From: Chloroflexota bacterium
GTDB lineage: Bacteria; Chloroflexota; Anaerolineae; Anaerolineales; Anaerolineaceae
Direction of reading: 5' to 3'
Assembly (NCBI GenBank): GCA_012797815.1
Contig: JAAZOK010000009.1
Span: 1-64,000, forward strand
Length of the DNA: 64,000 bases
The notes under the pieces were generated by a model that saw nothing but the letters and a program-made list of their open reading frames with translations, did not search any database and was not told the origin of the DNA. Within the stretch, counting starts at the first letter, position 1; the number at the start of each line of letters is the position of its first letter. The position numbers and the translations under genes were made by a program. Positions 1 through 64,000 of the stretch are shown one piece after another.

Positions 1-504
1 GATCGCCCCTTCGCTCTTGCCCATGATCTCCGCAATTTCTACATTTGTCAAATCATCCACAAATTTCAAGATCAACAGCATCTGTCGATCGGCCGGGAGG
101 GTACGTACATACACCATCAAACCGCTGATCTCCTGATTACGAATCGTAGAAGACTCTGGCAGTTCGTATCCCGGCACCTGCAATGGAGCGTCTTCTATGG
201 ATATTTCCTGCTTACGACTGCGATCGCGGTGCCAGTTGGCTACCAGATTATGAGCAATCCGATATAACCAGGCTGAAAAAGGAACTCCCTTGTCCTCATA
301 TTTTTGAATATGCCCTAATGCTCGCTGAAAAACCCTGGCCGTAATATCTTCTGCATCATGCTGATTGCCAGTCCGGTAGTAGACATAGTTATAAATTCGC
401 TGTACATTTTCCTGGTACAACGCCGAAAAAGCATCGAGGTCACCATCGATCGCTTTTTTCAGAACATCTTCCATAGAAATATCTTGCTTTTCGTTATTTG
501 ACAT
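1..504 (-). CDS. RNA polymerase sigma factor, ECF/sigma-70 family (C-terminus cut off by window edge)
   Basis: Directs RNA polymerase to a specific promoter set. The reverse strand reads open from an ATG at 504 to the window edge (168 codons, no stop seen). Residues about 27-95 look like sigma region 2, including the 'DAEDITARVFQRAL' stretch and 'FSAWLYRIAHN', which in this family contact the core enzyme and the -10 DNA. Residues about 130-168 begin region 4 ('LPADRQMLLILKFVDDLTNVEIAEIMG'-like helix-turn-helix). A linker of about 35 residues separates them, the arrangement typical of ECF factors. No anti-sigma gene is visible because the downstream side lies outside the window. No clear Shine-Dalgarno sequence precedes the start. 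The regulon cannot be inferred from this sequence. Confidence 0.9.
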   Translation of the reverse strand, partial: MSNNEKQDISMEDVLKKAIDGDLDAFSALYQENVQRIYNYVYYRTGNQHDAEDITARVFQRALGHIQKYEDKGVPFSAWLYRIAHNLVANWHRDRSRKQEISIEDAPLQVPGYELPESSTIRNQEISGLMVYVRTLPADRQMLLILKFVDDLTNVEIAEIMGKSEGAI

Positions 505-528
505 ATAATTTGAATTGTTTGTTTAATC

Positions 529-559
529 TTATCATCAATGGTGTTAAAACCACTGATAA
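529..559. promoter_or_regulatory. Imperfect inverted repeat between the divergent sigma-factor and hydrolase genes
   Basis: TTATCA-tcaa-TGGT is mirrored by ACCA-c-TGATAA around a six-base centre (GTTAAA). It lies in the 85-base divergent gap, so it could be an operator for either gene or a small hairpin. No T-tract follows, so it is not a terminator. Binding is inference. Confidence 0.3.
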
Positions 560-589
560 CTTGAATCGTTACAAGCGGAGGAGGATCTT

Positions 590-1423
590 ATGATTCATCA
601 GACCTGGGAATGGACAACATCTGACCAAGCAAAAATGTTCGCACAAAAATGGATCCCGGAAAAACCGGTCAAGGCATCTATTATCTTAATCCATGGTTTT
701 GGTGAACACAGCAGTCGCTATGCGCATATGGCAGAATTTTACTGCGATCATCAAATCCAGGTTTTTGCATTTGACCTGCGCGGTCACGGAAGATCAGCCG
801 GACCGCGGGGATATGTTCCCACACAGACCACTTTCTGGGATGATATCGATGAATTTAAGAAAAACATCAAAGCAGCACTGGACGATAAACCCGTATTCCT
901 CTACGGTCACAGTATGGGTGGCATGATCGTGCTATCGTATGTTTTGAAAAGAGGATCAACATTCAACGGTATCATTACCACATCCCCCCTGATTGACACC
1001 GCCACTCCCATGAGTGACTCAACCAAAAAGCTGGCAAAATTCATGGATAAAATTCTGCCCCGTCTCGCGATCGATAGCGGTCTGGACCGCAATTTCCTTT
1101 CCCGCGATAAAAGCGTGGTGGACGCCTACAATGCCGACCCCTTTGTATTCGGGAAAGCGTCAACCCGTCTGGGCGTCTTCATGGCAGACACGGGTGCCTA
1201 TATCAGAGAACACGCAGCCGAATTCAAAGAACCTTTGTTAATGATGATCGGTTCTGATGAAAGGATCGTCAGCAAAGCAGAAGTGGATGCATTTATGAAG
1301 TCGGTTCCCCATGGGACCTATAAAATTTGGGATGGGTTCTATCATGAAGTACATAACGAACCCGAAAAAGACCAGGTCTTCAAATTTACCCTGGATTGGA
1401 TCAAAGATCATATGAAATCATAA
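590..1423 (+). CDS. Alpha/beta hydrolase, monoacylglycerol lipase-like (serine aminopeptidase S33 / Hydrolase_4 family)
   Basis: Probable cytoplasmic esterase or lysophospholipase/monoglyceride lipase. The 277-residue protein has the family's oxyanion-hole motif 'HGFGEHSSRY' near residue 35, the nucleophile elbow GHSMGG with Ser108, a late acid in 'GSDERIV' and the catalytic His in 'FYHEVHNEPE'. Its length is normal for the family. There is no signal peptide. A strong Shine-Dalgarno sequence (GGAGGAGG) sits upstream of the ATG. It is transcribed divergently from the sigma-factor gene and appears monocistronic, since the next gene has its own promoter. The substrate is not determined; Hydrolase_4 members also include non-lipid esterases. 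Confidence 0.88.
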   Translation: MIHQTWEWTTSDQAKMFAQKWIPEKPVKASIILIHGFGEHSSRYAHMAEFYCDHQIQVFAFDLRGHGRSAGPRGYVPTQTTFWDDIDEFKKNIKAALDDKPVFLYGHSMGGMIVLSYVLKRGSTFNGIITTSPLIDTATPMSDSTKKLAKFMDKILPRLAIDSGLDRNFLSRDKSVVDAYNADPFVFGKASTRLGVFMADTGAYIREHAAEFKEPLLMMIGSDERIVSKAEVDAFMKSVPHGTYKIWDGFYHEVHNEPEKDQVFKFTLDWIKDHMKS

Positions 1424-1460
1424 TGGTGATAGATTTCTGGAATTCTTTTATAATCTTACC

Positions 1461-1489
1461 TTGACCCGGAAACCTGGAGACCGTAGAAT
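1461..1489 (+). promoter_or_regulatory. Sigma-70-type promoter for the SHMT-GcvT gene
   Basis: TTGACC at 1461-1466, a 17-base spacer, then TAGAAT at 1484-1489. Both boxes match the consensus well and the spacing is ideal. Transcription would start near 1496-1500, giving a leader of about 110-115 bases before the gene at 1612. Confidence 0.6.
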
Positions 1490-1499
1490 AATGATTGTC

Positions 1500-1535
1500 A
1501 TGGTATTGCTATCCATATTACTTGTGTTTGATTAA
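1500..1535 (+). CDS. Possible leader peptide (11 codons, rich in Leu/Val/Ile)
   Basis: ATG at 1500 opens an 11-codon frame (MVLLSILLVFD) ending in TAA at 1533-1535; an in-frame ATG at 1491 would add three codons but lies before the expected transcription start. Four Leu, two Val and one Ile in 11 residues, followed 10 bases later by a terminator hairpin, resemble an attenuator leader. There is no ribosome-binding site, but the ATG falls at the expected transcription start and could be read leaderless. Translation is unproven, and hydrophobic runs of this length arise by chance. Confidence 0.25.
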   Translation: MVLLSILLVFD

Positions 1536-1545
1536 TCAGAGATTG

Positions 1546-1586
1546 AAAAAACGCTTGTCTCTTTCTCTAAGGACAAGTGTTTTTTT
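1546..1586 (+). terminator. Rho-independent terminator hairpin in the leader of the SHMT-GcvT gene
   Basis: ACGCTTGTC pairs with GACAAGTGT (nine pairs, one G-T) around an 11-base loop and is followed by a seven-base T run. It lies downstream of the promoter at 1461 and upstream of the gene at 1612, so it can act as an attenuator as well as stopping read-through from the hydrolase gene. Confidence 0.7.
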
Positions 1587-1611
1587 ATAAGTTACAGGAA
1601 GGATTCTATTT

Positions 1612-4600
1612 ATGAATGCAAATCAACATGATTACCTATTTCGTGAAGAACTAGGACAGATCGACCCTGAAGTGCAGAATCTGATCAACCTGGAAGAAGA
1701 ACGTCAGGTCAAGAAATTGATCTTTATTCCGAGCGAAAGTTCAGCCCCTGCCAGTGTGCGCTTTAGTCTCTCCTCTGTGCTGCAGAATATCTATGCAGAG
1801 GGGTATCCCCCGGATTACATGCGCACTCAAAGCCAGGACCAAATCCTGGATTTCGATGAACAGCTGGCACTCTACCGTCGTTACTCAGACCCCCGTTATT
1901 ATAAAGGCGTCGAATTTGCTGATGTGCTTGAATCTCTTGCGCGCCGGCGTTGTGCTGAGCTATTCTGCCCCGAGTCGATGGATCCGCAGGATTTCTATGT
2001 GAATGTACAACCACTTTCCGGAGCGCCTGCCAATAATGCAGTCTATCAGGCATTGATCAATCCCGGTGATACCATCATGGGGATGGACCTATTTCACGGA
2101 GGTCACTTATCGCACGGTTCTCCGGTAAACCGCTCCGGGAAACTCTACAACGCAGTTCATTATTCTGTTGACCCGGAAACCGAACAGATTAATTATCAAA
2201 CGGTACGCGAATTAGCACAACAACACCAACCCAAAATCATCATTTGCGGTTATTCTTCCTATCCCTGGATCCCGGATTGGAAGGAGTTTCGCAAGATCGC
2301 AGATGAAACAGGAGCTTATCTGTTTGCGGATATTTCTCATATTGCCGGAATGATCGCTGCTAAAGTAGTATCATCTCCATTTGGCATTGCAGATGTGATC
2401 ACTTTTACCACGCACAAAACCCTGTGCGGTCCACGTGGTGCCTGCATTGTTACCAAAGATGCCGGGCTTGCAAAAAAGATCGACAAGGCAGTCTTTCCCG
2501 GCGAACAGGGCGGTCCGCACGTGCAGGTCTTTGCTGCAATGGCGACCGCATTTAAGATCGCCGGGACGGAAAAATTCAAGGCTTTGCAACAACAGATCTT
2601 ACTAAACTGCAAAGCCTTGGGAGACCAGCTCGAAAAACGGGGACTGCGCCTGTCCTTTGGTGGTACCGATTCTCATCTGCTCAATATTGATTGCAAAACG
2701 GTCACCGGTAAAGATGGGGCTACCCTTTCCGGGGATATCGCCGCCCGTATTCTGGATATTGCCGGAATCGTGGCCAATCGAAATACTATCCCCGGTGACA
2801 AATCCGCATTCAGGGCTGGGGGGGTACGGATGGGCACGCCCTGGGTAAGCCAGCGCGGTTTGCTCGAAAACGACTTGCGGGAGATCGCCAACATCATCGC
2901 CGATCTTTTCAACGCCATTGAACCATATTACCTGCCGGGTGGCAAAAGCAATAATTTACGCGCAAAAATCGATTTCTCCGTACTGGAGGAAGCGAAAATG
3001 CGCATCCGTGAGCTGGCAGAAAAAGCAGGGCACGATCTCACCATCGATGACCATCCCTATCCTTTCTTCTATTACATGGATGATTATCACTCAACAGCAG
3101 AAAAAGAGCTTTCTTTTTCGATCAGCGGCGTCCAAGTGCGCCAGTTCCTCGATTATGTTCTGGCCGAAGATCTCGAACCCTTACAGGAAAATGAGGTTAT
3201 GCCGGCGTCCCTGTTCATTGATGGAAGTTCATATCCGCTTTCACTCATGCATTGCGGGAAGGAACAAGGCTATACGATTTCACTCTCTTCCAAATCTGCC
3301 GGGGTAGTGATCAATTGGCTGCGTGCTCTCTCGGATGGATTCATCAAATTTGATGAGGATTTGAAGAAGAAACTACCCGGTCCAATCATCATCAAAGAAA
3401 CCGAACCGGTGAAGGGATGGAAGCCAGTTGATGCTATTTCCACCAAGCAAAAACCATTCTTCATCGGGAAAGTGAAACAGATCCAGAAACCAGCAGCCTT
3501 ACCACTGTTTGAATGGGAAGAAGAATCGGAAGAACTGAAACACACCTGTCTCCACCAGGTGCATGTGCATTCTAACGCCAAGATGGTCCCATTCGCGGGA
3601 TGGGAGATGCCGGTTTGGTATTCATCCGTGGTCGAAGAGCATAAAGCCGTGAGGACTGCCGCCGGGCTGTTTGACGTTTCTCATATGGGCGTATTTCTCG
3701 CCGAGGGAGAATCGGCAGCAGCCTTCCTGGATAGTGTTTGCGCCAATGACATCGGCTCCCTGGAAATTGGCGAGTCGTGTTACACCCATTTTCTCGACCC
3801 GCATGCCAATGTGATCGACGATACCATCGTCTACCATTATGCAAAATACGAATACCTGGTAGTGGTGAACGCCTCCAACGAACAGAAAGACTGGAATTGG
3901 TTCCAAGCCGTAAAGAATGGAAAAGTGCTGGTAGATCTTGAAAACCCCTCTGCACATGCCTTTGGCAGTCATGTGATCTTGCATAATCTCAAGGATCCCG
4001 CCGAAGGCAAAGGTATGCGCGTGGATATCGCACTCCAAGGACCCAAGTCACGCCAGATATTATGCAGCCTGGGTTGGGATAAAGAAACAATCAAGCATAT
4101 CCATGCGTTAAAACGGACCCAATTATGTGTAGGAATGCTGGGAAATACCAGCGTTATCATCTCCAGAACCGGTTACACCGGCGAAAAGATGGCATTTGAA
4201 CTGTTTATCCATCCTGACCAGGCACCCAAGCTGTGGAACGATCTATTAAAGAAAGGCAAAGAGCTCGGATTACTTCCCTGCGGGTTGGGAGCACGTGACT
4301 CGTTACGAACGGAAGCCGGGTTGCCCCTGTATGGTCATGAAATGGGTGGGGTGCTAAATCTGGGAGTAAATGAAGCCGGATTTTCACTATTCGTCAAGGT
4401 TTATAAACCCTGGTTCATCGGAAGAGAAGCATATCTGGCATCCGAAATGAACAGGAAGGGTGTGGTAGTGCGTTTTCGTTTTGACCAGCAGCGCGTCAAG
4501 ATGGCACATCTGGGTGACCCGGTATTGGACGAACGCGGAAAAGTCATCGGGACAGTAACCAGTTGTGCTATCGATCAGGAAGAATACCTGACCGGTCAGG

Positions 4601-4755
4601 CTTTCGTGGAAAACAAATACGCGACCGAGGGAACCAAGATTTTGATCTATCAGAATAAAGAAAGTCTTTCATCTGTTGATCTCCATCATCTCTCCAGCGG
4701 AGACAGGGTTTCCTTGCCTTCCATTGCCACTGTGGTCAGCCGTTTTATGAAATAA
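1612..4755 (+). CDS. glyA-gcvT: Bifunctional fusion: serine hydroxymethyltransferase (GlyA) + glycine cleavage T protein (GcvT)
   Basis: One uninterrupted 1047-residue frame joins two one-carbon enzymes. Residues about 15-450 are a complete SHMT, which interconverts serine and glycine with 5,10-methylene-tetrahydrofolate; the PLP-binding lysine is Lys269 in 'TTHKTLCGPRG'. Residues about 640-1047 are a complete GcvT/aminomethyltransferase, which makes methylene-THF from the aminomethyl group on lipoyl-GcvH; it shows 'FDVSHMG', 'VIDDTIVY', 'RTGYTGE' and 'ARDSLRTEAGLPLYGHE'. Residues about 450-640 form a linker with an extra domain-like stretch (about 497-600). A Shine-Dalgarno sequence AGGAAGGA precedes the ATG. 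The two activities share methylene-THF, so fusion could favour channelling between glycine cleavage and serine synthesis. GcvH and GcvP are not in the window. The aminotransferase gene follows after 19 bases and is probably cotranscribed. A sequencing frameshift cannot explain the join, because the linker is long and in frame. Confidence 0.92.
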   Translation: MNANQHDYLFREELGQIDPEVQNLINLEEERQVKKLIFIPSESSAPASVRFSLSSVLQNIYAEGYPPDYMRTQSQDQILDFDEQLALYRRYSDPRYYKGVEFADVLESLARRRCAELFCPESMDPQDFYVNVQPLSGAPANNAVYQALINPGDTIMGMDLFHGGHLSHGSPVNRSGKLYNAVHYSVDPETEQINYQTVRELAQQHQPKIIICGYSSYPWIPDWKEFRKIADETGAYLFADISHIAGMIAAKVVSSPFGIADVITFTTHKTLCGPRGACIVTKDAGLAKKIDKAVFPGEQGGPHVQVFAAMATAFKIAGTEKFKALQQQILLNCKALGDQLEKRGLRLSFGGTDSHLLNIDCKTVTGKDGATLSGDIAARILDIAGIVANRNTIPGDKSAFRAGGVRMGTPWVSQRGLLENDLREIANIIADLFNAIEPYYLPGGKSNNLRAKIDFSVLEEAKMRIRELAEKAGHDLTIDDHPYPFFYYMDDYHSTAEKELSFSISGVQVRQFLDYVLAEDLEPLQENEVMPASLFIDGSSYPLSLMHCGKEQGYTISLSSKSAGVVINWLRALSDGFIKFDEDLKKKLPGPIIIKETEPVKGWKPVDAISTKQKPFFIGKVKQIQKPAALPLFEWEEESEELKHTCLHQVHVHSNAKMVPFAGWEMPVWYSSVVEEHKAVRTAAGLFDVSHMGVFLAEGESAAAFLDSVCANDIGSLEIGESCYTHFLDPHANVIDDTIVYHYAKYEYLVVVNASNEQKDWNWFQAVKNGKVLVDLENPSAHAFGSHVILHNLKDPAEGKGMRVDIALQGPKSRQILCSLGWDKETIKHIHALKRTQLCVGMLGNTSVIISRTGYTGEKMAFELFIHPDQAPKLWNDLLKKGKELGLLPCGLGARDSLRTEAGLPLYGHEMGGVLNLGVNEAGFSLFVKVYKPWFIGREAYLASEMNRKGVVVRFRFDQQRVKMAHLGDPVLDERGKVIGTVTSCAIDQEEYLTGQAFVENKYATEGTKILIYQNKESLSSVDLHHLSSGDRVSLPSIATVVSRFMK

Positions 4756-4774
4756 ACCAAAGGAGGAAGATTCC

Positions 4775-6007
4775 ATGGCGACATCTTGGGATAATCGTTT
4801 TGCACAAAGAACGCAAAGAATGAAGGGGTCCGTGATCCGTGAATTGTTGAAATTCACGGAGGAACCTGATGTCATTTCATTCGCAGGAGGAATGCCTGCA
4901 CCGGACGCTTTTCCGATCAAGGAATTTACAGCAGCCTGCAACCACATCCTGACGGAACAGGGTGAAATGGCACTGCAATACGGTTCCACGGACGGGTATT
5001 ATCCACTACGTGAAATGATCATGCACCAGTCCAGTCGCTATGGCATTGAGATCACGCCGGAAAATATCCTGATTACCTCCGGTTCCCAACAAGGTCTTGA
5101 CTTACTGGGAAAGATCTTTATAAACCCCGGTGATCGCATCGTGGTAGAGAACCCAACTTATGTAGGCGCGTTGCAAGCCTGGAACGCTTACGGTGCCGAA
5201 TTCATCCCTGTGCCTTTTGATGAAGAGGGGATGATCACTTCTGAACTGGAAAAGACCTTGCGCAGCAGTCCAAAATTCATCTATGTGTTACCTAACTTTC
5301 AAAATCCCACCGGCGTCACGCTTTCGTTTGAACGTCGCCTGCAACTGATCGAATTATCCGAAAAATACGGGGTTCCGGTTATTGAAGATGATCCCTACGG
5401 ACAATTACGCTTTGAAGGCGAGCACCAGCCCAGCATCGTGGTGCTCGACAGCCAAACCAGAGCACAGGAACACTGTTATTCCGGCAATGTGATCTATCTC
5501 GGGACTTTCTCGAAAACACTATCGCCCGGTATAAGACTGGCATGGGTCATCGCTCCCACCGAGGTCATTCATAAACTTATCAACGCAAAACAGGGCACCG
5601 ACCTGCACACCCCGACTTTCAACCAAATGATTGCTTATGAGGTGGGGAAAGACGGCTTTATCAATGAACATGTCAAGTTCATCCGCAACATCTACCGGGA
5701 ACGCCGGAACGTCATGCTTGACACCCTCACAGAACATATGCCTGAGGAGGTGCGATGGACACATCCGCAGGGTGGGCTCTTCTTATGGTTGACGTTGCCG
5801 GAATGCATCAATTCACGTGCATTACTGGAAGAAGCATTGAAATTCAAAGTTGCCTTTGTCCCGGGCGATTCGTTCTACGCCCAGGGTGGTCATCACAATA
5901 CCATGCGTTTGAACTTTTCGAATCCTACCCCTGAGATGATCAACGAAGGCATCGGACGCCTTGCAAAAGCGATCAAACAATTCATTGTTCAAAGTAAAAA
6001 GAATTAA
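4775..6007 (+). CDS. PLP-dependent aminotransferase, class I/II (2-aminoadipate/aromatic aminotransferase-like)
   Basis: Cytoplasmic transaminase of fold type I, 410 residues, full length. It has the 'FAGGMPAPDAFP' N-terminal substrate loop and 'YGSTDGYYPLRE' typical of the LysN/MocR-type subgroup without the GntR domain, 'GSQQGLDLLGK' for cofactor binding, 'NFQNPTG', and the PLP Schiff-base lysine Lys247 in 'TFSKTLSPG'. Members of this subgroup act on 2-aminoadipate, aromatic amino acids, leucine or kynurenine, so the substrate cannot be fixed. A Shine-Dalgarno sequence AAAGGAGGA lies just upstream. It follows the SHMT-GcvT fusion with only 19 bases between them and is probably in the same transcript. 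It converges on the nucleoside kinase gene with four bases between the stops and no visible terminator. Confidence 0.88.
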   Translation: MATSWDNRFAQRTQRMKGSVIRELLKFTEEPDVISFAGGMPAPDAFPIKEFTAACNHILTEQGEMALQYGSTDGYYPLREMIMHQSSRYGIEITPENILITSGSQQGLDLLGKIFINPGDRIVVENPTYVGALQAWNAYGAEFIPVPFDEEGMITSELEKTLRSSPKFIYVLPNFQNPTGVTLSFERRLQLIELSEKYGVPVIEDDPYGQLRFEGEHQPSIVVLDSQTRAQEHCYSGNVIYLGTFSKTLSPGIRLAWVIAPTEVIHKLINAKQGTDLHTPTFNQMIAYEVGKDGFINEHVKFIRNIYRERRNVMLDTLTEHMPEEVRWTHPQGGLFLWLTLPECINSRALLEEALKFKVAFVPGDSFYAQGGHHNTMRLNFSNPTPEMINEGIGRLAKAIKQFIVQSKKN

Positions 6008-6011
6008 TTTT

Positions 6012-7727
6012 TTACGAGTGATTCCAGATTTTAAAATCAGCGAGAACTGATCCGCCGACAAATTCCCGCAAAATGGAATTGTCGGGAATCAATTCTTGAT
6101 CAATGGGGATGAACCAGTTTAGAAACGCCAATAATCGCTTCGCTTCGCGATATTCTTCGGTACCGAAGGGGATTTGACGAAGCAGTGGTTCAGCATAGGG
6201 ATACAAAGCTGCCAGTTCATATACCAATGCTGAATTAAAAATAGCATCCGCGTTTTCTTGATAGGGGAAAATATATTCCCGCTCCCCTCTCCTCACCGAT
6301 TCCCACATCGAAATCGTACGTTGTGCACTAAAACTACGCGCCCATGAATCTCGCACGACCCGGCGCAGCATGCGTGTATCGGTGGTAGAAATACGGTTAA
6401 AACGATCCAGGTTCAATTGAGTTAAACATGAAATATAGATACGGAAAATCGATTGCGCAGGAAACTGTGGCAGCAATGCTGGATTCAAGCCATGAATTCC
6501 TTCCATTATGACAACCTGATCTTGAGATAAGACGACAACCTCGCCCGGTTCACTGACCCCATCATGAAAATTAAATTTTGGAAGCTGAACCGGCATACCT
6601 TTCATCAACGCCAGTAAATCCCTTTCCAGTGCGTTGCGATTGATGGCCTCAAACGCTTCGAAATTCAGATTTCCATCCTTATCTTTGGGAGTTTTATCAC
6701 GGTCGACAAAGTAATTGTCCATTTCCAATGCGAAGGGTTTTATTCCATGGGTAAGCAATTGGATCGCCAACCGTTTGGAGAAAGTGGTTTTCCCCGAAGA
6801 AGAGGGACCTGAGATCAACACCAGTTTCTTCTCCGGTTTGCTGTTGGCTATCTGGGTGGCAATATCGGAGATCTTCTGTTCGTGCAAAGCTTCCGATACT
6901 AATATGATCTCATGAATACCACGATCCAAAATAGCATCATTGAGCGTGCCAACGCTGCCAATGCCTAAATTCGATAACCAATCACCATACTGATGAAATA
7001 TGCCGCGCAATTTGGTGTATTGCGGCATAGGAAGTAGTTTCGTGGGAGTACTTCGCCGAGGATACTGAAGGATGAATCCTTCTTCTACCGGAACCAATTC
7101 AAAGACTTTTATAAAACCTGTCGATGGAACCATATAGCCATGATGGTAATCGCGATGTTTCTCGAGCTGGTAAAGGACCAGGTCCGGTTTATTACGATAT
7201 TTGAGAAGTTGCAGCTTATCATCGTAGTGTTTGGTTTTAAAATATGCACGTGCTTCATCGAGTGAGACGACCTCACGTTTGATCGGCAGATCTTCCTGTA
7301 CCAGATCATGCATCCGTGCTTCTACCCGTTCCACCTGTTCCGTGGAAAGTAACTCAACACCGTGCACACGGCAAAAATACCCGCCGCTCGGTACTGAATA
7401 ATCAACCGTCAATTCCATTTCCGGGAAAACATCTTCGAAAGATGCCTGCAATAAAAACACCAGCGAACGTCGATAGATCTTTGACCCATCGGAGTCAGAT
7501 ATATTAACCGGCTTAACATTGGAGTCTTTCTTAACCGGATAGGTCAATTCGCGCAATTCTCCATCCATCACCGCACCTACAATGGGTATCGCATCCCATT
7601 CCGGCAATGCCTTCATGAATTCCCAGATGGGGGTATTGCGCATTCCTTCATAGGTACGCCCATCCGGCAGGTAAATTTCCACGGTTTCACGGGGATTTTC
7701 TATTTGGATGATCTTTTGTGCATTCAT
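6012..7727 (-). CDS. Nucleoside (uridine-type) kinase with N-terminal TGS and tRNA-synthetase-like domains
   Basis: Phosphorylates a nucleoside, probably uridine/cytidine, in salvage. 571 residues. The first 70 residues resemble a TGS domain ('IYLPDGRTYEGMRNTPIWEFM'-like), residues about 70-200 resemble the second additional domain of threonyl-tRNA synthetase, and residues about 300-500 are a P-loop kinase of the PRK/uridine kinase family with the Walker A lysine Lys313 in 'ISGPSSSGKTTF'; 'EMDNYFVDRDKTP' and 'VVIMEGIHGLNP' follow. This domain order is a known bacterial family of unclear substrate. The start is the ATG at 7727; an ATG at 7723 is out of frame. Divergent from the LipM-like gene, with overlapping -10 boxes. 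Confidence 0.85.
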   Translation of the reverse strand: MNAQKIIQIENPRETVEIYLPDGRTYEGMRNTPIWEFMKALPEWDAIPIVGAVMDGELRELTYPVKKDSNVKPVNISDSDGSKIYRRSLVFLLQASFEDVFPEMELTVDYSVPSGGYFCRVHGVELLSTEQVERVEARMHDLVQEDLPIKREVVSLDEARAYFKTKHYDDKLQLLKYRNKPDLVLYQLEKHRDYHHGYMVPSTGFIKVFELVPVEEGFILQYPRRSTPTKLLPMPQYTKLRGIFHQYGDWLSNLGIGSVGTLNDAILDRGIHEIILVSEALHEQKISDIATQIANSKPEKKLVLISGPSSSGKTTFSKRLAIQLLTHGIKPFALEMDNYFVDRDKTPKDKDGNLNFEAFEAINRNALERDLLALMKGMPVQLPKFNFHDGVSEPGEVVVLSQDQVVIMEGIHGLNPALLPQFPAQSIFRIYISCLTQLNLDRFNRISTTDTRMLRRVVRDSWARSFSAQRTISMWESVRRGEREYIFPYQENADAIFNSALVYELAALYPYAEPLLRQIPFGTEEYREAKRLLAFLNWFIPIDQELIPDNSILREFVGGSVLADFKIWNHS

Positions 7728-7761
7728 TCGTTTTCCGATATTCTATTGTAAAATTCAATCT

Positions 7762-7773
7762 TGATTATAATCA
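7762..7773. promoter_or_regulatory. Palindromic overlapping -10 boxes for two divergent genes
   Basis: The 12-base perfect palindrome TGATTATAATCA contains TATAAT at 7766-7771 on the plus strand and at 7769-7764 on the minus strand. It sits 15 bases before the LipM-like start and 37 bases before the kinase start, so both divergent genes could use it, though not at once. No convincing -35 box is seen on either side. Confidence 0.4.
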
Positions 7774-7786
7774 TTAGGGTATCATA

Positions 7787-8608
7787 ATGGAAAGTAACTT
7801 TTGGCGACTTATCATTAACGCTCCATCGGAAGGAGCCTGGAATATGGCAGTTGATGAAGCTATTTTAGAAGCAACTGCCGGCGCGTTGCAGCCAACGACC
7901 CTGCGTCTGTATGCCTGGAATCCAAATTGTTTATCCCTGGGTCAATCACAGTCCATATCGGATGTAGACGAAAAGCGCCTGCAAGCTTTAGGGTGGGGAT
8001 TGGTGCGACGTCCAACGGGGGGCAAAGCGATATTACATGCAGATGAACTGACTTATTGCATCTGCGCATCCAAGGATGATCGACATGTGGCAGGTTCCGT
8101 GCTTGAAAGCTATCGTCACCTATCCCACGGTTTGCTGGCAGCCCTGAAAAACCTCGGACTGGCAGTGAATTCCGAACCACAGAAAAGCTCATCAGAACGA
8201 GATAATACCAACCCGATTTGCTTTGAAGTTCCTTCTGATTATGAAATCAAGCTTGAGGACAAAAAGATCATCGGTAGCGCTCAAGCACGCAAAGCCAATG
8301 GGGTCTTGCAACATGGAGCAATTCCTTTGTACGGTGATATCAGCCGTATCACGCAGGTGCTTGCTTTCGAGGATGATGAAAAAAGAAACCAAGCAACCGC
8401 TCAACTGCGTGCCCGGGCTACCAATCTGGCAACAGCCAGTAAAAACAAAATTACCTGGAAGCAGGCGGCACAAGCGCTTATCTGCGGATTTGGTAATGCA
8501 CTGGACGTGGAGATCAGGGTCGGTCGTTTGAGCGATAGCGAAAGAGGAAGAGCGAAGCAATTGGTTGAAGAGAAATACGCCAATGATTCATGGACAAGGC
8601 GTATGTGA
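7787..8608 (+). CDS. Octanoyltransferase LipM / lipoate-protein ligase A family
   Basis: Transfers octanoyl (or lipoyl) groups to a carrier-protein lysine, the first step of lipoate assembly. 273 residues, normal for LipM. It shows the family's 'WNMAVDEAIL' start, 'RRPTGGKAILHADELTY' acyl-binding motif and 'DKKIIGSAQARK...LQHG'. Cys145 in 'NPICFEVPSDYE' matches the position of the catalytic cysteine of LipM rather than of classic LplA, which lacks it. The lipoyl-dependent glycine cleavage T domain is encoded 3 kb upstream, so GcvH is a plausible acceptor; this is inference. The gene has no Shine-Dalgarno sequence and starts 15 bases after a TATAAT box, so its 5' leader would be only a few bases long. 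Confidence 0.85.
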   Translation: MESNFWRLIINAPSEGAWNMAVDEAILEATAGALQPTTLRLYAWNPNCLSLGQSQSISDVDEKRLQALGWGLVRRPTGGKAILHADELTYCICASKDDRHVAGSVLESYRHLSHGLLAALKNLGLAVNSEPQKSSSERDNTNPICFEVPSDYEIKLEDKKIIGSAQARKANGVLQHGAIPLYGDISRITQVLAFEDDEKRNQATAQLRARATNLATASKNKITWKQAAQALICGFGNALDVEIRVGRLSDSERGRAKQLVEEKYANDSWTRRM

Positions 8609-9207
8609 GACTCATGCAATTCTTATTGAAATGGCTGATCGTTTTTTTCATTTTTGTATTCTCTATGTTGATCATTTTTCGTTTTATCCTTCTCAATAAA
8701 ACTCGTGCCAGGATCAAAACAGATCAAACAATCCCCCCAACATACGACGTGATCATCGTCTTTGGCGCAGGCATCAATCCTAATAACCTTCCCACCAAAG
8801 TCCTGCGAGACCGGCTGGATAAAACCATCCAATTATTGAATCTTAACAGATTTGAAAAGGTGTTGTTGAGTGGCGGCAAGACCAGCCGCCACAATGAAGC
8901 ACAGGTGATGAACACCTATCTAACGGATCGCGGAATCTCACCTAAACTCCTGGTCATGGATGAAGCAGGAACATCCACTTTCGACACATTGAAGCGCGCC
9001 AGGGATATCTATCAAATTTCGTCAGCCATCTTGATAACGCAACGATTCCATCTCCCACGCGCCGTTGCCATTGCTTCATCTCTCGAGATGGATGTGATCG
9101 GGATCCCTGCCGATACCAAGGTATTTCGCAAAACATCCTTATTGTGGTGGCATTTCCGCGAGCTGTTCGCCTGGGTATGGACCTTTATCAAGATAAAAAC
9201 CAGATAG
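8590..9207 (+). CDS. YdcF/SanA-like DUF218 family membrane protein
   Basis: 205 residues: one N-terminal membrane helix (about residues 10-35) and a DUF218 domain with 'VIIVFGAGINPN', 'RLDKTIQLL', 'LLSGGKT', 'NEAQVMNTYL' and 'TSTFDTLKRARDI...ITQRFHLPRAV'. SanA/YdcF proteins are linked to envelope barrier function, but their reaction is not established. The start at 8590 overlaps the preceding gene by 19 bases; an ATG at 8614, six bases after its stop, is equally possible. It is probably cotranscribed with the LipM-like gene. Confidence 0.82.
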   Translation: MDKAYVRLMQFLLKWLIVFFIFVFSMLIIFRFILLNKTRARIKTDQTIPPTYDVIIVFGAGINPNNLPTKVLRDRLDKTIQLLNLNRFEKVLLSGGKTSRHNEAQVMNTYLTDRGISPKLLVMDEAGTSTFDTLKRARDIYQISSAILITQRFHLPRAVAIASSLEMDVIGIPADTKVFRKTSLLWWHFRELFAWVWTFIKIKTR

Positions 9208-9259
9208 GTACATAACTTGCAACTATATCGATCGAGAAGAATGATCGAAAGAAGACACC

Positions 9260-10351
9260 ATGAGCACTATTTACGGAAAAGGCTTTTATATCTGGAAAAT
9301 ACCGAATTGCGAAGGAGGTGATCCGGCTGCCATTGCGACAGTGGCACAACAAGCCGGATTGCAGCACGTCTTGATCAAAATTGCCAATGGTATTTATGAC
9401 TATAACTACGACAGCACCACCAAACAGGATCTGATTGCACCAGTTTGCGAGGCTCTGCTGGCAAAGGGCATCCGTCCCTGGGGCTGGCATTACGTTTATG
9501 GTGACTTGCCGAAAGATGAGGCAAAAGCAGCGATCCGTCAGATCACCCGTTTACCGCTGGACGGTTATATCATCGACGCAGAAGGAGATTATAAGGATAA
9601 ATACACCTCGGCCAAGACCTTTATGAACGAGCTGCGCGCTGCTCTGCCCGATTTTCCCGTTGCATTGAGTTCCTATCGCTATCCAAGTTATCACCCCACC
9701 CTACCGTGGACAAATTTCCTTTCGAAATGTGACCTCAATATGCCACAGGTCTACTGGGAACAAGCACATAATCCCGGGGAACAATTACTCCGCAGCTTAA
9801 AAGAATTCCAGCTCATCTCCCCTTTTCGCCCCATCGTTCCTACCGGGGCAGCTTACGCTGCCAGTGGTTGGATACCCACGGTATCGGATGTCAACGAATT
9901 CATGGATACGGCGTTATCACTGGAGATGCCCGCCGCCAATTTCTGGAGCTGGGATTATTGCCGCGCAAAACTACCGGATCTCTGGCAGGCTATCGCAGAT
10001 TATCCCTGGCCGGGCACTCCCGTGCCAGAACTTGATATTTGTGAGTTATTCATCCAGTACATGAGCCAGCGGGTGGTCTCTAATATTGTGAGTCTCTACA
10101 ATGAGGATGCAGTTTTCGTGACCTCAAAAAAGACCATTCAAGGGAAAACAGCACTCAACAGCTGGTATACTGCCCTACTCACCACGCTCTACCCCTCTGC
10201 TACCTTCACATTGGATTCATTTAGCGGGTCAAACAGCACCAAAAGAATAACCTGGAAGATCACCACAACCTCCGGTTCCATTCAGATCGAAGATACCATC
10301 GGATTAAGGGATAAGAAGATCAGCTACCATTATTCTTCTATCCAGTATTAA
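9260..10351 (+). CDS. TIM-barrel glycoside-hydrolase-like protein with C-terminal NTF2/SnoaL-like domain
   Basis: 363 residues, family not certain. Residues about 1-250 have the rhythm of a (beta/alpha)8 barrel as in GH25-like or uncharacterised glycosidase-like domains: 'HVLIKIANGIYDYN', 'GIRPWGWHYVYG', 'GYIIDAEGDYKDKY', 'PVALSSYRYPSYHP', 'LNMPQVYWEQAHNPG' and 'NFWSWDYC'. Acidic residues at strand ends (Asp and Glu in 'DAEGDY', Glu in 'YWEQ') could be catalytic. Residues about 255-363 look like an NTF2/SnoaL-type domain ('LYNEDAVFVTSKKTIQGKTALNSWY'-like). No signal peptide or membrane helix is present, which is odd for a wall-active enzyme. The function is unknown. A terminator directly follows. 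Confidence 0.6.
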   Translation: MSTIYGKGFYIWKIPNCEGGDPAAIATVAQQAGLQHVLIKIANGIYDYNYDSTTKQDLIAPVCEALLAKGIRPWGWHYVYGDLPKDEAKAAIRQITRLPLDGYIIDAEGDYKDKYTSAKTFMNELRAALPDFPVALSSYRYPSYHPTLPWTNFLSKCDLNMPQVYWEQAHNPGEQLLRSLKEFQLISPFRPIVPTGAAYAASGWIPTVSDVNEFMDTALSLEMPAANFWSWDYCRAKLPDLWQAIADYPWPGTPVPELDICELFIQYMSQRVVSNIVSLYNEDAVFVTSKKTIQGKTALNSWYTALLTTLYPSATFTLDSFSGSNSTKRITWKITTTSGSIQIEDTIGLRDKKISYHYSSIQY

Positions 10352-10352
10352 C

Positions 10353-10385
10353 AAAAAAAACCGAGGAAATTTCCTCGGTTTTTTC
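10353..10385. terminator. Bidirectional Rho-independent terminator
   Basis: AAAACCGAGGAAATTTCCTCGGTTTT forms an 11-13 bp stem with A and T runs on both sides, so it can end both the plus-strand TIM-barrel gene and the minus-strand rpoC transcript. Confidence 0.88.
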
Positions 10386-10398
10386 CAGTCATCTTATT

Positions 10399-13300
10399 TT
10401 ATTCTTCATCCTGATCATCGTCATCAGAATCATCATCCAAAATATCCAATTCGTCGGTTGTCAAATCATCCTCAAGATCGATGTCCGTGATATCCCGATC
10501 GGAAAGTTCATCGAAGGGCATTTCGTCGGTAGGAATCTCCAGCGTTCTGACATGTGCCTGTTCGATCGGCTCATCATTGGCGATGGATTCGATTAAAGAG
10601 ATTCGATTTTCGGAAAAACCTGTGCCGGCAGGAATCAATTTCCCGATAATCACATTCTCTTTCAACCCATACAATGGATCCTTATCCGCCGAAATGGCAG
10701 CGCGTGAAAGTTCCTTGATGGTGTGCTGGAATGAAGCGGCTGAGAGGAAAGAATCCGTGTTCAGTGAGGCTTTCGTCACACCCAGCAATATATCAACGTA
10801 ACGGGCAGGTTTCTTTCCCTGGGCAATGATCTCTTCATTGATAGCCTTGATCTCCAAACGATCCACCATTTCATTAGGCAGCAAATCGGTATCACCTGCG
10901 CTGATGATGGTAACCTTGCTCAACATCTTGCGGATGATCACCTCAAAGTGCTTGTCATTGATATTCTGCCCCTGGGCACGGTAAACGTTCTGGATATCTT
11001 CCAGCAGATAATGATAGGCTGCATCACGTCCTTTCAACCGCAGGAGTTCATGCGGATTGATCGAACCTTCAGTCAATGGCTGTCCTGCTTCCACCTCTTC
11101 ACCGTCTTTGACGATGATACGCAGGGTGGAGGGGATATCCATTTCCTCTTCCTCGACACTATCATAGCTCACCACAATAGTACGACCATCCAAACGTACA
11201 CGCCCGGCATGTTGTGCATTGATGGTCAGTTCTTCATTTTTTGCCAGAACATCACCGGCAGCTGCTGTGGTTTCTTCCTTGGCAAGGATCTCCCACTCTT
11301 CCGGTACAGTATATTCATCACGGATCAGTTCACTGTAGGTGATGCGTATGCTATTTTGATCGCTGGCATTGTTAGACGAGATAATCGCAACCTTGCCAGT
11401 AATAGGAGCGATGATGGCTTCCCCTTTGGGAGTCTTCCGTGCTTCAAAAAGCTCTTCAACTCTAGGGAGACCAGTGGTGATATCCGTTGCCGCAGCCACA
11501 CCACCCGTGTGGAAGGTACGCAGGGTCAACTGGGTACCTGGTTCACCGATGGATTGTGCAGCAATGATGCCCACCGCCGTTCCAGGTTCGACCATCTTGC
11601 CACGACCAAGATCAATACCATAGCATTTCGAGCATATTCCATGCCGCAGTTCACAGGTCAAAGGAGAGCGAACTTTCATCTCGGTAATTCCAGTCGCGAG
11701 CATGGAATTGATCAGATCAATGGTCAATAGTTCATCCCTGTCAGCTAAAACTTCACCGGTCTTGGGATCCACTACTGCTTCAGCTAACAGACGTCCTTTT
11801 AACCGCTCTTGAATACTTTGTCCGGCAACATCATCGGTGGTTCTGATCCACAATCCTTCCTGCGTTTCACAGTCGTCTGCATTGATGATGACATCCTGAG
11901 CAATATCGACCAGCCGCCGGGTAAGGTAACCAGCATCTGCTGTACGTAAGGCGGTATCTGCCAGACCTTTACGAGCGCCATGAGTAGAGATGAAGTACTC
12001 CAGGGCAGTTAACCCCTCGCGGAAATTCGATTGGATGGGCAAACGGATAATACGTCCTGCCGGATCCGCCATCAAACCACGCATACCCGCCAACTGTGAA
12101 ATAGGTCCGAAACCACCTTTGGTAGCACCGGAGTTCGCCATCGTGGCCAGGTTTCCACCCGGATCCAGGTGTTCTTTCACAGCATCCGCTACCTCTTTGG
12201 TGGTGTCCTGCCAGACCTTGATCACCTGTTCATCCATCTCCAACTCGGTCAACAACCCGCGCCGGTAAGATTTTTGAATCGCTTCTACTTTTTCCAGAGA
12301 TTCGGTCAGGATCTCTTCCTTCTTAGGCGGGATGGTAATGTCACCCACCGCCACCGTGGTACCAGAAAGCATGGCGTATTTAAATCCGATGTCCTTTACA
12401 TCGTCAGCTATGCGCGTGGTAGTATCTTCTCCACACAGCTCATAGATATTGGCGATCAGATCCTTGATGGCGCCTTTTTCCAGGGTGCGATTGGTAAACA
12501 TCACTTCTTCCGGCAAGATCTTATTGAAAATAGCGCGCCCGACCGATGTTTCAATGATGCGCGTTTCGGGTTCAGCCAGACGTTTGCCGTCTTCGGCATA
12601 CCAGGTCCTTGCCCGGATCCTGATGGGGGTATGTACTTTCACCTGATCCAACTGGAACGCCAGTTCCACTTCATCGATCGACGAGAAAGTGATCAATTCT
12701 TCGTTCTTTTTCTTCTTGGCAGGCTCCATCGTCAGATAGTAAACCCCCAGCACCATATCTTTGGAGGGGGAAATGATCGGTTCACCATCGGCCGGCTTCA
12801 ACAGGTTCTTGGATGCGAGCATCAGGTTGCGCGCTTCCCAAACCGCTTTTTCCGAAAGTGGAACATGAACAGCCATCTGATCACCATCAAAGTCAGCGTT
12901 GAACGCAGTACACACCAGCGGGTGAAGCTGAATTGCACTACCTTCGACCAGAAGAGGTTCAAATGCCTGAATGCCAAGGCGGTGCAGGGTGGGAGCACGA
13001 TTCAACATGACAGGGCGGTCTTTGATGACCTTTTCCAATACTTCCCAAACTTCCGGACGATTACGCTCGATCAGGCGTCGGGCACCTTTTACATTGGCTG
13101 CATATTCACGCTTTACCAGACCGGCAATCACGAAGGGGCGGTACAGTTCCAGAGCCATATTCTTAGGCAAACCGCATTGATACAATTTCAGTTTTGGCCC
13201 GACCACGATCACAGAACGTCCGGAGTAATCAACACGCTTCCCAAGCAGATTGCGGCGGAAACGTCCTTTCTTGCCTTTGAGCATATCGCTCAACGATTTC

Positions 13301-14772
13301 AATTCACGCCTGCCACGGCGGGATAAGGCTTTGCCGCGCTGGGAATTATCGATCAGAGAATCGACCGCTTCCTGCAACATGCGTTTTTCGTTGCGGACAA
13401 TCACATCCGGAGCGCCCAACTCGAGCAATCTCTTGAGCCGGTTGTTGCGATTGATCACACGCCGGTACAGATCATTGAGATCCGAGGTGGCAAACCGTCC
13501 ACCATCCAGCTGCACCATGGGGCGCAGGTCAGGGGGGATGACCGGTAAGATCTTCAAGATCATCCATTCAGGGCGGTTATTGGAGCGGCGGAAGGCTTCC
13601 ACGACTTTCAAGCGTTTGGTTGCCTTTTTGCGTTTCTGTTTGCTCTTGGTGGTGCGCACTTCGACCCATAGTTCTTCGGCGAGCTTTTCCATATCCAGAC
13701 GACTGAGAATGTCATAAAAAGCTTCTGCACCCATATCGGCGCGGAAGACCTGTCCGTAATGCGAACGCAATTCACGATATTTGTTCTCACTGATAAAAGA
13801 GAGGGGTCGTAAACTTTCGATCTCATCCCGGCGCGCATCAACCTCATGATCGATTTTTGCAGTCAATTCTTCTTTCTGATCCAGTAACTTCTGTAATGTC
13901 AGATCGGCTTCTGCTTTTACCTGTTCGATCAGCAGGTTGTTCTTTTCTTTTTCCTTTTCAATCTCAATGGAGACTTCAGCTTCAACAGATTCCAGTTTTT
14001 CCTGAACGTGTTTTTGAATGCTGGAGATCATCTTGGAAGTAACTTCCTCACCAGCATTGACAACGGTGACATCAATGGTTTTCAATTTGATATCACTGCG
14101 AGTTTTCTTGCCGACTTTTTCTTGAACGGATTGTTCCAGATTCTGACCTTCTTTGATGATCGGAGCCATTTTTTCAGCAATCATTTCATCTTTTTTGGAG
14201 GTCAATTCGGCATTTCGAGCTTTGATCTCTTCTACTCGAGAATTCTTATCCGTTTCCACTGCTTCAATACGACTGGTCAAGTCATCGATCTGCTCGGTAA
14301 ATTTAGCACTGACTTCGTCTTCGATGCGGTTCAGGGCTTTTTGCTTAGAATCCTCATCCACATAAGTGACGATGTATTGAGCAAAATAGAGCACACGGTC
14401 CAAATTCCTGCGGGAAATATTAAGTAACGAACCAAGATAAGAAGGGACCCTCCGGCTATACCAGATATGGGCAACCGGAGTCGCCAATTCAATATGTCCC
14501 ATTCTTTCACGGCGAACAGAAGAGCGCGTTACTTCCACCCCACACTTATCACAGACAATGCCTTTGTAGCGGGGATTTTTATACTTTCCACAATAACACT
14601 GATAGTCACGGGTCGGACCAAAAATCGCCTCACAAAATAACCCATCTTTTTCGGGTCGCAGGCGACGATAATTAATCGTTTCGGGTTTTGTTACTTCCCC
14701 ATAAGACCAACTCTTAATTGTTTCGGGAGATGCAAGTCTTACTCGGAGCGCCATCAGACTTTTCGTTTCCAC
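10399..14772 (-). CDS. rpoC: DNA-directed RNA polymerase subunit beta'
   Basis: Largest catalytic subunit of RNA polymerase, 1457 residues. It contains the N-terminal zinc-binding cysteines ('CYCGKYKNPRYKG', 'CDKCGVEV'), the Mg-binding loop 'NADFDGDQMAVH' (Asn625 onward), and the bridge helix/trigger loop region ('GGFGPISQLAGMRGLMADP', 'HTGGVAAATDITTGLPRVEELFEAR'). Residues about 148-318 are a highly charged insertion that reads as coiled coil. The C-terminus ends in a very acidic tail of about 30 residues. The start is GTG with a perfect AGGAGG seven bases upstream. Unusually, rpoB is not adjacent: the preceding gene on this strand is an ABC exporter permease, and rpoC has its own promoter. 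A terminator follows. Confidence 0.98.
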   Translation of the reverse strand: METKSLMALRVRLASPETIKSWSYGEVTKPETINYRRLRPEKDGLFCEAIFGPTRDYQCYCGKYKNPRYKGIVCDKCGVEVTRSSVRRERMGHIELATPVAHIWYSRRVPSYLGSLLNISRRNLDRVLYFAQYIVTYVDEDSKQKALNRIEDEVSAKFTEQIDDLTSRIEAVETDKNSRVEEIKARNAELTSKKDEMIAEKMAPIIKEGQNLEQSVQEKVGKKTRSDIKLKTIDVTVVNAGEEVTSKMISSIQKHVQEKLESVEAEVSIEIEKEKEKNNLLIEQVKAEADLTLQKLLDQKEELTAKIDHEVDARRDEIESLRPLSFISENKYRELRSHYGQVFRADMGAEAFYDILSRLDMEKLAEELWVEVRTTKSKQKRKKATKRLKVVEAFRRSNNRPEWMILKILPVIPPDLRPMVQLDGGRFATSDLNDLYRRVINRNNRLKRLLELGAPDVIVRNEKRMLQEAVDSLIDNSQRGKALSRRGRRELKSLSDMLKGKKGRFRRNLLGKRVDYSGRSVIVVGPKLKLYQCGLPKNMALELYRPFVIAGLVKREYAANVKGARRLIERNRPEVWEVLEKVIKDRPVMLNRAPTLHRLGIQAFEPLLVEGSAIQLHPLVCTAFNADFDGDQMAVHVPLSEKAVWEARNLMLASKNLLKPADGEPIISPSKDMVLGVYYLTMEPAKKKKNEELITFSSIDEVELAFQLDQVKVHTPIRIRARTWYAEDGKRLAEPETRIIETSVGRAIFNKILPEEVMFTNRTLEKGAIKDLIANIYELCGEDTTTRIADDVKDIGFKYAMLSGTTVAVGDITIPPKKEEILTESLEKVEAIQKSYRRGLLTELEMDEQVIKVWQDTTKEVADAVKEHLDPGGNLATMANSGATKGGFGPISQLAGMRGLMADPAGRIIRLPIQSNFREGLTALEYFISTHGARKGLADTALRTADAGYLTRRLVDIAQDVIINADDCETQEGLWIRTTDDVAGQSIQERLKGRLLAEAVVDPKTGEVLADRDELLTIDLINSMLATGITEMKVRSPLTCELRHGICSKCYGIDLGRGKMVEPGTAVGIIAAQSIGEPGTQLTLRTFHTGGVAAATDITTGLPRVEELFEARKTPKGEAIIAPITGKVAIISSNNASDQNSIRITYSELIRDEYTVPEEWEILAKEETTAAAGDVLAKNEELTINAQHAGRVRLDGRTIVVSYDSVEEEEMDIPSTLRIIVKDGEEVEAGQPLTEGSINPHELLRLKGRDAAYHYLLEDIQNVYRAQGQNINDKHFEVIIRKMLSKVTIISAGDTDLLPNEMVDRLEIKAINEEIIAQGKKPARYVDILLGVTKASLNTDSFLSAASFQHTIKELSRAAISADKDPLYGLKENVIIGKLIPAGTGFSENRISLIESIANDEPIEQAHVRTLEIPTDEMPFDELSDRDITDIDLEDDLTTDELDILDDDSDDDDQDEE

Positions 14773-14850
14773 TTATTAGCCTCCTTAGATACATACCGCT
14801 TGAGTTAAAATTGTTACACTTGGATTTATCATTTATCAAAACAAACCTGC

Positions 14851-14859
14851 ATTATACCA
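14851..14859 (-). promoter_or_regulatory. Extended -10 promoter for rpoC
   Basis: On the minus strand TGG-TATAAT (TATAAT at 14856-14851) lies about 80 bases before the rpoC start. The -35 position (GAGTAT) is poor, so the TGn extension probably compensates. It supports rpoC being transcribed on its own. Confidence 0.55.
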
Positions 14860-14897
14860 TAAATTTCCCCGAAATACTCTGATTAATTTTTTCTTTT

Positions 14898-16499
14898 TTA
14901 TGTCTCTTGTGGCTTGTCGATATTCTTATAGGAATGGATTGCTATTATAAACGATAAATAACCGAGAATTAAACTCGTGACAAAGGGAAGGATCAAATTC
15001 AAGAATCCAGATAGAACGGACTGGAGAATAACGGGGATAACAGCAGTAAGCATCCCCATTACATAACCCACTGCACTGATTTGTGGGGCAAAACCATTTA
15101 ACAGATAGCTACTTTTTGATCTTCTGATCACGTCAAAAGCAGCCATGCCCACTACCCCAGCAACGATCCCCGGGATCAACAAAAGGGAACCCATATTCGT
15201 ACTCTTCGTGATAAAAGCGACAATGATAAATCCTACTGTGCATAGGAAAAATGCAGCCAAGTAGCCCGGACTCAGATCCAAAACAATCAAACTCTTATGT
15301 GAAACCGGAAGTTGTTTGGTCAACTGCCAACATGCCAGATCATTGCGCAGTCGTTTCACAGATAATTTTCCTAATTGAATGCTCCAAAAAGCGATCGAAA
15401 AAACACGACTACCAAGATCAGGAATGAAAATCATCGCGATTGGAAGAATGAGGATCGCAATCCAATTGAATATGGATGCGAAGTCTAAACTGCGGCTTAT
15501 TTGTATTAATTCTTTCCAGATTAATGCACCATCTCCTTTAAGCTTCGGTATGCGAGATGGCGCGTGGCTAACCCCCAACCTATGGCGAACTTTCAATTCA
15601 TCTGTATAAGACGTCAACCCAAATTGGGACATCTTTTCGAGAGTTCCTATTCCTTTTGTCTCTTGGGCAGCACGGGCAAGATTAAATGAACCTGAGACCC
15701 AATACAGCATTCCAATAAGAAATATAGCCAAACTCCAATTTACAATCATGGAGAGAAATAGGTTATTTCCCCCAAAACCAGCCTGGACAAGGGCTAATGC
15801 ATTAAAACCCAGATCCGGTCCATGCCCCGCTGCATAGGTTAAGAATAAAAACAATACCAGCGAAGAAAAAATCATGACCGGCAATCTAAGCCATCTTCGC
15901 TCAACATCTTTCTGAAGTCGTAGAACACCCAAAATCCATTGTGCAGAAAACAAAGTTAACTGAACCGGTATCACATCGATCCAGGCGCGAAGACCATATC
16001 CGAAATAGCCAGCCATTGAACTAGCTCCATGGGAACCAGCCATAGCAACTTCTGCAACAGAAAAACCGATAACGATCGTCGACAACCAGATGAGAAGGGC
16101 GCTTTTTAGCCAGGGGAGAATAAACCAGCGCATTACAACGGCACGCCGGTCAACGGGCATTGAACACAGCCACTCAGCATCCTGCTCTGAAAATGAGATT
16201 GGGCTACGTTTCAAAGATTGTCTTAATGCAAGGAGATTCCATATTCCTAAAATGAGTATTTCCAAGAATGTGGCTGCAGAAACTGGATCTTTCACATTGA
16301 TAATATTTAATACAGCAGCACCACTCTGCGCCAGAAACGTTAGCATCGCAAACAACCAGATACTAAAAAATAATATAAGATAGATAAAATATGCTCGATT
16401 ATTGAACGAACGGTCATCTTTATCGTAGGAAACTATCGATAACCAGAAAATGAGTTCGCTTTCTTCCTGTTTTGTACGTAACCAATGAATGGCATTCAT
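14898..16499 (-). CDS. ABC exporter permease, multi-spanning membrane protein
   Basis: 533 residues with about 12 hydrophobic segments, no recognised catalytic motif. The region 'SEQDAEWLCSMPVDRRAVVMRWFILPW' near residue 110 resembles large bacterial ABC-2-type exporter permeases. The gene starts two bases after the ATP-binding protein's stop, so the two form a transporter unit. The cargo is unknown. It lies directly upstream of rpoC on the same strand without a terminator, so some read-through into rpoC is possible. Confidence 0.75.
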   Translation of the reverse strand: MNAIHWLRTKQEESELIFWLSIVSYDKDDRSFNNRAYFIYLILFFSIWLFAMLTFLAQSGAAVLNIINVKDPVSAATFLEILILGIWNLLALRQSLKRSPISFSEQDAEWLCSMPVDRRAVVMRWFILPWLKSALLIWLSTIVIGFSVAEVAMAGSHGASSMAGYFGYGLRAWIDVIPVQLTLFSAQWILGVLRLQKDVERRWLRLPVMIFSSLVLFLFLTYAAGHGPDLGFNALALVQAGFGGNNLFLSMIVNWSLAIFLIGMLYWVSGSFNLARAAQETKGIGTLEKMSQFGLTSYTDELKVRHRLGVSHAPSRIPKLKGDGALIWKELIQISRSLDFASIFNWIAILILPIAMIFIPDLGSRVFSIAFWSIQLGKLSVKRLRNDLACWQLTKQLPVSHKSLIVLDLSPGYLAAFFLCTVGFIIVAFITKSTNMGSLLLIPGIVAGVVGMAAFDVIRRSKSSYLLNGFAPQISAVGYVMGMLTAVIPVILQSVLSGFLNLILPFVTSLILGYLSFIIAIHSYKNIDKPQET

Positions 16500-16500
16500 A

Positions 16501-17154
16501 TCACTCTATTTCAATCAGACCACGTTGAATTTTTAGTTTATGGTCCCCCAATTGGTCAATGAAGGCTGAGTCATGAGAAGATAGCAGAATGGTTTTTTCT
16601 TGCTCCCGTAAAAGGCATAGTTCATTGATCAACATTTCAACCCCTGCAGAATCAAGTGCTGAAGTTGGTTCATCCAGTAGAATGACCGAAAATGGGCGAA
16701 TAAGGGCAAGAGCCAAGCCCATTTTCAGACGCATTCCACGCGAATAATTGTGGGGGAAAAGATCTCGTGCTTCCCATAAATCAAGTTTCTCTAATAAAAC
16801 TTTCGCACGTTGATCGAAATCTTCTCCGATTCCATTTGCCATGGCAACAAATTGCAGATGTTCCCAGGCAGTTAATTCAAGATAAAAATGAGGAACATCC
16901 GGGACGAATACAACCCGACGATGGAACTCAACTTCGTTTTTATATAAATCAAATCCGTCGACGGAAACCGCTCCGCTGGTAGGTCTTATCAGACCTACCA
17001 GGCACGACAAAAATGTAGTTTTGCCTGATCCATTCGGTCCAGATAAGGTAGTGATCTTTCCCGTATCAAGTTCCAATGATACCGGAGCCAACGCCAGAAA
17101 TGAATCATACTCTTTCGACAATTCTGAAACAATAAATTTTGATCCCATTTTCAT
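16501..17154 (-). CDS. ABC transporter ATP-binding protein
   Basis: 217 residues, a single nucleotide-binding domain. Walker A 'SGPNGSGKTT', signature region 'NYSRGMRLKMGLALAL' (degenerate C-loop SRGMR, typical of ABC-2 exporters), Walker B 'VILLDEPTSALDS' and the H-loop 'LLSSHD' are present. It energises the permease encoded immediately downstream. An alternative start two codons later (ATGGGATCC) is possible. Transcription probably begins next to the palindrome at 17189-17207. Confidence 0.9.
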   Translation of the reverse strand: MKMGSKFIVSELSKEYDSFLALAPVSLELDTGKITTLSGPNGSGKTTFLSCLVGLIRPTSGAVSVDGFDLYKNEVEFHRRVVFVPDVPHFYLELTAWEHLQFVAMANGIGEDFDQRAKVLLEKLDLWEARDLFPHNYSRGMRLKMGLALALIRPFSVILLDEPTSALDSAGVEMLINELCLLREQEKTILLSSHDSAFIDQLGDHKLKIQRGLIEIE

Positions 17155-17188
17155 CTTTTATTGAATGATCCTTGTTTTTTATAAATCC

Positions 17189-17207
17189 GAATTGGGGACC
17201 CCAATTC
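17189..17207. promoter_or_regulatory. Perfect 19-base palindrome upstream of the ABC exporter pair
   Basis: GAATTGGGG-A-CCCCAATTC: nine-base arms around one base. It overlaps the stop codon of the histidine kinase gene and lies about 35 bases before the ABC gene start; TATAAA follows within a few bases on the minus strand as a possible -10 box. It could be an operator or an mRNA 3' hairpin. It lacks a T run on the minus strand, so it is not a good terminator. Confidence 0.45.
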
Positions 17208-20200
17208 AATTATTTTCTTTTACGGGTTGGGAATTATTTGAGAAATAAATCCGGAACAGGGTTCCTTTCCCAAGTTCACTTTCTACTGAGATAGTCCCCT
17301 TATGGGCATTGATGATGAACTTACTTATGTATAGTCCCATTCCAGCATCTTTGCCATTATCCTCCCCCTTTCCTTTGGGATGATAATATTTTTCGAAGAT
17401 AAAGGGAATATCAATAGACGCAATACCCGGTCCGCTATCCTTAATAGTAATGTTAATCCCATCCTCTTCCTGAATGGCATGGACCTCCACCGTCCCTTCC
17501 ATATCCGAGAATTTAATGGCATTATGTAATAGATTATAGAAAGCCTGGTTGAGTAGGACTTTATCACCGTACAAATTCAGATCAGCCGCAATATCTTCCG
17601 TTTGGACTTTCACGCGCTTCTGTGTTGCAAAAGATTCAAGCTGAGCGGTGATCGCCTGGAGCAACTCCCGAAGGTTCACTTCATCATCAGAGATCTCCAT
17701 TCCGTTTTCAATGCGATCCTCCAACAGAATTCCTTCCACCAAGGAAGTGATGATCTCAAGACCATTCTTGATCTTGTCGAGATAATCCTGCTGCGTAGGA
17801 TTCAACTCACCGACCATGGGCAACATCTTTGAATAGCCCTGCATGATGGTGATGGGAGAACGCAGGTCATGACTGAGCATGGTCACAAAATCACGGGTTA
17901 TTTCCTCACGTTTCTTTTCGTGGGTGATATCTTTCATCAACAAAACCGATACCTGCCCGATGTGCGGGTCGGTATTGTTGAATATCTCAATCTCATATTT
18001 ATCCCCGCCGGACATATCCTTGGTAAGGATCGCATGTGCCTGAGAGAGGTTGCGCATCAAAAGATTGTAAATTTCATTTTCCTGCACTCGTTTTGCAATG
18101 CTGGTGTGTTGTTCACTGGAATCAATTTTCAAAAATGCTTCCCCGGCTTTGTTGCCATATAAAAGGATCTGATCCACGAAGATGAAAAGAGGATAATTCA
18201 ATTCATCGAAAAGCTGGGATAGGATTTTCTTTTCCATCAGCCACTGCTGCAGTCTGTCGATCTCCACTAAATGATGGCTGAATTTCTCCACATTCTCGGA
18301 GAAATCCTGCATATATTCCTGTGAAAACTCCCGGGTGCTTCGAAAAGCTGCCCAAAGAATAGCTTTACGTTGTGCATCCATCGGAAAGGAGGAAATAATC
18401 AGTGCTTGCGGGAAGGGTTTGCCAATAGCACGATTTAACTGGTGAAAGCGGGCGGTATTACCGATGACCAATTGCGATTGGTCTTCAATCACATCCAAAA
18501 TTTGCTCATCCAGATAATCATAAGCCTGGCTATCTTCTATCTGTGCCGCCACATACATTCGAGGGGCTTGAGAAGAAAGCTGGCTCTCTACCGCAACCTT
18601 TAAAAAGAGCACCTCCTCTTGCAGAAATGGTTGCAAAGCTCGCCCAACCACATCCTTGAATAGTTCTGTATCCGCATAGCTACCCCACAACTCCAGATAG
18701 GCTTCGGTTTCCTGGTTACGTTTATCCAACCGTTGGAAAACTCCTTTAAGTACTGTGACAAAACGCCGTAGAGATGGTGGCAGTGACTCTCTTGGTGACG
18801 GACGAGCGCCGTCCATACCATCCGCCGTAAAACGATTGGTCAGCGCGGCGATAGCATTCTCCAATTTGATCCAGCGTAACAGATAATACCCACCCACCGA
18901 TAATGCAGTAATGATGGTGCCCAGGAAAAATGGCAGGAATGATTGGAAAAAATCTTCCAGAAAGAACGTACGATCCAGTGACATTTCCAAACCCCAGTTT
19001 TCTAATCCCATGGGGGCATACACAACCGCGGCTACGGTGTCCTTCTCATCTGCAGACGGATCCCAGGGGACGCGCAAATTCGCCATGGTATTGACAAAAG
19101 TGGTCTGCAACCCATTCGACCGGGCAGTATCTAATAAAGTAGATAATGCCAGAAAGATGGGATTGTTTTTAATATCCATGCGAGCGATCACAACCCGTGT
19201 TACCTTCCCGGAGGTTCCTTTTACCGGGTAGATAATACTGACATCAAAACCGGATTCACCCAATGGGGAAAAAGCACCCTCTATGGAATCATTTTGTACA
19301 GAATCCTGGAAAGCAGCAATCTCTCCCTCTGAGGTCTGCAGTTCATCTTCCCTGATCTGTGGATACGTGAAAAGTAATTCACCCTGGGTATTAAAAATAA
19401 AGAAAGCATCCAAGTTTTGAACCGGTTGGAAGATCGGGCTGACCATCTCTCTCTGTTCAACGCTATCACTCCCCAGAACTACATCTTGGGGGAGCTGGTC
19501 GATGCGAATCGCATTAGGAGTAAAAACGGATAGAACAGCCATATTGATATTCTCAATACTGCTGGTCATGCTGGTTTTCCACTTGGATAACGAACTCGCG
19601 CGGGCAACATTCCATAAAACGGTCAGGATCAACAGGGTTAGATAAAACAGTCCCAGCAGGTGTGTGAACATGTTTTTTGTTGTAGTTTTCCCGGGTACTT
19701 TTCGTTCAGTGTTTTTCTGAACCGGTTGGTTATGATTCAGGTATTCTACAAAAAATCCAGCTAAAAATAGTTCACTGATACGCGAGATGTAGAATACCCA
19801 ACCGGCATGAAAGCTATCATCCAGGCGAACCGCCAGATGGCGCGCCGATCCCGCGAATCTCTCCAGAAAAAATAACGGGAATGCCAGCACGATCACCAAT
19901 CCAAGCATGACCAACGGATGGCCGTTATATCGTTTAAATTGAGGGGAATGGGATGCCATCATGCGATTGAACAACAATGCGATCGAGATCATGAGCAATA
20001 TATAGAAAATGGAATGCTCATAAAATCCGCTGAAAATAAGACCGCCCAACGTTGCCAGAGAAATGCTCAGGATATGCTTCCCGAATACGGCAGCTGCCAT
20101 CCACGGAATCGCTTGTAAGATGATGAAATAGAAATCATTCCCACCCTGTGCGGCGTTGGGAAAAACATGGATGTTGAAAGGAAATATTTCAACTCGAAAT

Positions 20201-20400
20201 AAAGATGAACAAATGAGTGTAAGGAAAATATAGAAAAGCCAGTTAAGGGGATTCTTTTCTGCTACGCGAAATTCAGAATAATATTGAAATAACAAATAGA
20301 CCAGGATCCCCACCCATAAGCAGAATAAAAGCCAATCCCAAAGACTAAGCGGGATTTTTATAACAAAGCTGGATGAGATCTGCTGTAAGAATGAATCCAT
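17206..20400 (-). CDS. Large membrane-bound sensor histidine kinase
   Basis: 1064 residues. The N-terminus (about 15-260) has seven or eight membrane helices; about 275-480 is a probable extracytoplasmic sensor domain bounded by another helix near 485-510; 510-710 is a less certain cytoplasmic GAF-like region; about 715-830 resembles PAS. The kinase core follows: HisKA with phospho-accepting His844 in 'MLSHDLRSPI', N box 'NLLHNAIKFS', G1 'DSGPGIAS', F box 'FIFEKYYHP' and G2 'GMGLYISKFI'. It autophosphorylates and would pass phosphate to a response regulator, but none is encoded nearby, so it is an orphan. The start lies nine bases after a TATAAT box and has no Shine-Dalgarno sequence. Signal and target are unknown. 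Confidence 0.88.
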   Translation of the reverse strand: MDSFLQQISSSFVIKIPLSLWDWLLFCLWVGILVYLLFQYYSEFRVAEKNPLNWLFYIFLTLICSSLFRVEIFPFNIHVFPNAAQGGNDFYFIILQAIPWMAAAVFGKHILSISLATLGGLIFSGFYEHSIFYILLMISIALLFNRMMASHSPQFKRYNGHPLVMLGLVIVLAFPLFFLERFAGSARHLAVRLDDSFHAGWVFYISRISELFLAGFFVEYLNHNQPVQKNTERKVPGKTTTKNMFTHLLGLFYLTLLILTVLWNVARASSLSKWKTSMTSSIENINMAVLSVFTPNAIRIDQLPQDVVLGSDSVEQREMVSPIFQPVQNLDAFFIFNTQGELLFTYPQIREDELQTSEGEIAAFQDSVQNDSIEGAFSPLGESGFDVSIIYPVKGTSGKVTRVVIARMDIKNNPIFLALSTLLDTARSNGLQTTFVNTMANLRVPWDPSADEKDTVAAVVYAPMGLENWGLEMSLDRTFFLEDFFQSFLPFFLGTIITALSVGGYYLLRWIKLENAIAALTNRFTADGMDGARPSPRESLPPSLRRFVTVLKGVFQRLDKRNQETEAYLELWGSYADTELFKDVVGRALQPFLQEEVLFLKVAVESQLSSQAPRMYVAAQIEDSQAYDYLDEQILDVIEDQSQLVIGNTARFHQLNRAIGKPFPQALIISSFPMDAQRKAILWAAFRSTREFSQEYMQDFSENVEKFSHHLVEIDRLQQWLMEKKILSQLFDELNYPLFIFVDQILLYGNKAGEAFLKIDSSEQHTSIAKRVQENEIYNLLMRNLSQAHAILTKDMSGGDKYEIEIFNNTDPHIGQVSVLLMKDITHEKKREEITRDFVTMLSHDLRSPITIMQGYSKMLPMVGELNPTQQDYLDKIKNGLEIITSLVEGILLEDRIENGMEISDDEVNLRELLQAITAQLESFATQKRVKVQTEDIAADLNLYGDKVLLNQAFYNLLHNAIKFSDMEGTVEVHAIQEEDGINITIKDSGPGIASIDIPFIFEKYYHPKGKGEDNGKDAGMGLYISKFIINAHKGTISVESELGKGTLFRIYFSNNSQPVKENN

Positions 20401-20409
20401 TGTCTATTC

Positions 20410-20415
20410 ATTATA
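20410..20415 (-). promoter_or_regulatory. -10 box for the sensor kinase gene
   Basis: TATAAT on the minus strand, nine bases before the ATG at 20400. It implies an almost leaderless transcript. No good -35 box is seen. Confidence 0.4.
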
Positions 20416-20429
20416 TACTTTACTCTATT

Positions 20430-21758
20430 TTATACCGTTATACCCGCTTTCCGGTTATTGTTCTGCCAGTATTTGTTGTAATAGAACGCATTCCTGTGTT
20501 GGTGAGGTGTTTGTTCTAACAGGGATAACCAGTCAGAGTATTGTTCTTTTTCCATTGCGAAAGCACTTTTCGTAAGCTTGAACCTGCTCTGTGCATCACT
20601 GGTTTTCAAATCGCCCACCATTTTTTGGAACCGTTTCTCCAAATCTGCAATAGCCGGTTCCAGCAGCATATGGCGTGTGGGAAAATCCCGTAAAACACTG
20701 CGATGAACGCGCTCATGCTGCCACCACAGACAATTTTCATCAAAATGGTGGTCTGGTTGTGGACCGATATCCGGCAATCCGGATGATAACCAAACCGGTT
20801 TGAAAACGGACAAACATGGTGCAGAGGTGCCGGTCGCCCAATGGGTTATCCCATCTTTCCGGTATTGCGTGATCAGTGATGCCACCGATTGGCTGTTACG
20901 GATCGGTCCGGGAGCAGCATGCATGCACACATTCCACGCCGTCAAGGTGCGATCGGGGAAACTATCTTGCGGATTCAATTGATGAGAACGCAATATGTGC
21001 TTCATCATAGAAAAATCAAGTTTCCCTTTATTGGATTCGAGCAAATCCATCACATGGCAGCGCCGTTCACAACCCTGACTGAATTTGGTAAAAAGGAAAT
21101 CGGAGTAAGCCTGCGCAAAATTGAAATTATGGACGTCCCTGCACCACTTATGCTCGTAAGCATATGCGATCAGATCATCCGAGATCATATCCCATTCAGT
21201 GGTGATGCTGGGAGCGTTGGAGATAGCGTAGAAATCGGTTACCTTCCTGGCAATCCACATCTTCTCTACGGTTTCCAGCACATAAGCTTCTTTCCCATCC
21301 ATGATGAGAAAACTGTTGTGATAATATAGTCCATGCTCGGCACTACAGTTGCCGCTTTGACCATACTGTTCAAGCAAATTCGTGATGGTTTTCAGCGCTT
21401 CCAGAGCCGTACCGGAACGCTCCAGCGCCAGACGCAGGTAATCCATGCCGATCAAGCCAGGTTCTTTTTTTGCAGGCACTCTGGTAAAAATAGCTTCATT
21501 ACCGATCACTACACCGTGTTCATTCGCCCCCATCTCCGCGCCCCACATCCAATAGGGTTGGGAGAGCAACACCTGATACGTATGGCGCACCTGGGGCAGC
21601 TCAATATAAGTACAGCGCAGTTTTTCTCCAGCCCGGTGATCGTGAGCAGGGATGATGGTGAGATATTGCGCTTCATTGGGCTCACGGTCTGAATTCTTGG
21701 CGAAAAACGCACTTCCATTTCCGGTTGCATTCGAAAGCACTACACAGGTATCGCACAT
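20430..21758 (-). CDS. C69 family peptidase (secernin/dipeptidase A-like, Ntn-hydrolase)
   Basis: 442 residues. The sequence begins 'MCDTCVVLSNATGNG', and family C69 enzymes use an N-terminal cysteine as nucleophile; Cys2 would be exposed on removal of Met. 'FFAKNSDREPNE' is the conserved motif that follows. Members cleave dipeptides or act as uncharacterised secernins. The gene begins one base after the cmk stop and its Shine-Dalgarno sequence (AAGGAGGG) lies inside the end of cmk, so the two are translationally linked. It is the last gene of the run that starts with lepA. Confidence 0.82.
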   Translation of the reverse strand: MCDTCVVLSNATGNGSAFFAKNSDREPNEAQYLTIIPAHDHRAGEKLRCTYIELPQVRHTYQVLLSQPYWMWGAEMGANEHGVVIGNEAIFTRVPAKKEPGLIGMDYLRLALERSGTALEALKTITNLLEQYGQSGNCSAEHGLYYHNSFLIMDGKEAYVLETVEKMWIARKVTDFYAISNAPSITTEWDMISDDLIAYAYEHKWCRDVHNFNFAQAYSDFLFTKFSQGCERRCHVMDLLESNKGKLDFSMMKHILRSHQLNPQDSFPDRTLTAWNVCMHAAPGPIRNSQSVASLITQYRKDGITHWATGTSAPCLSVFKPVWLSSGLPDIGPQPDHHFDENCLWWQHERVHRSVLRDFPTRHMLLEPAIADLEKRFQKMVGDLKTSDAQSRFKLTKSAFAMEKEQYSDWLSLLEQTPHQHRNAFYYNKYWQNNNRKAGITV

Positions 21759-21759
21759 G

Positions 21760-22440
21760 CTAACCCTCCTTTACATGAGATAATATTTCCTCCACCACTT
21801 GCGAAATGCTCTTATCGTTTGTGTCGATCATGATGGCATCCTGGGCCGCTTTGAGAGGCGCCAGTTTACGGGATGAATCGATCTTATCTCTCTCTTCCAG
21901 CGAGCGTTGAATTTCTGCTAAATCAGTCTTCTTCCCGCTTTGTCGCGTTTCGAGGAAACGTCGCTTTGCCCGCTCTTCAACCGAAGCAATCAAGAAAAAT
22001 TTATAGGCAGCATCCGGTAGTACAACCGTGCCGATATCACGCCCTACCATGACGATATTTCCACGCAGCCCTATTGCTCGCTGCTTGGCAGTCATCGCCT
22101 GGCGCACCCGATGGTAAGTCGAAACCAGCGAAACATTATCCCGCACCCGGTCCTCGCGAATGGACCAGGTGGCATCCACCCCATCCAAAAACACATCGTA
22201 CTGGCGCCCATCATTCTTGCTGGGAGGATAGATATCGATACAAATCTTCTCGGCTTTTTCGCTCACAGTATCTTCATCGCCAGGGTCAATACCAGCTTCA
22301 AGCACTGCTAAAGTAACTGCTCGATACATGACACCGGTATCGAGAAATTGAAATCCCAGTTTTTCCGCCAATTCCTTCCCGACCGTGGTTTTCCCGGACG
22401 CAACCGGACCATCAATGGTGATTGCATTATTCAATTTCAT
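21760..22440 (-). CDS. cmk: Cytidylate kinase
   Basis: Phosphorylates CMP and dCMP with ATP. 226 residues, the usual length. P-loop 'IDGPVASGKTTVGKELA', 'FLDTGVMYRAVTLAVL', 'IREDRVRDNVS', 'GRDIGTVVLPDA' and the lid 'RAKRRFLETR' are all present. A Shine-Dalgarno sequence (AGAAAGG) precedes the ATG. It sits after the membrane glycosyltransferases and before the C69 peptidase with very short gaps, so it is cotranscribed with them. CMP recycling after use of CDP-activated sugars would be a possible link, but cmk is a housekeeping gene anyway. Confidence 0.95.
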   Translation of the reverse strand: MKLNNAITIDGPVASGKTTVGKELAEKLGFQFLDTGVMYRAVTLAVLEAGIDPGDEDTVSEKAEKICIDIYPPSKNDGRQYDVFLDGVDATWSIREDRVRDNVSLVSTYHRVRQAMTAKQRAIGLRGNIVMVGRDIGTVVLPDAAYKFFLIASVEERAKRRFLETRQSGKKTDLAEIQRSLEERDKIDSSRKLAPLKAAQDAIMIDTNDKSISQVVEEILSHVKEG

Positions 22441-22457
22441 AATGCCTTTCTGAAAGC

Positions 22458-24161
22458 TTAAAATTTAAACCACAGAGCAACATGTACAAGGTCGAGGGAA
22501 CCTCTGCGGTATATTAACCATTCTAATATTTCATTGGGAAGAAATCCAGAATAATCAACCTTAAAAACCTTAACATTACTTAAAAGCGCCAAATCCTGCC
22601 CATAAAAACCATCCGGGGGATCGATCTGTGGGTCACGGTTGATCATCACATCAAATTGACCACTGTTCAGTGTCGACGCCTGTACCACTTCGTGCAATTG
22701 ATAATCCCGCAGCAGCCATTTCATACTCCGGGTGAATTCACCTGACGAAAGCCCGATATGCAGATCTGCCGGAAAAATACCCTGTGAAATCCGGTATTCC
22801 TCGATCTCATCGAGCAGGGTATCTGCATTATGCAGATAAGGTGCTTCGCGAACCACTTCATATTCCGCATTACCGGAGAGATTGGCTGCGCGATTGGCAG
22901 TACGCCATAGCCCCAGCATGCCAAGCAATAGAAATAATGCTTCCACCACCTGCATGGCAGCATTTCCAGACCAGCCATAGCTATACAGCAAAATGAATAG
23001 CAAGCACAATATGACCGGTACAACCAGCAACAGCAAATTCTTCTGCACATCCAATCCCAGCGAGATCAGATAGGATAAACGCAGGATTTGCAGAGCCAAA
23101 TAAATAAGGACCACCAACCCGATCAGACAGGGGATGAGCAGTTTCCTCCAGTTATGATAGATGTTTTCAGCAATGCGAAATAACTCCGGAGCTGCCAGCA
23201 GCCACATTGGAATGCTCACCCAGGCTATCGAATAGAGAGAAGATCCCAGAAAGAGATATACCAACAGCGCCAGTACCATCCAGGTCGCTGCAAATTGTTT
23301 TAATGGTGCTCGCTCAGGATCTCTACGAAAGATGGCGGCAATGCTCAATACCAAACCAAAGGCTGAATAGAACAAAAAGATCGCAAATCGCAATTGAGCA
23401 GGGACTGTCAACGCCATATCGCCCGGTTTCGATGGACTGAATAAAAGCGCCAGCGATTGAACGGGGTTCAACAATCCACCAAGACCGGTAAAGAAATGGG
23501 TGCTGATGACCAACCAGACCAGCATGGCGAATAAGAAGACAGGTGAGTTCATTTTGACGGATTGAAATGGACAGGTAAATGCCTCCTGCCGCTCTGGCGC
23601 GCTGCGAAGCAAGCGCTGAAACAGTTTTTCCAGCAACCACACTCCCGCCAGCAAAAACAGTGTTCCCCAAAACGAAGCTCCGGTGAGCGTACCAAAAACA
23701 AAAAACAGCAAGGCTTTTAAATATTCTTGTCTCCAAATAAATGCCAGCATATATAGCACAAATACCAACCCCAACATGAAACTATCCGCACTGCGCGAAA
23801 TCTGGATCAGAACGGGATCCAGCGCCAGACAAAGAGCCAGGACCAAACCGGTTTTTTTGCCTGCTTTCTTCTCCAACAAGAATGGCCATAAAACCAGCAA
23901 ACTCCCCACCAGTGCCGGTAAAAAGCGACTGCTAAAATTATTATCCCCGAATATTGCAAAGAATATGCTCGTGAAGAATGTGTAAAAAGACGAGATACCC
24001 CCACAATCCAGGCTGTGTACATCCAGTGCACATAAAGCAGCCTGTGCCTCATTTTCAGCCAGCGGGGTTTGACCGAGATTAACCAGACGCAATAACAAAG
24101 CGATGACAAAGATCATCCCATAGACAAGCTGAAGTATTGTGAATTTCTCAGTTTTCTTCAT
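22458..24161 (-). CDS. GT-C family membrane glycosyltransferase (GT39/PMT-like)
   Basis: About 568 residues with some 11-12 membrane helices. The first loop carries 'LGQTPLAENEAQAAL', the position where GT-C enzymes hold their catalytic acidic residue, and a soluble C-terminal domain follows the helices. Such enzymes move a sugar from a polyprenyl-phosphate donor to an acceptor outside the membrane. I chose the ATG at 24161 because AAGGA lies five bases upstream; a TTG at 24176 would overlap the previous gene by four bases and an ATG at 24167 has no room for a ribosome site. It resembles the GT part of the neighbouring 1734-residue fusion. The sugar is unknown. Confidence 0.75.
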   Translation of the reverse strand: MKKTEKFTILQLVYGMIFVIALLLRLVNLGQTPLAENEAQAALCALDVHSLDCGGISSFYTFFTSIFFAIFGDNNFSSRFLPALVGSLLVLWPFLLEKKAGKKTGLVLALCLALDPVLIQISRSADSFMLGLVFVLYMLAFIWRQEYLKALLFFVFGTLTGASFWGTLFLLAGVWLLEKLFQRLLRSAPERQEAFTCPFQSVKMNSPVFLFAMLVWLVISTHFFTGLGGLLNPVQSLALLFSPSKPGDMALTVPAQLRFAIFLFYSAFGLVLSIAAIFRRDPERAPLKQFAATWMVLALLVYLFLGSSLYSIAWVSIPMWLLAAPELFRIAENIYHNWRKLLIPCLIGLVVLIYLALQILRLSYLISLGLDVQKNLLLLVVPVILCLLFILLYSYGWSGNAAMQVVEALFLLLGMLGLWRTANRAANLSGNAEYEVVREAPYLHNADTLLDEIEEYRISQGIFPADLHIGLSSGEFTRSMKWLLRDYQLHEVVQASTLNSGQFDVMINRDPQIDPPDGFYGQDLALLSNVKVFKVDYSGFLPNEILEWLIYRRGSLDLVHVALWFKF

Positions 24162-24172
24162 CGGCATCCTTC

Positions 24173-26680
24173 TCAAGGATATGCATATAGTGTAGTGCCA
24201 CTTTGTTCCAAGATCACGGTCAGATTTTCAACGAATTTGGTTTCCTCCACCGCATAAGTGCTGCGTTCCATATTCCCAACCACAAGATAATGCACTCCAT
24301 ATTGATCCAATATTTTCTTGGCTGTAAACCAATCGCTGGTTTCATATAAAGTTTGCAGATCGGCTTGCCGGGATCCCATTTCCGCCGCCCCACCGCGCCA
24401 CTGCATCTCGTGTCCCGGCCAACCCAGCACATTGGGATAACCGGTATTGGTCGCAATGCGGGCATAGCCACTATAACTGCCACCCACCGCTTCTGCCACA
24501 ACACCATAGGGCAAAGTTTGCAGCTTAGCGATCACAGCGGCATCTCCTGCACTGGACCACTCCAAATAGGCACTGCCATCCAGCGTCCAATTCTGGGGGT
24601 CAGTGTAAGCAACACGATCACGGTACACATAAACAGGGTATGCACAACAGACTACGATTGTTATAACGGAAACGATCTTGAACGCCATTCCTTTAAAATT
24701 CCGTAACGACTCCCACAATACGACCAACGCAAATGAAGCTGCGATCGACCACACCATCCAGGTTTGGAAATAAAACTTGAAGATGGTATTCATGCGATTC
24801 TGAAAAACATCCACCAAGAAGAAGAATTCCGGAAACAAGCATAAGCCAATTCCCAACAGGATCAAAAGCTGCACGAAGGTATGGATGGGTGCGTTCCGAT
24901 CATCTGCCGGTTCAGTAGCAGTGGTTTTGCGAAACAGATAGCGCGCCACCAGATAGAGCATCACCAGCAGCAAGATCACCACACTTGAATCTTGGAAGCG
25001 CCGGAGAAATGTTTCTTTTATCAACGATGCTATATCCCCTGCTCCGTAGATGCTTGCAAAGGCATAGGCACTCTGAATGGCGGTGGAAAGGCGCGTTTGC
25101 ACTCCACCAATCCAATTCTGCAATCCGGTCCAAACAGAAATGGATACCTGCCTGGATAAGGGAAACAACACATCCAACAACCCCAGTATTAGCGCGAACA
25201 ACAGCACATAGCGGACGATCTTTCCATCCGCTGCTTTCTGTTGGTGATTGCTCCACCATAAATATACCCACAGGATCAGCAGAAATGGCAAGAACATGAC
25301 CAGAAAATGAATCCCGCGCGTTCTATAAATCAGGCTGGGCAGGATACCACCCGCCTGGGATGCAAATCCGAGGAAGAAGGGCAAATAGATCAGTCCACAA
25401 GCCATAACCAGCAGTATCAGTTTCCAAATCACCGCCCACACCGTCTGCCAGCTCCAACCGTCACTACGGATACGCTGCAGCAAAAAAACCAATGCAAAAA
25501 GACCAATGCCGGCGGGGAAATCCCAGGTATTCATGAAAAGCATGCCCCCCAGGATAGCTGCCGTACTCCATAAATTTTTCTGCTTTAAGAAATCTTTCCA
25601 TGAACCCGGATTGTGCAACCAGTCAGAATCACCCAAGAAAAGATTCAAACTCACAGCGATGCACAATAAAAAGAAGGGCATGGATAACACATGAGGGTGC
25701 AGGTCTGCCAGGTAAAAGGTAAACGCCGGGAACTCATCGATCACCTCCCGAAAGTTTCCAGCTACGTCATAATCACTTATCACGCGTGAAGCGCGCCACC
25801 ACCAGGTGCCCGCACTGCGCTGGGGCGTCCACTGGCTTATAGCCGAAGGTGCCTGATCCAACTCCTGGATATCCAGCCATTCCCAGAATGCCGATTGCTG
25901 CTCCCCCCGCGCATCCGTACTCCAAAAAGCGCCGGAAGCATGTAGCATTTCCAGCCCCCCTTCTGCATTACTGACCACCAGGATAAAGAAGGGTGCCAAC
26001 AGTGCCAGGAAAAGGATGCCTTTTTTTAGATAATGTGGATTATTATGTCTATGCGCAAAATATGCGCTCAGCAGTTCATACAGTAACCCATAGGCAGCCA
26101 CGCAAATCAGCCCCACCCATACGGCAAGCGCCAGATTGAAAGCCACACTGCCGGCTACACCACTTACACTTGCCAGCAGCGCCACCATCAAGTAACCGAA
26201 ATAGTAATAGGATATGGAATAGCCTGAAAGCCAGGGATCGCTGGGCGGAAAGTGCGGCGAGCGCAGAATGGCATTGATGAAGGCGAGCTCCATCGGTTTT
26301 TCTGTGCCGGTCAGGTTGGGGGACATGGCACGCAGCAGGGCAGTGCTCACAAAGGCTATCAAAAAAAGCAACTCAACCCCCACCCTGAAACGCTTATTGT
26401 CTACCCATGCCTGCCGGATAAGGGTCCGTTTTCGGACAAGAATCACTCCATTGATCAGAACCACCAGCAACAACGCACTGAGCGCACCCGTGCCCGAATT
26501 GGGCAACAACCCCAGGATATTGGTGATCCAATAAACATACCCCCATAACAGCAGCCCCAGGATCTTGGAAAAGGCATAGCCCTTCGTTTTCAACTTTGAA
26601 AATAAGATGGTGGAGAGCGGATAATTGACCCAGCCCAACAAGAGTATCAGCAAGTACCAGATGAGCATCTGTTTGTACAT
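24173..26680 (-). CDS. DUF2298 ('Chlor_Arch_YYY') multi-spanning membrane protein
   Basis: 835 residues, about 18-20 membrane helices. It shows 'EKPMELAFINAILRSPHFPPSDPWLSG' followed by 'YSISYYYFGY', the YYY motif that names the family, and 'EFPAFTFYLADLHPH'. The family is known from Chloroflexi and archaea; a role as a GT-C-like glycosyltransferase is suspected but not proven. It is a paralogue of the C-terminal half of the upstream 1734-residue protein: both have 'YAFS.(I/L)LGLLL' near the start, and 'VHYLVVGNMER' here matches 'VQYIVVGQLEN' there near the end. The Shine-Dalgarno sequence GGAG lies five bases before the ATG, inside the end of the previous gene. Confidence 0.82.
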   Translation of the reverse strand: MYKQMLIWYLLILLLGWVNYPLSTILFSKLKTKGYAFSKILGLLLWGYVYWITNILGLLPNSGTGALSALLLVVLINGVILVRKRTLIRQAWVDNKRFRVGVELLFLIAFVSTALLRAMSPNLTGTEKPMELAFINAILRSPHFPPSDPWLSGYSISYYYFGYLMVALLASVSGVAGSVAFNLALAVWVGLICVAAYGLLYELLSAYFAHRHNNPHYLKKGILFLALLAPFFILVVSNAEGGLEMLHASGAFWSTDARGEQQSAFWEWLDIQELDQAPSAISQWTPQRSAGTWWWRASRVISDYDVAGNFREVIDEFPAFTFYLADLHPHVLSMPFFLLCIAVSLNLFLGDSDWLHNPGSWKDFLKQKNLWSTAAILGGMLFMNTWDFPAGIGLFALVFLLQRIRSDGWSWQTVWAVIWKLILLVMACGLIYLPFFLGFASQAGGILPSLIYRTRGIHFLVMFLPFLLILWVYLWWSNHQQKAADGKIVRYVLLFALILGLLDVLFPLSRQVSISVWTGLQNWIGGVQTRLSTAIQSAYAFASIYGAGDIASLIKETFLRRFQDSSVVILLLVMLYLVARYLFRKTTATEPADDRNAPIHTFVQLLILLGIGLCLFPEFFFLVDVFQNRMNTIFKFYFQTWMVWSIAASFALVVLWESLRNFKGMAFKIVSVITIVVCCAYPVYVYRDRVAYTDPQNWTLDGSAYLEWSSAGDAAVIAKLQTLPYGVVAEAVGGSYSGYARIATNTGYPNVLGWPGHEMQWRGGAAEMGSRQADLQTLYETSDWFTAKKILDQYGVHYLVVGNMERSTYAVEETKFVENLTVILEQSGTTLYAYP

Positions 26681-26682
26681 GA

Positions 26683-29600
26683 CTACTCCATTACCTTCAG
26701 GATGATTGTATCCTTATACGTGAAAACTGTCTGCCAGTAGATGCCATCATACTCCGAAAATTTTGCCAGCCCGTCCTGCCCATAGATGATATTTTCCAGC
26801 TGACCTACCACAATGTATTGCACGTCATACTGATGCAGAAAATTCAGAGCAGCGGTTATATCCGTTGTATTATAAAAATCCTCCACATCGTCAAGACGAT
26901 CGGTCACATAATTGGCAGGCAAGATCTGTTTTTGCTGGCGTTGATGCCAATCCCAACCGATCACCGCCGGTAAGCCGGTATAGATGGAATAGCGGTTTCC
27001 CCACTGGTAAAGAGAGACATGCCCCTCTACAATGACGGGAGAAGCGGGAATATTTTCCTGCATCCACATGATCGCCCGATAATCCTGCTCCAGGTCCATG
27101 GTCACGCCATCCTGCCAGTATACAGAACTTTGCATGTAATCCATCCCATCCAGCGTCAGCGGGACATCACCCGATATGCGGTCGGTTATTTTATCCAGGC
27201 TGGCTACCAGCGGGTACATCAGCCCGCACACCAGTAGCATAATCGCAAACCCGCGCCACACCTTTTTCCAGGCGGATAAGCCTTCCAATGAGACACGCGG
27301 GAACAGGTCGACGAAACAAAAGGTTGCCGAAAGCCCCAGAAATGTCCAGGCTTGCAGATAGAATTTAAACACCGTGTTCATCCTGCCCACATCTCCGCTC
27401 AATACGATCACTTCCACCATCAAGAGCATAGCAGATCCTGCCAGTTCAAAGAGCAAGATCACGCGTTCACGCAAAGGAAGAGTGTCATCCAGCAACAACA
27501 GGAAAACCCATACCGACAGCGGGACCATGATGATCGCAATGGAAACACCCTGCAGCAGGAGTAACACGATGACAACCAGCAGCAAGAGGATGCCACCACA
27601 CACGAATATCCGGTAAGGTTTTAGTTTTTTAAGAAAAGTAATGGGTGTATCAGCCAACCAGGCGCGCGTCTTGATGACCAGCCAGGAGATAATGAAGAAC
27701 AGGAAAATACCCCAATGAGTTATCAATGAAGAAATGGGAGTATGCGTTCCCTGCCAGGCTTGCACACTGGTATATCCTGCCCCATAACTGTTGTGATAGG
27801 GTAGATAAAAAAGATAAGAGGACGCAGCAAAAAACAAAACGGAGATCACACAGGAAATCCCCTGTTTATATGGCTGCGAAAATTGTGGGAATACAGACTC
27901 ATATACACGCTTACGCCGGAAGTGCTCATAGATGATCGCCAGGATTCCCAGCAGCAAATAGACCGGATAATCCCAGGTGTTGGTCACCGACAGCACCCCA
28001 ACCAGCAGCCCCCCACCTAAAAGCTGGAACAGCCACTGCCAGGCGGGCTGCTGGTCATCTTTCTCTTGTTTTAAAACAATGGCGAGGAAAAAGCCGAGTG
28101 CCAGTAAGGTCAATGGATAGGCATATAAATGCGCATGCGGATCGCCATACAGGAAGGTGAAATACGGGAATTCGGTGATGGCTTCTCCCGGAATGGTACG
28201 GCTGGGAATCCAATACCAATCCCCGGGATAATAAGTAAATTTCGCTCCCTTGATCACCAGGGCAACACCCTTTAACCATTGGGCAATGGTATAGAAAAGG
28301 CCACCGCCACTGCTCAAGCCATTGTTGATGGCTACCTGCTTGAAGCCGTTCATCAGCATCTGGATGGTTCCCAGATTCCCGATCAGCAGTACCGCACCGG
28401 CAAAAATAAGACCGGTCAGCAGCGGAGAAAATTGTTTTTTCTTTTCTCCTGTTTTGGGTTTGCGCATGGACTGGAAGTTCCAGCCGATCCCGAAGGCGGC
28501 GCTGCCTGTGAAAGCGAAAAAACTTATCAGCGCAAAATTATAGGCAACAGAAGGGACGATGCCCAACCATTTGGTAAAGATGCCCACAATCAGAGAACCA
28601 AAATAATAATAATTGATATAACCGCCCGCATACCACGGATCATAAGGGGGAAAGATCGTGCTCTTGATGATGGCGTTGAAATAGGCGAAATCCATCGGTT
28701 TTTCGCCGCCCTTGTACTCATGCCACAGATCCGGGTTGCCCAATCTGATCAATAAAAAGAAAACGAAGAACCCCAGAAAGACCAGTTCAACCTGGAGGAT
28801 ATATTTTTTCTGTGCCTTGAGTTCAGCGTGGATGAGATGGCGCTCCCTCCAGTACAGCCAGCCATTGGCAGCCAGTATCACGAAAAACACCAGGGTGATC
28901 AGCCAGCGCTCCACCGCTATGGAAAGCGAGCCCAAGATCCAGACGATAACTGCCAGCAGCAATAACCCCAGCAACCTTGAAAAGGCGTATCCCCTATCTT
29001 TCAGTCCTTTGAAGATCAGGCGGGTGGTCGGGTAAACCACCACTCCCACCAACAGCAGCATCATATACCAGAAGATCAGTCCCAACCACTGATTACGGTT
29101 CAGGATGGAGTCGCGGGAAAAAAGTTCACTCCAGGTGCCACCGCCGGTTTGAATTTCCTCTTGCGTTGCACTAAAGGATAGATCACCCGGCGTTTTACTG
29201 GCTTGCGCCGGGGTGAGATTGATCACTTTGCTAAGGTCCACACTGCCCAGGATCGCCCGTACATTTTCCATACTGAAATCAGCCGTTTTCTTGAAGATCA
29301 GCACTTTGGGATGATCATAGACGGTGAAAGCTTCTTCGGCATACTGGGTGTTGATGGTATACCCAGCGATGCCGGGTTCGGACTGAAAAACCCGGATCAG
29401 TTCAAAACCAAGTTGACCGCTGAACATACCCGGTTGGGCATCGCGGTAGCAATCTTGCAGGTCCTGTTCAAGCGGGCAGCCCAGCAACGCCCGGTAATAG
29501 GTGATTGTCAACGGGAACCGTTCAGGGATCTGGGTGGTGCTGCCCCATTGGCGGTTGGACGTGATGTAAATATAGTCCGCTTCTTCCAGCGAAGTATAAA

Positions 29601-31887
29601 AGCACTGCAATTTCGCTTCATTGTCATCGTAATACAATTCCAGGTTCAGGTCGGAATAATAAACACCGTTGCCGGTATTAAAAGGATCCATGCCGAACAT
29701 ATACAACGGCAGCCCATCATCCCAGGTGGATTCGTTCAAGCGTTTACTGCCGTAGATCGCAATATCCCCTCCCGGATGCATCAACTGCAGGGTGAGGGTG
29801 TATTTTTTACCTGCGGTCAAAACGAGCGGCTGGTCAAATTGCACCTGATAGCTGCTGCCGCGAAAATCCTGTTTGTGACTGAAATCAGCCACCAGCCTCG
29901 CCTGGGTGGATTCGGCCAGGGGGTCGTCGGCAGAACTCACAGTCACCAGGATTTGCTGTTCCTGGTGGCTGGCATCCCAATCCAGGATGCGGAAAAATTC
30001 CACTCCCTCCAGCAAACCGGTCTCAAAGGGAGTGAACTGCACGCTATAACCATCAATCGTGGATAGCGCCGGTGCACATTCGAAAATAGTCTGGGTTATG
30101 GTCTCGGAATCAACCGCGATGTTGGAGGTGATAAAACCGGATAAACGCAATGCGGTGGCTTGCCCGGTGGGTTCGATCTGTAAGATGTATTCTTTTCCGT
30201 TTTGCAGCGTCGCCATGGCTCCGAAGGGGATAAGCTGAGCGCTGATCTGCCCGTATTCATCCCAGCTATCCAGAGCAATTTGGGTACTATCCAGCAGTGT
30301 CAGTGCATCGCCATCCTGTTCATAAAGCTTCACCAATACAACTTGATCATTATACGATTCGCTGTGATTCTGGATCTTTTCGATGGTGATGGATTGCAGC
30401 GCACCGGACTGTTCGGTACGAAAGTGGAACAGCAGGGGATCCTCTGTGGTGATATCCACGTAGTGAGGATAGGACAATGGCTGGCTGAAATCTTCATCCA
30501 CACCACTGACCAGCAAATTAATAGGTCCCTCTACATGCTTATAGATCCACTCGGTAGCAGCCACCCGCGTAACAGGTCTGGTATAGATCTCGGAGAAGCT
30601 GAACGCCCAGGCAGTGCTGCCCACCAGCACTGCTGCCAGCAGCAATCCTGCCAATATGGTCTTGAGGACCTTTCGATTGGTCAGCAAGAAGCGGACAACA
30701 TTCCCGACCAGCCAGGCAGCGCTGATCGCCAGCATCGGGTAAATGAAGAGCAGATAACGCATGGTCGGGTTCCACACCAGGCTTTGCCAACCCCCATACA
30801 ATATGATCCATATCCATATTATGAAATACGGTTTCCAATCGCCCTTCAGGATCTTACAGCCCATCCCCAGCACGCCCAACAGAGCGGGAATGCCACTGGC
30901 AAGCCCGAATCCCCACAGCAGCAGGTTCTGCCAGGCAAAATCCAGCGGTCGGCGAGCCCACTGCAGAGAGGGTGGGTAATAAGTATCGCCCGAACTGAGC
31001 ACGGATAATTCCCGCAGGTTATCCAGCCACTTGGGGTTTGGCAGTATGCCAAAGAAACCAGGACCTTGAAAAGCATAGGGTTGGAAAACGCGGAATACGA
31101 TGCAAAACGAGAGCGCTGCAGCCATGATCTTCCAAAAAGCCCGGCTGCGATGGGCTGGCGATCTTTTCAGATCATTGTAATCGCGCAGGACGATCGCCAG
31201 CGGTAGCAACACCGCACTCACGGCGGCGCTGATCTTGGACGCCGCCGCCAGACCGACCATCGCACCAAACAGAATGTGGTTCCAAAAATCCTTCGAGCGA
31301 AGGATATCTTTTTCCCGTTCTTGAAAAACGGCATCCGCTTGAAATATGCAAATGACCACATAAATGGCAGCCGTGATGAAGAAATTGGTGAAGGTATCCA
31401 CCGTGAAGAAGTGCGATTGCTGGATCGGCAGGGTCGCCAAGCCATACAGCAGGGCACTTAACAAGCCAATTTCGGATTTGTGGAACAGGCGCCGTGCGAT
31501 CAGATATACCAGCACGATAATGCCCAGGTCAAAGACCGCCGAAAACGCGCGCCCCACCAGATAGACCTGCGAATAGCCGGTTTGGTCCAGCCATTCCGCC
31601 ACGTAACGCACCAGGAAGATGGGGAATGTCCCATACACATAAAAGGTATGCCCGGTGTTGTGCGGATTTAAAGTGGAAGTGGCAGTATCGAAATATTCCT
31701 TCAGTGAATGCACGGAGGTGAGGTCTGTTTCAACCAGAGTCAGGAAGCGTTCATCCGGATGGAGATGATAATCATCATCCCAGTCCAACCCTCTGAATCG
31801 CAGAAATCCGCTTAAGAGGACGATCAACAAAAGCAACAACCCTTGCATCAACGGAGATTGGAATGTCTTTTTCATAGCTTTGTTCAT
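26683..31887 (-). CDS. Giant fusion: GT39-like glycosyltransferase + DUF2298 (YYY) membrane protein
   Basis: 1734 residues, one of the longest proteins here. Residues 1-420 form a GT-C module with 'GLDWDDDYHLHPDERFL' (acidic first loop) and about 11 membrane helices. Residues about 430-920 are mostly soluble and predicted outside the membrane, including beta-rich repeats such as 'GKEYILQIEPTGQATALRLSG' and 'GKKYTLTLQLMHPGGDIAIYG'. From about 930 to the end is a full DUF2298 protein with 'EKPMDFAYFNAIIKSTIFPPYDPWYAGG', 'INYYYFGS' and 'EFPYFTFLYGDPHAHLYAYPL'. The fusion suggests that the two membrane proteins work together. The GT donor and acceptor are unknown. Gaps of two and five bases link it to its neighbours. 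Confidence 0.82.
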   Translation of the reverse strand: MNKAMKKTFQSPLMQGLLLLLIVLLSGFLRFRGLDWDDDYHLHPDERFLTLVETDLTSVHSLKEYFDTATSTLNPHNTGHTFYVYGTFPIFLVRYVAEWLDQTGYSQVYLVGRAFSAVFDLGIIVLVYLIARRLFHKSEIGLLSALLYGLATLPIQQSHFFTVDTFTNFFITAAIYVVICIFQADAVFQEREKDILRSKDFWNHILFGAMVGLAAASKISAAVSAVLLPLAIVLRDYNDLKRSPAHRSRAFWKIMAAALSFCIVFRVFQPYAFQGPGFFGILPNPKWLDNLRELSVLSSGDTYYPPSLQWARRPLDFAWQNLLLWGFGLASGIPALLGVLGMGCKILKGDWKPYFIIWIWIILYGGWQSLVWNPTMRYLLFIYPMLAISAAWLVGNVVRFLLTNRKVLKTILAGLLLAAVLVGSTAWAFSFSEIYTRPVTRVAATEWIYKHVEGPINLLVSGVDEDFSQPLSYPHYVDITTEDPLLFHFRTEQSGALQSITIEKIQNHSESYNDQVVLVKLYEQDGDALTLLDSTQIALDSWDEYGQISAQLIPFGAMATLQNGKEYILQIEPTGQATALRLSGFITSNIAVDSETITQTIFECAPALSTIDGYSVQFTPFETGLLEGVEFFRILDWDASHQEQQILVTVSSADDPLAESTQARLVADFSHKQDFRGSSYQVQFDQPLVLTAGKKYTLTLQLMHPGGDIAIYGSKRLNESTWDDGLPLYMFGMDPFNTGNGVYYSDLNLELYYDDNEAKLQCFYTSLEEADYIYITSNRQWGSTTQIPERFPLTITYYRALLGCPLEQDLQDCYRDAQPGMFSGQLGFELIRVFQSEPGIAGYTINTQYAEEAFTVYDHPKVLIFKKTADFSMENVRAILGSVDLSKVINLTPAQASKTPGDLSFSATQEEIQTGGGTWSELFSRDSILNRNQWLGLIFWYMMLLLVGVVVYPTTRLIFKGLKDRGYAFSRLLGLLLLAVIVWILGSLSIAVERWLITLVFFVILAANGWLYWRERHLIHAELKAQKKYILQVELVFLGFFVFFLLIRLGNPDLWHEYKGGEKPMDFAYFNAIIKSTIFPPYDPWYAGGYINYYYFGSLIVGIFTKWLGIVPSVAYNFALISFFAFTGSAAFGIGWNFQSMRKPKTGEKKKQFSPLLTGLIFAGAVLLIGNLGTIQMLMNGFKQVAINNGLSSGGGLFYTIAQWLKGVALVIKGAKFTYYPGDWYWIPSRTIPGEAITEFPYFTFLYGDPHAHLYAYPLTLLALGFFLAIVLKQEKDDQQPAWQWLFQLLGGGLLVGVLSVTNTWDYPVYLLLGILAIIYEHFRRKRVYESVFPQFSQPYKQGISCVISVLFFAASSYLFYLPYHNSYGAGYTSVQAWQGTHTPISSLITHWGIFLFFIISWLVIKTRAWLADTPITFLKKLKPYRIFVCGGILLLLVVIVLLLLQGVSIAIIMVPLSVWVFLLLLDDTLPLRERVILLFELAGSAMLLMVEVIVLSGDVGRMNTVFKFYLQAWTFLGLSATFCFVDLFPRVSLEGLSAWKKVWRGFAIMLLVCGLMYPLVASLDKITDRISGDVPLTLDGMDYMQSSVYWQDGVTMDLEQDYRAIMWMQENIPASPVIVEGHVSLYQWGNRYSIYTGLPAVIGWDWHQRQQKQILPANYVTDRLDDVEDFYNTTDITAALNFLHQYDVQYIVVGQLENIIYGQDGLAKFSEYDGIYWQTVFTYKDTIILKVME

Positions 31888-31892
31888 CCAGC

Positions 31893-33962
31893 CTATCTAT
31901 TCACCCGTATCTCAATAAAATCCTTGCCGGGAATATCTGAATGATATTCGAAAATCGAATTAGCGGGGAACATTTCTTGCAACAAAGCCATATCTTCACT
32001 ATCTTCGGGTTTCAATATGAACAGATATGTGCCAGCGTCAGCGGTGGCTTGGGAAAAATCTTCCGCCCATAAAGCATAATCTTTGTGAGGTAATCCGGCA
32101 TTGATGCCGACCAGGCGGGTATCCACCCAGTATGGATAGGGTACGACAAAGGCGTTGTCAATATTGCCGCCCTCCGCATAAAAACGCTGGATCTGTGCTG
32201 CAATTTCCGTGGTATTCCAGGCTTTCAGATCAAATTGTTCTTTATATTCATGAAATACCAGATCGTAGTTCTGCAACCCGCATATGGCAACCAGCAAAAT
32301 GCATAAACCACCTATCGCATATTTCCACATCCTTCCAGACCGTGCCTGCAGGATGATCTGCAGGCTTTTCACCAGCCCATAGCCTGCCAGCACAAAGACC
32401 GGTACATACGCTCCCCCCGGTCGGTTGAGACTGGGATTTTCACCCGGATATACCAGCGACAGGACGGAGGGTATCAATAATAACGGAATAGAGATTATGA
32501 TTGCTTTTGCCAGCCAGTTCTTTTGTTTGACAGCTTTGACCAAACAGAAGATACTGCCGATGAAATAAAAAGCAGCGCTGACCACGTCCAAAGCGGGGCG
32601 ATCAGGCACGGAATGCACCCAGATCTCCCCATTATCATAAAAGAACATGGTCATGGCTTTCCAAAAATTTTGCAGGAATATCCACAGTGGATTACCCGGA
32701 TAGGGTTGTTCGACAGGCAGCAGGCGGGTCGCCGCCCGGTAACCGAACAAAGCGGGGTTTTCCAACCAATAGCGGAAAAGGGGCAGGAACACCAAAAAAG
32801 CTGCTACCGTCACCAGCAGGAACATCCACATCCATTGTTGGCGCTCCTGTTTGGTTTTCAATTCAAAAAAATAGACAAGAAAGATCATGCACACCACGAT
32901 GGGTAGAAAGCGGGTGGAACTGTAGCCGTTCAATCCCACCCCCAACAGCAACCCTGCCAGCAGGAAATCATTGCGGTTGCGGGTGCGCAATCCTTTGATC
33001 AGATAATACAGAGTCGCTGCTGTGAAAAGCGGGTAAAAAGCATAGCGCAACGCCACTCGCGAGATCACATTCGGCCAGTACCCTACCCCCGCGAAGAAAA
33101 GTGCTGCCAACCCGACCCATTTGCCGCCCAGTTCTTTTCCGATCAAATAAATGAAAGGCAGTGTCAGCAGCCCAGCCAGCACGGTGCCTATTTTCAGACT
33201 TAAAAACGAGATTCCGGTGTTGAAAATCTTGATAATGAGGGCGGTCAGATAGAATTGCAGGGGTTCGCGACCGGTATTACGGGTAAAGAATATGGAAGTT
33301 TTTCCATCCAGCACATCCGCCACATCCAGCAATTTTTCCGCATGGTCGCTGAACATCTCAGAGGGAACTGCCTGCAATTCATAAACGCGAAAGAAGATGC
33401 TCACCAGGACGACCAGAACTACCAGAATTAAAAAGGGGGTAGCTTTGAATTTGGTTCTATGAACTGCTGAGGGGTTTTCCCATACTGCCAGAATAAAAAG
33501 GATGATGCCCGCCAGCCACAGGCTCACATTCAACAAGGTGAAACGATTATCCTGAAAAAACCAAAAAGCAGCTGCCAGCAGGACGGTGGCGGGGAACAGA
33601 AAACCAATCCGCACCTCCTGCGAGATCTGCCATGCCTGCCATTTTTCCGAAAGAGGGGAAAAGGTGTCTTTGTTCTTCCTGAAAAAGAACACCAGGCTGG
33701 TGGCTGCCGCAAAATAAAGAAAGGCTGCCATGCCAACCGATCTGCGAAGTGGTTCCAGAAAATACTGCCCGCCCAGAGCCAGCAATAGCACCAGTACGAT
33801 CAGATAAGCATGGGAAACTGCCTGGTTCTTTTCACTGTTTTGCGGACGGCTTTTCCCGGATTCGGCAGGGTCTGCTTCCCGGAAATAGATCTTATATTGG
33901 CCGGCATCGCCGTGAAAAATAGCCCGCAAATAGTCCAGAAGACTGGGTTCTTTTCCCTGCAT
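31893..33962 (-). CDS. GT-C family membrane glycosyltransferase (GT39/ArnT-like)
   Basis: 689 residues. An N-terminal soluble segment of about 55 residues is followed by some 12 membrane helices. 'YELQAVPSEMFSDHAEKLLDVADVL' in the first large loop carries the acidic residues expected of GT39/GT83 enzymes, and 'TGREPLQFYLTALIIKIF' follows. It should transfer a lipid-phosphate-linked sugar on the outer face of the membrane. The start overlaps the methyltransferase stop (TGAATG) and is preceded by AAAGGA. It is part of the lepA-led operon and a likely partner of the other GT-C proteins. Confidence 0.78.
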   Translation of the reverse strand: MQGKEPSLLDYLRAIFHGDAGQYKIYFREADPAESGKSRPQNSEKNQAVSHAYLIVLVLLLALGGQYFLEPLRRSVGMAAFLYFAAATSLVFFFRKNKDTFSPLSEKWQAWQISQEVRIGFLFPATVLLAAAFWFFQDNRFTLLNVSLWLAGIILFILAVWENPSAVHRTKFKATPFLILVVLVVLVSIFFRVYELQAVPSEMFSDHAEKLLDVADVLDGKTSIFFTRNTGREPLQFYLTALIIKIFNTGISFLSLKIGTVLAGLLTLPFIYLIGKELGGKWVGLAALFFAGVGYWPNVISRVALRYAFYPLFTAATLYYLIKGLRTRNRNDFLLAGLLLGVGLNGYSSTRFLPIVVCMIFLVYFFELKTKQERQQWMWMFLLVTVAAFLVFLPLFRYWLENPALFGYRAATRLLPVEQPYPGNPLWIFLQNFWKAMTMFFYDNGEIWVHSVPDRPALDVVSAAFYFIGSIFCLVKAVKQKNWLAKAIIISIPLLLIPSVLSLVYPGENPSLNRPGGAYVPVFVLAGYGLVKSLQIILQARSGRMWKYAIGGLCILLVAICGLQNYDLVFHEYKEQFDLKAWNTTEIAAQIQRFYAEGGNIDNAFVVPYPYWVDTRLVGINAGLPHKDYALWAEDFSQATADAGTYLFILKPEDSEDMALLQEMFPANSIFEYHSDIPGKDFIEIRVNR

Positions 33963-34754
33963 TCATTCCTTTCTGGTTATATAGAACGTATAACTCCCCA
34001 TAGGATGCAACATATCCTGTTCATACTGGCTTCGCAAACGCTGCTCGGGGATAAAGGGATTGCCATGCCGCGGGAAAAGGATCCATCTTCCAAACAACTT
34101 TTTATTGATCAGGGATGGCAGTCCCCAATAGTGACCCCATTCCAGGGTGCGCAAATTGCGTGGAGAAAAATAATGCCACCAGCGTTCGATCACAAATCCA
34201 TTTCGTGATAATCGTTTCTCCCACATTGCATAAGGATCGGCATGATGGTGGCGTGAGATGGTATTGAAAAAGGACCGATAGCTTTTTGCCAAACCATGCA
34301 AACCAAGCTTATCCAGAAAATTACTCACCGATAAATTCTTCAATAGATTATCGTTCGGCACACAGAAGATGAATTTTCCACCAGGTTTCAATACGCGATT
34401 CATCTCCGGGATAACAGCATCCAATTCGGGGATATGTTCCAAGACCGAATTGCTAATGATCGTTGAAAAATAGGCATCCGGAAAAGGCATCCCGGCTCCT
34501 CCGGCACACAACAGGTGTTCATAAGCCTGCCGGTTGGCAGGTTCCTGTAACACTGGAAGGGAAGGATCAAATCCGATATCGATCTTTCTATCGAAAGTGA
34601 TCTCCGCAAAAATACCATCCCCACAGCCCACATCCAGCACCGGCGCTTTCAATTCGATATCTTGATAAAAGCGCCCTTCCACTGCCCTCAAAAATGCCCG
34701 GAAATAAGGCAGCCGGATCAGGTTTTCCCACAGATAATCTTTTTCCCGGGTCAT
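33963..34754 (-). CDS. Class I SAM-dependent methyltransferase
   Basis: About 263 residues with the SAM-binding motif 'VLDVGCGDGIFAEITF', followed by 'FSTIISNSVLEHIPELDAVIPEMNRVLKPGGKF', the pattern of Methyltransf_11 enzymes. Located among glycosyltransferases, it may methylate a sugar or a lipid-linked glycan; this is inference. I set the start at the ATG at 34754, one base after the stop of the glycosyltransferase gene. In-frame ATGs at 34772 and 34787 would give overlaps and have no better ribosome site. Confidence 0.82.
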   Translation of the reverse strand: MTREKDYLWENLIRLPYFRAFLRAVEGRFYQDIELKAPVLDVGCGDGIFAEITFDRKIDIGFDPSLPVLQEPANRQAYEHLLCAGGAGMPFPDAYFSTIISNSVLEHIPELDAVIPEMNRVLKPGGKFIFCVPNDNLLKNLSVSNFLDKLGLHGLAKSYRSFFNTISRHHHADPYAMWEKRLSRNGFVIERWWHYFSPRNLRTLEWGHYWGLPSLINKKLFGRWILFPRHGNPFIPEQRLRSQYEQDMLHPMGSYTFYITRKE

Positions 34755-34755
34755 A

Positions 34756-35937
34756 TCAATGTTTTTTCCCATGCTGCTGAATTTCATCCGCGATCTCTTG
34801 AAAAAGATGTTCGTATTCTATCGCAATCGTCTCGGGGGCATATATTTTTCCAATTGTTTGTGGATCGGAATGATATTTGGAAGGATGATTGGCAATCTCA
34901 ATCACTGCTTCCGCCAAAGCCTGTGCATCTCCAATGGGGACCACTTTTCCCATGCCATGCCGGAGAACCGGTTGGCGCACACCGGGCAGTGCTGAGGCAA
35001 TGCTGGGAGCGCCGTTCAGCATGGCTTCGATCTGCACCAGCCCAAATGCCTCGGTGGAATTCAGGCTGGGAATGACCAGCATATCGATATTGGGATAAAA
35101 AGCTGCCATTTCAACCGGATCCAAAGAACCTAAAAATGTCCAGGCTCCTGCCTGCTCCCATGCCCGGATAGCCGGTTCCAGTCGTTCAAAATAGGCTTCC
35201 TCACCCATGATATGCTCGTACGGACCCGCGAACCACACCTGTGCATTGGGCAATGCCCCTCTGATACGTTCCATGGCATTGAGCAGCACTTCCACCCCCT
35301 TCTCCGAAGCAAAACGAGCTGCCATCCCGATGACCGGATGCTGGTTTAGCGGGTTGTGAAGGCGGGCAAATTGTAAAACTGCCTCTTGCTTTATTTCAGG
35401 CAGTTCGACGGGTGGGGATATGATCTGCAATTTGCGTTTGAAACGGCGCAAATAAGGAGAATGATCCGCATAATCCCGGGTATAGGTCACAATGCGGTTG
35501 GTGAAAAGGGCTGCCAGATTATTCATAAAATGAACTCCCTGATTCGCCAACCAGCTCATGATTCCCCACGGCATGCGCAGATCACAGTGATAGGTAATAA
35601 CGGTCGGTTTTTTCCAGATGCGTCCACGCAGTGCGATGCCTGCCGCATCAATTTGAGGTAAGTGCAGGTGAATGACATCATGCTCTTTCACCAATCTGGT
35701 CGCCATTCTACCCAGAGAAGGCATGACCACCCCTTTACTGATACGCAACAATACCGGCAGTCGCACCACATGCACGCCATCCATCATTTCATCACGGGCT
35801 AACGATTTATCAAACTGCGAGGTTAAAACGGTAACTGTATGCCCGCGCTTTGCCAATGCTTTTGCCAGGCGTTCGGCATAGATGGTCAGACCGCTGGTGT
35901 GAGGGCGATAATAGGTCAGTTCAATCAGGATCTTCAT
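34756..35937 (-). CDS. Glycosyltransferase family 4
   Basis: 393 residues, cytoplasmic GT-B fold. N-terminal 'ELTYYRPHTSGLTIYAERLAKALAKRGHTVTVLT' is the acceptor-side motif; 'VIGMAARFASEKGVEVLLNAM' and 'NSTEAFGLVQIEAMLNGAPSIAS' with the E-x7-E pattern are the donor site. It adds a sugar from a nucleotide-sugar donor to a lipid-linked or other acceptor, probably early in the glycan built by this locus. No clear Shine-Dalgarno sequence precedes the ATG; the gap to the epimerase gene is eight bases. Confidence 0.88.
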   Translation of the reverse strand: MKILIELTYYRPHTSGLTIYAERLAKALAKRGHTVTVLTSQFDKSLARDEMMDGVHVVRLPVLLRISKGVVMPSLGRMATRLVKEHDVIHLHLPQIDAAGIALRGRIWKKPTVITYHCDLRMPWGIMSWLANQGVHFMNNLAALFTNRIVTYTRDYADHSPYLRRFKRKLQIISPPVELPEIKQEAVLQFARLHNPLNQHPVIGMAARFASEKGVEVLLNAMERIRGALPNAQVWFAGPYEHIMGEEAYFERLEPAIRAWEQAGAWTFLGSLDPVEMAAFYPNIDMLVIPSLNSTEAFGLVQIEAMLNGAPSIASALPGVRQPVLRHGMGKVVPIGDAQALAEAVIEIANHPSKYHSDPQTIGKIYAPETIAIEYEHLFQEIADEIQQHGKKH

Positions 35938-35945
35938 AAGGCAAT

Positions 35946-36965
35946 CTAATCATCCATGTGGGCAACCCACTCAACCAGCCGGGAGATACCCTCCTCCACC
36001 CCTACCTCCGGTAGCCAGTTCAGCCTATCCTGCGCTTTACGTATATCCGAAACATAGATCTTCTGGTCACCCGGTCGCCAGGTGGAAGATGTAGTGGATA
36101 TCGCTTTTCCAAGCTTTTCCTCCAGCAGCGGCGCGAATTCTTTCCAAACAGAAATGGTATTGACCTGCCCGCCACCCACGTTGAAGATCTCACCGGCAAC
36201 CTGGTCGATGCGCCTGACAGCACTATCATAAGCATTGAGCAGATCTCCCACGAATAACACGTCGCGCACCTGTTTGCCATCCCCATAAATAGTAATGGGG
36301 CGACCTTGCGTGGCTGCGATCACAAACCATGCCAACCAGCCCTGGTCTTCCACTCCGAATTGGCGCGGTCCATAGATGCAACTCTGGCGGAAGACGACAG
36401 AGCGTATTCCATAGATGCGCTGATAGTCACGCATATATTGATCCCCACAACCTTTGGAACAACCATAAGGAGAGTGAAAATCCACAGGATATTTTTCATC
36501 GATGCCCAGCGGGTAATCAACATATGCATAGCGGGTCGCTTCTTCGCGCACTGCTACGTCTTCCATCCCTCCATAAACCTTGTTGGTGGAAGAATACAAC
36601 ACGACGGGCAGTTCACCATTTTTTCTGGCTGCTTCCAGCAGGTTGAATGTTCCAGCGGCATTGATCTCAAAATCTTCCCGCGGATCCGTTACGGAGGTAG
36701 TCACTGCCACTTGCGCTGCCAGATGAACGATCACCTGTTTCCCTTTAGCAGCCTGATCGAGAGCAACACTATCGCGCACATCTCCCTTGATCAATTGAAA
36801 GGATTTCTCACCGAATTCTTTACGCAGCCAGGCAATATTCTTTTCTGCGCCCCGGCGGGATAAGTTGTCAAAAATGGTAACATCTTCCCCCCGTGCCAAT
36901 AAACGATGAGCATAATTAGAGCCGATGAAACCTGCCCCTCCGGTGATGAGATATTTATTCTCCAT
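35946..36965 (-). CDS. NAD-dependent sugar epimerase, CDP-paratose 2-epimerase-like (SDR family)
   Basis: 339 residues from the ATG at 36965 (GAAGGAG five bases upstream); a longer frame upstream is spurious. The Rossmann motif 'LITGGAGFIGSN' is followed by 'STNKVYGG', the active-site 'YGCSKGCGDQY' and 'VVFRQSCIYGPRQFGVEDQGWLAWF', which matches the tyvelose/CDP-paratose 2-epimerase branch more than UDP-glucose epimerases. That enzyme makes CDP-tyvelose for O-antigen-like glycans in other bacteria. The gene overlaps the flippase-like gene by 11 bases. The rest of the CDP-dideoxyhexose pathway is not in the window, so the exact substrate is open. Confidence 0.82.
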   Translation of the reverse strand: MENKYLITGGAGFIGSNYAHRLLARGEDVTIFDNLSRRGAEKNIAWLRKEFGEKSFQLIKGDVRDSVALDQAAKGKQVIVHLAAQVAVTTSVTDPREDFEINAAGTFNLLEAARKNGELPVVLYSSTNKVYGGMEDVAVREEATRYAYVDYPLGIDEKYPVDFHSPYGCSKGCGDQYMRDYQRIYGIRSVVFRQSCIYGPRQFGVEDQGWLAWFVIAATQGRPITIYGDGKQVRDVLFVGDLLNAYDSAVRRIDQVAGEIFNVGGGQVNTISVWKEFAPLLEEKLGKAISTTSSTWRPGDQKIYVSDIRKAQDRLNWLPEVGVEEGISRLVEWVAHMDD

Positions 36966-37974
36966 CTTCGCTCCTTCGAACACGCAAGCGGTCGAGGACT
37001 TTTTCAACCAGCGCACGCAGAGAATTCCCCTGAATGGTAAGACTGACCAGTCCCAACACACCGATCGCCAGCAACTGTACCACATGCATCACGATCGCAT
37101 AACCCAGTGCTATTTCATTGTCAATACGAAAAACTGCCAGGGCTGCCACCAGCGTCCCTTCAAACACCCCCAAACCAGCCGGTGCAGATGGCAGGGCTAT
37201 GCCAAAAGCCAGAATGGATTGGATAAATACTGCCCACCACAGGGGCATCTCACCCACAAAACTCACCAACAGCAAATAAGACACCGCAATCCACAAACTC
37301 CAGCAAACCAGGATCCAGAACACCGCTCGCAAGAAATAGGCGGGTTTCCGGATGATCTCGGCTCCATTCAGAATGGCTTTCAGATTCTTAGAGATATATT
37401 TGCGGAAAAACTCAGACTTCCCCTCGCGAACATCACACCATTCCTCAACCCTTTCCCTTTTTCTGATTGCCCAGAATAGCACGATGAACACCACCAACAC
37501 CACCGCCAGGATGGTGATTGCCACAGGAACGATCCAATCCAGTGCCACCGCTCTTCCGATGGTAGCCAGAAACAACAGGGCGGTCACACACAGATCAATG
37601 GCTCTTTCGATCACCACAGAGGATAAGGCTTGAAAGAAATTCATTTCGACGACGCTGTTTACCAGCACTGCCCGCCCGATCTCCCCGGAACGGGGAATGA
37701 TCTGGTTCAGCAGGTAACCTTCATTAACGATAAAAAAAGAATCCCGCAAACTGATCTTTTTGCCCAGCAATTCCCGCCAGGCAGCCGAACGTGCCAGGTT
37801 CGCCAGCGCCATCAAACAAAAAGCGATGAACACATACAGGAAATTGGTATGCTGCAAGGCAGCCAGGAAAGCCTGAAAGTCTATCAGGCGTACCAGCACC
37901 ATGACAATGACAGCACTAACTACTATGCCGGGCAACCAGCGCGCCCATGAGCGTTTATTTTCTACGGAAGACAT
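36955..37974 (-). CDS. Flippase-like / lysylphosphatidylglycerol synthase TM-region family membrane protein (UPF0104)
   Basis: About 339 residues with eight or so membrane helices. 'NEGYLLNQIIPRSGEIGRAVLV' is the conserved motif of the AglD/MprF-type membrane domain, as is 'PSAPAGLGVFEGTLV'. Members are associated with lipid-linked sugar transfer or flipping. The start at 37974 is preferred because GGAGG lies nine bases upstream inside the end of lepA; an ATG at 37983 overlaps lepA and has no spacer. It is tightly coupled to lepA upstream and the epimerase downstream. Confidence 0.82.
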   Translation of the reverse strand: MSSVENKRSWARWLPGIVVSAVIVMVLVRLIDFQAFLAALQHTNFLYVFIAFCLMALANLARSAAWRELLGKKISLRDSFFIVNEGYLLNQIIPRSGEIGRAVLVNSVVEMNFFQALSSVVIERAIDLCVTALLFLATIGRAVALDWIVPVAITILAVVLVVFIVLFWAIRKRERVEEWCDVREGKSEFFRKYISKNLKAILNGAEIIRKPAYFLRAVFWILVCWSLWIAVSYLLLVSFVGEMPLWWAVFIQSILAFGIALPSAPAGLGVFEGTLVAALAVFRIDNEIALGYAIVMHVVQLLAIGVLGLVSLTIQGNSLRALVEKVLDRLRVRRSEDGE

Positions 37975-37975
37975 C

Positions 37976-39775
37976 TTATTCATCCTCCAATTTCAGGATC
38001 GCCATGAAGGCTTCCTGTGGGATCTCCACATTACCGATCATTTTCATGCGTTTTTTCCCCTTTTTCTGTTTTTCCAACAATTTCTTCTTGCGGGTCACGT
38101 CACCACCATAACATTTTGCCAGCACATCTTTGCGCATGGCTTTCACATTGGCACGTGAAATGATCCGTCCATCTGCCGACGCCTGAATTGCCACTTCAAA
38201 TAGCTGGCGTGGAATCAACGTTTTCAGTTTTGTCACCAAGCGCTGACCCTTATGATAGGCAGCCTCACGATTGACAATACTTGCCAAAGCATCCACCGGT
38301 TCCCCTCCAATCAATACCTCCAGCTTCACCAGATTGCTGGCACGGTATTCTTTAAAGGAATAATCCATGGATGCATACCCCCGTGTCTTTGATTTCAATT
38401 CATCAAAGAAATCGATGATCATTTCTGCCAGCGGGATTTCAAAATTGAGCTGAACGCGATTGGGAGATGGGTACTCCTGAGAAACAAAGAAACCCTGTCT
38501 GCGTTTTACCAACTCCATGACCGCGCCATAAAAATCAGTGGGGGTAAAAATAGAAAGATTCATCCAGGGTTCCTGGATCTCCTCAATAGTGGATTCCTCC
38601 GGCAGCAATGCCGGTGAGTCGATCTCGATTTCTTCGCCGTCTCTTAACACGACTTTATATTCCACCGTAGGAGCGGTCAGCACAATATCCAGGTCATATT
38701 CACGCTCCAATCTTTCCTGGATGATCTCCATATGGAACAAGCCCAGAAATCCACAGCGGAAACCAAAATTCAATGCCTGGGAGGTTTCAGGGGTATAAGT
38801 GAGCGATGCATCATTTAATTGAAGCTTTGCCAGGGCTTCTTTGAGATCATCATAGTCTTCACCGTCCACAGGGTAAATCCCGGCAAAAACCATCGGCTTG
38901 GGGTGAATATAACCAGCCATCGCATGACTGGCAGGATTATTCTTATCGGTTAAAGTATCACCCACCCGGCATTCCTTGACGGTTTTTAAACCACTGGCGA
39001 TATATCCCACATCTCCGGCACTCAACAGATCAATTGGGCACATATTGGGCGAGAAAACCCCGATTTCAATGGGTTTCACTTCTACCCCATTGGACATCAA
39101 TTTGAAATCACCCTGCATATCTGCTTTACCGGCAAAGACCCTGACGTAGGCAATCACCCCTTTGTAAGAATCATAATGGGAATCAAAGATGAGTGCTTTT
39201 AACGGAGCGTTCTCGTCCCCCCTGGGGGGCGGGATGCGCTCAATAATGGCATCCAACACCTGATCGACATTCAGTCCTGTTTTTGCCGAAATTCGGATCA
39301 CATCGTCAGGATCACAGCCCAATAAATTACCAATATCTTCCGCTACTTCATCAGCATGTGCAGAAGGCAGGTCAATCTTGTTCAAGACCGGGATGATTAC
39401 CAGATCAGATTCGATCGCCAGATAAAGATTTGCCAAAGTCTGGGCTTCGATGCCCTGAGTAGCGTCGATCACCAATACCGCTCCTTCACAAGCGACCAGG
39501 GAGCGACTCACTTCGTAGGAGAAATCTACATGTCCGGGCGTGTCGATCAGGTTGAGCTCATAGGTATTGCCATCCTTGGTGTACTCCATCCGCACTGCGG
39601 AAGCTTTGATGGTTACGCCTTTCTCTCTTTCAAGGTCCATATTATCCAGCACCTGATTGACCATATCGCGCTCTGAGATAAGCCCGGTCATCTGCAGCAG
39701 ACGATCTGCCAGGGTGGATTTTCCATGATCAACATGGGCAATGATACAGAAATTGCGTTTTTGTGTTAATAGCAT
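37976..39775 (-). CDS. lepA: Elongation factor 4 (LepA) GTPase
   Basis: Ribosome-associated translational GTPase, 599 residues, the standard length. G1 '[15 protein letters not shown]', G2/G3 '[12 protein letters not shown]', G4 'NKIDLPSA' and the LepA-specific C-terminal domain ending '[11 protein letters not shown]' are present. No Shine-Dalgarno sequence precedes the ATG; a TATACT box lies 11 bases upstream, so the mRNA leader is about four bases. It heads a run of closely spaced genes for glycan assembly, an unusual set of partners. Confidence 0.97.
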
Positions 39776-39786
39776 GGCAACTGACT

Positions 39787-39792
39787 AGTATA
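39787..39792 (-). promoter_or_regulatory. -10 box of the lepA-led operon
   Basis: TATACT on the minus strand, 11 bases before the lepA ATG in the 50-base gap after tlyA. The position implies a nearly leaderless mRNA. Confidence 0.4.
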
Positions 39793-39825
39793 ATCGATTT
39801 TCATTTTCGAATCCGAACAGCGCTT

Positions 39826-40620
39826 TTAATTCTCATTAATTGTATCGAATAATTGCTCCATCAATGAAGCAGGAGAAGCGGAGCCTGGCTGTAATTTAAA
39901 ATGAGCCAGGAATTCAACGTTCCCCTTAGGTCCTTTAATGGGTGACTCTATTAAACCATGCAGGAACAAAGCATGGTTGCGGGCATCTTCCACCACCGCA
40001 GCAACCACCGAGCGGTGCACCGCCTGATCTCTTATCACTCCCTTGCCCCGGGCAGCCTCTTCCCGCCCCGCTTCAAATTGCGGTTTGATCAATGTGACCA
40101 ACCCCAGCCCATCTGCCTTCATCAATGCCAACAAATTGGGGAAGATGGCTCGTAGCGATATAAAGGAAACATCCACTACCACCAATTCCATTTTTTCAGG
40201 CAGATCTTTCAGATCACGGATGTTGATCCTTTCCATGACCACTACCCGTTCATCATTACGCAGTTTCCAGTGTAATTGCCCGTACCCCACATCCACGGCA
40301 TAGACTTTTTTCGCTCCGTGCTGCAAGAGACAATCCGTGAACCCTCCGGTGGATGCTCCGATATCCGCAGCCACAATTCTTTGGAGCCCGGTAAGACCAA
40401 ATGCCTGTAAAGCCGCTTCCAATTTCTCTCCCCCCCTGGAGATAAAAGGGGGCGGTGCTTTCAATTGAAAGTTTTCTTCCCCTGTAAATGCTTCGGAAGG
40501 TTTAATAACCATTCTGCCATCCACCAGCACTTCACCTGCCATGATCAAACGCTGGGCCTGGTTACGACTTTCAGCCAACCCTTTCTCCACCAACAGCAGA
40601 TCAAGCCTTTGTTTTTTCAT
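39826..40620 (-). CDS. tlyA: TlyA family rRNA 2'-O-ribose methyltransferase (hemolysin A-like)
   Basis: 264 residues: an S4 RNA-binding domain at the N-terminus ('RLDLLLVEKGLAESRNQAQRLI', 'VLVDG') followed by an FtsJ-like methyltransferase with 'VAADIGASTGGFTDCLLQ' and 'VVVDVSFISL'. TlyA methylates riboses in 16S and/or 23S rRNA and sets capreomycin sensitivity in mycobacteria. The ATG lies six bases after a TAAAAT box and has no Shine-Dalgarno sequence, consistent with a leaderless mRNA. Divergent from the UbiA-type gene. Confidence 0.92.
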   Translation of the reverse strand: MKKQRLDLLLVEKGLAESRNQAQRLIMAGEVLVDGRMVIKPSEAFTGEENFQLKAPPPFISRGGEKLEAALQAFGLTGLQRIVAADIGASTGGFTDCLLQHGAKKVYAVDVGYGQLHWKLRNDERVVVMERINIRDLKDLPEKMELVVVDVSFISLRAIFPNLLALMKADGLGLVTLIKPQFEAGREEAARGKGVIRDQAVHRSVVAAVVEDARNHALFLHGLIESPIKGPKGNVEFLAHFKLQPGSASPASLMEQLFDTINEN

Positions 40621-40626
40621 ACTTCC

Positions 40627-40670
40627 ATTTTACATCACCTATTTTTTTGAGAATTGTTTCATGTTATTAT
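40627..40670. promoter_or_regulatory. Back-to-back promoters of tlyA and the UbiA-type gene
   Basis: TAAAAT (minus, 40632-40627) is six bases from the tlyA start; TATTAT (plus, 40665-40670) is six bases from the UbiA-type start at 40677. Neither gene has a Shine-Dalgarno sequence. The whole divergent gap is 56 bases. Confidence 0.4.
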
Positions 40671-40676
40671 TCGATT

Positions 40677-41564
40677 ATGTTAAAAGCGATTATCAAAAGT
40701 ATGCGCCCCAAACAGTGGGTTAAAAACGTTTTTGTGCTGGCGGCTTTGGTCTTTGATCGCCAGTTAACAAATGGGCAGGCACTTATCAAGACACTGCTGG
40801 GAGTTCTGCTTTTCAGTATGCTGTCCGGCTCTATCTACCTGATCAATGATGTCTTCGATAAAAAAGCTGATCAAAACCATCCGAAGAAAAAAGATCGCCC
40901 TATCGCTTCGGGAAAATTGCCGGTCAGCATCGCCATCATTACTGCATTGATTCTCATTATTTTTTCCTTATACTTTGCCTTTCGACTGACCACCGCCTTC
41001 GGGATCATCAGCACAATTTATTTCCTGATGAACCTGGCATACTCCTTCAAACTAAAACACATCCCCCTGATCGATGTAATGGTAATTGCCACCGGTTTTG
41101 TATTAAGGGTAGCTGCCGGTGTTTCTCTGATCCAAGTGGAACGTTTTTCGCCCTGGTTGTATGTGGTTACCACACTGTTGGCACTTTTCATCGGTTTCGG
41201 TAAAAGGCGGGCTGAGATCGCCTGTTTGAATGAGAATGCTACCTCTCATCGAAAAGTATTGGATGGCTATTCTTTGGAGTTTCTGGATCAATTGATCACC
41301 ATCGTCTCCAGCACCACGCTGATGGCTTACAGCCTGTATACTTTTTCAGCCCCCAACCTGCCACAAAATAATTCCATGATGCTCACCATCCCCTTTGTCT
41401 TGTATGGGCTTTTCCGCTATCTGTTCCTGGTCAAAGTTCAGCAATCCGGGGGTGCGCCTGAAGACCTGGTCCTTTCCGATCGCCCGTTGCAGATCTGCAT
41501 CGTTTTATGGGGAATCGCGGTATTGATTATTTTCTACTGGTCTACGTTCATCAGCCTGTTCTGA
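40677..41564 (+). CDS. UbiA prenyltransferase family; polyprenyl-phosphate phosphoribosyltransferase-like
   Basis: About 295 residues with nine membrane helices. The first Asp-rich motif 'NDVFDKKADQNHPKKKDRPIASG' closely fits decaprenyl-phosphate phosphoribosyltransferases, which join phosphoribosyl pyrophosphate to a polyprenyl phosphate; 'YSFKLKHIPLIDVMVIATGFVLR' is the second site. A menaquinone or heme prenyltransferase is less likely because of the HPxKKxRPIASG pattern. I start at the ATG at 40677; the frame is open further upstream to a TTG at 40647, but homology begins at 'SMRPKQWVKN'. Mevalonate kinase follows after five bases. Confidence 0.82.
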   Translation: MLKAIIKSMRPKQWVKNVFVLAALVFDRQLTNGQALIKTLLGVLLFSMLSGSIYLINDVFDKKADQNHPKKKDRPIASGKLPVSIAIITALILIIFSLYFAFRLTTAFGIISTIYFLMNLAYSFKLKHIPLIDVMVIATGFVLRVAAGVSLIQVERFSPWLYVVTTLLALFIGFGKRRAEIACLNENATSHRKVLDGYSLEFLDQLITIVSSTTLMAYSLYTFSAPNLPQNNSMMLTIPFVLYGLFRYLFLVKVQQSGGAPEDLVLSDRPLQICIVLWGIAVLIIFYWSTFISLF

Positions 41565-41569
41565 TCCAC

Positions 41570-42517
41570 ATGCCTGCCATTCTTGTACACACCATTGGAA
41601 AATCCATCTTATTCGGGGAACACGCGGTGGTTTATGGACAACCCGCTATTGCCATTCCAATCACCAACCTGCGCACCAGGGTTACCCTAACCCCAGACCT
41701 GAAAGCACAGACCCCCACTTACCATTATGATGCACCGGACATCGGCATGCAGGGCACCCTGGATGATCTCCCGCATGATCACATTCTGGTTGAAGCGCTA
41801 CGAGTTTTCAGGGAATCCTTTTCGATCAAGAGCATTCCTTCGTTTAAACTGCACGTATCCTCATCCATTCCGGTTGCCGCCGGATTGGGATCCAGTGCCT
41901 CCATTTCGGTAGGCATCGTGCGAGCCATTGCCCAGCATCTCGGTTTAAAACTGCCGGTCGAAAGAATCAACACCCTGGCTTACCAGCTTGAAAAACTGCA
42001 CCACGGCAATCCATCCGGCATCGACAACACAGTGATCAGTTATGAAAAACCGCTGTATTACATCCGCGATCAGGCGCCACAATTCCTGGAGCCTGGGGAA
42101 CCTTTTCATTTCCTGCTGATCAACAGCGCTATCCATTCCCTTACCTCACGGGTGGTGGATGAGGTGCGCCGCGCATGGGAAGCAACCCCAATTCCCTTCA
42201 ACGCACTCTTTCATGATATCGGGGCTCTGACCGCTCAAGCACGCCAGGCTATAACAAAGGGGAATCAGGTCATGCTGGGTCAGCTTATGACCGAGAACCA
42301 TCACCTGCTGCAAAAAATGGGAGTCTCCCTTCCCTCGCTGGATGATATCGTAACTCTTTGTAATGATAATGGAGCGCTAGGAGCCAAACTATGCGGTGCC
42401 GGCAAAGGAGGGAATGTGATAGCATTGGTGAAAGCGGATACCATTCCCTCGTTACTACAGACACTCCAATCCGCCGGCTGGACGGAAACCTACCAAACGA
42501 GCATCTCAAAAAAATGA
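41570..42517 (+). CDS. mvk: Mevalonate kinase
   Basis: Phosphorylates mevalonate in isoprenoid synthesis. About 315 residues, GHMP kinase fold: 'GKSILFGEHAVVYGQPA' at the N-terminus, ATP-binding 'PVAAGLGSSASISVGIVRA', 'HHGNPSGIDNTV' carrying the catalytic Asp, and the C-terminal 'LGAKLCGAGKGGNVIAL'. The ATG at 41570 is chosen because homology begins there; the longer frame overlaps the previous gene. The isopentenyl phosphate kinase gene overlaps its stop by four bases (ATGA), so both are translated together. Confidence 0.93.
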   Translation: MPAILVHTIGKSILFGEHAVVYGQPAIAIPITNLRTRVTLTPDLKAQTPTYHYDAPDIGMQGTLDDLPHDHILVEALRVFRESFSIKSIPSFKLHVSSSIPVAAGLGSSASISVGIVRAIAQHLGLKLPVERINTLAYQLEKLHHGNPSGIDNTVISYEKPLYYIRDQAPQFLEPGEPFHFLLINSAIHSLTSRVVDEVRRAWEATPIPFNALFHDIGALTAQARQAITKGNQVMLGQLMTENHHLLQKMGVSLPSLDDIVTLCNDNGALGAKLCGAGKGGNVIALVKADTIPSLLQTLQSAGWTETYQTSISKK

Positions 42518-43308
42518 TCACATTTATAAAACTGGGTGGCTCACTGATCACGGAGAAGGATAAAGCCTTCACCGCCAGGAAAGAGATGATCTCCTGCCTG
42601 GTGGCAGAAATAAAACAAGCCTTGCAGGAAATTCCCGATCTGCAAATCGTGCTCGGACACGGTTCCGGTTCATTCGGGCACGCGGCAGCCAAACAATATG
42701 ATACTCATCTGGGTGTGCATACCCCGCATGAATGGCAGGGTTTTGTAAAAGTGCGCCGTCAGGCTGATGCCCTGCATCGCCTGGTAATGGATGAATTATG
42801 GGATGCCGGACTCACAGCGATCAGTTTTCCGCCCTCTGCTTTAGTAGTTGCCAGCGATCACCATTCCTTCAAAATGGAAACAAACCCTCTGCAACAAGCA
42901 CTTGAACACCATCTCATGCCTGTTGTTTTCGGCGATGTGGTCTTCGATCAAAGAATAGGCGGCACCATTCTTTCCACTGAAGAAATCCTGAGCAGTCTTT
43001 GTAATGTAATTCCCTTTGAACAGATCATCATCGCCGGCGTTGAACAGGGAGTATGGAAGGACGCAAGAAACCCACAGCAAATCTATACCGAAATGACCCC
43101 CCATTTATTAGCAAAATTAGGTGATGATGTGAGCGGGTCCAGAGCACCGGATGTGACCGGCGGTATGCGTTCCAAAGTTGAGATCCTATTTTCTATTCTG
43201 GCATCCCATCCCCGTATCAACATACAGATCATTTCCGGGATGATCGAAGGTAACTTGCTGCGTGCCATGCATGGCGAGCAGGTTGGTACACACTTAAAAC
43301 AGGCATAG
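42514..43308 (+). CDS. ipk: Isopentenyl phosphate kinase
   Basis: Converts isopentenyl phosphate to isopentenyl diphosphate, the last step of the alternative mevalonate pathway. About 264 residues, amino-acid kinase fold: 'FIKLGGSLITEKDK' (phosphate-binding Lys), 'VLGHGSGSFGHAAAKQY' with the IPK-specific histidine, 'PVVFGDVVFD' and 'DVTGGMRSKVEILF'. The start ATG at 42514 overlaps the mevalonate kinase stop. The enzyme that makes isopentenyl phosphate (phosphomevalonate decarboxylase) is not in the window. A known pattern in archaea and some Chloroflexi. Confidence 0.92.
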   Translation: MITFIKLGGSLITEKDKAFTARKEMISCLVAEIKQALQEIPDLQIVLGHGSGSFGHAAAKQYDTHLGVHTPHEWQGFVKVRRQADALHRLVMDELWDAGLTAISFPPSALVVASDHHSFKMETNPLQQALEHHLMPVVFGDVVFDQRIGGTILSTEEILSSLCNVIPFEQIIIAGVEQGVWKDARNPQQIYTEMTPHLLAKLGDDVSGSRAPDVTGGMRSKVEILFSILASHPRINIQIISGMIEGNLLRAMHGEQVGTHLKQA

Positions 43309-43353
43309 GTTGTCCCTTTTATAGTAAAATCCAATCTCAATTAAGGAGTTCAC

Positions 43354-43821
43354 ATGGCAGATAAAGTCTATTTAACCGCTGATGGTGTAAAAAAACTGGA
43401 AGAAGAACTGGGGGAATTAAAAGGCGTTGCACGGGTTGAACTATCTAAACGGTTAAAAGCAGCCATTGAACAGGGAGATCTCTCTGAAAATGCCGATTAC
43501 AGCAAGGCAAAAGAAGATCAGGGATTTCTGGAAGGCAGAATTCAAGAAATCGAAAACATGTTAAAGAACTACATCGTGATAGATGAGCGCCAGCGCAGCA
43601 ATGGAACCGTTGAGATTGGTGCCACCGTCACCATTCAGGAAGGCAGGGATGAACCCGAAACATATTACCTGGTCGGTCCCGCAGAAGCAGATCCCACGCA
43701 AGGGAAGATATCTTTTGAATCTCCCATCGGCAGTGCATTGTTGAACCATAAAGTTGGGGACGAGGTGAAAGTTTCCGCGCCGGGTGGTGACATGCTTTTC
43801 AAGATAATCGATATTAAATAA
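43354..43821 (+). CDS. greA: Transcription elongation factor GreA
   Basis: 155 residues, the usual length. The coiled coil 'LTADGVKKLEEELGELK...GDLSENADYSKAKEDQGFLEGRI' with the acidic tip residues is followed by the FKBP-like C-terminal domain 'PIGSALLNHKVGDEVKVSAPGG'. It enters the RNA polymerase secondary channel and rescues backtracked complexes by RNA cleavage. A Shine-Dalgarno sequence AAGGAG precedes the ATG. It has its own terminator. Confidence 0.97.
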   Translation: MADKVYLTADGVKKLEEELGELKGVARVELSKRLKAAIEQGDLSENADYSKAKEDQGFLEGRIQEIENMLKNYIVIDERQRSNGTVEIGATVTIQEGRDEPETYYLVGPAEADPTQGKISFESPIGSALLNHKVGDEVKVSAPGGDMLFKIIDIK

Positions 43822-43857
43822 AAAAACTGCTCCGAATTGAACGGAGCAGTTTTTCTT
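43821..43857 (+). terminator. Rho-independent terminator of greA
   Basis: AAAAACTGCTCCG pairs with CGGAGCAGTTTTT around AATTGAA and runs into a T-rich tract. It may also stop the minus-strand gene ending at 43862. Confidence 0.9.
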
Positions 43858-43861
43858 TCTT

Positions 43862-44917
43862 TTAATATTTATTCCAAACCGAGATCTCCAATGTCAGGCG
43901 GGAGAAATGGCTGTTTTCAGGCATCGCATCGCGAGCATACACCATATCCACCACCCGCGCTTCCAATTGTAAAGTAGCGGTTTCCATCACAAAATGCTGT
44001 CCGGGTTCAACCAGAAGTGTTTCGCCCTTGGCAGCCAAGCGCTGGCGTGTTGCCGCATCGTTAAAGGAATGAGCGCTCATCAATACTTTGGTAACAGTCT
44101 GGATATCATTCTTATCAAACAACCATACTTCCAGCGCATTCACCTTCTTGGGATCGCCCACCCCGATCGTCTCTGTGATCCCGACCCCGCATTCGCCTAA
44201 AAACTCACCTGAAGGAGAATCAATGCTGAAAGAATCGTCATAGAGATCATCACCCAAGCGATAGGTCGTCATGAATTGCGCCAAGGCAGGCTCCTTGTTA
44301 CTTGCACCCTCATTTTCCGTTAAGGGAAGTTCGTCTTCCTCCGTCACAAAACCTTTGTGAGCAACACGTTTTGGCTTGGGCTGTTTATTCAAGTTGATTT
44401 TCCCACGCTTCAATAAAATATAAAAAGCCGCGCCTGCTACTCCTACGATGCCCAAGATGGTCAGGAGGATACCTAAAAAACTGCTCTTTTGGGTTCCATC
44501 CTGCTGTTCATTATCCAGGGCTTGTGCCTGTTCAGCCAAATTTGTATTATCCGCGTTGGTTGAAGAAGTGGTTGTAGAAGCGGTGAATTTCAGCGCTTTG
44601 AAATTATCGAGCTCCTCACTGGAAGTAAATTTGCACAATTCCGGCGTGAGCATGTTTACATAAGCTTCAGCGTCATCTCCCAGGACGCTCAATCTCTTAT
44701 TAACAAGGTCTTCATCGTGATTACGCACGTAGGAGTCTATCGTCATACACAGGTAATCGCGTTTGTACTCATTTTGAAGCTGCGAAGGAGAGGCGTCCAC
44801 CCACTCCACCGGCCACAGCCACCAGCCTAATACCACCAAACCCAGTATCAATCCGACCACCAGTGCGACGAGTGGTACAACATACGATTTGCTAAAAATT
44901 TTCCGTAAAGTGTTCAT
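43862..44917 (-). CDS. Membrane protein of unknown function with a C-terminal soluble domain
   Basis: 351 residues, not recognised. One membrane helix at about 14-35, a short domain to about 105 with two Cys ('YLCMTID', 'ELCKFTSS'), a Ser/Thr/Asn-rich linker (about 106-145), a second helix at about 150-170, a charged linker, and a soluble domain from about 215 with 'TYRLGDDLYDDSFSIDSPSGEFLGECG' and 'VWLFDKNDIQTVTKVLMSAHSFND'. The layout puts residues 36-148 outside and the C-terminal domain inside, or the reverse. The Shine-Dalgarno sequence GGGAGA precedes the ATG. It stands alone between greA and topA. Confidence 0.75.
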   Translation of the reverse strand: MNTLRKIFSKSYVVPLVALVVGLILGLVVLGWWLWPVEWVDASPSQLQNEYKRDYLCMTIDSYVRNHDEDLVNKRLSVLGDDAEAYVNMLTPELCKFTSSEELDNFKALKFTASTTTSSTNADNTNLAEQAQALDNEQQDGTQKSSFLGILLTILGIVGVAGAAFYILLKRGKINLNKQPKPKRVAHKGFVTEEDELPLTENEGASNKEPALAQFMTTYRLGDDLYDDSFSIDSPSGEFLGECGVGITETIGVGDPKKVNALEVWLFDKNDIQTVTKVLMSAHSFNDAATRQRLAAKGETLLVEPGQHFVMETATLQLEARVVDMVYARDAMPENSHFSRLTLEISVWNKY

Positions 44918-44978
44918 GGTATCTTCTCCCGTCAGATCATTCCATTTTAACTATTATCGCTTAATTTTATAGCAAGTT

Positions 44979-47282
44979 TTATGCCACCTCTTCTTTATTC
45001 TCGGCAATTTCAATTGAGAATGTATTTCCACAATCGGCACAAACCAGTTCCTTGGTATTTTTAATGGTCAGCAGCCCCTTACAAGCCGGGCAAGGTGTAG
45101 CTACCGGGCGCTTCCAGGAGGTGAAATCACACTTGGGATAATTTTCACACCCATAAAATACCCGACCACGGCGGGTTTTGCGCATTACGATTTCCCCACC
45201 ATCCTTCGGGCAGGTAACCCCGATTTTCTCCAGGTATGGTTCCGTATATCGGCACTCCGGAAAATTGCTGCAGCTGATGAACTTGCCAAAACGACCCCAG
45301 CGAATGATCAATTCGTGCCCACAATTGGGGCAATCTCTGCCCACTTTCTCCGGCTCGGCATTGACCTCCGGCATATCTTCCTTGGCGTGCTCCAATCTTG
45401 GTTCAAAGGTACCGTAGAAATTCTTCAATACCGCTACCCAATCCTGTTTTCCATTGGCAACATCATCCAGGTCCTGCTCCATCTCGGCGGTGAAATTGAC
45501 TTCCAGCACATCCGGGAAGTACTCCACCAGCAGGTCATTCACCGTAAATGCGATCTCGGTTGGTTTTAACTTGCTGCCTTCTCGCTCCACATATCCCCTG
45601 GCTTGAATGGTAGAAATGATAGGAGCGTAAGTAGAAGGGCGCCCAATCCCGAATTTTTCTAATGCTTGAATGAGGGTGGCTTCGGAATAACGCGGCGGCG
45701 GTTGGGTGAAATGTTGTTGCGGATTAAGGCTCACCAGATTCTGTTTTTGCCCTTCGAAAATATCTTCAGGGATGTGAATATTCCGTTCGGCTTCTTTGGC
45801 ATCCTCATCCTTCGCATCTTCATATAAAGTCAAGAAACCGGGAAATTTCACCCTCGAACCAGATGCGCGCAGCAAGTAGGCATGCTGTTTCCCCGTTCCA
45901 TCGATCTGGATGGAAACCGTATCGTAGACCGCGTTTTCCATCTGGGATGCGACAAAACGCTTCCAAATGAGCTGATACAGTTTATATTGATCTCTGCTGA
46001 GAAACGCTTTGACCTTTTCGGGGGTACGATTGACCGAAGTGGGTCGAATCGCCTCATGGGCTTCCTGTGCAACCGCTGCTCTGGTGCGATACATACGCGG
46101 GCTGGCCGGCAAGAAGGATTCTCCAAATTGCTTGAGGATGTATTGGCGTACCTCATTGATCGCCACCGGTGACACATTGGTGGAATCCGTTCTCATGTAG
46201 GTGATCAAACCCGTCTGCCCACCGCCATCCAGAGAAATTCCTTCATACAACTGCTGGGCGATCATCATGGTACGGCGCGCACGGAAATTCAACTGGCGAG
46301 CAGCTTGCTGTTGCAGGGTACTGGTGATGAAGGGGGCGGAAGGATTCCGTTTCCTTTGCCCTCGCTTTATTTTCCCGATGGTAAAAGCAGCTTTTTCAAG
46401 ATCGCCCAGAATGGCATCTACCGTTGCCTTACTTGTAAGACCCGGTTCTTTGCCATCCACTTGATTTAGCTGGGCAGTATAGGTTTCCTTGAGCCCTTCC
46501 GGTTTGAACTCTGCATCCACCGACCAGTATTCTTCAGGCACAAAGGCATCGATCTCGCGCTCGCGTTCCACGATCAGACGAGTCGCCACGGATTGAACAC
46601 GCCCGGCGGATAGTCGCCCACGCACCTTCTGCCATAACAGAGGGGTGAGATTATAACCGACCAAGCGATCCAGCACCCGGCGAGCCTGCTGGGCATTTAC
46701 CAGATCCATATCAATCTCTTTGGGGTTGGCAAACGATTCCTGGATGGCAGGTTTGGTGATCTCATGAAAGACCACTCTGCGGAGTCGTTCAGCATCAATC
46801 TCAGCCGATTCCTTTAAATGCCACGCAATAGCTTCCCCTTCACGGTCGGGGTCTGTAGCAATATAGATCTCTTCAGCCTTTTGAGCATCTTTCTTCAATT
46901 CCTTCACGATGGGACGTTTTTCGTTGGGAACACGGTACTTGGGAGTGAAATCATTTTCCACATCCACAGAGAGCTGCGAGCGCAGCAGATCACGCACGTG
47001 CCCCACGGACGCCTTGACCTTATACTCCTTGCCAAGATAATTTCCGATGGTCTTGGCTTTGGCCGGAGATTCTACGATCACCAATTTTCCTGAACGGATC
47101 TCTTTCTTTTCTTTGGGAGGCGGTTCCATGCCCTCATGTTCTTCGGTTTTTCCGATTCTCACCATGTTGGTGCCGCAAACGCCACACGTCCCTCTGGTGA
47201 TGGGGGTGCCTCGTTTATTAAATCCAGGTACGGGATCCTGCATTTCTCTTTTTTCTTTGCATTTTACACAATACGCTTCCAA
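44979..47282 (-). CDS. topA: DNA topoisomerase I (type IA) with an N-terminal zinc ribbon
   Basis: Relaxes negatively supercoiled DNA. 767 residues. TOPRIM 'KLVIVESPAKAKTIGNYLG...ATDPDREGEAIAWHL', active-site Tyr in 'GLITYMRTDSTNVSP', and C-terminal zinc fingers ('CPNCGHELIIRWGRFGKFISC', 'CPKDGGEIVMRKTRRGRVFYGC', 'CPACKGLLT...CADC'). Unusually, the first 65 residues add a DUF5679-like Cys4 ribbon ('YCVKCKEKREM', 'GTCGVCGTNMV'). The start is TTG with GGAG seven bases upstream; homology supports it because the ribbon begins there. It follows manC after ten bases. Confidence 0.95.
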   Translation of the reverse strand: MEAYCVKCKEKREMQDPVPGFNKRGTPITRGTCGVCGTNMVRIGKTEEHEGMEPPPKEKKEIRSGKLVIVESPAKAKTIGNYLGKEYKVKASVGHVRDLLRSQLSVDVENDFTPKYRVPNEKRPIVKELKKDAQKAEEIYIATDPDREGEAIAWHLKESAEIDAERLRRVVFHEITKPAIQESFANPKEIDMDLVNAQQARRVLDRLVGYNLTPLLWQKVRGRLSAGRVQSVATRLIVEREREIDAFVPEEYWSVDAEFKPEGLKETYTAQLNQVDGKEPGLTSKATVDAILGDLEKAAFTIGKIKRGQRKRNPSAPFITSTLQQQAARQLNFRARRTMMIAQQLYEGISLDGGGQTGLITYMRTDSTNVSPVAINEVRQYILKQFGESFLPASPRMYRTRAAVAQEAHEAIRPTSVNRTPEKVKAFLSRDQYKLYQLIWKRFVASQMENAVYDTVSIQIDGTGKQHAYLLRASGSRVKFPGFLTLYEDAKDEDAKEAERNIHIPEDIFEGQKQNLVSLNPQQHFTQPPPRYSEATLIQALEKFGIGRPSTYAPIISTIQARGYVEREGSKLKPTEIAFTVNDLLVEYFPDVLEVNFTAEMEQDLDDVANGKQDWVAVLKNFYGTFEPRLEHAKEDMPEVNAEPEKVGRDCPNCGHELIIRWGRFGKFISCSNFPECRYTEPYLEKIGVTCPKDGGEIVMRKTRRGRVFYGCENYPKCDFTSWKRPVATPCPACKGLLTIKNTKELVCADCGNTFSIEIAENKEEVA

Positions 47283-47292
47283 GGGATCGCTC

Positions 47293-48381
47293 CTATAAAT
47301 ATCGTTCTAGTTCTTTCTGTTTCAACTCGCTGACGATCTGGCGAACTTTTTGCGACTCTCCTTTTTTACATACCAACAGAGCGTCGGGGGTATCGATGAC
47401 AATGGTATCTTCCAATCCAGCGACCACCACGATCTTCTTAGGATCTTCCGCTTTGATCAAGCAGTTCTTATTTTCCAACTGGATGGAAATGTTCGAAAGG
47501 TCCACATTGCCATTTTCATCAGCTTTCATAATCTCAAAAAGGGAATCCCAACTTCCCACATCACTCCAGCCCAACCCCTGTGCGGGCAGCACTACCACTT
47601 TTCGAGCGTGCTCCATAATACCATAATCGATTGTCTGGGGCGCGATCTTCTGCCAGGTCTCCAGCAATAAGGCCTGGTAGTCATCATGTCCATAACGCTG
47701 CCCTAGTAGATCAAGGCTTTCATATAATACCGGCATCTGCCGGTTGAATTCCTGCAGGATGGCATTCGTCTTCCAGATAAACATGCCGGAATTCCAATAA
47801 TATTCGCCGGAATGTAAGTATTCTTCGGCATGGAGTTGATCGGGTTTCTCTACAAAGGAGCGCACCTGAAATGCGGAGAATGGGTACTCTTGCAACCTTT
47901 CGCCCTGATGAATATATCCATAGCCGGTCGATGGGAAGGTCGGTTGAATACCAAGCGTCACCAATTGGTCATCGGCAGCCACCTGATATGCCTGCTCCAG
48001 TAAATGCATGAACTGGGGTTCATTCTCGATGATGTGATCGGATGTTAACACCGCCATGGTCGGATCAGGATGCAGGTGCTGCAAAACTTCCGCCGCATAG
48101 CCCACCACTGAAGCCGTTCCGCGGGGTTGGGGTTCGATAAGATAATTTTCTTCAGGGATGATATTCACCTGTTCCCGTAATGCATTCACCTGATCGGCTA
48201 CCGTAACAATATAGATATGATCGGGGGCAAACAAAGGACTCAAGCGATCAACGGCAAGCTGGAAGAATGTTTTCTCCCCAAAAAGCTGCAGTAGTTGTTT
48301 AGGTCTGGTCTGGCGTGAAAGCGGCCATAGTCGTGTTCCTCCACCACCAGCCATAATTACAGCATAATAATTATCAACCAT
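47293..48381 (-). CDS. manC: Mannose-1-phosphate guanylyltransferase
   Basis: Makes GDP-mannose from mannose-1-phosphate and GTP for glycan synthesis. About 362 residues. Signature 'VIMAGGGGTRLWPLSRQTRPKQLL', 'TSDHIIEN', 'FVEKPDQLHAEEYLHSGEYYWNSGMFIWK' and 'VSDVGSWDSLFE'-like motif (GWSDVGSWDSL) are all present. There is no C-terminal phosphomannose isomerase domain. I start at the ATG at 48381 (AGGAG about ten bases upstream); the frame is open upstream inside dprA. Its product could serve the glycosyltransferases encoded at 22-38 kb. Confidence 0.92.
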   Translation of the reverse strand: MVDNYYAVIMAGGGGTRLWPLSRQTRPKQLLQLFGEKTFFQLAVDRLSPLFAPDHIYIVTVADQVNALREQVNIIPEENYLIEPQPRGTASVVGYAAEVLQHLHPDPTMAVLTSDHIIENEPQFMHLLEQAYQVAADDQLVTLGIQPTFPSTGYGYIHQGERLQEYPFSAFQVRSFVEKPDQLHAEEYLHSGEYYWNSGMFIWKTNAILQEFNRQMPVLYESLDLLGQRYGHDDYQALLLETWQKIAPQTIDYGIMEHARKVVVLPAQGLGWSDVGSWDSLFEIMKADENGNVDLSNISIQLENKNCLIKAEDPKKIVVVAGLEDTIVIDTPDALLVCKKGESQKVRQIVSELKQKELERYL

Positions 48382-48382
48382 C

Positions 48383-49486
48383 CTAGTTATACTCCTGTTC
48401 AACTTCACCAATAGCGGAATAAGTCATATTCCCAATATTCTTGACATATCCCTTTAATTCCAAAAACATCAGGGTAGAAGAGATACGTTCCACCGGTAGC
48501 CCACAGATTGCCTGCAGATCATCAATTTGCATGGATTCTTTTTGCAACATTTTCAAAATCAACAGTTCGGTTTCATCCGAAGGAACTTCTTTTTGTATCT
48601 TACTCTGATATTGTATATTTTCCAAATCTAATATTTCAAAGATGTCCTTGAAGGCGATCAACGGATAAGCGCCATCGAAGATCAGTTTATTGGTTCCCTG
48701 GCTTTGAGGGGCATAAATAGAACCGGGAACTGCAAAAACATCTCTGCCCTGATCGGCTGCAAAGGAAGCCGTGATCAAAGCACCACTGCGCAAGCCTGCC
48801 TCCACTACGATCGTGGCAAGGGAAAGCCCTGAAATGATACGATTGCGTGGAGGGAAATTGATCCCTTCGGGCTGGGTGCCTGGAGCGTAATCACTGATCA
48901 AAGCGCCATTTTCAATAACCGCTTGGGATAACTGTACATTCTCCGGGGGATAGATCACATCCACACCGCTACCCAGCACTGCCAGCGTCCTCCCTCCGGC
49001 ATTGAGTACCGAACGATGTGCTTGCGAATCGATCCCACGCGCCAGTCCGCTAACCAGGGTGACGTTATTCCGTGCAGCGATTTCGCCCAATTCTTTTACA
49101 ACATTCCTCCCATAAGCGGTCATCTTGCGTGTACCGACAACAGCAATGGAACGTCCATCTTCCTCCACCAATTTCCCCTTAATATAAAGAACGGGGGGTG
49201 CATTATTTATTTTGCGCAGATTTTCAGGATACTCCTTGTCTTCAACGGTGACGACTTCGATCCCTTTGGCAAGGATGTCATCATAAATCTTATCCACATC
49301 ATTTGCACTGCGAAATTTCAACAGATTGAGCAGCGCTTTTTCACCGATACGGGACATGCGCAATTCCGGCTCAGGTGCGTTCCAGGCTTCTTCAGCACTT
49401 GAAAACAGATCCAGTAATCGTTGAAAACGGACAGAGCCAATCCCTTTTACATGGTTAAATCCCACCCAATATTTCTTCGCATCCAT
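48383..49486 (-). CDS. dprA: DNA-processing protein DprA
   Basis: Binds incoming single-stranded DNA during transformation and loads RecA. 367 residues: an N-terminal helix-hairpin-helix-like region, the Rossmann core with 'SGLARGIDSQAHRSVL', 'GSGVDVIYPPEN', 'PPRNRIISGLSLATIVVEAGLRSGALITA' and 'FAVPGSI', and a C-terminal winged helix (about 290-360). It follows rimM after one base, an operonic arrangement. Other competence genes are not in the window. Confidence 0.95.
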   Translation of the reverse strand: MDAKKYWVGFNHVKGIGSVRFQRLLDLFSSAEEAWNAPEPELRMSRIGEKALLNLLKFRSANDVDKIYDDILAKGIEVVTVEDKEYPENLRKINNAPPVLYIKGKLVEEDGRSIAVVGTRKMTAYGRNVVKELGEIAARNNVTLVSGLARGIDSQAHRSVLNAGGRTLAVLGSGVDVIYPPENVQLSQAVIENGALISDYAPGTQPEGINFPPRNRIISGLSLATIVVEAGLRSGALITASFAADQGRDVFAVPGSIYAPQSQGTNKLIFDGAYPLIAFKDIFEILDLENIQYQSKIQKEVPSDETELLILKMLQKESMQIDDLQAICGLPVERISSTLMFLELKGYVKNIGNMTYSAIGEVEQEYN

Positions 49487-49487
49487 G

Positions 49488-50039
49488 TTAATTCCATTCT
49501 TGTAAACGAACGATGATGATCCTCTCTTGATCCTTGATCTTCAAAATGGTTTGCGTGATGAAAGGAATAAGCAGTTCCTTCTCCTCATTTAATACAACCA
49601 ATACATCATTTGCACCCGTCTCAAGAATCTCCGCTACGGATCCCAATTCTATTCCTTCCTCTGTGACAACCTGCATACCCAGGAGATCATGTTGATAATA
49701 TTCATTTTCCGTAAGGGGAGGAAGATTCTCGGCTTTTTTGTACACCAGTTGATTGCGCAACAATCCAACCTGGTCGCAGTCATTTAGGTCATTGAATTTC
49801 AACAAAAAATGTTGTTGTTGTGTACGCACGGATTCAATGCGATAGGCTTTCTTATGGTCTCCGACATAAACTTCCAGTCCTTTTTTAACTCGCTCAGGAA
49901 ATTCCGTGATGATCTCAAACAGCATTTCCCCGCGCACGCCATGTGGGCGACGAATCTTTCCGATAATTAAAAACAATGGCTCTCCTTGATCAGGTGAGCC
50001 ATCATTCTTATTATTTTTATGAGGTAAAGCCTGAGCCAT
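49488..50039 (-). CDS. rimM: Ribosome maturation factor RimM
   Basis: Helps assemble the 30S head by binding S19. 183 residues: N-terminal RimM barrel ('IGKIRRPHGVRGEMLFEIITEFPERV') and C-terminal PRC-barrel ('YYQHDLLGMQVVTEEG...VAEILETGANDVLVV...LIPFI'). The N-terminus has about 20 extra charged residues. The start overlaps the stop of khpA by one base. The usual rpsP-khpA-rimM order is kept, but trmD does not follow. Confidence 0.95.
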   Translation of the reverse strand: MAQALPHKNNKNDGSPDQGEPLFLIIGKIRRPHGVRGEMLFEIITEFPERVKKGLEVYVGDHKKAYRIESVRTQQQHFLLKFNDLNDCDQVGLLRNQLVYKKAENLPPLTENEYYQHDLLGMQVVTEEGIELGSVAEILETGANDVLVVLNEEKELLIPFITQTILKIKDQERIIIVRLQEWN

Positions 50040-50272
50040 TAGGGTTCAATGACATCCAGGGATGCTCGTTTTCCTTCACGAGCAGCCGCAACCCGCAGCA
50101 GAGTTCTGATCGAATTTGCGACACGTCCGCCTTTTCCGATGATGCGTCCCATATCTTCTTTGGCAACGGTCAACTCAATTCGGACATGCTCCCCTTCTTC
50201 CGTCTCGACCACTTTAACCTGTGTGGGATCCTCAACCAATGACTTTGCGATGTATTCGACTAATTCTTTCAC
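50039..50272 (-). CDS. khpA: KH-domain RNA-binding protein KhpA
   Basis: 77 residues, a single KH domain with 'EDMGRIIGKGGRVANSIRTLLRVAA' (GxxG loop). It binds RNA and, in other bacteria, pairs with KhpB in cell-elongation and sRNA regulation. GGAG lies upstream of the ATG. Standard partner of rpsP and rimM. Confidence 0.93.
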   Translation of the reverse strand: MKELVEYIAKSLVEDPTQVKVVETEEGEHVRIELTVAKEDMGRIIGKGGRVANSIRTLLRVAAAREGKRASLDVIEP

Positions 50273-50302
50273 GTCAACTCCTTTGATAGAAAGGTGCGCT
50301 TT

Positions 50303-50647
50303 CTAATCTTTTCTGGTCTGTTGTTTTACTTTGCGATCCTCATAATATTTCTTGGCTTCCGCCAAAACAGTCTCTGCGGATTCCCCTTTTTTCACCCGTT
50401 CGTATCGATCAGTCAAACCAACAGTTTTAAATAATTGAGCCAAAGATTCGCTGGGTTGGGCACCCTGACTGAGCCAGTGGTACACACGGTCTTCTTTGAC
50501 ATCGAAAGTGAAGGGTTCTGTACGGGGATTATAGAACCCGATTATTTCAAGGAAACGACCATCGCGGGGCGCTTCTTTATCAGCTACGACGATGCGGTAG
50601 CTTGGTTGATTTTTCAAACCAGTTCTGCGTAAACGAATTTTTACCAT
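50303..50647 (-). CDS. rpsP: 30S ribosomal protein S16
   Basis: 114 residues. 'KIRLRRTGLKNQPSYRIVVAD', 'RDGRFLEIIGFYNPRTEP' and 'YWLSQGAQPSESL'-like motif are conserved. The C-terminus extends about 25 charged residues beyond the E. coli length. The Shine-Dalgarno sequence AGGAG precedes the ATG. First gene of the run rpsP-khpA-rimM-dprA-manC-topA; a -10 box lies about 110 bases upstream. Confidence 0.96.
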   Translation of the reverse strand: MVKIRLRRTGLKNQPSYRIVVADKEAPRDGRFLEIIGFYNPRTEPFTFDVKEDRVYHWLSQGAQPSESLAQLFKTVGLTDRYERVKKGESAETVLAEAKKYYEDRKVKQQTRKD

Positions 50648-50759
50648 GTACTAACTCCTGCAATCTCCTATTTATTTCCAGCGTAGAGGTAGTTGACTGC
50701 GAGGGGCGCGAAAGGAGGCGCTTTCCAAGTCATTCCTCATTACTTATTTAAGCGTGTAT

Positions 50760-50838
50760 ATTATAAACGGGTTTTTATTTTTCTACCTATCAAACTGAAC
50801 ATAAAATCGTAACCAAATAGACCTAGGAAGGTTATAAT
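50760..50838. promoter_or_regulatory. Divergent promoters of the rpsP operon and degV
   Basis: TATAAT on the minus strand at 50765-50760 would give rpsP a leader of about 105 bases; TATAAT on the plus strand at 50833-50838 would give degV a leader of about 27 bases. No strong -35 boxes are seen. The rpsP leader contains GC-rich inverted stretches (50701-50725) but no clear regulatory RNA fold. Confidence 0.45.
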
Positions 50839-50872
50839 CTATTGAAGTTATTTGACCTCGAAAGGAGTGGAG

Positions 50873-51733
50873 ATGGCAAAAGTAGTCGTTGTTACCGATA
50901 GCACTGCATACATCCCCGAAAATTTTCTAAAGGAATTGGATATTCAGGTTATCCCTTTGCATGTAGTATGGGGAGATAAGGTTTACAAAGACAATGTGGA
51001 TCTGAAATCAGATGATTTCTATCCCATGCTAAAAACTGCCAAAGAATTACCAACCACCTCACAACCTTCACCACAGGAATTTATGGATCTCTACAAAGCC
51101 ATTCTCGATAAAGGCAGCAAGGTCGTTAGTATTCACATATCTTCAGGGATTTCCGGAACCATCAATTCCGCTAACCAGGCCAAGGAAATGCTGAATTCGA
51201 AAGACATCGCGATCGTTGACTCCAAATCATCCGGGATGGCTTTAGGTTTCATCGCCATGGTCATAGCCCGCATGGCAAAGAAAAATGCCAGTTTTGAGGA
51301 ATGTGTAACTGTTGCAGAAAAAGCGGCTCAAAATGTCGGCGTCTATTTCATGGTTAACACCCTGGAATATCTACACAAAGGGGGGCGCATCGGTGGTGCA
51401 TCCGCATTACTGGGTTCAGCATTGGATCTCAAACCGATCCTGTATTTTGATGAGGAAGGAAAGATCGGTTCCTACGACAAGGTGCGCACCAAGAAGAAAG
51501 CTATCCGCCGTATTATTGACATCAGCGAAGAAAAGATCGGGACGCAAAAACCCATCCACTTCTGCATCCTTCAGGTTGAAGCCGAAGAAGATGCTCAGTT
51601 TGTGAAATCGGAACTTGAGAATCACTATCAAAACGGTGAGATCGAAGAGATCATGATCGCAGGGTTGAGCCCTGTGATCGGTACCCATACCGGTCCTGGT
51701 GTGATCGCCATTTCTTATCTGGTAGGATTCTAA
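50873..51733 (+). CDS. DegV family fatty-acid-binding protein
   Basis: 286 residues from the ATG at 50873 (AAAGGAG upstream). 'VVVTDSTAYIPENFLKELDIQVIPLHVVWG', 'TTSQPSPQEFMDLY', 'SISSGISGT'-like 'HISSGISGTINSA', and 'TLEYLHKGGRIGGASALLGSALDLKPIL' are the DegV hallmarks. Related proteins (FakB) hand fatty acids to the kinase FakA for phosphorylation. No FakA gene is nearby. A terminator follows. Confidence 0.93.
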   Translation: MAKVVVVTDSTAYIPENFLKELDIQVIPLHVVWGDKVYKDNVDLKSDDFYPMLKTAKELPTTSQPSPQEFMDLYKAILDKGSKVVSIHISSGISGTINSANQAKEMLNSKDIAIVDSKSSGMALGFIAMVIARMAKKNASFEECVTVAEKAAQNVGVYFMVNTLEYLHKGGRIGGASALLGSALDLKPILYFDEEGKIGSYDKVRTKKKAIRRIIDISEEKIGTQKPIHFCILQVEAEEDAQFVKSELENHYQNGEIEEIMIAGLSPVIGTHTGPGVIAISYLVGF

Positions 51734-51754
51734 GTAAAACATTATCTTCATCCC

Positions 51755-51785
51755 TAAAAGCCATCACAACGATGGCTTTTTTTCT
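51755..51785 (+). terminator. Rho-independent terminator of degV
   Basis: AAAAGCCATC-acaac-GATGGCTTTTTTT: seven GC-containing pairs plus A-T pairs and a T run. Confidence 0.88.
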
Positions 51786-51828
51786 TTTCTGCCAATTTGG
51801 TAAAATAAGGGACATCCATGGAGTGATT

Positions 51829-53139
51829 ATGCCAAACAACCAATCGCATGCTTACCAAAAGCCAACTTTTTACCTCCCCAATAAAGCTGTAAGTCTCCAG
51901 CGTTGGGCGGTGATCGCCTGTGATCAATTCACCAGCCAACCGACCTATTGGAAGGAAGTTGAAAAGATCGTTGGTGATGCCCCCTCAACTTACCGCATGA
52001 TCCTTCCAGAAGCCTATCTGGACACCCCGCGTGGAGAAGAGCATGCCCGGCAAACCTATGCGTACATGCAAACTTATGTAGCACAGCATATCTTTGATGA
52101 ATTTAATGGGTACGTCTATATCGAAAGAGAACTGGGGTCCAAGACCCGGCATGGATTATTGTTGAACCTGGACCTTGAACAATACGATTTCAACAAGGGT
52201 TCCACCACGCTCATCCGTGCTACCGAAGGTACCATTCTCGATCGTCTGCCACCACGCATCAAGATCCGAGAAAAAGCGCTGCTCGAGATCCCCCATATCA
52301 TGGTATTGATCGATGATAGGGATGACGAATTGTTCACTTTTCTGGAAGAGCACAGCGGCACTTATAAGAAAATATACGATTTCGAATTGATGCAGAACAG
52401 CGGCACTTTGAAAGGTTCTTTGATCGACCAGCAGGGGGAAGAAAAGATCAAGAAAGTCTTCGCGAAACTGTGCGACCCACATGATTTCAAACAAAGATAT
52501 GATCTCTCCAAAGACCTCCCACCTCTGTTATTCGCCGTAGGAGATGGCAACCATTCCCTGGCAACCGCCAAATCGATCTGGGATAAGATCAAGCATGAAG
52601 TCCCTCCCGATCATCCTGCACGATTTGCACTGGTCGAGGTGGTCAATATTCACGACGAAAGTCTTGTTTTTGAACCGATCCATCGCGCTCTGTTCAATTG
52701 CACGGCGGATATCGTTGGTGAAATGCGAACCTATTTCAGAAATTCCATAGAAGAAGAAAAAGTTCCCTCGTTTAAAGAACTACAAAACAGGATCCACCAT
52801 GAAACCAGCATCCAGCAGGTGGGGATCATCCAACCGCAAGGATATACACTGATCAAATTCCTCCAACCGACCACCAACCTGACCGTTGGGACCCTGCAGC
52901 AATTTTTGGATGAGCGCCACAAAACGCAGCCTCAATCCAATTTAGATTATGTGCATGGGGATGAGGTGGTGCGTGAATTGGGATCCAAAACCGGCAACAT
53001 TGGTTTTCTACTGCCTGCCATGCAAAAGAACGATCTGTTCCGCACGGTCATTTTGGATGGCTCTCTACCCAGAAAGACATTTTCAATGGGTGACGCGCGT
53101 GAAAAAAGGTTCTATTTAGAATGTCGAAAAATACAATAA
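51829..53139 (+). CDS. DUF1015 family protein
   Basis: 436 residues, cytoplasmic, function unknown. 'RWAVIACDQFTSQPTYWKEVE', 'LLFAVGDGNHSLATAK' and 'YVHGDEVVRELG' are typical of the family, which is found in many anaerobes and sometimes beside serine or glycine metabolism genes. I start at the ATG at 51829 (GGAG five bases upstream); the frame is open upstream into the terminator. A -10-like TAAAAT lies at 51801-51806. The M23 peptidase gene begins 19 bases before its stop. Confidence 0.85.
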   Translation: MPNNQSHAYQKPTFYLPNKAVSLQRWAVIACDQFTSQPTYWKEVEKIVGDAPSTYRMILPEAYLDTPRGEEHARQTYAYMQTYVAQHIFDEFNGYVYIERELGSKTRHGLLLNLDLEQYDFNKGSTTLIRATEGTILDRLPPRIKIREKALLEIPHIMVLIDDRDDELFTFLEEHSGTYKKIYDFELMQNSGTLKGSLIDQQGEEKIKKVFAKLCDPHDFKQRYDLSKDLPPLLFAVGDGNHSLATAKSIWDKIKHEVPPDHPARFALVEVVNIHDESLVFEPIHRALFNCTADIVGEMRTYFRNSIEEEKVPSFKELQNRIHHETSIQQVGIIQPQGYTLIKFLQPTTNLTVGTLQQFLDERHKTQPQSNLDYVHGDEVVRELGSKTGNIGFLLPAMQKNDLFRTVILDGSLPRKTFSMGDAREKRFYLECRKIQ

Positions 53140-53984
53140 AAACCCTGCTCGTTGTGACCTGTATCGTGTGTACCGGATTGTCTGCCTGTTCCGGCAATTC
53201 GGTAGCGGCTACTCCCACAGTTACTATTCAAGTAGAAACCGCCACTTTTACACTTGAACCGACCAGCACGCCCACAGCGCTGCCCCCCACCGCCACTCCC
53301 ATACCTTATACCGGTATCAGTTCTCCATTACAGAATATCTCATTGGATGAATTGAATTCGGTCGACACCAATCCTTTTGATCCCCCTCCCTTAGGTTTTG
53401 ATGAACCGCACCAAGGCATCGACTACAGCTATTACCGTTTTGAAAATGACCTGATGACCGATTCTGACGGTATCGAAGGACTGGAAGTTCTGTCCGTTTT
53501 GGACGGTACCGTGATATCGGTCATCAACGACCGCATGCCCTACGGTAACGCCATCATCATTGAGACCCCTCTGAATATGCTACTCCCGCAATGGCTGGCT
53601 GCCATGCAGATCCCTGAGATCGCTGCCACACTGGTCCCCGACCCCCGCCATAACTGTCCCGACCTGGTAAATGACCCTTCCTGGGATGATAGCAACCGCT
53701 CCCTTTATTTCGTATATGCCCACCTTCTCAATCCACCTCAATTCTCCATTGGAGATGCGGTCAAGAGCGGGGAGGTCATCGGTCAGGTGGGTAATACGGG
53801 CAACTCCAGCAACGCGCATCTTCACCTGGAACTCCGTTTGGGACCGGGAGGAGCCAGTTTTGACAGCATGGCAAAGTACGATACGCGTGCCAGCGTGGAA
53901 GAAATGGCAGCTTACTGCACCTGGCGCATCAGCAATCGCTTTGAACTGATCGATCCGAACACCGTGCTACAGTTCCGCCCGTGA
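53121..53984 (+). CDS. M23 family metallopeptidase, lipoprotein
   Basis: 287 residues. A signal peptide with lipobox 'LSAC' (lipidated Cys23) is followed by a Thr/Pro-rich linker to about residue 60 and a LytM/M23 domain. Zn ligands are seen as 'HQGIDY' (H-x3-D) and 'HLHLELRLG' (HxH); 'VLDGTVISV' and 'VKSGEVIGQVGNTGNSSNAHLH' complete the domain. M23 enzymes cut peptide cross-links in the cell wall; the membrane anchor would hold it outside the cell. An insertion of about 65 residues separates the first and second half of the domain. Confidence 0.9.
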   Translation: MSKNTIKTLLVVTCIVCTGLSACSGNSVAATPTVTIQVETATFTLEPTSTPTALPPTATPIPYTGISSPLQNISLDELNSVDTNPFDPPPLGFDEPHQGIDYSYYRFENDLMTDSDGIEGLEVLSVLDGTVISVINDRMPYGNAIIIETPLNMLLPQWLAAMQIPEIAATLVPDPRHNCPDLVNDPSWDDSNRSLYFVYAHLLNPPQFSIGDAVKSGEVIGQVGNTGNSSNAHLHLELRLGPGGASFDSMAKYDTRASVEEMAAYCTWRISNRFELIDPNTVLQFRP

Positions 53985-53991
53985 GTGACGC

Positions 53992-55101
53992 ATGAAGACA
54001 TTGTTTGCCCGGATCAAGGATTTCTGCCTGGCGCAGGGATTCGATCTGGTTGCCGGCATCAGACCACACGATTACCAGCATTTCGATATCTTTCAAAAAT
54101 GGGTGCAATCCGGTAAAAATGCCGATATGCAGTACCTTTCATCCGAACGGTCTATGCGCTTACGCCAATCCCCTTACGAGATCATGCCGACCTGCCACAC
54201 CATCCTGGTGCTGGTGAAAAGATATCCGCCTGCGGTAAAACAGAGCAGCAAAGAGCTCGCGATCGCTTCCTATGCCCTGGGGGACGATTACCATCGCACC
54301 ATTCCCCCCGTACTAGAAGAGATCGTTAAGTTCATCCGGGAGCAGAGTGGACATGAGCTGGTTGCCAAGGCATTCACCGATACCGCTGCCATTCTGGAAA
54401 GAGAGCTGGCATGCCAGGCAGGGCTGGGATGGATCGGCAAGAACAGCTGTTTGATCAACCCCAAGATCGGTTCCTTTTTTTTGCTGGCAGAAATATTTCT
54501 CGATTTGGATGTGCTGAATGAAAACACCATCCCTTCCCCGCTACCCGATCACTGCGGAACCTGCCGACGCTGTATCGAAAACTGCCCCACCCAATGTATC
54601 CAGGAAGATCGCACACTAGATGCTTCTCGCTGCGTCTCATACCTGACCATTGAAAACAAAGGGCTGATCCCACGCGAGCTACGCTCTAAAATTGGAAACC
54701 ATCTCTTTGGCTGCGATGTATGCCAACAGGTCTGTCCCTGGAACCGGGAGCATCTTGACCCTGCCGTAGATATGCGACTTCCGATATCCATACAAGAGAT
54801 CCGATCCAGGGTTCTGGATGAAGATGAATTTCGCCGGCTTTTCAGGAATTCACCGATCAAGCGCCCTAAACGGACCGGTTTTTATCGCAATCTGGCAGTG
54901 ACATTGGGGAACCTCCGGGATGAAACAGATCTCACCATATTGGATCGATTACTGCATGATGGTGATCCACTGGTACGCCGCCATGCCGCCTGGGCACTCG
55001 GTCAATTTCATCTTCCCCAAAGCATGGCGCTGTTGAATTCTGCATTGGAACACGAATCTGACCCCGCAGTGCGGGCAGAAATATACACTGCACTCGAATA
55101 A
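53992..55101 (+). CDS. queG: Epoxyqueuosine reductase
   Basis: Last step of queuosine synthesis in tRNA, a cobalamin and Fe-S enzyme. 369 residues. 'FTDTAAILERELACQAGLGWIGKNSCLI' is the cobalamin-side motif; two 4Fe-4S clusters are supported by 'CGTCRRCIENCP' and 'CDVCQQVCPWN'. The C-terminal 'LVRRHAAWALGQF' belongs to the HEAT-like tail. It starts seven bases after the M23 gene stop. Confidence 0.95.
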   Translation: MKTLFARIKDFCLAQGFDLVAGIRPHDYQHFDIFQKWVQSGKNADMQYLSSERSMRLRQSPYEIMPTCHTILVLVKRYPPAVKQSSKELAIASYALGDDYHRTIPPVLEEIVKFIREQSGHELVAKAFTDTAAILERELACQAGLGWIGKNSCLINPKIGSFFLLAEIFLDLDVLNENTIPSPLPDHCGTCRRCIENCPTQCIQEDRTLDASRCVSYLTIENKGLIPRELRSKIGNHLFGCDVCQQVCPWNREHLDPAVDMRLPISIQEIRSRVLDEDEFRRLFRNSPIKRPKRTGFYRNLAVTLGNLRDETDLTILDRLLHDGDPLVRRHAAWALGQFHLPQSMALLNSALEHESDPAVRAEIYTALE

Positions 55102-55124
55102 AAAGCCCGAATCTCTTCGGGCTC
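55097..55124 (-). terminator. Rho-independent terminator of the LysM gene
   Basis: On the minus strand AGCCCGAAGAGATTCGGGCT is followed by TTTTTATT. On the plus strand the tract after the stem is poor, so it mainly serves the minus strand. Confidence 0.78.
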
Positions 55125-55130
55125 TTCAGT

Positions 55131-55823
55131 CTATTGGGCTGCCAGTGTGCTGGTCGGTGCGAAAGTGGGGGTAGGTGTGACCAGATTTACCCGGATGGTA
55201 AGCTGGACCCCGATCGGGATATTATCCTGATCCTCGATCACATCCGCATTGAGATTGAGGATATCCTCAACGGTAGAATTGAACTGACTGGCAATAGAAG
55301 CCAGCGAATCTCCGGACTGAACGGTATAGGTAATCCTGGTACCGGAATCCAGATCAGATGGGATATTGGTCGGGGTTGGCAAAGACTGCCCTGGAGATGG
55401 GATCAATATCTTCTGTCCGGGAATAATAGGGCATTCGCCATTTTCAAAGTTGTTGATCGCCAACAAAGTCAAGAAATCAACCTGGAAATTTTCTGCAATA
55501 CCCCAGCAACTGTCATTTTCCTGGACCTCATATTCGAAAGGTCCCGCAGGTGTAACAGTGATGGTCGGTTCCGGGGTGGGTGTTTCGGTTGGAATCAAAC
55601 TCGGGGTTGGTGACATGATCGGGGTTGGTGGAAGTGTGTTCGTTGGAGTTGGGTTTTTTGAGAAAATGGAGGTAGAAAAACCACCGCCGGTGACCCATAA
55701 AACGATCATCACGATCCCTAAGATTACCAGAATTATGGCCAGTACTGTCAGGATCATCAGCAACGAGCGTTTTCTTCCGTTACCGCCACCCATGAGATTC
55801 TGTGTATTTTTTCTATCTAGCAT
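55131..55823 (-). CDS. LysM-domain membrane protein
   Basis: 230 residues. A cytoplasmic N-terminus of 20 residues, one membrane helix (about 22-48), a Pro/Thr-rich linker (about 55-95) and two LysM domains: 'YEVQENDSCWGIAENFQVDFLTLLAINN' and 'YTVQSGDSLASIASQFNSTVEDILNLN'. LysM binds peptidoglycan or chitin-like GlcNAc polymers, so the protein should tether the membrane to the wall. There is no catalytic domain. The Shine-Dalgarno sequence AGGAAA precedes the ATG. Confidence 0.9.
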   Translation of the reverse strand: MLDRKNTQNLMGGGNGRKRSLLMILTVLAIILVILGIVMIVLWVTGGGFSTSIFSKNPTPTNTLPPTPIMSPTPSLIPTETPTPEPTITVTPAGPFEYEVQENDSCWGIAENFQVDFLTLLAINNFENGECPIIPGQKILIPSPGQSLPTPTNIPSDLDSGTRITYTVQSGDSLASIASQFNSTVEDILNLNADVIEDQDNIPIGVQLTIRVNLVTPTPTFAPTSTLAAQ

Positions 55824-55892
55824 ATTTTCCTGTTTCTTTCTTCTTTCTCAAGAATGAGTACTTTATTGTACCTGATTTTATCAAGCCTAATT

Positions 55893-56273
55893 TTATTCAC
55901 CACCGAACAGAAAACTCTTCCAGATCTGCCAATTTTCTGCACTGGAAGGTACAGGAGTGGGGGTTTTCAAAGCAGTGAAGGACTGCGCACTGGGAGAAAT
56001 TGGCACAATCACCATATCGCCGGGCAGCGCCATATGAGCATCGCCTCTAGCCCAATCCTCAACTGCATTATCACTCGATGCATAGGCAATCTGAGTGCGC
56101 AGGGCGATCTCTGTATTTTGCAGGGCGTATACTTCAGTTGCGATCGTATCGCGCTGGCTTGAAAGGTGAAAGTATTCCGATAGACGATCATTCAATCCCA
56201 GCAGCATGAAGAAAAATAAAGCGATCAGGAGTACGCTGATGACCTTTTGATTTTTTTTCGGGTCACGGCTCAT
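55893..56273 (-). CDS. FtsB/DivIC-like septum formation protein
   Basis: 126 residues. One membrane helix (about 11-28) followed by a short coiled coil (about 30-60, 'LSEYFHLSSQRDTIATEVYALQNTE'-like) and a C-terminal tail ending 'WKSFLFGGE'. The arrangement matches FtsB/DivIC of the divisome. The phrase 'VEDWARGDAHMALPGDMVIVPI' is common in this group. The ATG is six bases after a TATCAT box with TTGACA upstream, so the mRNA is probably leaderless. The LysM gene follows 69 bases downstream. Confidence 0.78.
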   Translation of the reverse strand: MSRDPKKNQKVISVLLIALFFFMLLGLNDRLSEYFHLSSQRDTIATEVYALQNTEIALRTQIAYASSDNAVEDWARGDAHMALPGDMVIVPISPSAQSFTALKTPTPVPSSAENWQIWKSFLFGGE

Positions 56274-56279
56274 AATCCA

Positions 56280-56307
56280 ATGATACCCTAGAGAGATTAA
56301 TTGTCAA
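56280..56307 (-). promoter_or_regulatory. Promoter of the FtsB-like gene
   Basis: On the minus strand TTGACA (56307-56302), a 16-base spacer, then TATCAT (56285-56280). The ATG follows after six bases, so transcription would begin at or next to the start codon. The -35 box touches the tRNA terminator. Confidence 0.6.
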
Positions 56308-56337
56308 TAAAAAAACCCCACCATAAAGTAGGGTTTT
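56306..56337 (-). terminator. Rho-independent terminator of tRNA-Leu
   Basis: On the minus strand AAAACCCTAC pairs fully (one T-G) with GTGGGGTTTT around TTTATG and is followed by a T run. Confidence 0.85.
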
Positions 56338-56338
56338 G

Positions 56339-56423
<85 letters not shown>

Positions 56424-56440
56424 GTTTAGAGTGTGTGAGT

Positions 56441-56468
56441 ATTCTATCAAATGTACACTTTTTGTCAA
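56441..56468 (-). promoter_or_regulatory. Promoter of tRNA-Leu
   Basis: On the minus strand TTGACA (56468-56463), 16-base spacer, TAGAAT (56446-56441), about 17 bases before the mature tRNA 5' end. Confidence 0.7.
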
Positions 56469-56497
56469 CCCGCAAAAGAATTATCGACATGTTCCCA

Positions 56498-56506
56498 TGC
56501 TATAAT
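56498..56506 (+). promoter_or_regulatory. Extended -10 promoter of the GAF-like membrane sensor gene
   Basis: TGC-TATAAT (TATAAT at 56501-56506) lies 11 bases before the ATG at 56518, where no Shine-Dalgarno sequence is present. Confidence 0.5.
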
Positions 56507-56517
56507 CGTTCAAAATA

Positions 56518-57927
56518 ATGGATACATTCCTGGATCAATTATTTAATTTCGTCGATTTCTCTATCTCTCCGTTGGGATTAATCATCCAATCCCTGGTGCT
56601 CATCCTCATCACCCTGACCACGCTATCTTTGCTGCATGCCGCCCGCTCACAAATTGCAAAACGCGACCTGCAAGGCGCACGATCATCTCTCTATTGGGTT
56701 TTAGGGTTGCAAGTTGTGATGATCATCCTTTATCTCTCCTCCAGCCTGGGATGGTGGCAGATCTCAGCCCGAATGCTACCCGCTTCCCAGAATATGGTAT
56801 GGACGCTAAACCTGATCCTGGTAGGCTGGTTATGGTTTAAACCCTCACAGCGATCCCAGTTTTCAATCTTTAAGATGGTTCTTTCATTAAGTGCATTTGT
56901 TTTGTTCCTGCTGCAAGCATTTCAGGTCATTGAATTCGTCTTTTCACCACTTGAAATTTCGGTGCCATATGACCTGATATGGAGGGTTCTCGAATTTCTG
57001 ATAGGTTTCTTCCTTTTCTTCAGCTATATCAGCCACACCGATCATTTCATCTGGAGCAGTATCCTGTTCGTTTCATTGCACATAATCGGGCTGGGCATCC
57101 ATGCCATACTGACGATCCCCCCGCTCTTCGCAAAAGAACTATCCCAGGTGATCGCTTTTCTGTTCACCCCACAATTATTTCTGGCGCTTTCCTTTGATTC
57201 GCAGATTTTGGAGAAAAGACAGCAGAATATCCCGCTGCTGCTTTCGGAGAACGTGGCAGTCATCCCCCCCACGCAACTCATCAACGATTGGCTGCACACC
57301 GCCCTGGAAAATAACAGCCATATCCTGCCGCCCTACACTCTGTGTAAAGCACTGGCAAGAACATTCTTTGCGGATGCGTGTTTCATCATAGAAGCAGACA
57401 GCGCCGGTCACAACATCAAACTGCTGTGTGGTTTCATCCTGAAACCTCACAAACAGATCCTTCCGCGCGTCATTCAGAGCGAACATGAGATCATCATCCA
57501 ACAACGGTCCGTTCTCTACCACAACGCTGATTCCTATCCGCTTTGGATCAAAGATCTGCTCAACAGAATGCATTTTCCCAGAGCACAGAGCATCTGGTAC
57601 ATCCCTTTACCGATCAACCAACATCCTACTCTCTTGTTCCTGGTCTCTCGTAAATTACTATGGAACCAGGAACATATCGAAATGAGCAAGCATATCCTCC
57701 CATATCTGGTACAAATCTTGCAAAATTATTTTCAAGATGATCGGATAGTCTCAAAGAAAGAGGATCAGAGTACAGTTTCAACCAATCCATTCTTAGACCT
57801 GATGAAATCCGAAATTGATTACCGTAATGATCCGCAACACATTGAAGAAGAACTCAAATTGGCACTTGAAGAATATAATCGTATCCGTAAGATTCTTGAA
57901 GAACGAGGAATAGGACAATCATTGTGA
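56518..57927 (+). CDS. Membrane protein with seven-helix N-terminus and GAF-like domain, no output domain
   Basis: 469 residues, not recognised beyond its layout. About seven hydrophobic segments fill residues 18-225, like the membrane modules of some sensor kinases. Residues about 255-405 look like a GAF domain ('LCKALARTFFADACFIIEAD', 'IWYIPLPINQHPTLLFLVS'). The last 70 residues are charged and probably helical ('IEEELKLALEEYNRIRKILEER'). No kinase, cyclase, EAL or HD motif is present, so it would have to signal through a partner. The LCP gene overlaps its stop (GTGA), so the two are coexpressed. Confidence 0.72.
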   Translation: MDTFLDQLFNFVDFSISPLGLIIQSLVLILITLTTLSLLHAARSQIAKRDLQGARSSLYWVLGLQVVMIILYLSSSLGWWQISARMLPASQNMVWTLNLILVGWLWFKPSQRSQFSIFKMVLSLSAFVLFLLQAFQVIEFVFSPLEISVPYDLIWRVLEFLIGFFLFFSYISHTDHFIWSSILFVSLHIIGLGIHAILTIPPLFAKELSQVIAFLFTPQLFLALSFDSQILEKRQQNIPLLLSENVAVIPPTQLINDWLHTALENNSHILPPYTLCKALARTFFADACFIIEADSAGHNIKLLCGFILKPHKQILPRVIQSEHEIIIQQRSVLYHNADSYPLWIKDLLNRMHFPRAQSIWYIPLPINQHPTLLFLVSRKLLWNQEHIEMSKHILPYLVQILQNYFQDDRIVSKKEDQSTVSTNPFLDLMKSEIDYRNDPQHIEEELKLALEEYNRIRKILEERGIGQSL

Positions 57928-58955
57928 ATAAACACAATTCGCATCCGTTGATAACGATTTTTTCTGCGCTACTGATCATTTCGTTTTTAAGCGGTTGTTC
58001 AGCTACCCGGGCATTATTTGGCTTGGGGGGTGAGGCTACTCCTGAGATCCGTCTGCTGGCAGATTTGAGTGCAGACAAGAGCCTGGAACCCACACCTTTC
58101 CAGCCGTATGCCTATACTCCCACCGTAGAAGCAGCCGCACCGATCATCACCGATTCACTGGTGCCCAATGATGGGGTTTACAAACCTGCCGGGCAGATCA
58201 ACATTTTGCTGCTTGGTTCAGACTGGCGTCCGGATAGCGGATACCGCACCGACGTCATCATGTTGATCTCCATCTACACCAAAGAAGAAAAGGTCAGCAT
58301 CGTTTCTTTCCCGCGTGACCTATGGGTGACCATCCCGGGCGTTGGAGAACAGCGTATCAACACCGCGCAGGCTTATGGTGGTTTCCCCCTCACCCAGAAA
58401 ACTTTTGAATACAATTTTGGCACCAGCGTGGACCATTACATGATGACCAATTTCAACGGTTTTCTCAGCATCATCGATACACTGGGTGGCATCGAGATCA
58501 ACGCTGTCAGCAATCTATCTGATAGTTGTGACCTTTCTTATTCCGCAGAAAAATATTGTTCGGTCGGACCAGGTACCGTCAGTTTGGATAGCGAGCTGGC
58601 ATTGTGGTATGTTCGTTCACGGTATACCTCCAACGATTTTGATCGCACCCGGCGTGCCCAGGAAGTCATCATGGGCATCTTGAAGAAGATCATCAGCATG
58701 GATGGGGTCACCAATGCCGGGGAGATTTACAACACCCTCTCCAGCAGCGTGGTCACCGACCTGACATTGGGAGATATCGTCCCACTCATCAGCCTGACAG
58801 CCAAGATCATCAACGATCCGGGGCGCATTACCACCTACGCCATCGGTCAGTCGCAGGTCACCTCCTATGTCATGCCATCCAGCGGCGCGAATGTATTGCT
58901 TCCAAATTACAGCGCCATCTGGTCCATCTTAAAGACTGCTTTATTTACCCCCTGA
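57924..58955 (+). CDS. LytR-CpsA-Psr (LCP) family phosphotransferase, lipoprotein-like
   Basis: Attaches anionic or other lipid-linked polymers to peptidoglycan. 343 residues, GTG start overlapping the previous stop. A signal sequence with lipobox 'LSGC' (Cys25) is followed by a linker and the LCP domain (about 90-300): 'INILLLGSDWRPDSGYRTDVIMLISI', 'VSFPRDLWVTIPG', 'RINTAQAYGG' and 'WYVRSRYTSNDFDRTRRAQEV', with the conserved Arg and Asp residues that bind the pyrophosphate. Anchoring as a lipoprotein, rather than by an N-terminal helix, is less common for LCP. Confidence 0.92.
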   Translation: MNKHNSHPLITIFSALLIISFLSGCSATRALFGLGGEATPEIRLLADLSADKSLEPTPFQPYAYTPTVEAAAPIITDSLVPNDGVYKPAGQINILLLGSDWRPDSGYRTDVIMLISIYTKEEKVSIVSFPRDLWVTIPGVGEQRINTAQAYGGFPLTQKTFEYNFGTSVDHYMMTNFNGFLSIIDTLGGIEINAVSNLSDSCDLSYSAEKYCSVGPGTVSLDSELALWYVRSRYTSNDFDRTRRAQEVIMGILKKIISMDGVTNAGEIYNTLSSSVVTDLTLGDIVPLISLTAKIINDPGRITTYAIGQSQVTSYVMPSSGANVLLPNYSAIWSILKTALFTP

Positions 58956-58958
58956 TCC

Positions 58959-58987
58959 TTGACGAAATACGCATAACTGGATAAACT
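58959..58987 (+). promoter_or_regulatory. Promoter of the recombinase-like gene
   Basis: TTGACG (58959-58964), 17-base spacer, TAAACT (58982-58987). The Shine-Dalgarno sequence GGAGGG and the ATG at 59019 follow. Confidence 0.5.
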
Positions 58988-59018
58988 ATTTATATCTATA
59001 CGCAATATGGAGGGCGTG

Positions 59019-59936
59019 ATGCCATCGGATCCAAATAACATGCTTCATATCGATAAAGACACTTCCCTGCAGCCAGCCATGCAAGCCTGGCTGGTATACC
59101 TGCAAGACCAGAACAAATCCATCTACACCGTCAAGGCATTCGAAGGGGATCTGAAATTGCTTTCCGGTTTTTTACCTGCCGACAAAGCAGTAGGTGCCAT
59201 CACCACCCACGACTTGCAGCATTTTCTGGAATGGGTCAACAACGGGCGCGGGAAGAATATCCCCTGTTCGCCCAAAAGTTTGAGCCGCCGCATCACCACC
59301 GTCAAATCCTTCTTTAACTGGTTGTTCGCCAACGGTCGCATCCCCAACGATCCGGCAGAGAAGATCCTGCAAAAAAGCGTCATCAGCCCTGTGCCCGAAG
59401 TGTTAAATGAAGATGAGCAAATTCTGGCGCTGGCTGCCGCAGCGGAATGGTTGGAACAGGACCAACCCGATACCCGTCCCTATACGCTCTTCAAACTGCT
59501 ACTGGAAACCGGCATTAAAAAGAGTGAATGTTTGAATATTAAATTGCAGCATATCGACGAGAGCGATCCTGCCAATCCTTTCCTGTTCGTGCGCTATCCC
59601 GAAGCCAAAGATCGCAACAAAGAACGCAAGATCCCACTTTCAGGTGCCTGGTTGCAGCATTACAAACGCTACCTGGCACAGTACCAGCCCACCGATCTGG
59701 TGTTCCCCTGGTCACCCCGCCGGTTGGAATACATACTGGAAGATATCAGCAAAGCCGCCAATCTGGAAAAACACATTTCCTTCAGTATGTGCCGCTGGAC
59801 CTTTGCGCTGAATGATTTTCATAAAGGAGTGGACCACGATCTGATCCGCCAGCGTCTGGGTATTTCAAAGATCCAGTGGCGCGAGATCGTCATGAAATTG
59901 AGTCAACTGGCACGCGCCACACAGACAACGATCTAG
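59019..59936 (+). CDS. Tyrosine recombinase-like protein, catalytically degenerate
   Basis: 305 residues from the ATG at 59019 (GGAGG five bases upstream; an ATG at 59007 is less likely). Residues about 15-105 are a SAM-like core-binding domain ('MQAWLVYLQDQNKSIYTVKAFEGDLK', 'SLSRRITTVKSFFNWL') and about 125-300 follow the phage-integrase fold. The catalytic set is mostly gone: the first Arg is Lys167 in 'ETGIKKSECL'; the H-x-x-R motif is S-x-x-R ('SMCRWTF', Ser256, Arg259 kept); the 'LGHS' His is Ile in 'RLGIS'; and no Tyr nucleophile is seen in the final helix ('QWREIVMKLSQLAR'). It probably binds DNA but cannot recombine it. There is no associated mobile element. The stop overlaps that of tilS. 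Confidence 0.82.
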   Translation: MPSDPNNMLHIDKDTSLQPAMQAWLVYLQDQNKSIYTVKAFEGDLKLLSGFLPADKAVGAITTHDLQHFLEWVNNGRGKNIPCSPKSLSRRITTVKSFFNWLFANGRIPNDPAEKILQKSVISPVPEVLNEDEQILALAAAAEWLEQDQPDTRPYTLFKLLLETGIKKSECLNIKLQHIDESDPANPFLFVRYPEAKDRNKERKIPLSGAWLQHYKRYLAQYQPTDLVFPWSPRRLEYILEDISKAANLEKHISFSMCRWTFALNDFHKGVDHDLIRQRLGISKIQWREIVMKLSQLARATQTTI

Positions 59937-61384
59937 AATTTCACCTGGAGATGGAGCAGCCGGCGAGTATCCGGCTGCATACGTGTAAAATGTGCCGGTT
60001 GAAAACCGGCTACCCACACAATCGCATTTCCATTTTCCACTACCAACCAATGTTCCCGTACCTGTACGGGAATTTTTTTATTAATAAACAGGTCCGATAA
60101 TTTAACGCTCCTGCCCTGCATGCCCAGCGGTTGGAAGCGATCCCCGGCCCGGTAAGCACGCACATTCAGTATATCCGTTGGCAGCGCTTTCAGATCAAAG
60201 TAAGCCTCCCATAATAACCCAGCGCTTGTCTGTGGAGGTTGATAAGCCGTAAGAGGCACCACCTCCACCAGCAGTTCTCCGCCATCCTGCAGCGGATAGT
60301 TTTTCATATCTTCCACTTTGACATCAAATGCCTGCCGGCACTGCGGATACGTCCGTGTCAAGGGAAGAACAGCCAGGCGGCTCAAATAAAATTTGTTGCG
60401 AGCTATAAAAGCATGCAGCCCGGCGGGCAGGTCCATATGCCCGGCACGATTGGGATGCTGCGTGAAATGCAGCACCCGCAACACCGTGGAATGCTCAATC
60501 TGGGTTTCAGCCGGTGCCAGTGTCTGCATCCCTCGCCGGATGAGGGCTTTTTGTGCACCGTTTTTTAGGGATCTGAATTTTTCAAGTGAAAAGGATACAT
60601 AACCCTCGCCCTCACTGGTGTGGAATGTGTCGTAGAGCTGCTGATATTGATTTTCCAGAAAATCCCAATCTTCTTTTACGATCTCCGACAAATTGAGCAG
60701 GTTTTGTTGGACGGATGGATTATAACTTTGCAGAGCGGGGATCAGGCTATGGCGGATGCGATTACGGAAGTAACCCTGATCTTCGTTGCTCTCATCCACC
60801 CGCGTCTGCAGCTCATACTGCCGGCAATATTCTTCTATTTGTGTCCGCCACACTCCCAGCAAGGGGCGCACCAGCGGGATGGTCGGATGAAATGCACTGA
60901 TCGCACACGCAGCCATGCCGGTTAACCCACGTGTACCGCTGCCGCGCAGGATGTGCATCAAAACAGTTTCCACCTGATCATCGGCTGTGTGAGCGGTCAG
61001 CACCGCCCGGGCCTGGATGGTCTGGGCGGTAGTGAACAGAAAACCATAGCGCGCCTGCCGGGCAGCATCTTCCAGGGAGAGTTTCTGCTGTTCTGCCAGG
61101 TGGTGGATATCCGCTTTGCCGGTAAAAAAAGGAACGTCGAACTGTTCTGCCATATGCTGCACAAAATGACAATCCTGTGCAGAACCGGGGCGCAACTGGT
61201 GATCGAAGCTTGCCAGGGTTATATTGAAGTGTTGTTTGATCAACATATGCGCCAGTGCACTGGAATCCGGACCACCGGAAACCGCTACCAGCAGCACATC
61301 TGACCTGGAAAAACCAGCTTGCTGCAGCGCTTGCGCACACGTTCCATCGATTGCGGTCTTCACAATGCGATTATAGCATCGCAC
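59933..61384 (-). CDS. tilS: tRNA(Ile)-lysidine synthase
   Basis: Changes C34 to lysidine in the tRNA that reads AUA. 483 residues. PP-loop 'VAVSGGPDSSALAHML', 'FDHQLRPGSAQD', 'LTAHTADDQVETVLMHILRGSGTRGLTGM' and the C-terminal TilS domain ('RAYRAGDRFQPLGMQGRSVKLSDLFINKKIP') are complete. The start is the ATG at 61384, eight bases after the mutL stop. A GTG at 61363, six bases after an internal TGC-TATAAT, is a possible leaderless start that would remove seven residues. Confidence 0.94.
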   Translation of the reverse strand: MRCYNRIVKTAIDGTCAQALQQAGFSRSDVLLVAVSGGPDSSALAHMLIKQHFNITLASFDHQLRPGSAQDCHFVQHMAEQFDVPFFTGKADIHHLAEQQKLSLEDAARQARYGFLFTTAQTIQARAVLTAHTADDQVETVLMHILRGSGTRGLTGMAACAISAFHPTIPLVRPLLGVWRTQIEEYCRQYELQTRVDESNEDQGYFRNRIRHSLIPALQSYNPSVQQNLLNLSEIVKEDWDFLENQYQQLYDTFHTSEGEGYVSFSLEKFRSLKNGAQKALIRRGMQTLAPAETQIEHSTVLRVLHFTQHPNRAGHMDLPAGLHAFIARNKFYLSRLAVLPLTRTYPQCRQAFDVKVEDMKNYPLQDGGELLVEVVPLTAYQPPQTSAGLLWEAYFDLKALPTDILNVRAYRAGDRFQPLGMQGRSVKLSDLFINKKIPVQVREHWLVVENGNAIVWVAGFQPAHFTRMQPDTRRLLHLQVKF

Positions 61385-61392
61385 ATTGGGAT

Positions 61393-63135
61393 TTACAGAC
61401 TGCCCTTCCTGCCGAACTGCTTCTCGAGGATATCCACGGATAGATGGATCATGGTAGGTCTGCCATGGGGACAGGTGCGCGGGTTCTGGCAGGCTTCCAA
61501 CTGCCGCACCAGTCCCTGCTGCTCTTGCATGGAAAGTGTCATCCCTCCTTTAACTGCCACACCTTTACAAATGGAACGCACCAGTATCTCTTCTTTCTGC
61601 CTGGTCACCGCATTTCTGCCCTCTTCTCCCACTTCATGCAGGGCATCTTGCATGATCTTCAACGAAAAATTGCGCGCCAGGAAGCTGGGTACAGCCCGGA
61701 TGCGGTAGCTGGTTGGACCAAATGGTTCCACCTGAAAACCCATCTCGTTGAAACTCGCCAGCAGGTCTGCAAAGAGCTCCCCTTCTTTAGGATTGGGAGT
61801 GAACAAGATGGGTTCCAGCAGTAATTGAGCATCCCCCGTCTGGCGGCTTTTATCGAGCAGTTGTTCATATAGGATGCGCTCATGAGCAGCATGTTGATCG
61901 ATCAGATATAACCCATCCGGACCTTCCGCCACGATGTAGGTGGCGCCCACCTGCCCGATCACACGCAGCAGAGGGATCTGCCCAGTGAGACCCAGATCGG
62001 GTTGAGGGGAAGATGGGGGTGTAGTTTGGAATGGAACAGGAGTGGAAAAAGGTTCCGTTGTAGTTGGCAGAGGGTGAGAGGAATGCTGGAAAGCATCTGC
62101 CTGCTCATTGGAGTTAGCCCACAGCGATGAGCTAAAGGCAGGTGCCGGGGAAGACGCCAGCAGTGCCAGGCGCACCGCGCGCACCAGCCTCCCGGTAACC
62201 GCACGGGCATCTGCAAAACGCACTTCCGCTTTGGCAGGATGGATGTTGATATCCACCTCCTGCGGTGGCACCTCCAGGAAGACCACCGCGATCGGGAACC
62301 TGCCCACCATCAGATAGGAACGATACGCATTCACCAGGGCGGAGGTCATGCCCACATCCTGGATCAAGCGCCCATTGACAAAGAAATGGATATCGCGCCG
62401 GTTGGAGCGTGTGATGCCCACCGGACTGCAGAATCCCACGATATGATAATCCGCTTCTGCAAGGTCGAGTTCCAGCATCTGCCGGGCACTATCCAGATCA
62501 TAGACCGACGCCAGGATCTCGCGCCGGTTGCCATTCCCGGATGTTTGCAGAGAGATACGTCCTTCCACTTCCAGCGTGAAACGGATGTGGAGGTAAGCCA
62601 GGGCATACAGCGTCACCAATTCTGCAATGCGGCTGCGTTCGGTGCGATCGGATTTCAAGAATTTCAGTCTGGCAGGCACATTGGCAAAAAGTTCACGCAC
62701 TTCCAAACGAGAACCCTGCGGGAAGGCTTTCTGAAGCACTTTTTTGACCTTGCCGCCATCACATACCAGTTCACTACCTTCATTTTCATCACGGGCACGC
62801 GTCTGGACGCGCAGATGGGATACCGCTCCGATGGATGCCAGCGCTTCCCCACGAAATCCCAGAGAATGGATACGCTGCAGGTCATCGATCGAATCGATCT
62901 TGCTGGTGGCAAAACGGGTAACCGCCAGCGCCACCTCCTGCGCCGGAATGCCACTGCCATCATCGCTGATCTCGATCAATTCCTTGCCGCCACCTGCGAT
63001 ACGAATAGAAATGGTCTGTGCACCGGCATCGATGGCATTTTCCAGCAGTTCTTTAACCACCGACGCCGGATTTTCAACCACTTCCCCGGCAGCGATCTTA
63101 TTGGTAACGGATTCCGGTAATATTTTTATGGGCAA
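61393..63135 (-). CDS. mutL: DNA mismatch repair protein MutL
   Basis: Links mismatch recognition to strand incision. 580 residues. GHKL ATPase motifs 'VVKELLENAIDAGA', 'DDGSGI' and 'GFRGEALASIGAVS', the transducer domain, a variable Pro/Ser-rich linker (about 330-385), and the C-terminal endonuclease motif 'DQHAAHERILYE' with 'CPHGRPTMIHLS', so it should nick DNA itself. The start is TTG, with AGAGGTGA four bases upstream and the conserved 'PIKILPESVTNKIAAGEV' right after it. mutS is not in the window. tilS follows in the same direction. Confidence 0.96.
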   Translation of the reverse strand: MPIKILPESVTNKIAAGEVVENPASVVKELLENAIDAGAQTISIRIAGGGKELIEISDDGSGIPAQEVALAVTRFATSKIDSIDDLQRIHSLGFRGEALASIGAVSHLRVQTRARDENEGSELVCDGGKVKKVLQKAFPQGSRLEVRELFANVPARLKFLKSDRTERSRIAELVTLYALAYLHIRFTLEVEGRISLQTSGNGNRREILASVYDLDSARQMLELDLAEADYHIVGFCSPVGITRSNRRDIHFFVNGRLIQDVGMTSALVNAYRSYLMVGRFPIAVVFLEVPPQEVDINIHPAKAEVRFADARAVTGRLVRAVRLALLASSPAPAFSSSLWANSNEQADAFQHSSHPLPTTTEPFSTPVPFQTTPPSSPQPDLGLTGQIPLLRVIGQVGATYIVAEGPDGLYLIDQHAAHERILYEQLLDKSRQTGDAQLLLEPILFTPNPKEGELFADLLASFNEMGFQVEPFGPTSYRIRAVPSFLARNFSLKIMQDALHEVGEEGRNAVTRQKEEILVRSICKGVAVKGGMTLSMQEQQGLVRQLEACQNPRTCPHGRPTMIHLSVDILEKQFGRKGSL

Positions 63136-63183
63136 ATTTCACCTCTTCAGAAATTATATCCCAGGCCTTTGTAGATTTTTCGG

Positions 63184-63189
63184 TATACT
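63184..63189 (+). promoter_or_regulatory. -10 box of the HAD phosphatase gene
   Basis: TATACT lies seven bases before the ATG at 63197; no Shine-Dalgarno sequence is present, which suggests a leaderless mRNA. Confidence 0.4.
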
Positions 63190-63196
63190 TACCTGC

Positions 63197-63847
63197 ATGA
63201 CAAAAAACTTCGAGATCTTACTGGTCGATGTTGACCGCACACTTTATCCTTTTGAATGCAATGTGTGGGATGCCATCGGCGAACGCATTCATGACTTCAT
63301 CCACCTCAAGCTGGGATTATCTAAAGAAGAAGCCCGCCAACTGCGCCTTTCCCTGCGCGAGCGTTATCCCACTACCTGGCAGGGATTGAATGAGGAATAT
63401 GACATCGATAAAGATGAATATCTGCGTTTCGTTCATGAAGTCGATCTCACTTCCCTGCTTCCCCCCAACCCTGCGCTGCCGGGTCTTTTCGCGGCCCTTC
63501 CGCAAAAGAAGATCGTCTTCACCAATTCCACCCGCTACCATGCCGGTCGGGTGCTGGATTATTTCTCCATCAAGCCATACTTTTCAGATATCATCGATGT
63601 CACCATGATCAGTCCTTATACCAAATTCGAACGGGAGGCTTTCCCGCTGGCACTGGAATATCTGGGCAATCCCGCTCCGGAGGGCTGTGTGATGATCGAT
63701 GACGAGGAATCCATCATCGACAATGCGGTTGCCAGCGGCATGCAGGGGGTTCTGGTAAATGCTGCCCCCCAGCAAAACGGACATTCGCATGTGCAAATTC
63801 CATCCATCAACTTCCTGGCAGAGGCGCTTGCCCGATTATCAGAATAA
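63197..63847 (+). CDS. HAD family hydrolase, pyrimidine 5'-nucleotidase-like
   Basis: 216 residues from the ATG at 63197; the open frame further upstream overlaps mutL and is spurious. Motif I is 'LLVDVDRTLYP' (both catalytic Asp kept; Arg in place of the common Asp/Gly), motif II 'KIVFTNSTRYHAGRVL', motif III Lys in 'PYTKFEREAF' and motif IV 'VMIDDEESIIDNA'. The 'TLYP' and cap pattern resembles the SDT1/YjjG nucleotidases. Substrate not proven. Divergent from mutL. Confidence 0.87.
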   Translation: MTKNFEILLVDVDRTLYPFECNVWDAIGERIHDFIHLKLGLSKEEARQLRLSLRERYPTTWQGLNEEYDIDKDEYLRFVHEVDLTSLLPPNPALPGLFAALPQKKIVFTNSTRYHAGRVLDYFSIKPYFSDIIDVTMISPYTKFEREAFPLALEYLGNPAPEGCVMIDDEESIIDNAVASGMQGVLVNAAPQQNGHSHVQIPSINFLAEALARLSE

Positions 63848-63919
63848 TGTCCAAATTAACTCAAGTTACCCACACGTGAGTAAAATTGAACGTATCTTCG
63901 TATGGAACGAGGTATGCTT

Positions 63920-64000
63920 ATGAACAAGTTTTTACGGAATTTGATCACCTTTTTTGTGGCAGTCACCCTGCTGACCGCCACATTTTATGCCGGTCTGTGG
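63920..64000 (+). CDS. Start of a membrane or exported protein (cut by window edge)
   Basis: 27 codons, open to the edge. The N-terminus 'MNKFLRNLITFFVAVTLLT' is a typical signal anchor or signal peptide. An in-frame ATG at 63914 is an alternative start. Nothing more can be said about its function. Confidence 0.55.
   Translation, partial: MNKFLRNLITFFVAVTLLTATFYAGLW

Follow-up and report, generated by a model that had tools for sequence, protein, structure and literature searches.

The window, the whole stretch of 64,000 nucleotides analysed here, carries a gene of the tyrosine recombinase type whose product lacks most of the catalytic residues, and this locus raises the question of what a recombinase-like protein does when it is apparently unable to recombine DNA. 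The first-pass annotation took the gene to be intact and proposed that its product may be a DNA-binding regulator or a chromosome-organising protein. We consider it somewhat probable that the gene encodes a vertically inherited, non-catalytic DNA-binding protein which represses its own promoter through an element located there. The features of the locus are as follows.

57924 to 58955, forward strand: LytR-CpsA-Psr (LCP) gene, separate, upstream neighbour conserved within Anaerolineales only
58959 to 58964, forward strand: −35 hexamer TTGACG, found by scan, conserved in the genus
58982 to 58987, forward strand: −10 hexamer TAAACT, found by scan, 17 nt after the −35 hexamer
58996 to 59005, forward strand: promoter element CTATACGCAA (consensus CTAYRCGMAA), candidate autoregulatory operator, of which the 9-mer CTAYRCGMA is conserved in Anaerolineae
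59009 to 59014, forward strand: Shine-Dalgarno sequence GGAGGG, favouring a start at 59019 over 59007
59019 to 59936, forward strand: dead Xer-type recombinase gene (305 aa, stop included), identified by Pfam, AlphaFold and orthologues
59933 to 61384, reverse strand: tilS, convergent, downstream, conserved within Anaerolineales only

Counted from its first ATG, the open reading frame spans 59007 to 59936 on the forward strand. Since GGAGGG falls between the two candidate ATGs, within the codons of the upstream one, and this layout is kept in same-genus orthologues, the start at 59019, for which a good ribosome site had been noted in the first-pass annotation, is the likelier of the two. Residue numbers are counted here from the ATG at 59007 and exceed those of that annotation by four (Lys167 is K171, Ser256 is S260, and Arg259 is R263). 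The protein has both domains of the tyrosine recombinase superfamily, a SAM-like core-binding domain at about residues 20 to 110 and a catalytic-fold domain at about residues 128 to 300, each of which passes its Pfam cut-off (Phage_int_SAM_1, E = 1e-10; Phage_integrase, E = 2e-13), in line with the claim that the gene is full length and intact rather than a decaying copy. Its nearest sequence models are XerD and XerC, yet it stays far below both NCBIfam equivalog cut-offs, with 93.6 bits against 329.6 for XerD and 88.9 bits against 335.15 for XerC. PHROGs matches of the protein are integrases only, PADLOC gave no match for the gene, and Rfam gave none at the locus.

The AlphaFold model of the protein (mean pLDDT 94.7) presents a confident Xer fold, of which the structural match to PDB entries spans residues 12 to 309. 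The best match is XerA, with a Z score of 19.9 and a high rmsd that is probably due to a different domain arrangement; XerH bound to difH has a Z score of 19.5 and an rmsd of 3.6 over 279 residues, and MrpR, YopR and SroF are also found among the matches, with Z scores of 13 to 15. The two-domain fold is therefore shared over the whole length with XerA, XerC, XerD and XerH, from which the window protein differs in the low model scores given above and in the replacement of most of its active site. Residues K90, R94, R95, K100, R207, R238, L240, Y242 and R263 are invariant in 43 diverse orthologues, and we take them to sit in the helices and hairpin that contact DNA in Xer and Cre. Together, the fold and the invariant basic residues argue strongly for DNA binding.

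When aligned to canonical XerD-type rows, the window protein was found to carry Lys at Arg-I, Asp at the catalytic Lys, Ser at His-II, Ile at His-III and Val at the nucleophilic Tyr. Of the seven active-site positions listed for MrpR, it thus keeps only two, Arg-II and Glu, and has lost five. Where a functional Xer active site reads R-K-H-R-[H/W]-Y, the protein reads K-D-S-R-I-V, and the loss is fixed across the family. The losses named in the first-pass annotation (Lys167, Ser256 and the missing Tyr, with Arg259 kept) are all seen in this alignment; the Asp that replaces the Lys is an addition to them, as is the conserved promoter element. All 123 aligned orthologues have Lys at Arg-I and Arg at Arg-II, and not one has His at His-II; Tyr is absent from the nucleophile column in all of the 34 most diverse orthologues. 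The comparison set, 36 other tyrosine recombinases of the same phylum, nearly all catalytically intact, has this Tyr in 36 of 36 cases, and the host genome itself encodes an ordinary recombinase, L031, with all catalytic residues, which serves as an internal control. The search for orthologues with intact catalytic residues thus returned none. In the AlphaFold model, one continuous helix (residues 288 to 308) lies where recombinases bear the nucleophile; the absence of a Tyr from the active site is a result of the sequence alignments and of the secondary structure of the model. Judged from the sequences, the loss of the active site is total and ancient, and the protein is predicted to be no longer able to cut or rejoin DNA.

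The gene is widespread and mostly single. A match at E ≤ 1e-3 was obtained in 59 of 61 relatives, and about 55 of these hold strong near-full-length orthologues; at E ≤ 1e-20 the gene is recovered from 163 of 199 sampled Anaerolineae genomes, with one copy each save rare extra matches; and 70 of 301 Chloroflexota genomes pass E ≤ 1e-40, including groups outside Anaerolineae, whose sequences are more divergent. A very divergent member, L222, occurs in yet another family. The best 80 of at least 576 relatives cover cultured carriers such as Pelolinea, Thermanaerothrix, Bellilinea, Leptolinea and Ornatilinea. For the window gene paired with the orthologue nearest to it, dN/dS is about 0.04, a value taken from the nearest pair since remoter pairs are at or near synonymous saturation. 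In the phylogenetic tree, all dead sequences form one clade (support 100/96) in which the subgroups mostly track the family codes, and the clade is set apart by a long branch from every active sequence included, a position that does not tell whether it descends from a Chloroflexota XerC or XerD. An origin as a mobile-element gene was rejected: no close relative was found in IMG/VR viral contigs, phages or plasmids, the one IMG/VR match being weak (24% identity) and the phage and plasmid matches, at only about 23 to 27% identity, being XerC/XerD-type proteins or integrases. The gene is under strong purifying selection and is inherited mostly as a single copy without signs of mobility, and vertical inheritance is the best explanation of its distribution. 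No paper on this dead-recombinase family was found among open-access papers.

The surroundings are those of a housekeeping region rather than of a mobile element, as had been proposed, with the LytR-CpsA-Psr gene and tilS adjoining and a MutL gene next beyond tilS. The order LCP, dead Xer, tilS is kept in most Anaerolineales examined and altered outside them, where the same gene is found in a different neighbourhood; a role as operon partner of its neighbours was rejected on this ground. Conservation of the loss at the same locus, which the first-pass annotation had named as support for a new role, therefore holds within Anaerolineales, and, with the same gene retained elsewhere, a non-catalytic role of a conserved protein is well supported. 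As side observations, in family f82 (L068, L070, L071, L072, L073 and L078) the dead gene appears, by eye, near oppositely oriented ComEC-like and ComEA-like genes, and in the window itself a 469-aa protein without a Pfam match is encoded upstream in the same direction (56518 to 57927), which by eye resembles a membrane protein and seems to include a GAF-like part.

A good promoter had also been claimed for the gene, and the scan located it as TTGACG and TAAACT separated by 17 nt and conserved in relatives. At the genus level, the upstream regions read TTGACG-N17/18-TAnACT followed by TATCTATACGCAA or a close variant, and the core CTAYRCGMA persists in other Anaerolineales where the upstream DNA no longer aligns. 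CTAYRCGMA occurs in 99 of 112 Anaerolineae promoters of the dead gene, a count that is not independent because part of that set served to define the motif, and in 8 of 15 Anaerolineae outside the order where it was first seen, which is independent. It was found on the opposite strand in 2 of the 112 promoters, in 7 of 3499 random segments and upstream of 1 of 463 other ORFs. In 90 of the 99 motif-bearing promoters it is preceded by TTGAC-N16-18-TAnnnT, and its start falls at −2 or between +7 and +20 relative to the end of the −10 hexamer, close to where transcription is expected to begin. The element is missing from Chloroflexia-type orthologues, upstream of which only TATAAT-type boxes are seen. 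Where present, it is directional and, in 91 of the 99 cases, single; several promoters (L036, L166, L178, L181, L191 and L193) contain two direct copies of CTAYRCGMA, 12 to 19 bp apart.

The 10-mer is not enriched in this genome, where it occurs 49 times and the control 69 times; of the further copies examined there, almost all fall in coding sequence. In 16 genomes, TTGAC combined with the element gave 23 matches, 12 of which are the dead gene, and the controls gave 19. A regulon defined by the shared element was therefore rejected, since exact patterns in this genome and in the 16 genomes revealed no excess beyond the dead gene. Judged by exact matches, the element is private to the dead gene, which points to autoregulation, the best reading of such an element.

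A functional Xer site is a 28-bp dif with two inverted 11-bp arms. Being directional and single, unlike these inverted arms, the element could instead act in the mRNA leader or bind another protein. When the arms of E. coli dif (sequences from PMC3025954) are read outward from the core, the element agrees with the XerC arm at 8 of 10 positions and with the XerD arm at 7 of 10. This resemblance is weak and only a lead, because P is about 0.02 with register and strand free and dif arms are not independent of one another. An inverted partner arm beside the element was not above shuffles. Matches to a dif-like inverted site were at or below control overall in 37 genomes when sought with a palindrome derived from the motif, and dif sites of other sequence may occur.

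The closest precedent for mechanism, rather than close relatives, is provided by MrpR (YopR) of the Bacillus subtilis prophage SPbeta and SroF of phage phi3T (PDB 8A0A, 8BJ6, 9RD5 and 9RGL), which have the same tyrosine recombinase fold. MrpR has lost recombination, binds promoter DNA and represses through SPBRE sites, by which it governs about ten promoters (PMC10516654). Like the window protein, it lacks the catalytic Arg-I and both His residues, but it keeps Lys and Tyr, and the window protein has neither. MrpR and SroF are phage repressors, whereas the window protein is chromosomal and inherited across a class; a phage or prophage location with control of lysogeny is not what we found for its gene. 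Since structural alignments give only 11 to 12% identity, we claim no orthology to MrpR or SroF. By analogy, the window protein would bind the element CTATACGCAA at its own promoter by means of the invariant residues on its DNA-facing helices and, once bound, would repress or tune its own transcription, as MrpR does at SPBRE operators. The Crypton-derived, domesticated genes of animals (PMC3212892) are tyrosine recombinase genes likewise recruited to host functions; these are eukaryotic and of independent origin, and we set them beside the window gene as a parallel and not by sequence.

The complement of Xer proteins in the phylum bears on the alternatives. Some Chloroflexota groups (e.g., G262) have two strong XerC/XerD-type matches and many others have one XerD-like protein. 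By model search, the sampled Anaerolineales, among them G000, G021 and G047, gave no XerD-like match at E ≤ 1e-50 save one weak match. An L031-type recombinase is present in 42 of 61 relatives, its examined members hold all catalytic residues, and it might be the dimer resolvase of Anaerolineales. Apart from this, many of the single XerD-like Chloroflexota recombinases (L091, L092, L093, L096, L223, L224 and others like them) have the hairpin Lys replaced by R, Q, E, N or G with the Tyr kept, L096 also having Asn at His-III, and in several of these loci the match to the XerD model stops at about position 277 of 290. The 8.9-Mb Chloroflexota genome G509 has 53 Phage_integrase family matches.

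The chromosome-organising role raised by the first-pass annotation would make the protein a terminus-binding dead Xer which marks or shapes DNA at a few sites, autoregulation being a by-product. Such a role would suit a protein that mostly occurs once per genome, is common in Anaerolineae without attachment to a single operon, and is found in an order with hardly an XerD-like match, but the lack of a recurrent palindromic dif-like site above control and of any parABS, smc or ftsK link noticed among the clustered neighbours speaks against it, and we deem it unlikely. Of the two roles once proposed, the non-catalytic one common to both is well supported and the element favours (auto)regulation, while nothing specific to chromosome organisation was found. 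Doubtful, though worth considering, is a clade-wide, non-mobile dead Xer turned core DNA-binding factor of Anaerolineae, one that uses CTAYRCGMAA as a dif-arm-like half-site, autoregulates there, and acts at other places on the chromosome in lineages without a clear XerD match. If instead the protein regulated a distinct gene set including its own promoter, the other sites would have to be too degenerate for an exact 10-mer; MrpR with its several promoters, and our use of exact patterns, are compatible with this, but the matches of TTGAC plus element outside the dead gene are at control level, and we regard it as quite unlikely.

A non-catalytic partnership with an active Xer-like recombinase of the L031 family, in which only the active subunit cuts, would agree with the frequency and catalytic completeness of L031 relatives and with the two paralogues normal for bacterial Xer systems. 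The two proteins do not always occur together, however, since G007, G014, G017, G035 and G036 have the dead protein without L031 and a clear dead protein is missing from G026, G040 and G048, which carry L031, and the two genes are neither neighbours nor close in the tree, which renders the partnership very improbable. Decay of a recombinase gene, or a chance resemblance of fold, is suggested by the missing residues alone and is contradicted by the low dN/dS, the same replacements throughout the family, the strong Pfam matches and the confident fold, so that we give it practically no credence. Autoregulation by a DNA-binding protein is the reading we lean towards. If there are further targets, the combined layout of promoter and element is no commoner at them than expected by chance in the 16 genomes covered; with no regulon in sight, autoregulation does not account for the main function of the protein, which we count against our own explanation.

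The finding bears on the handling of chromosome dimers in Anaerolineales, where no clear XerD was detected. Dead tyrosine recombinases acting as repressors come so far from a few phages, and such a protein encoded on the chromosome, strongly selected and fixed throughout a class of bacteria, would, if true, represent the turning of a recombinase into a permanent DNA-binding factor of the host.
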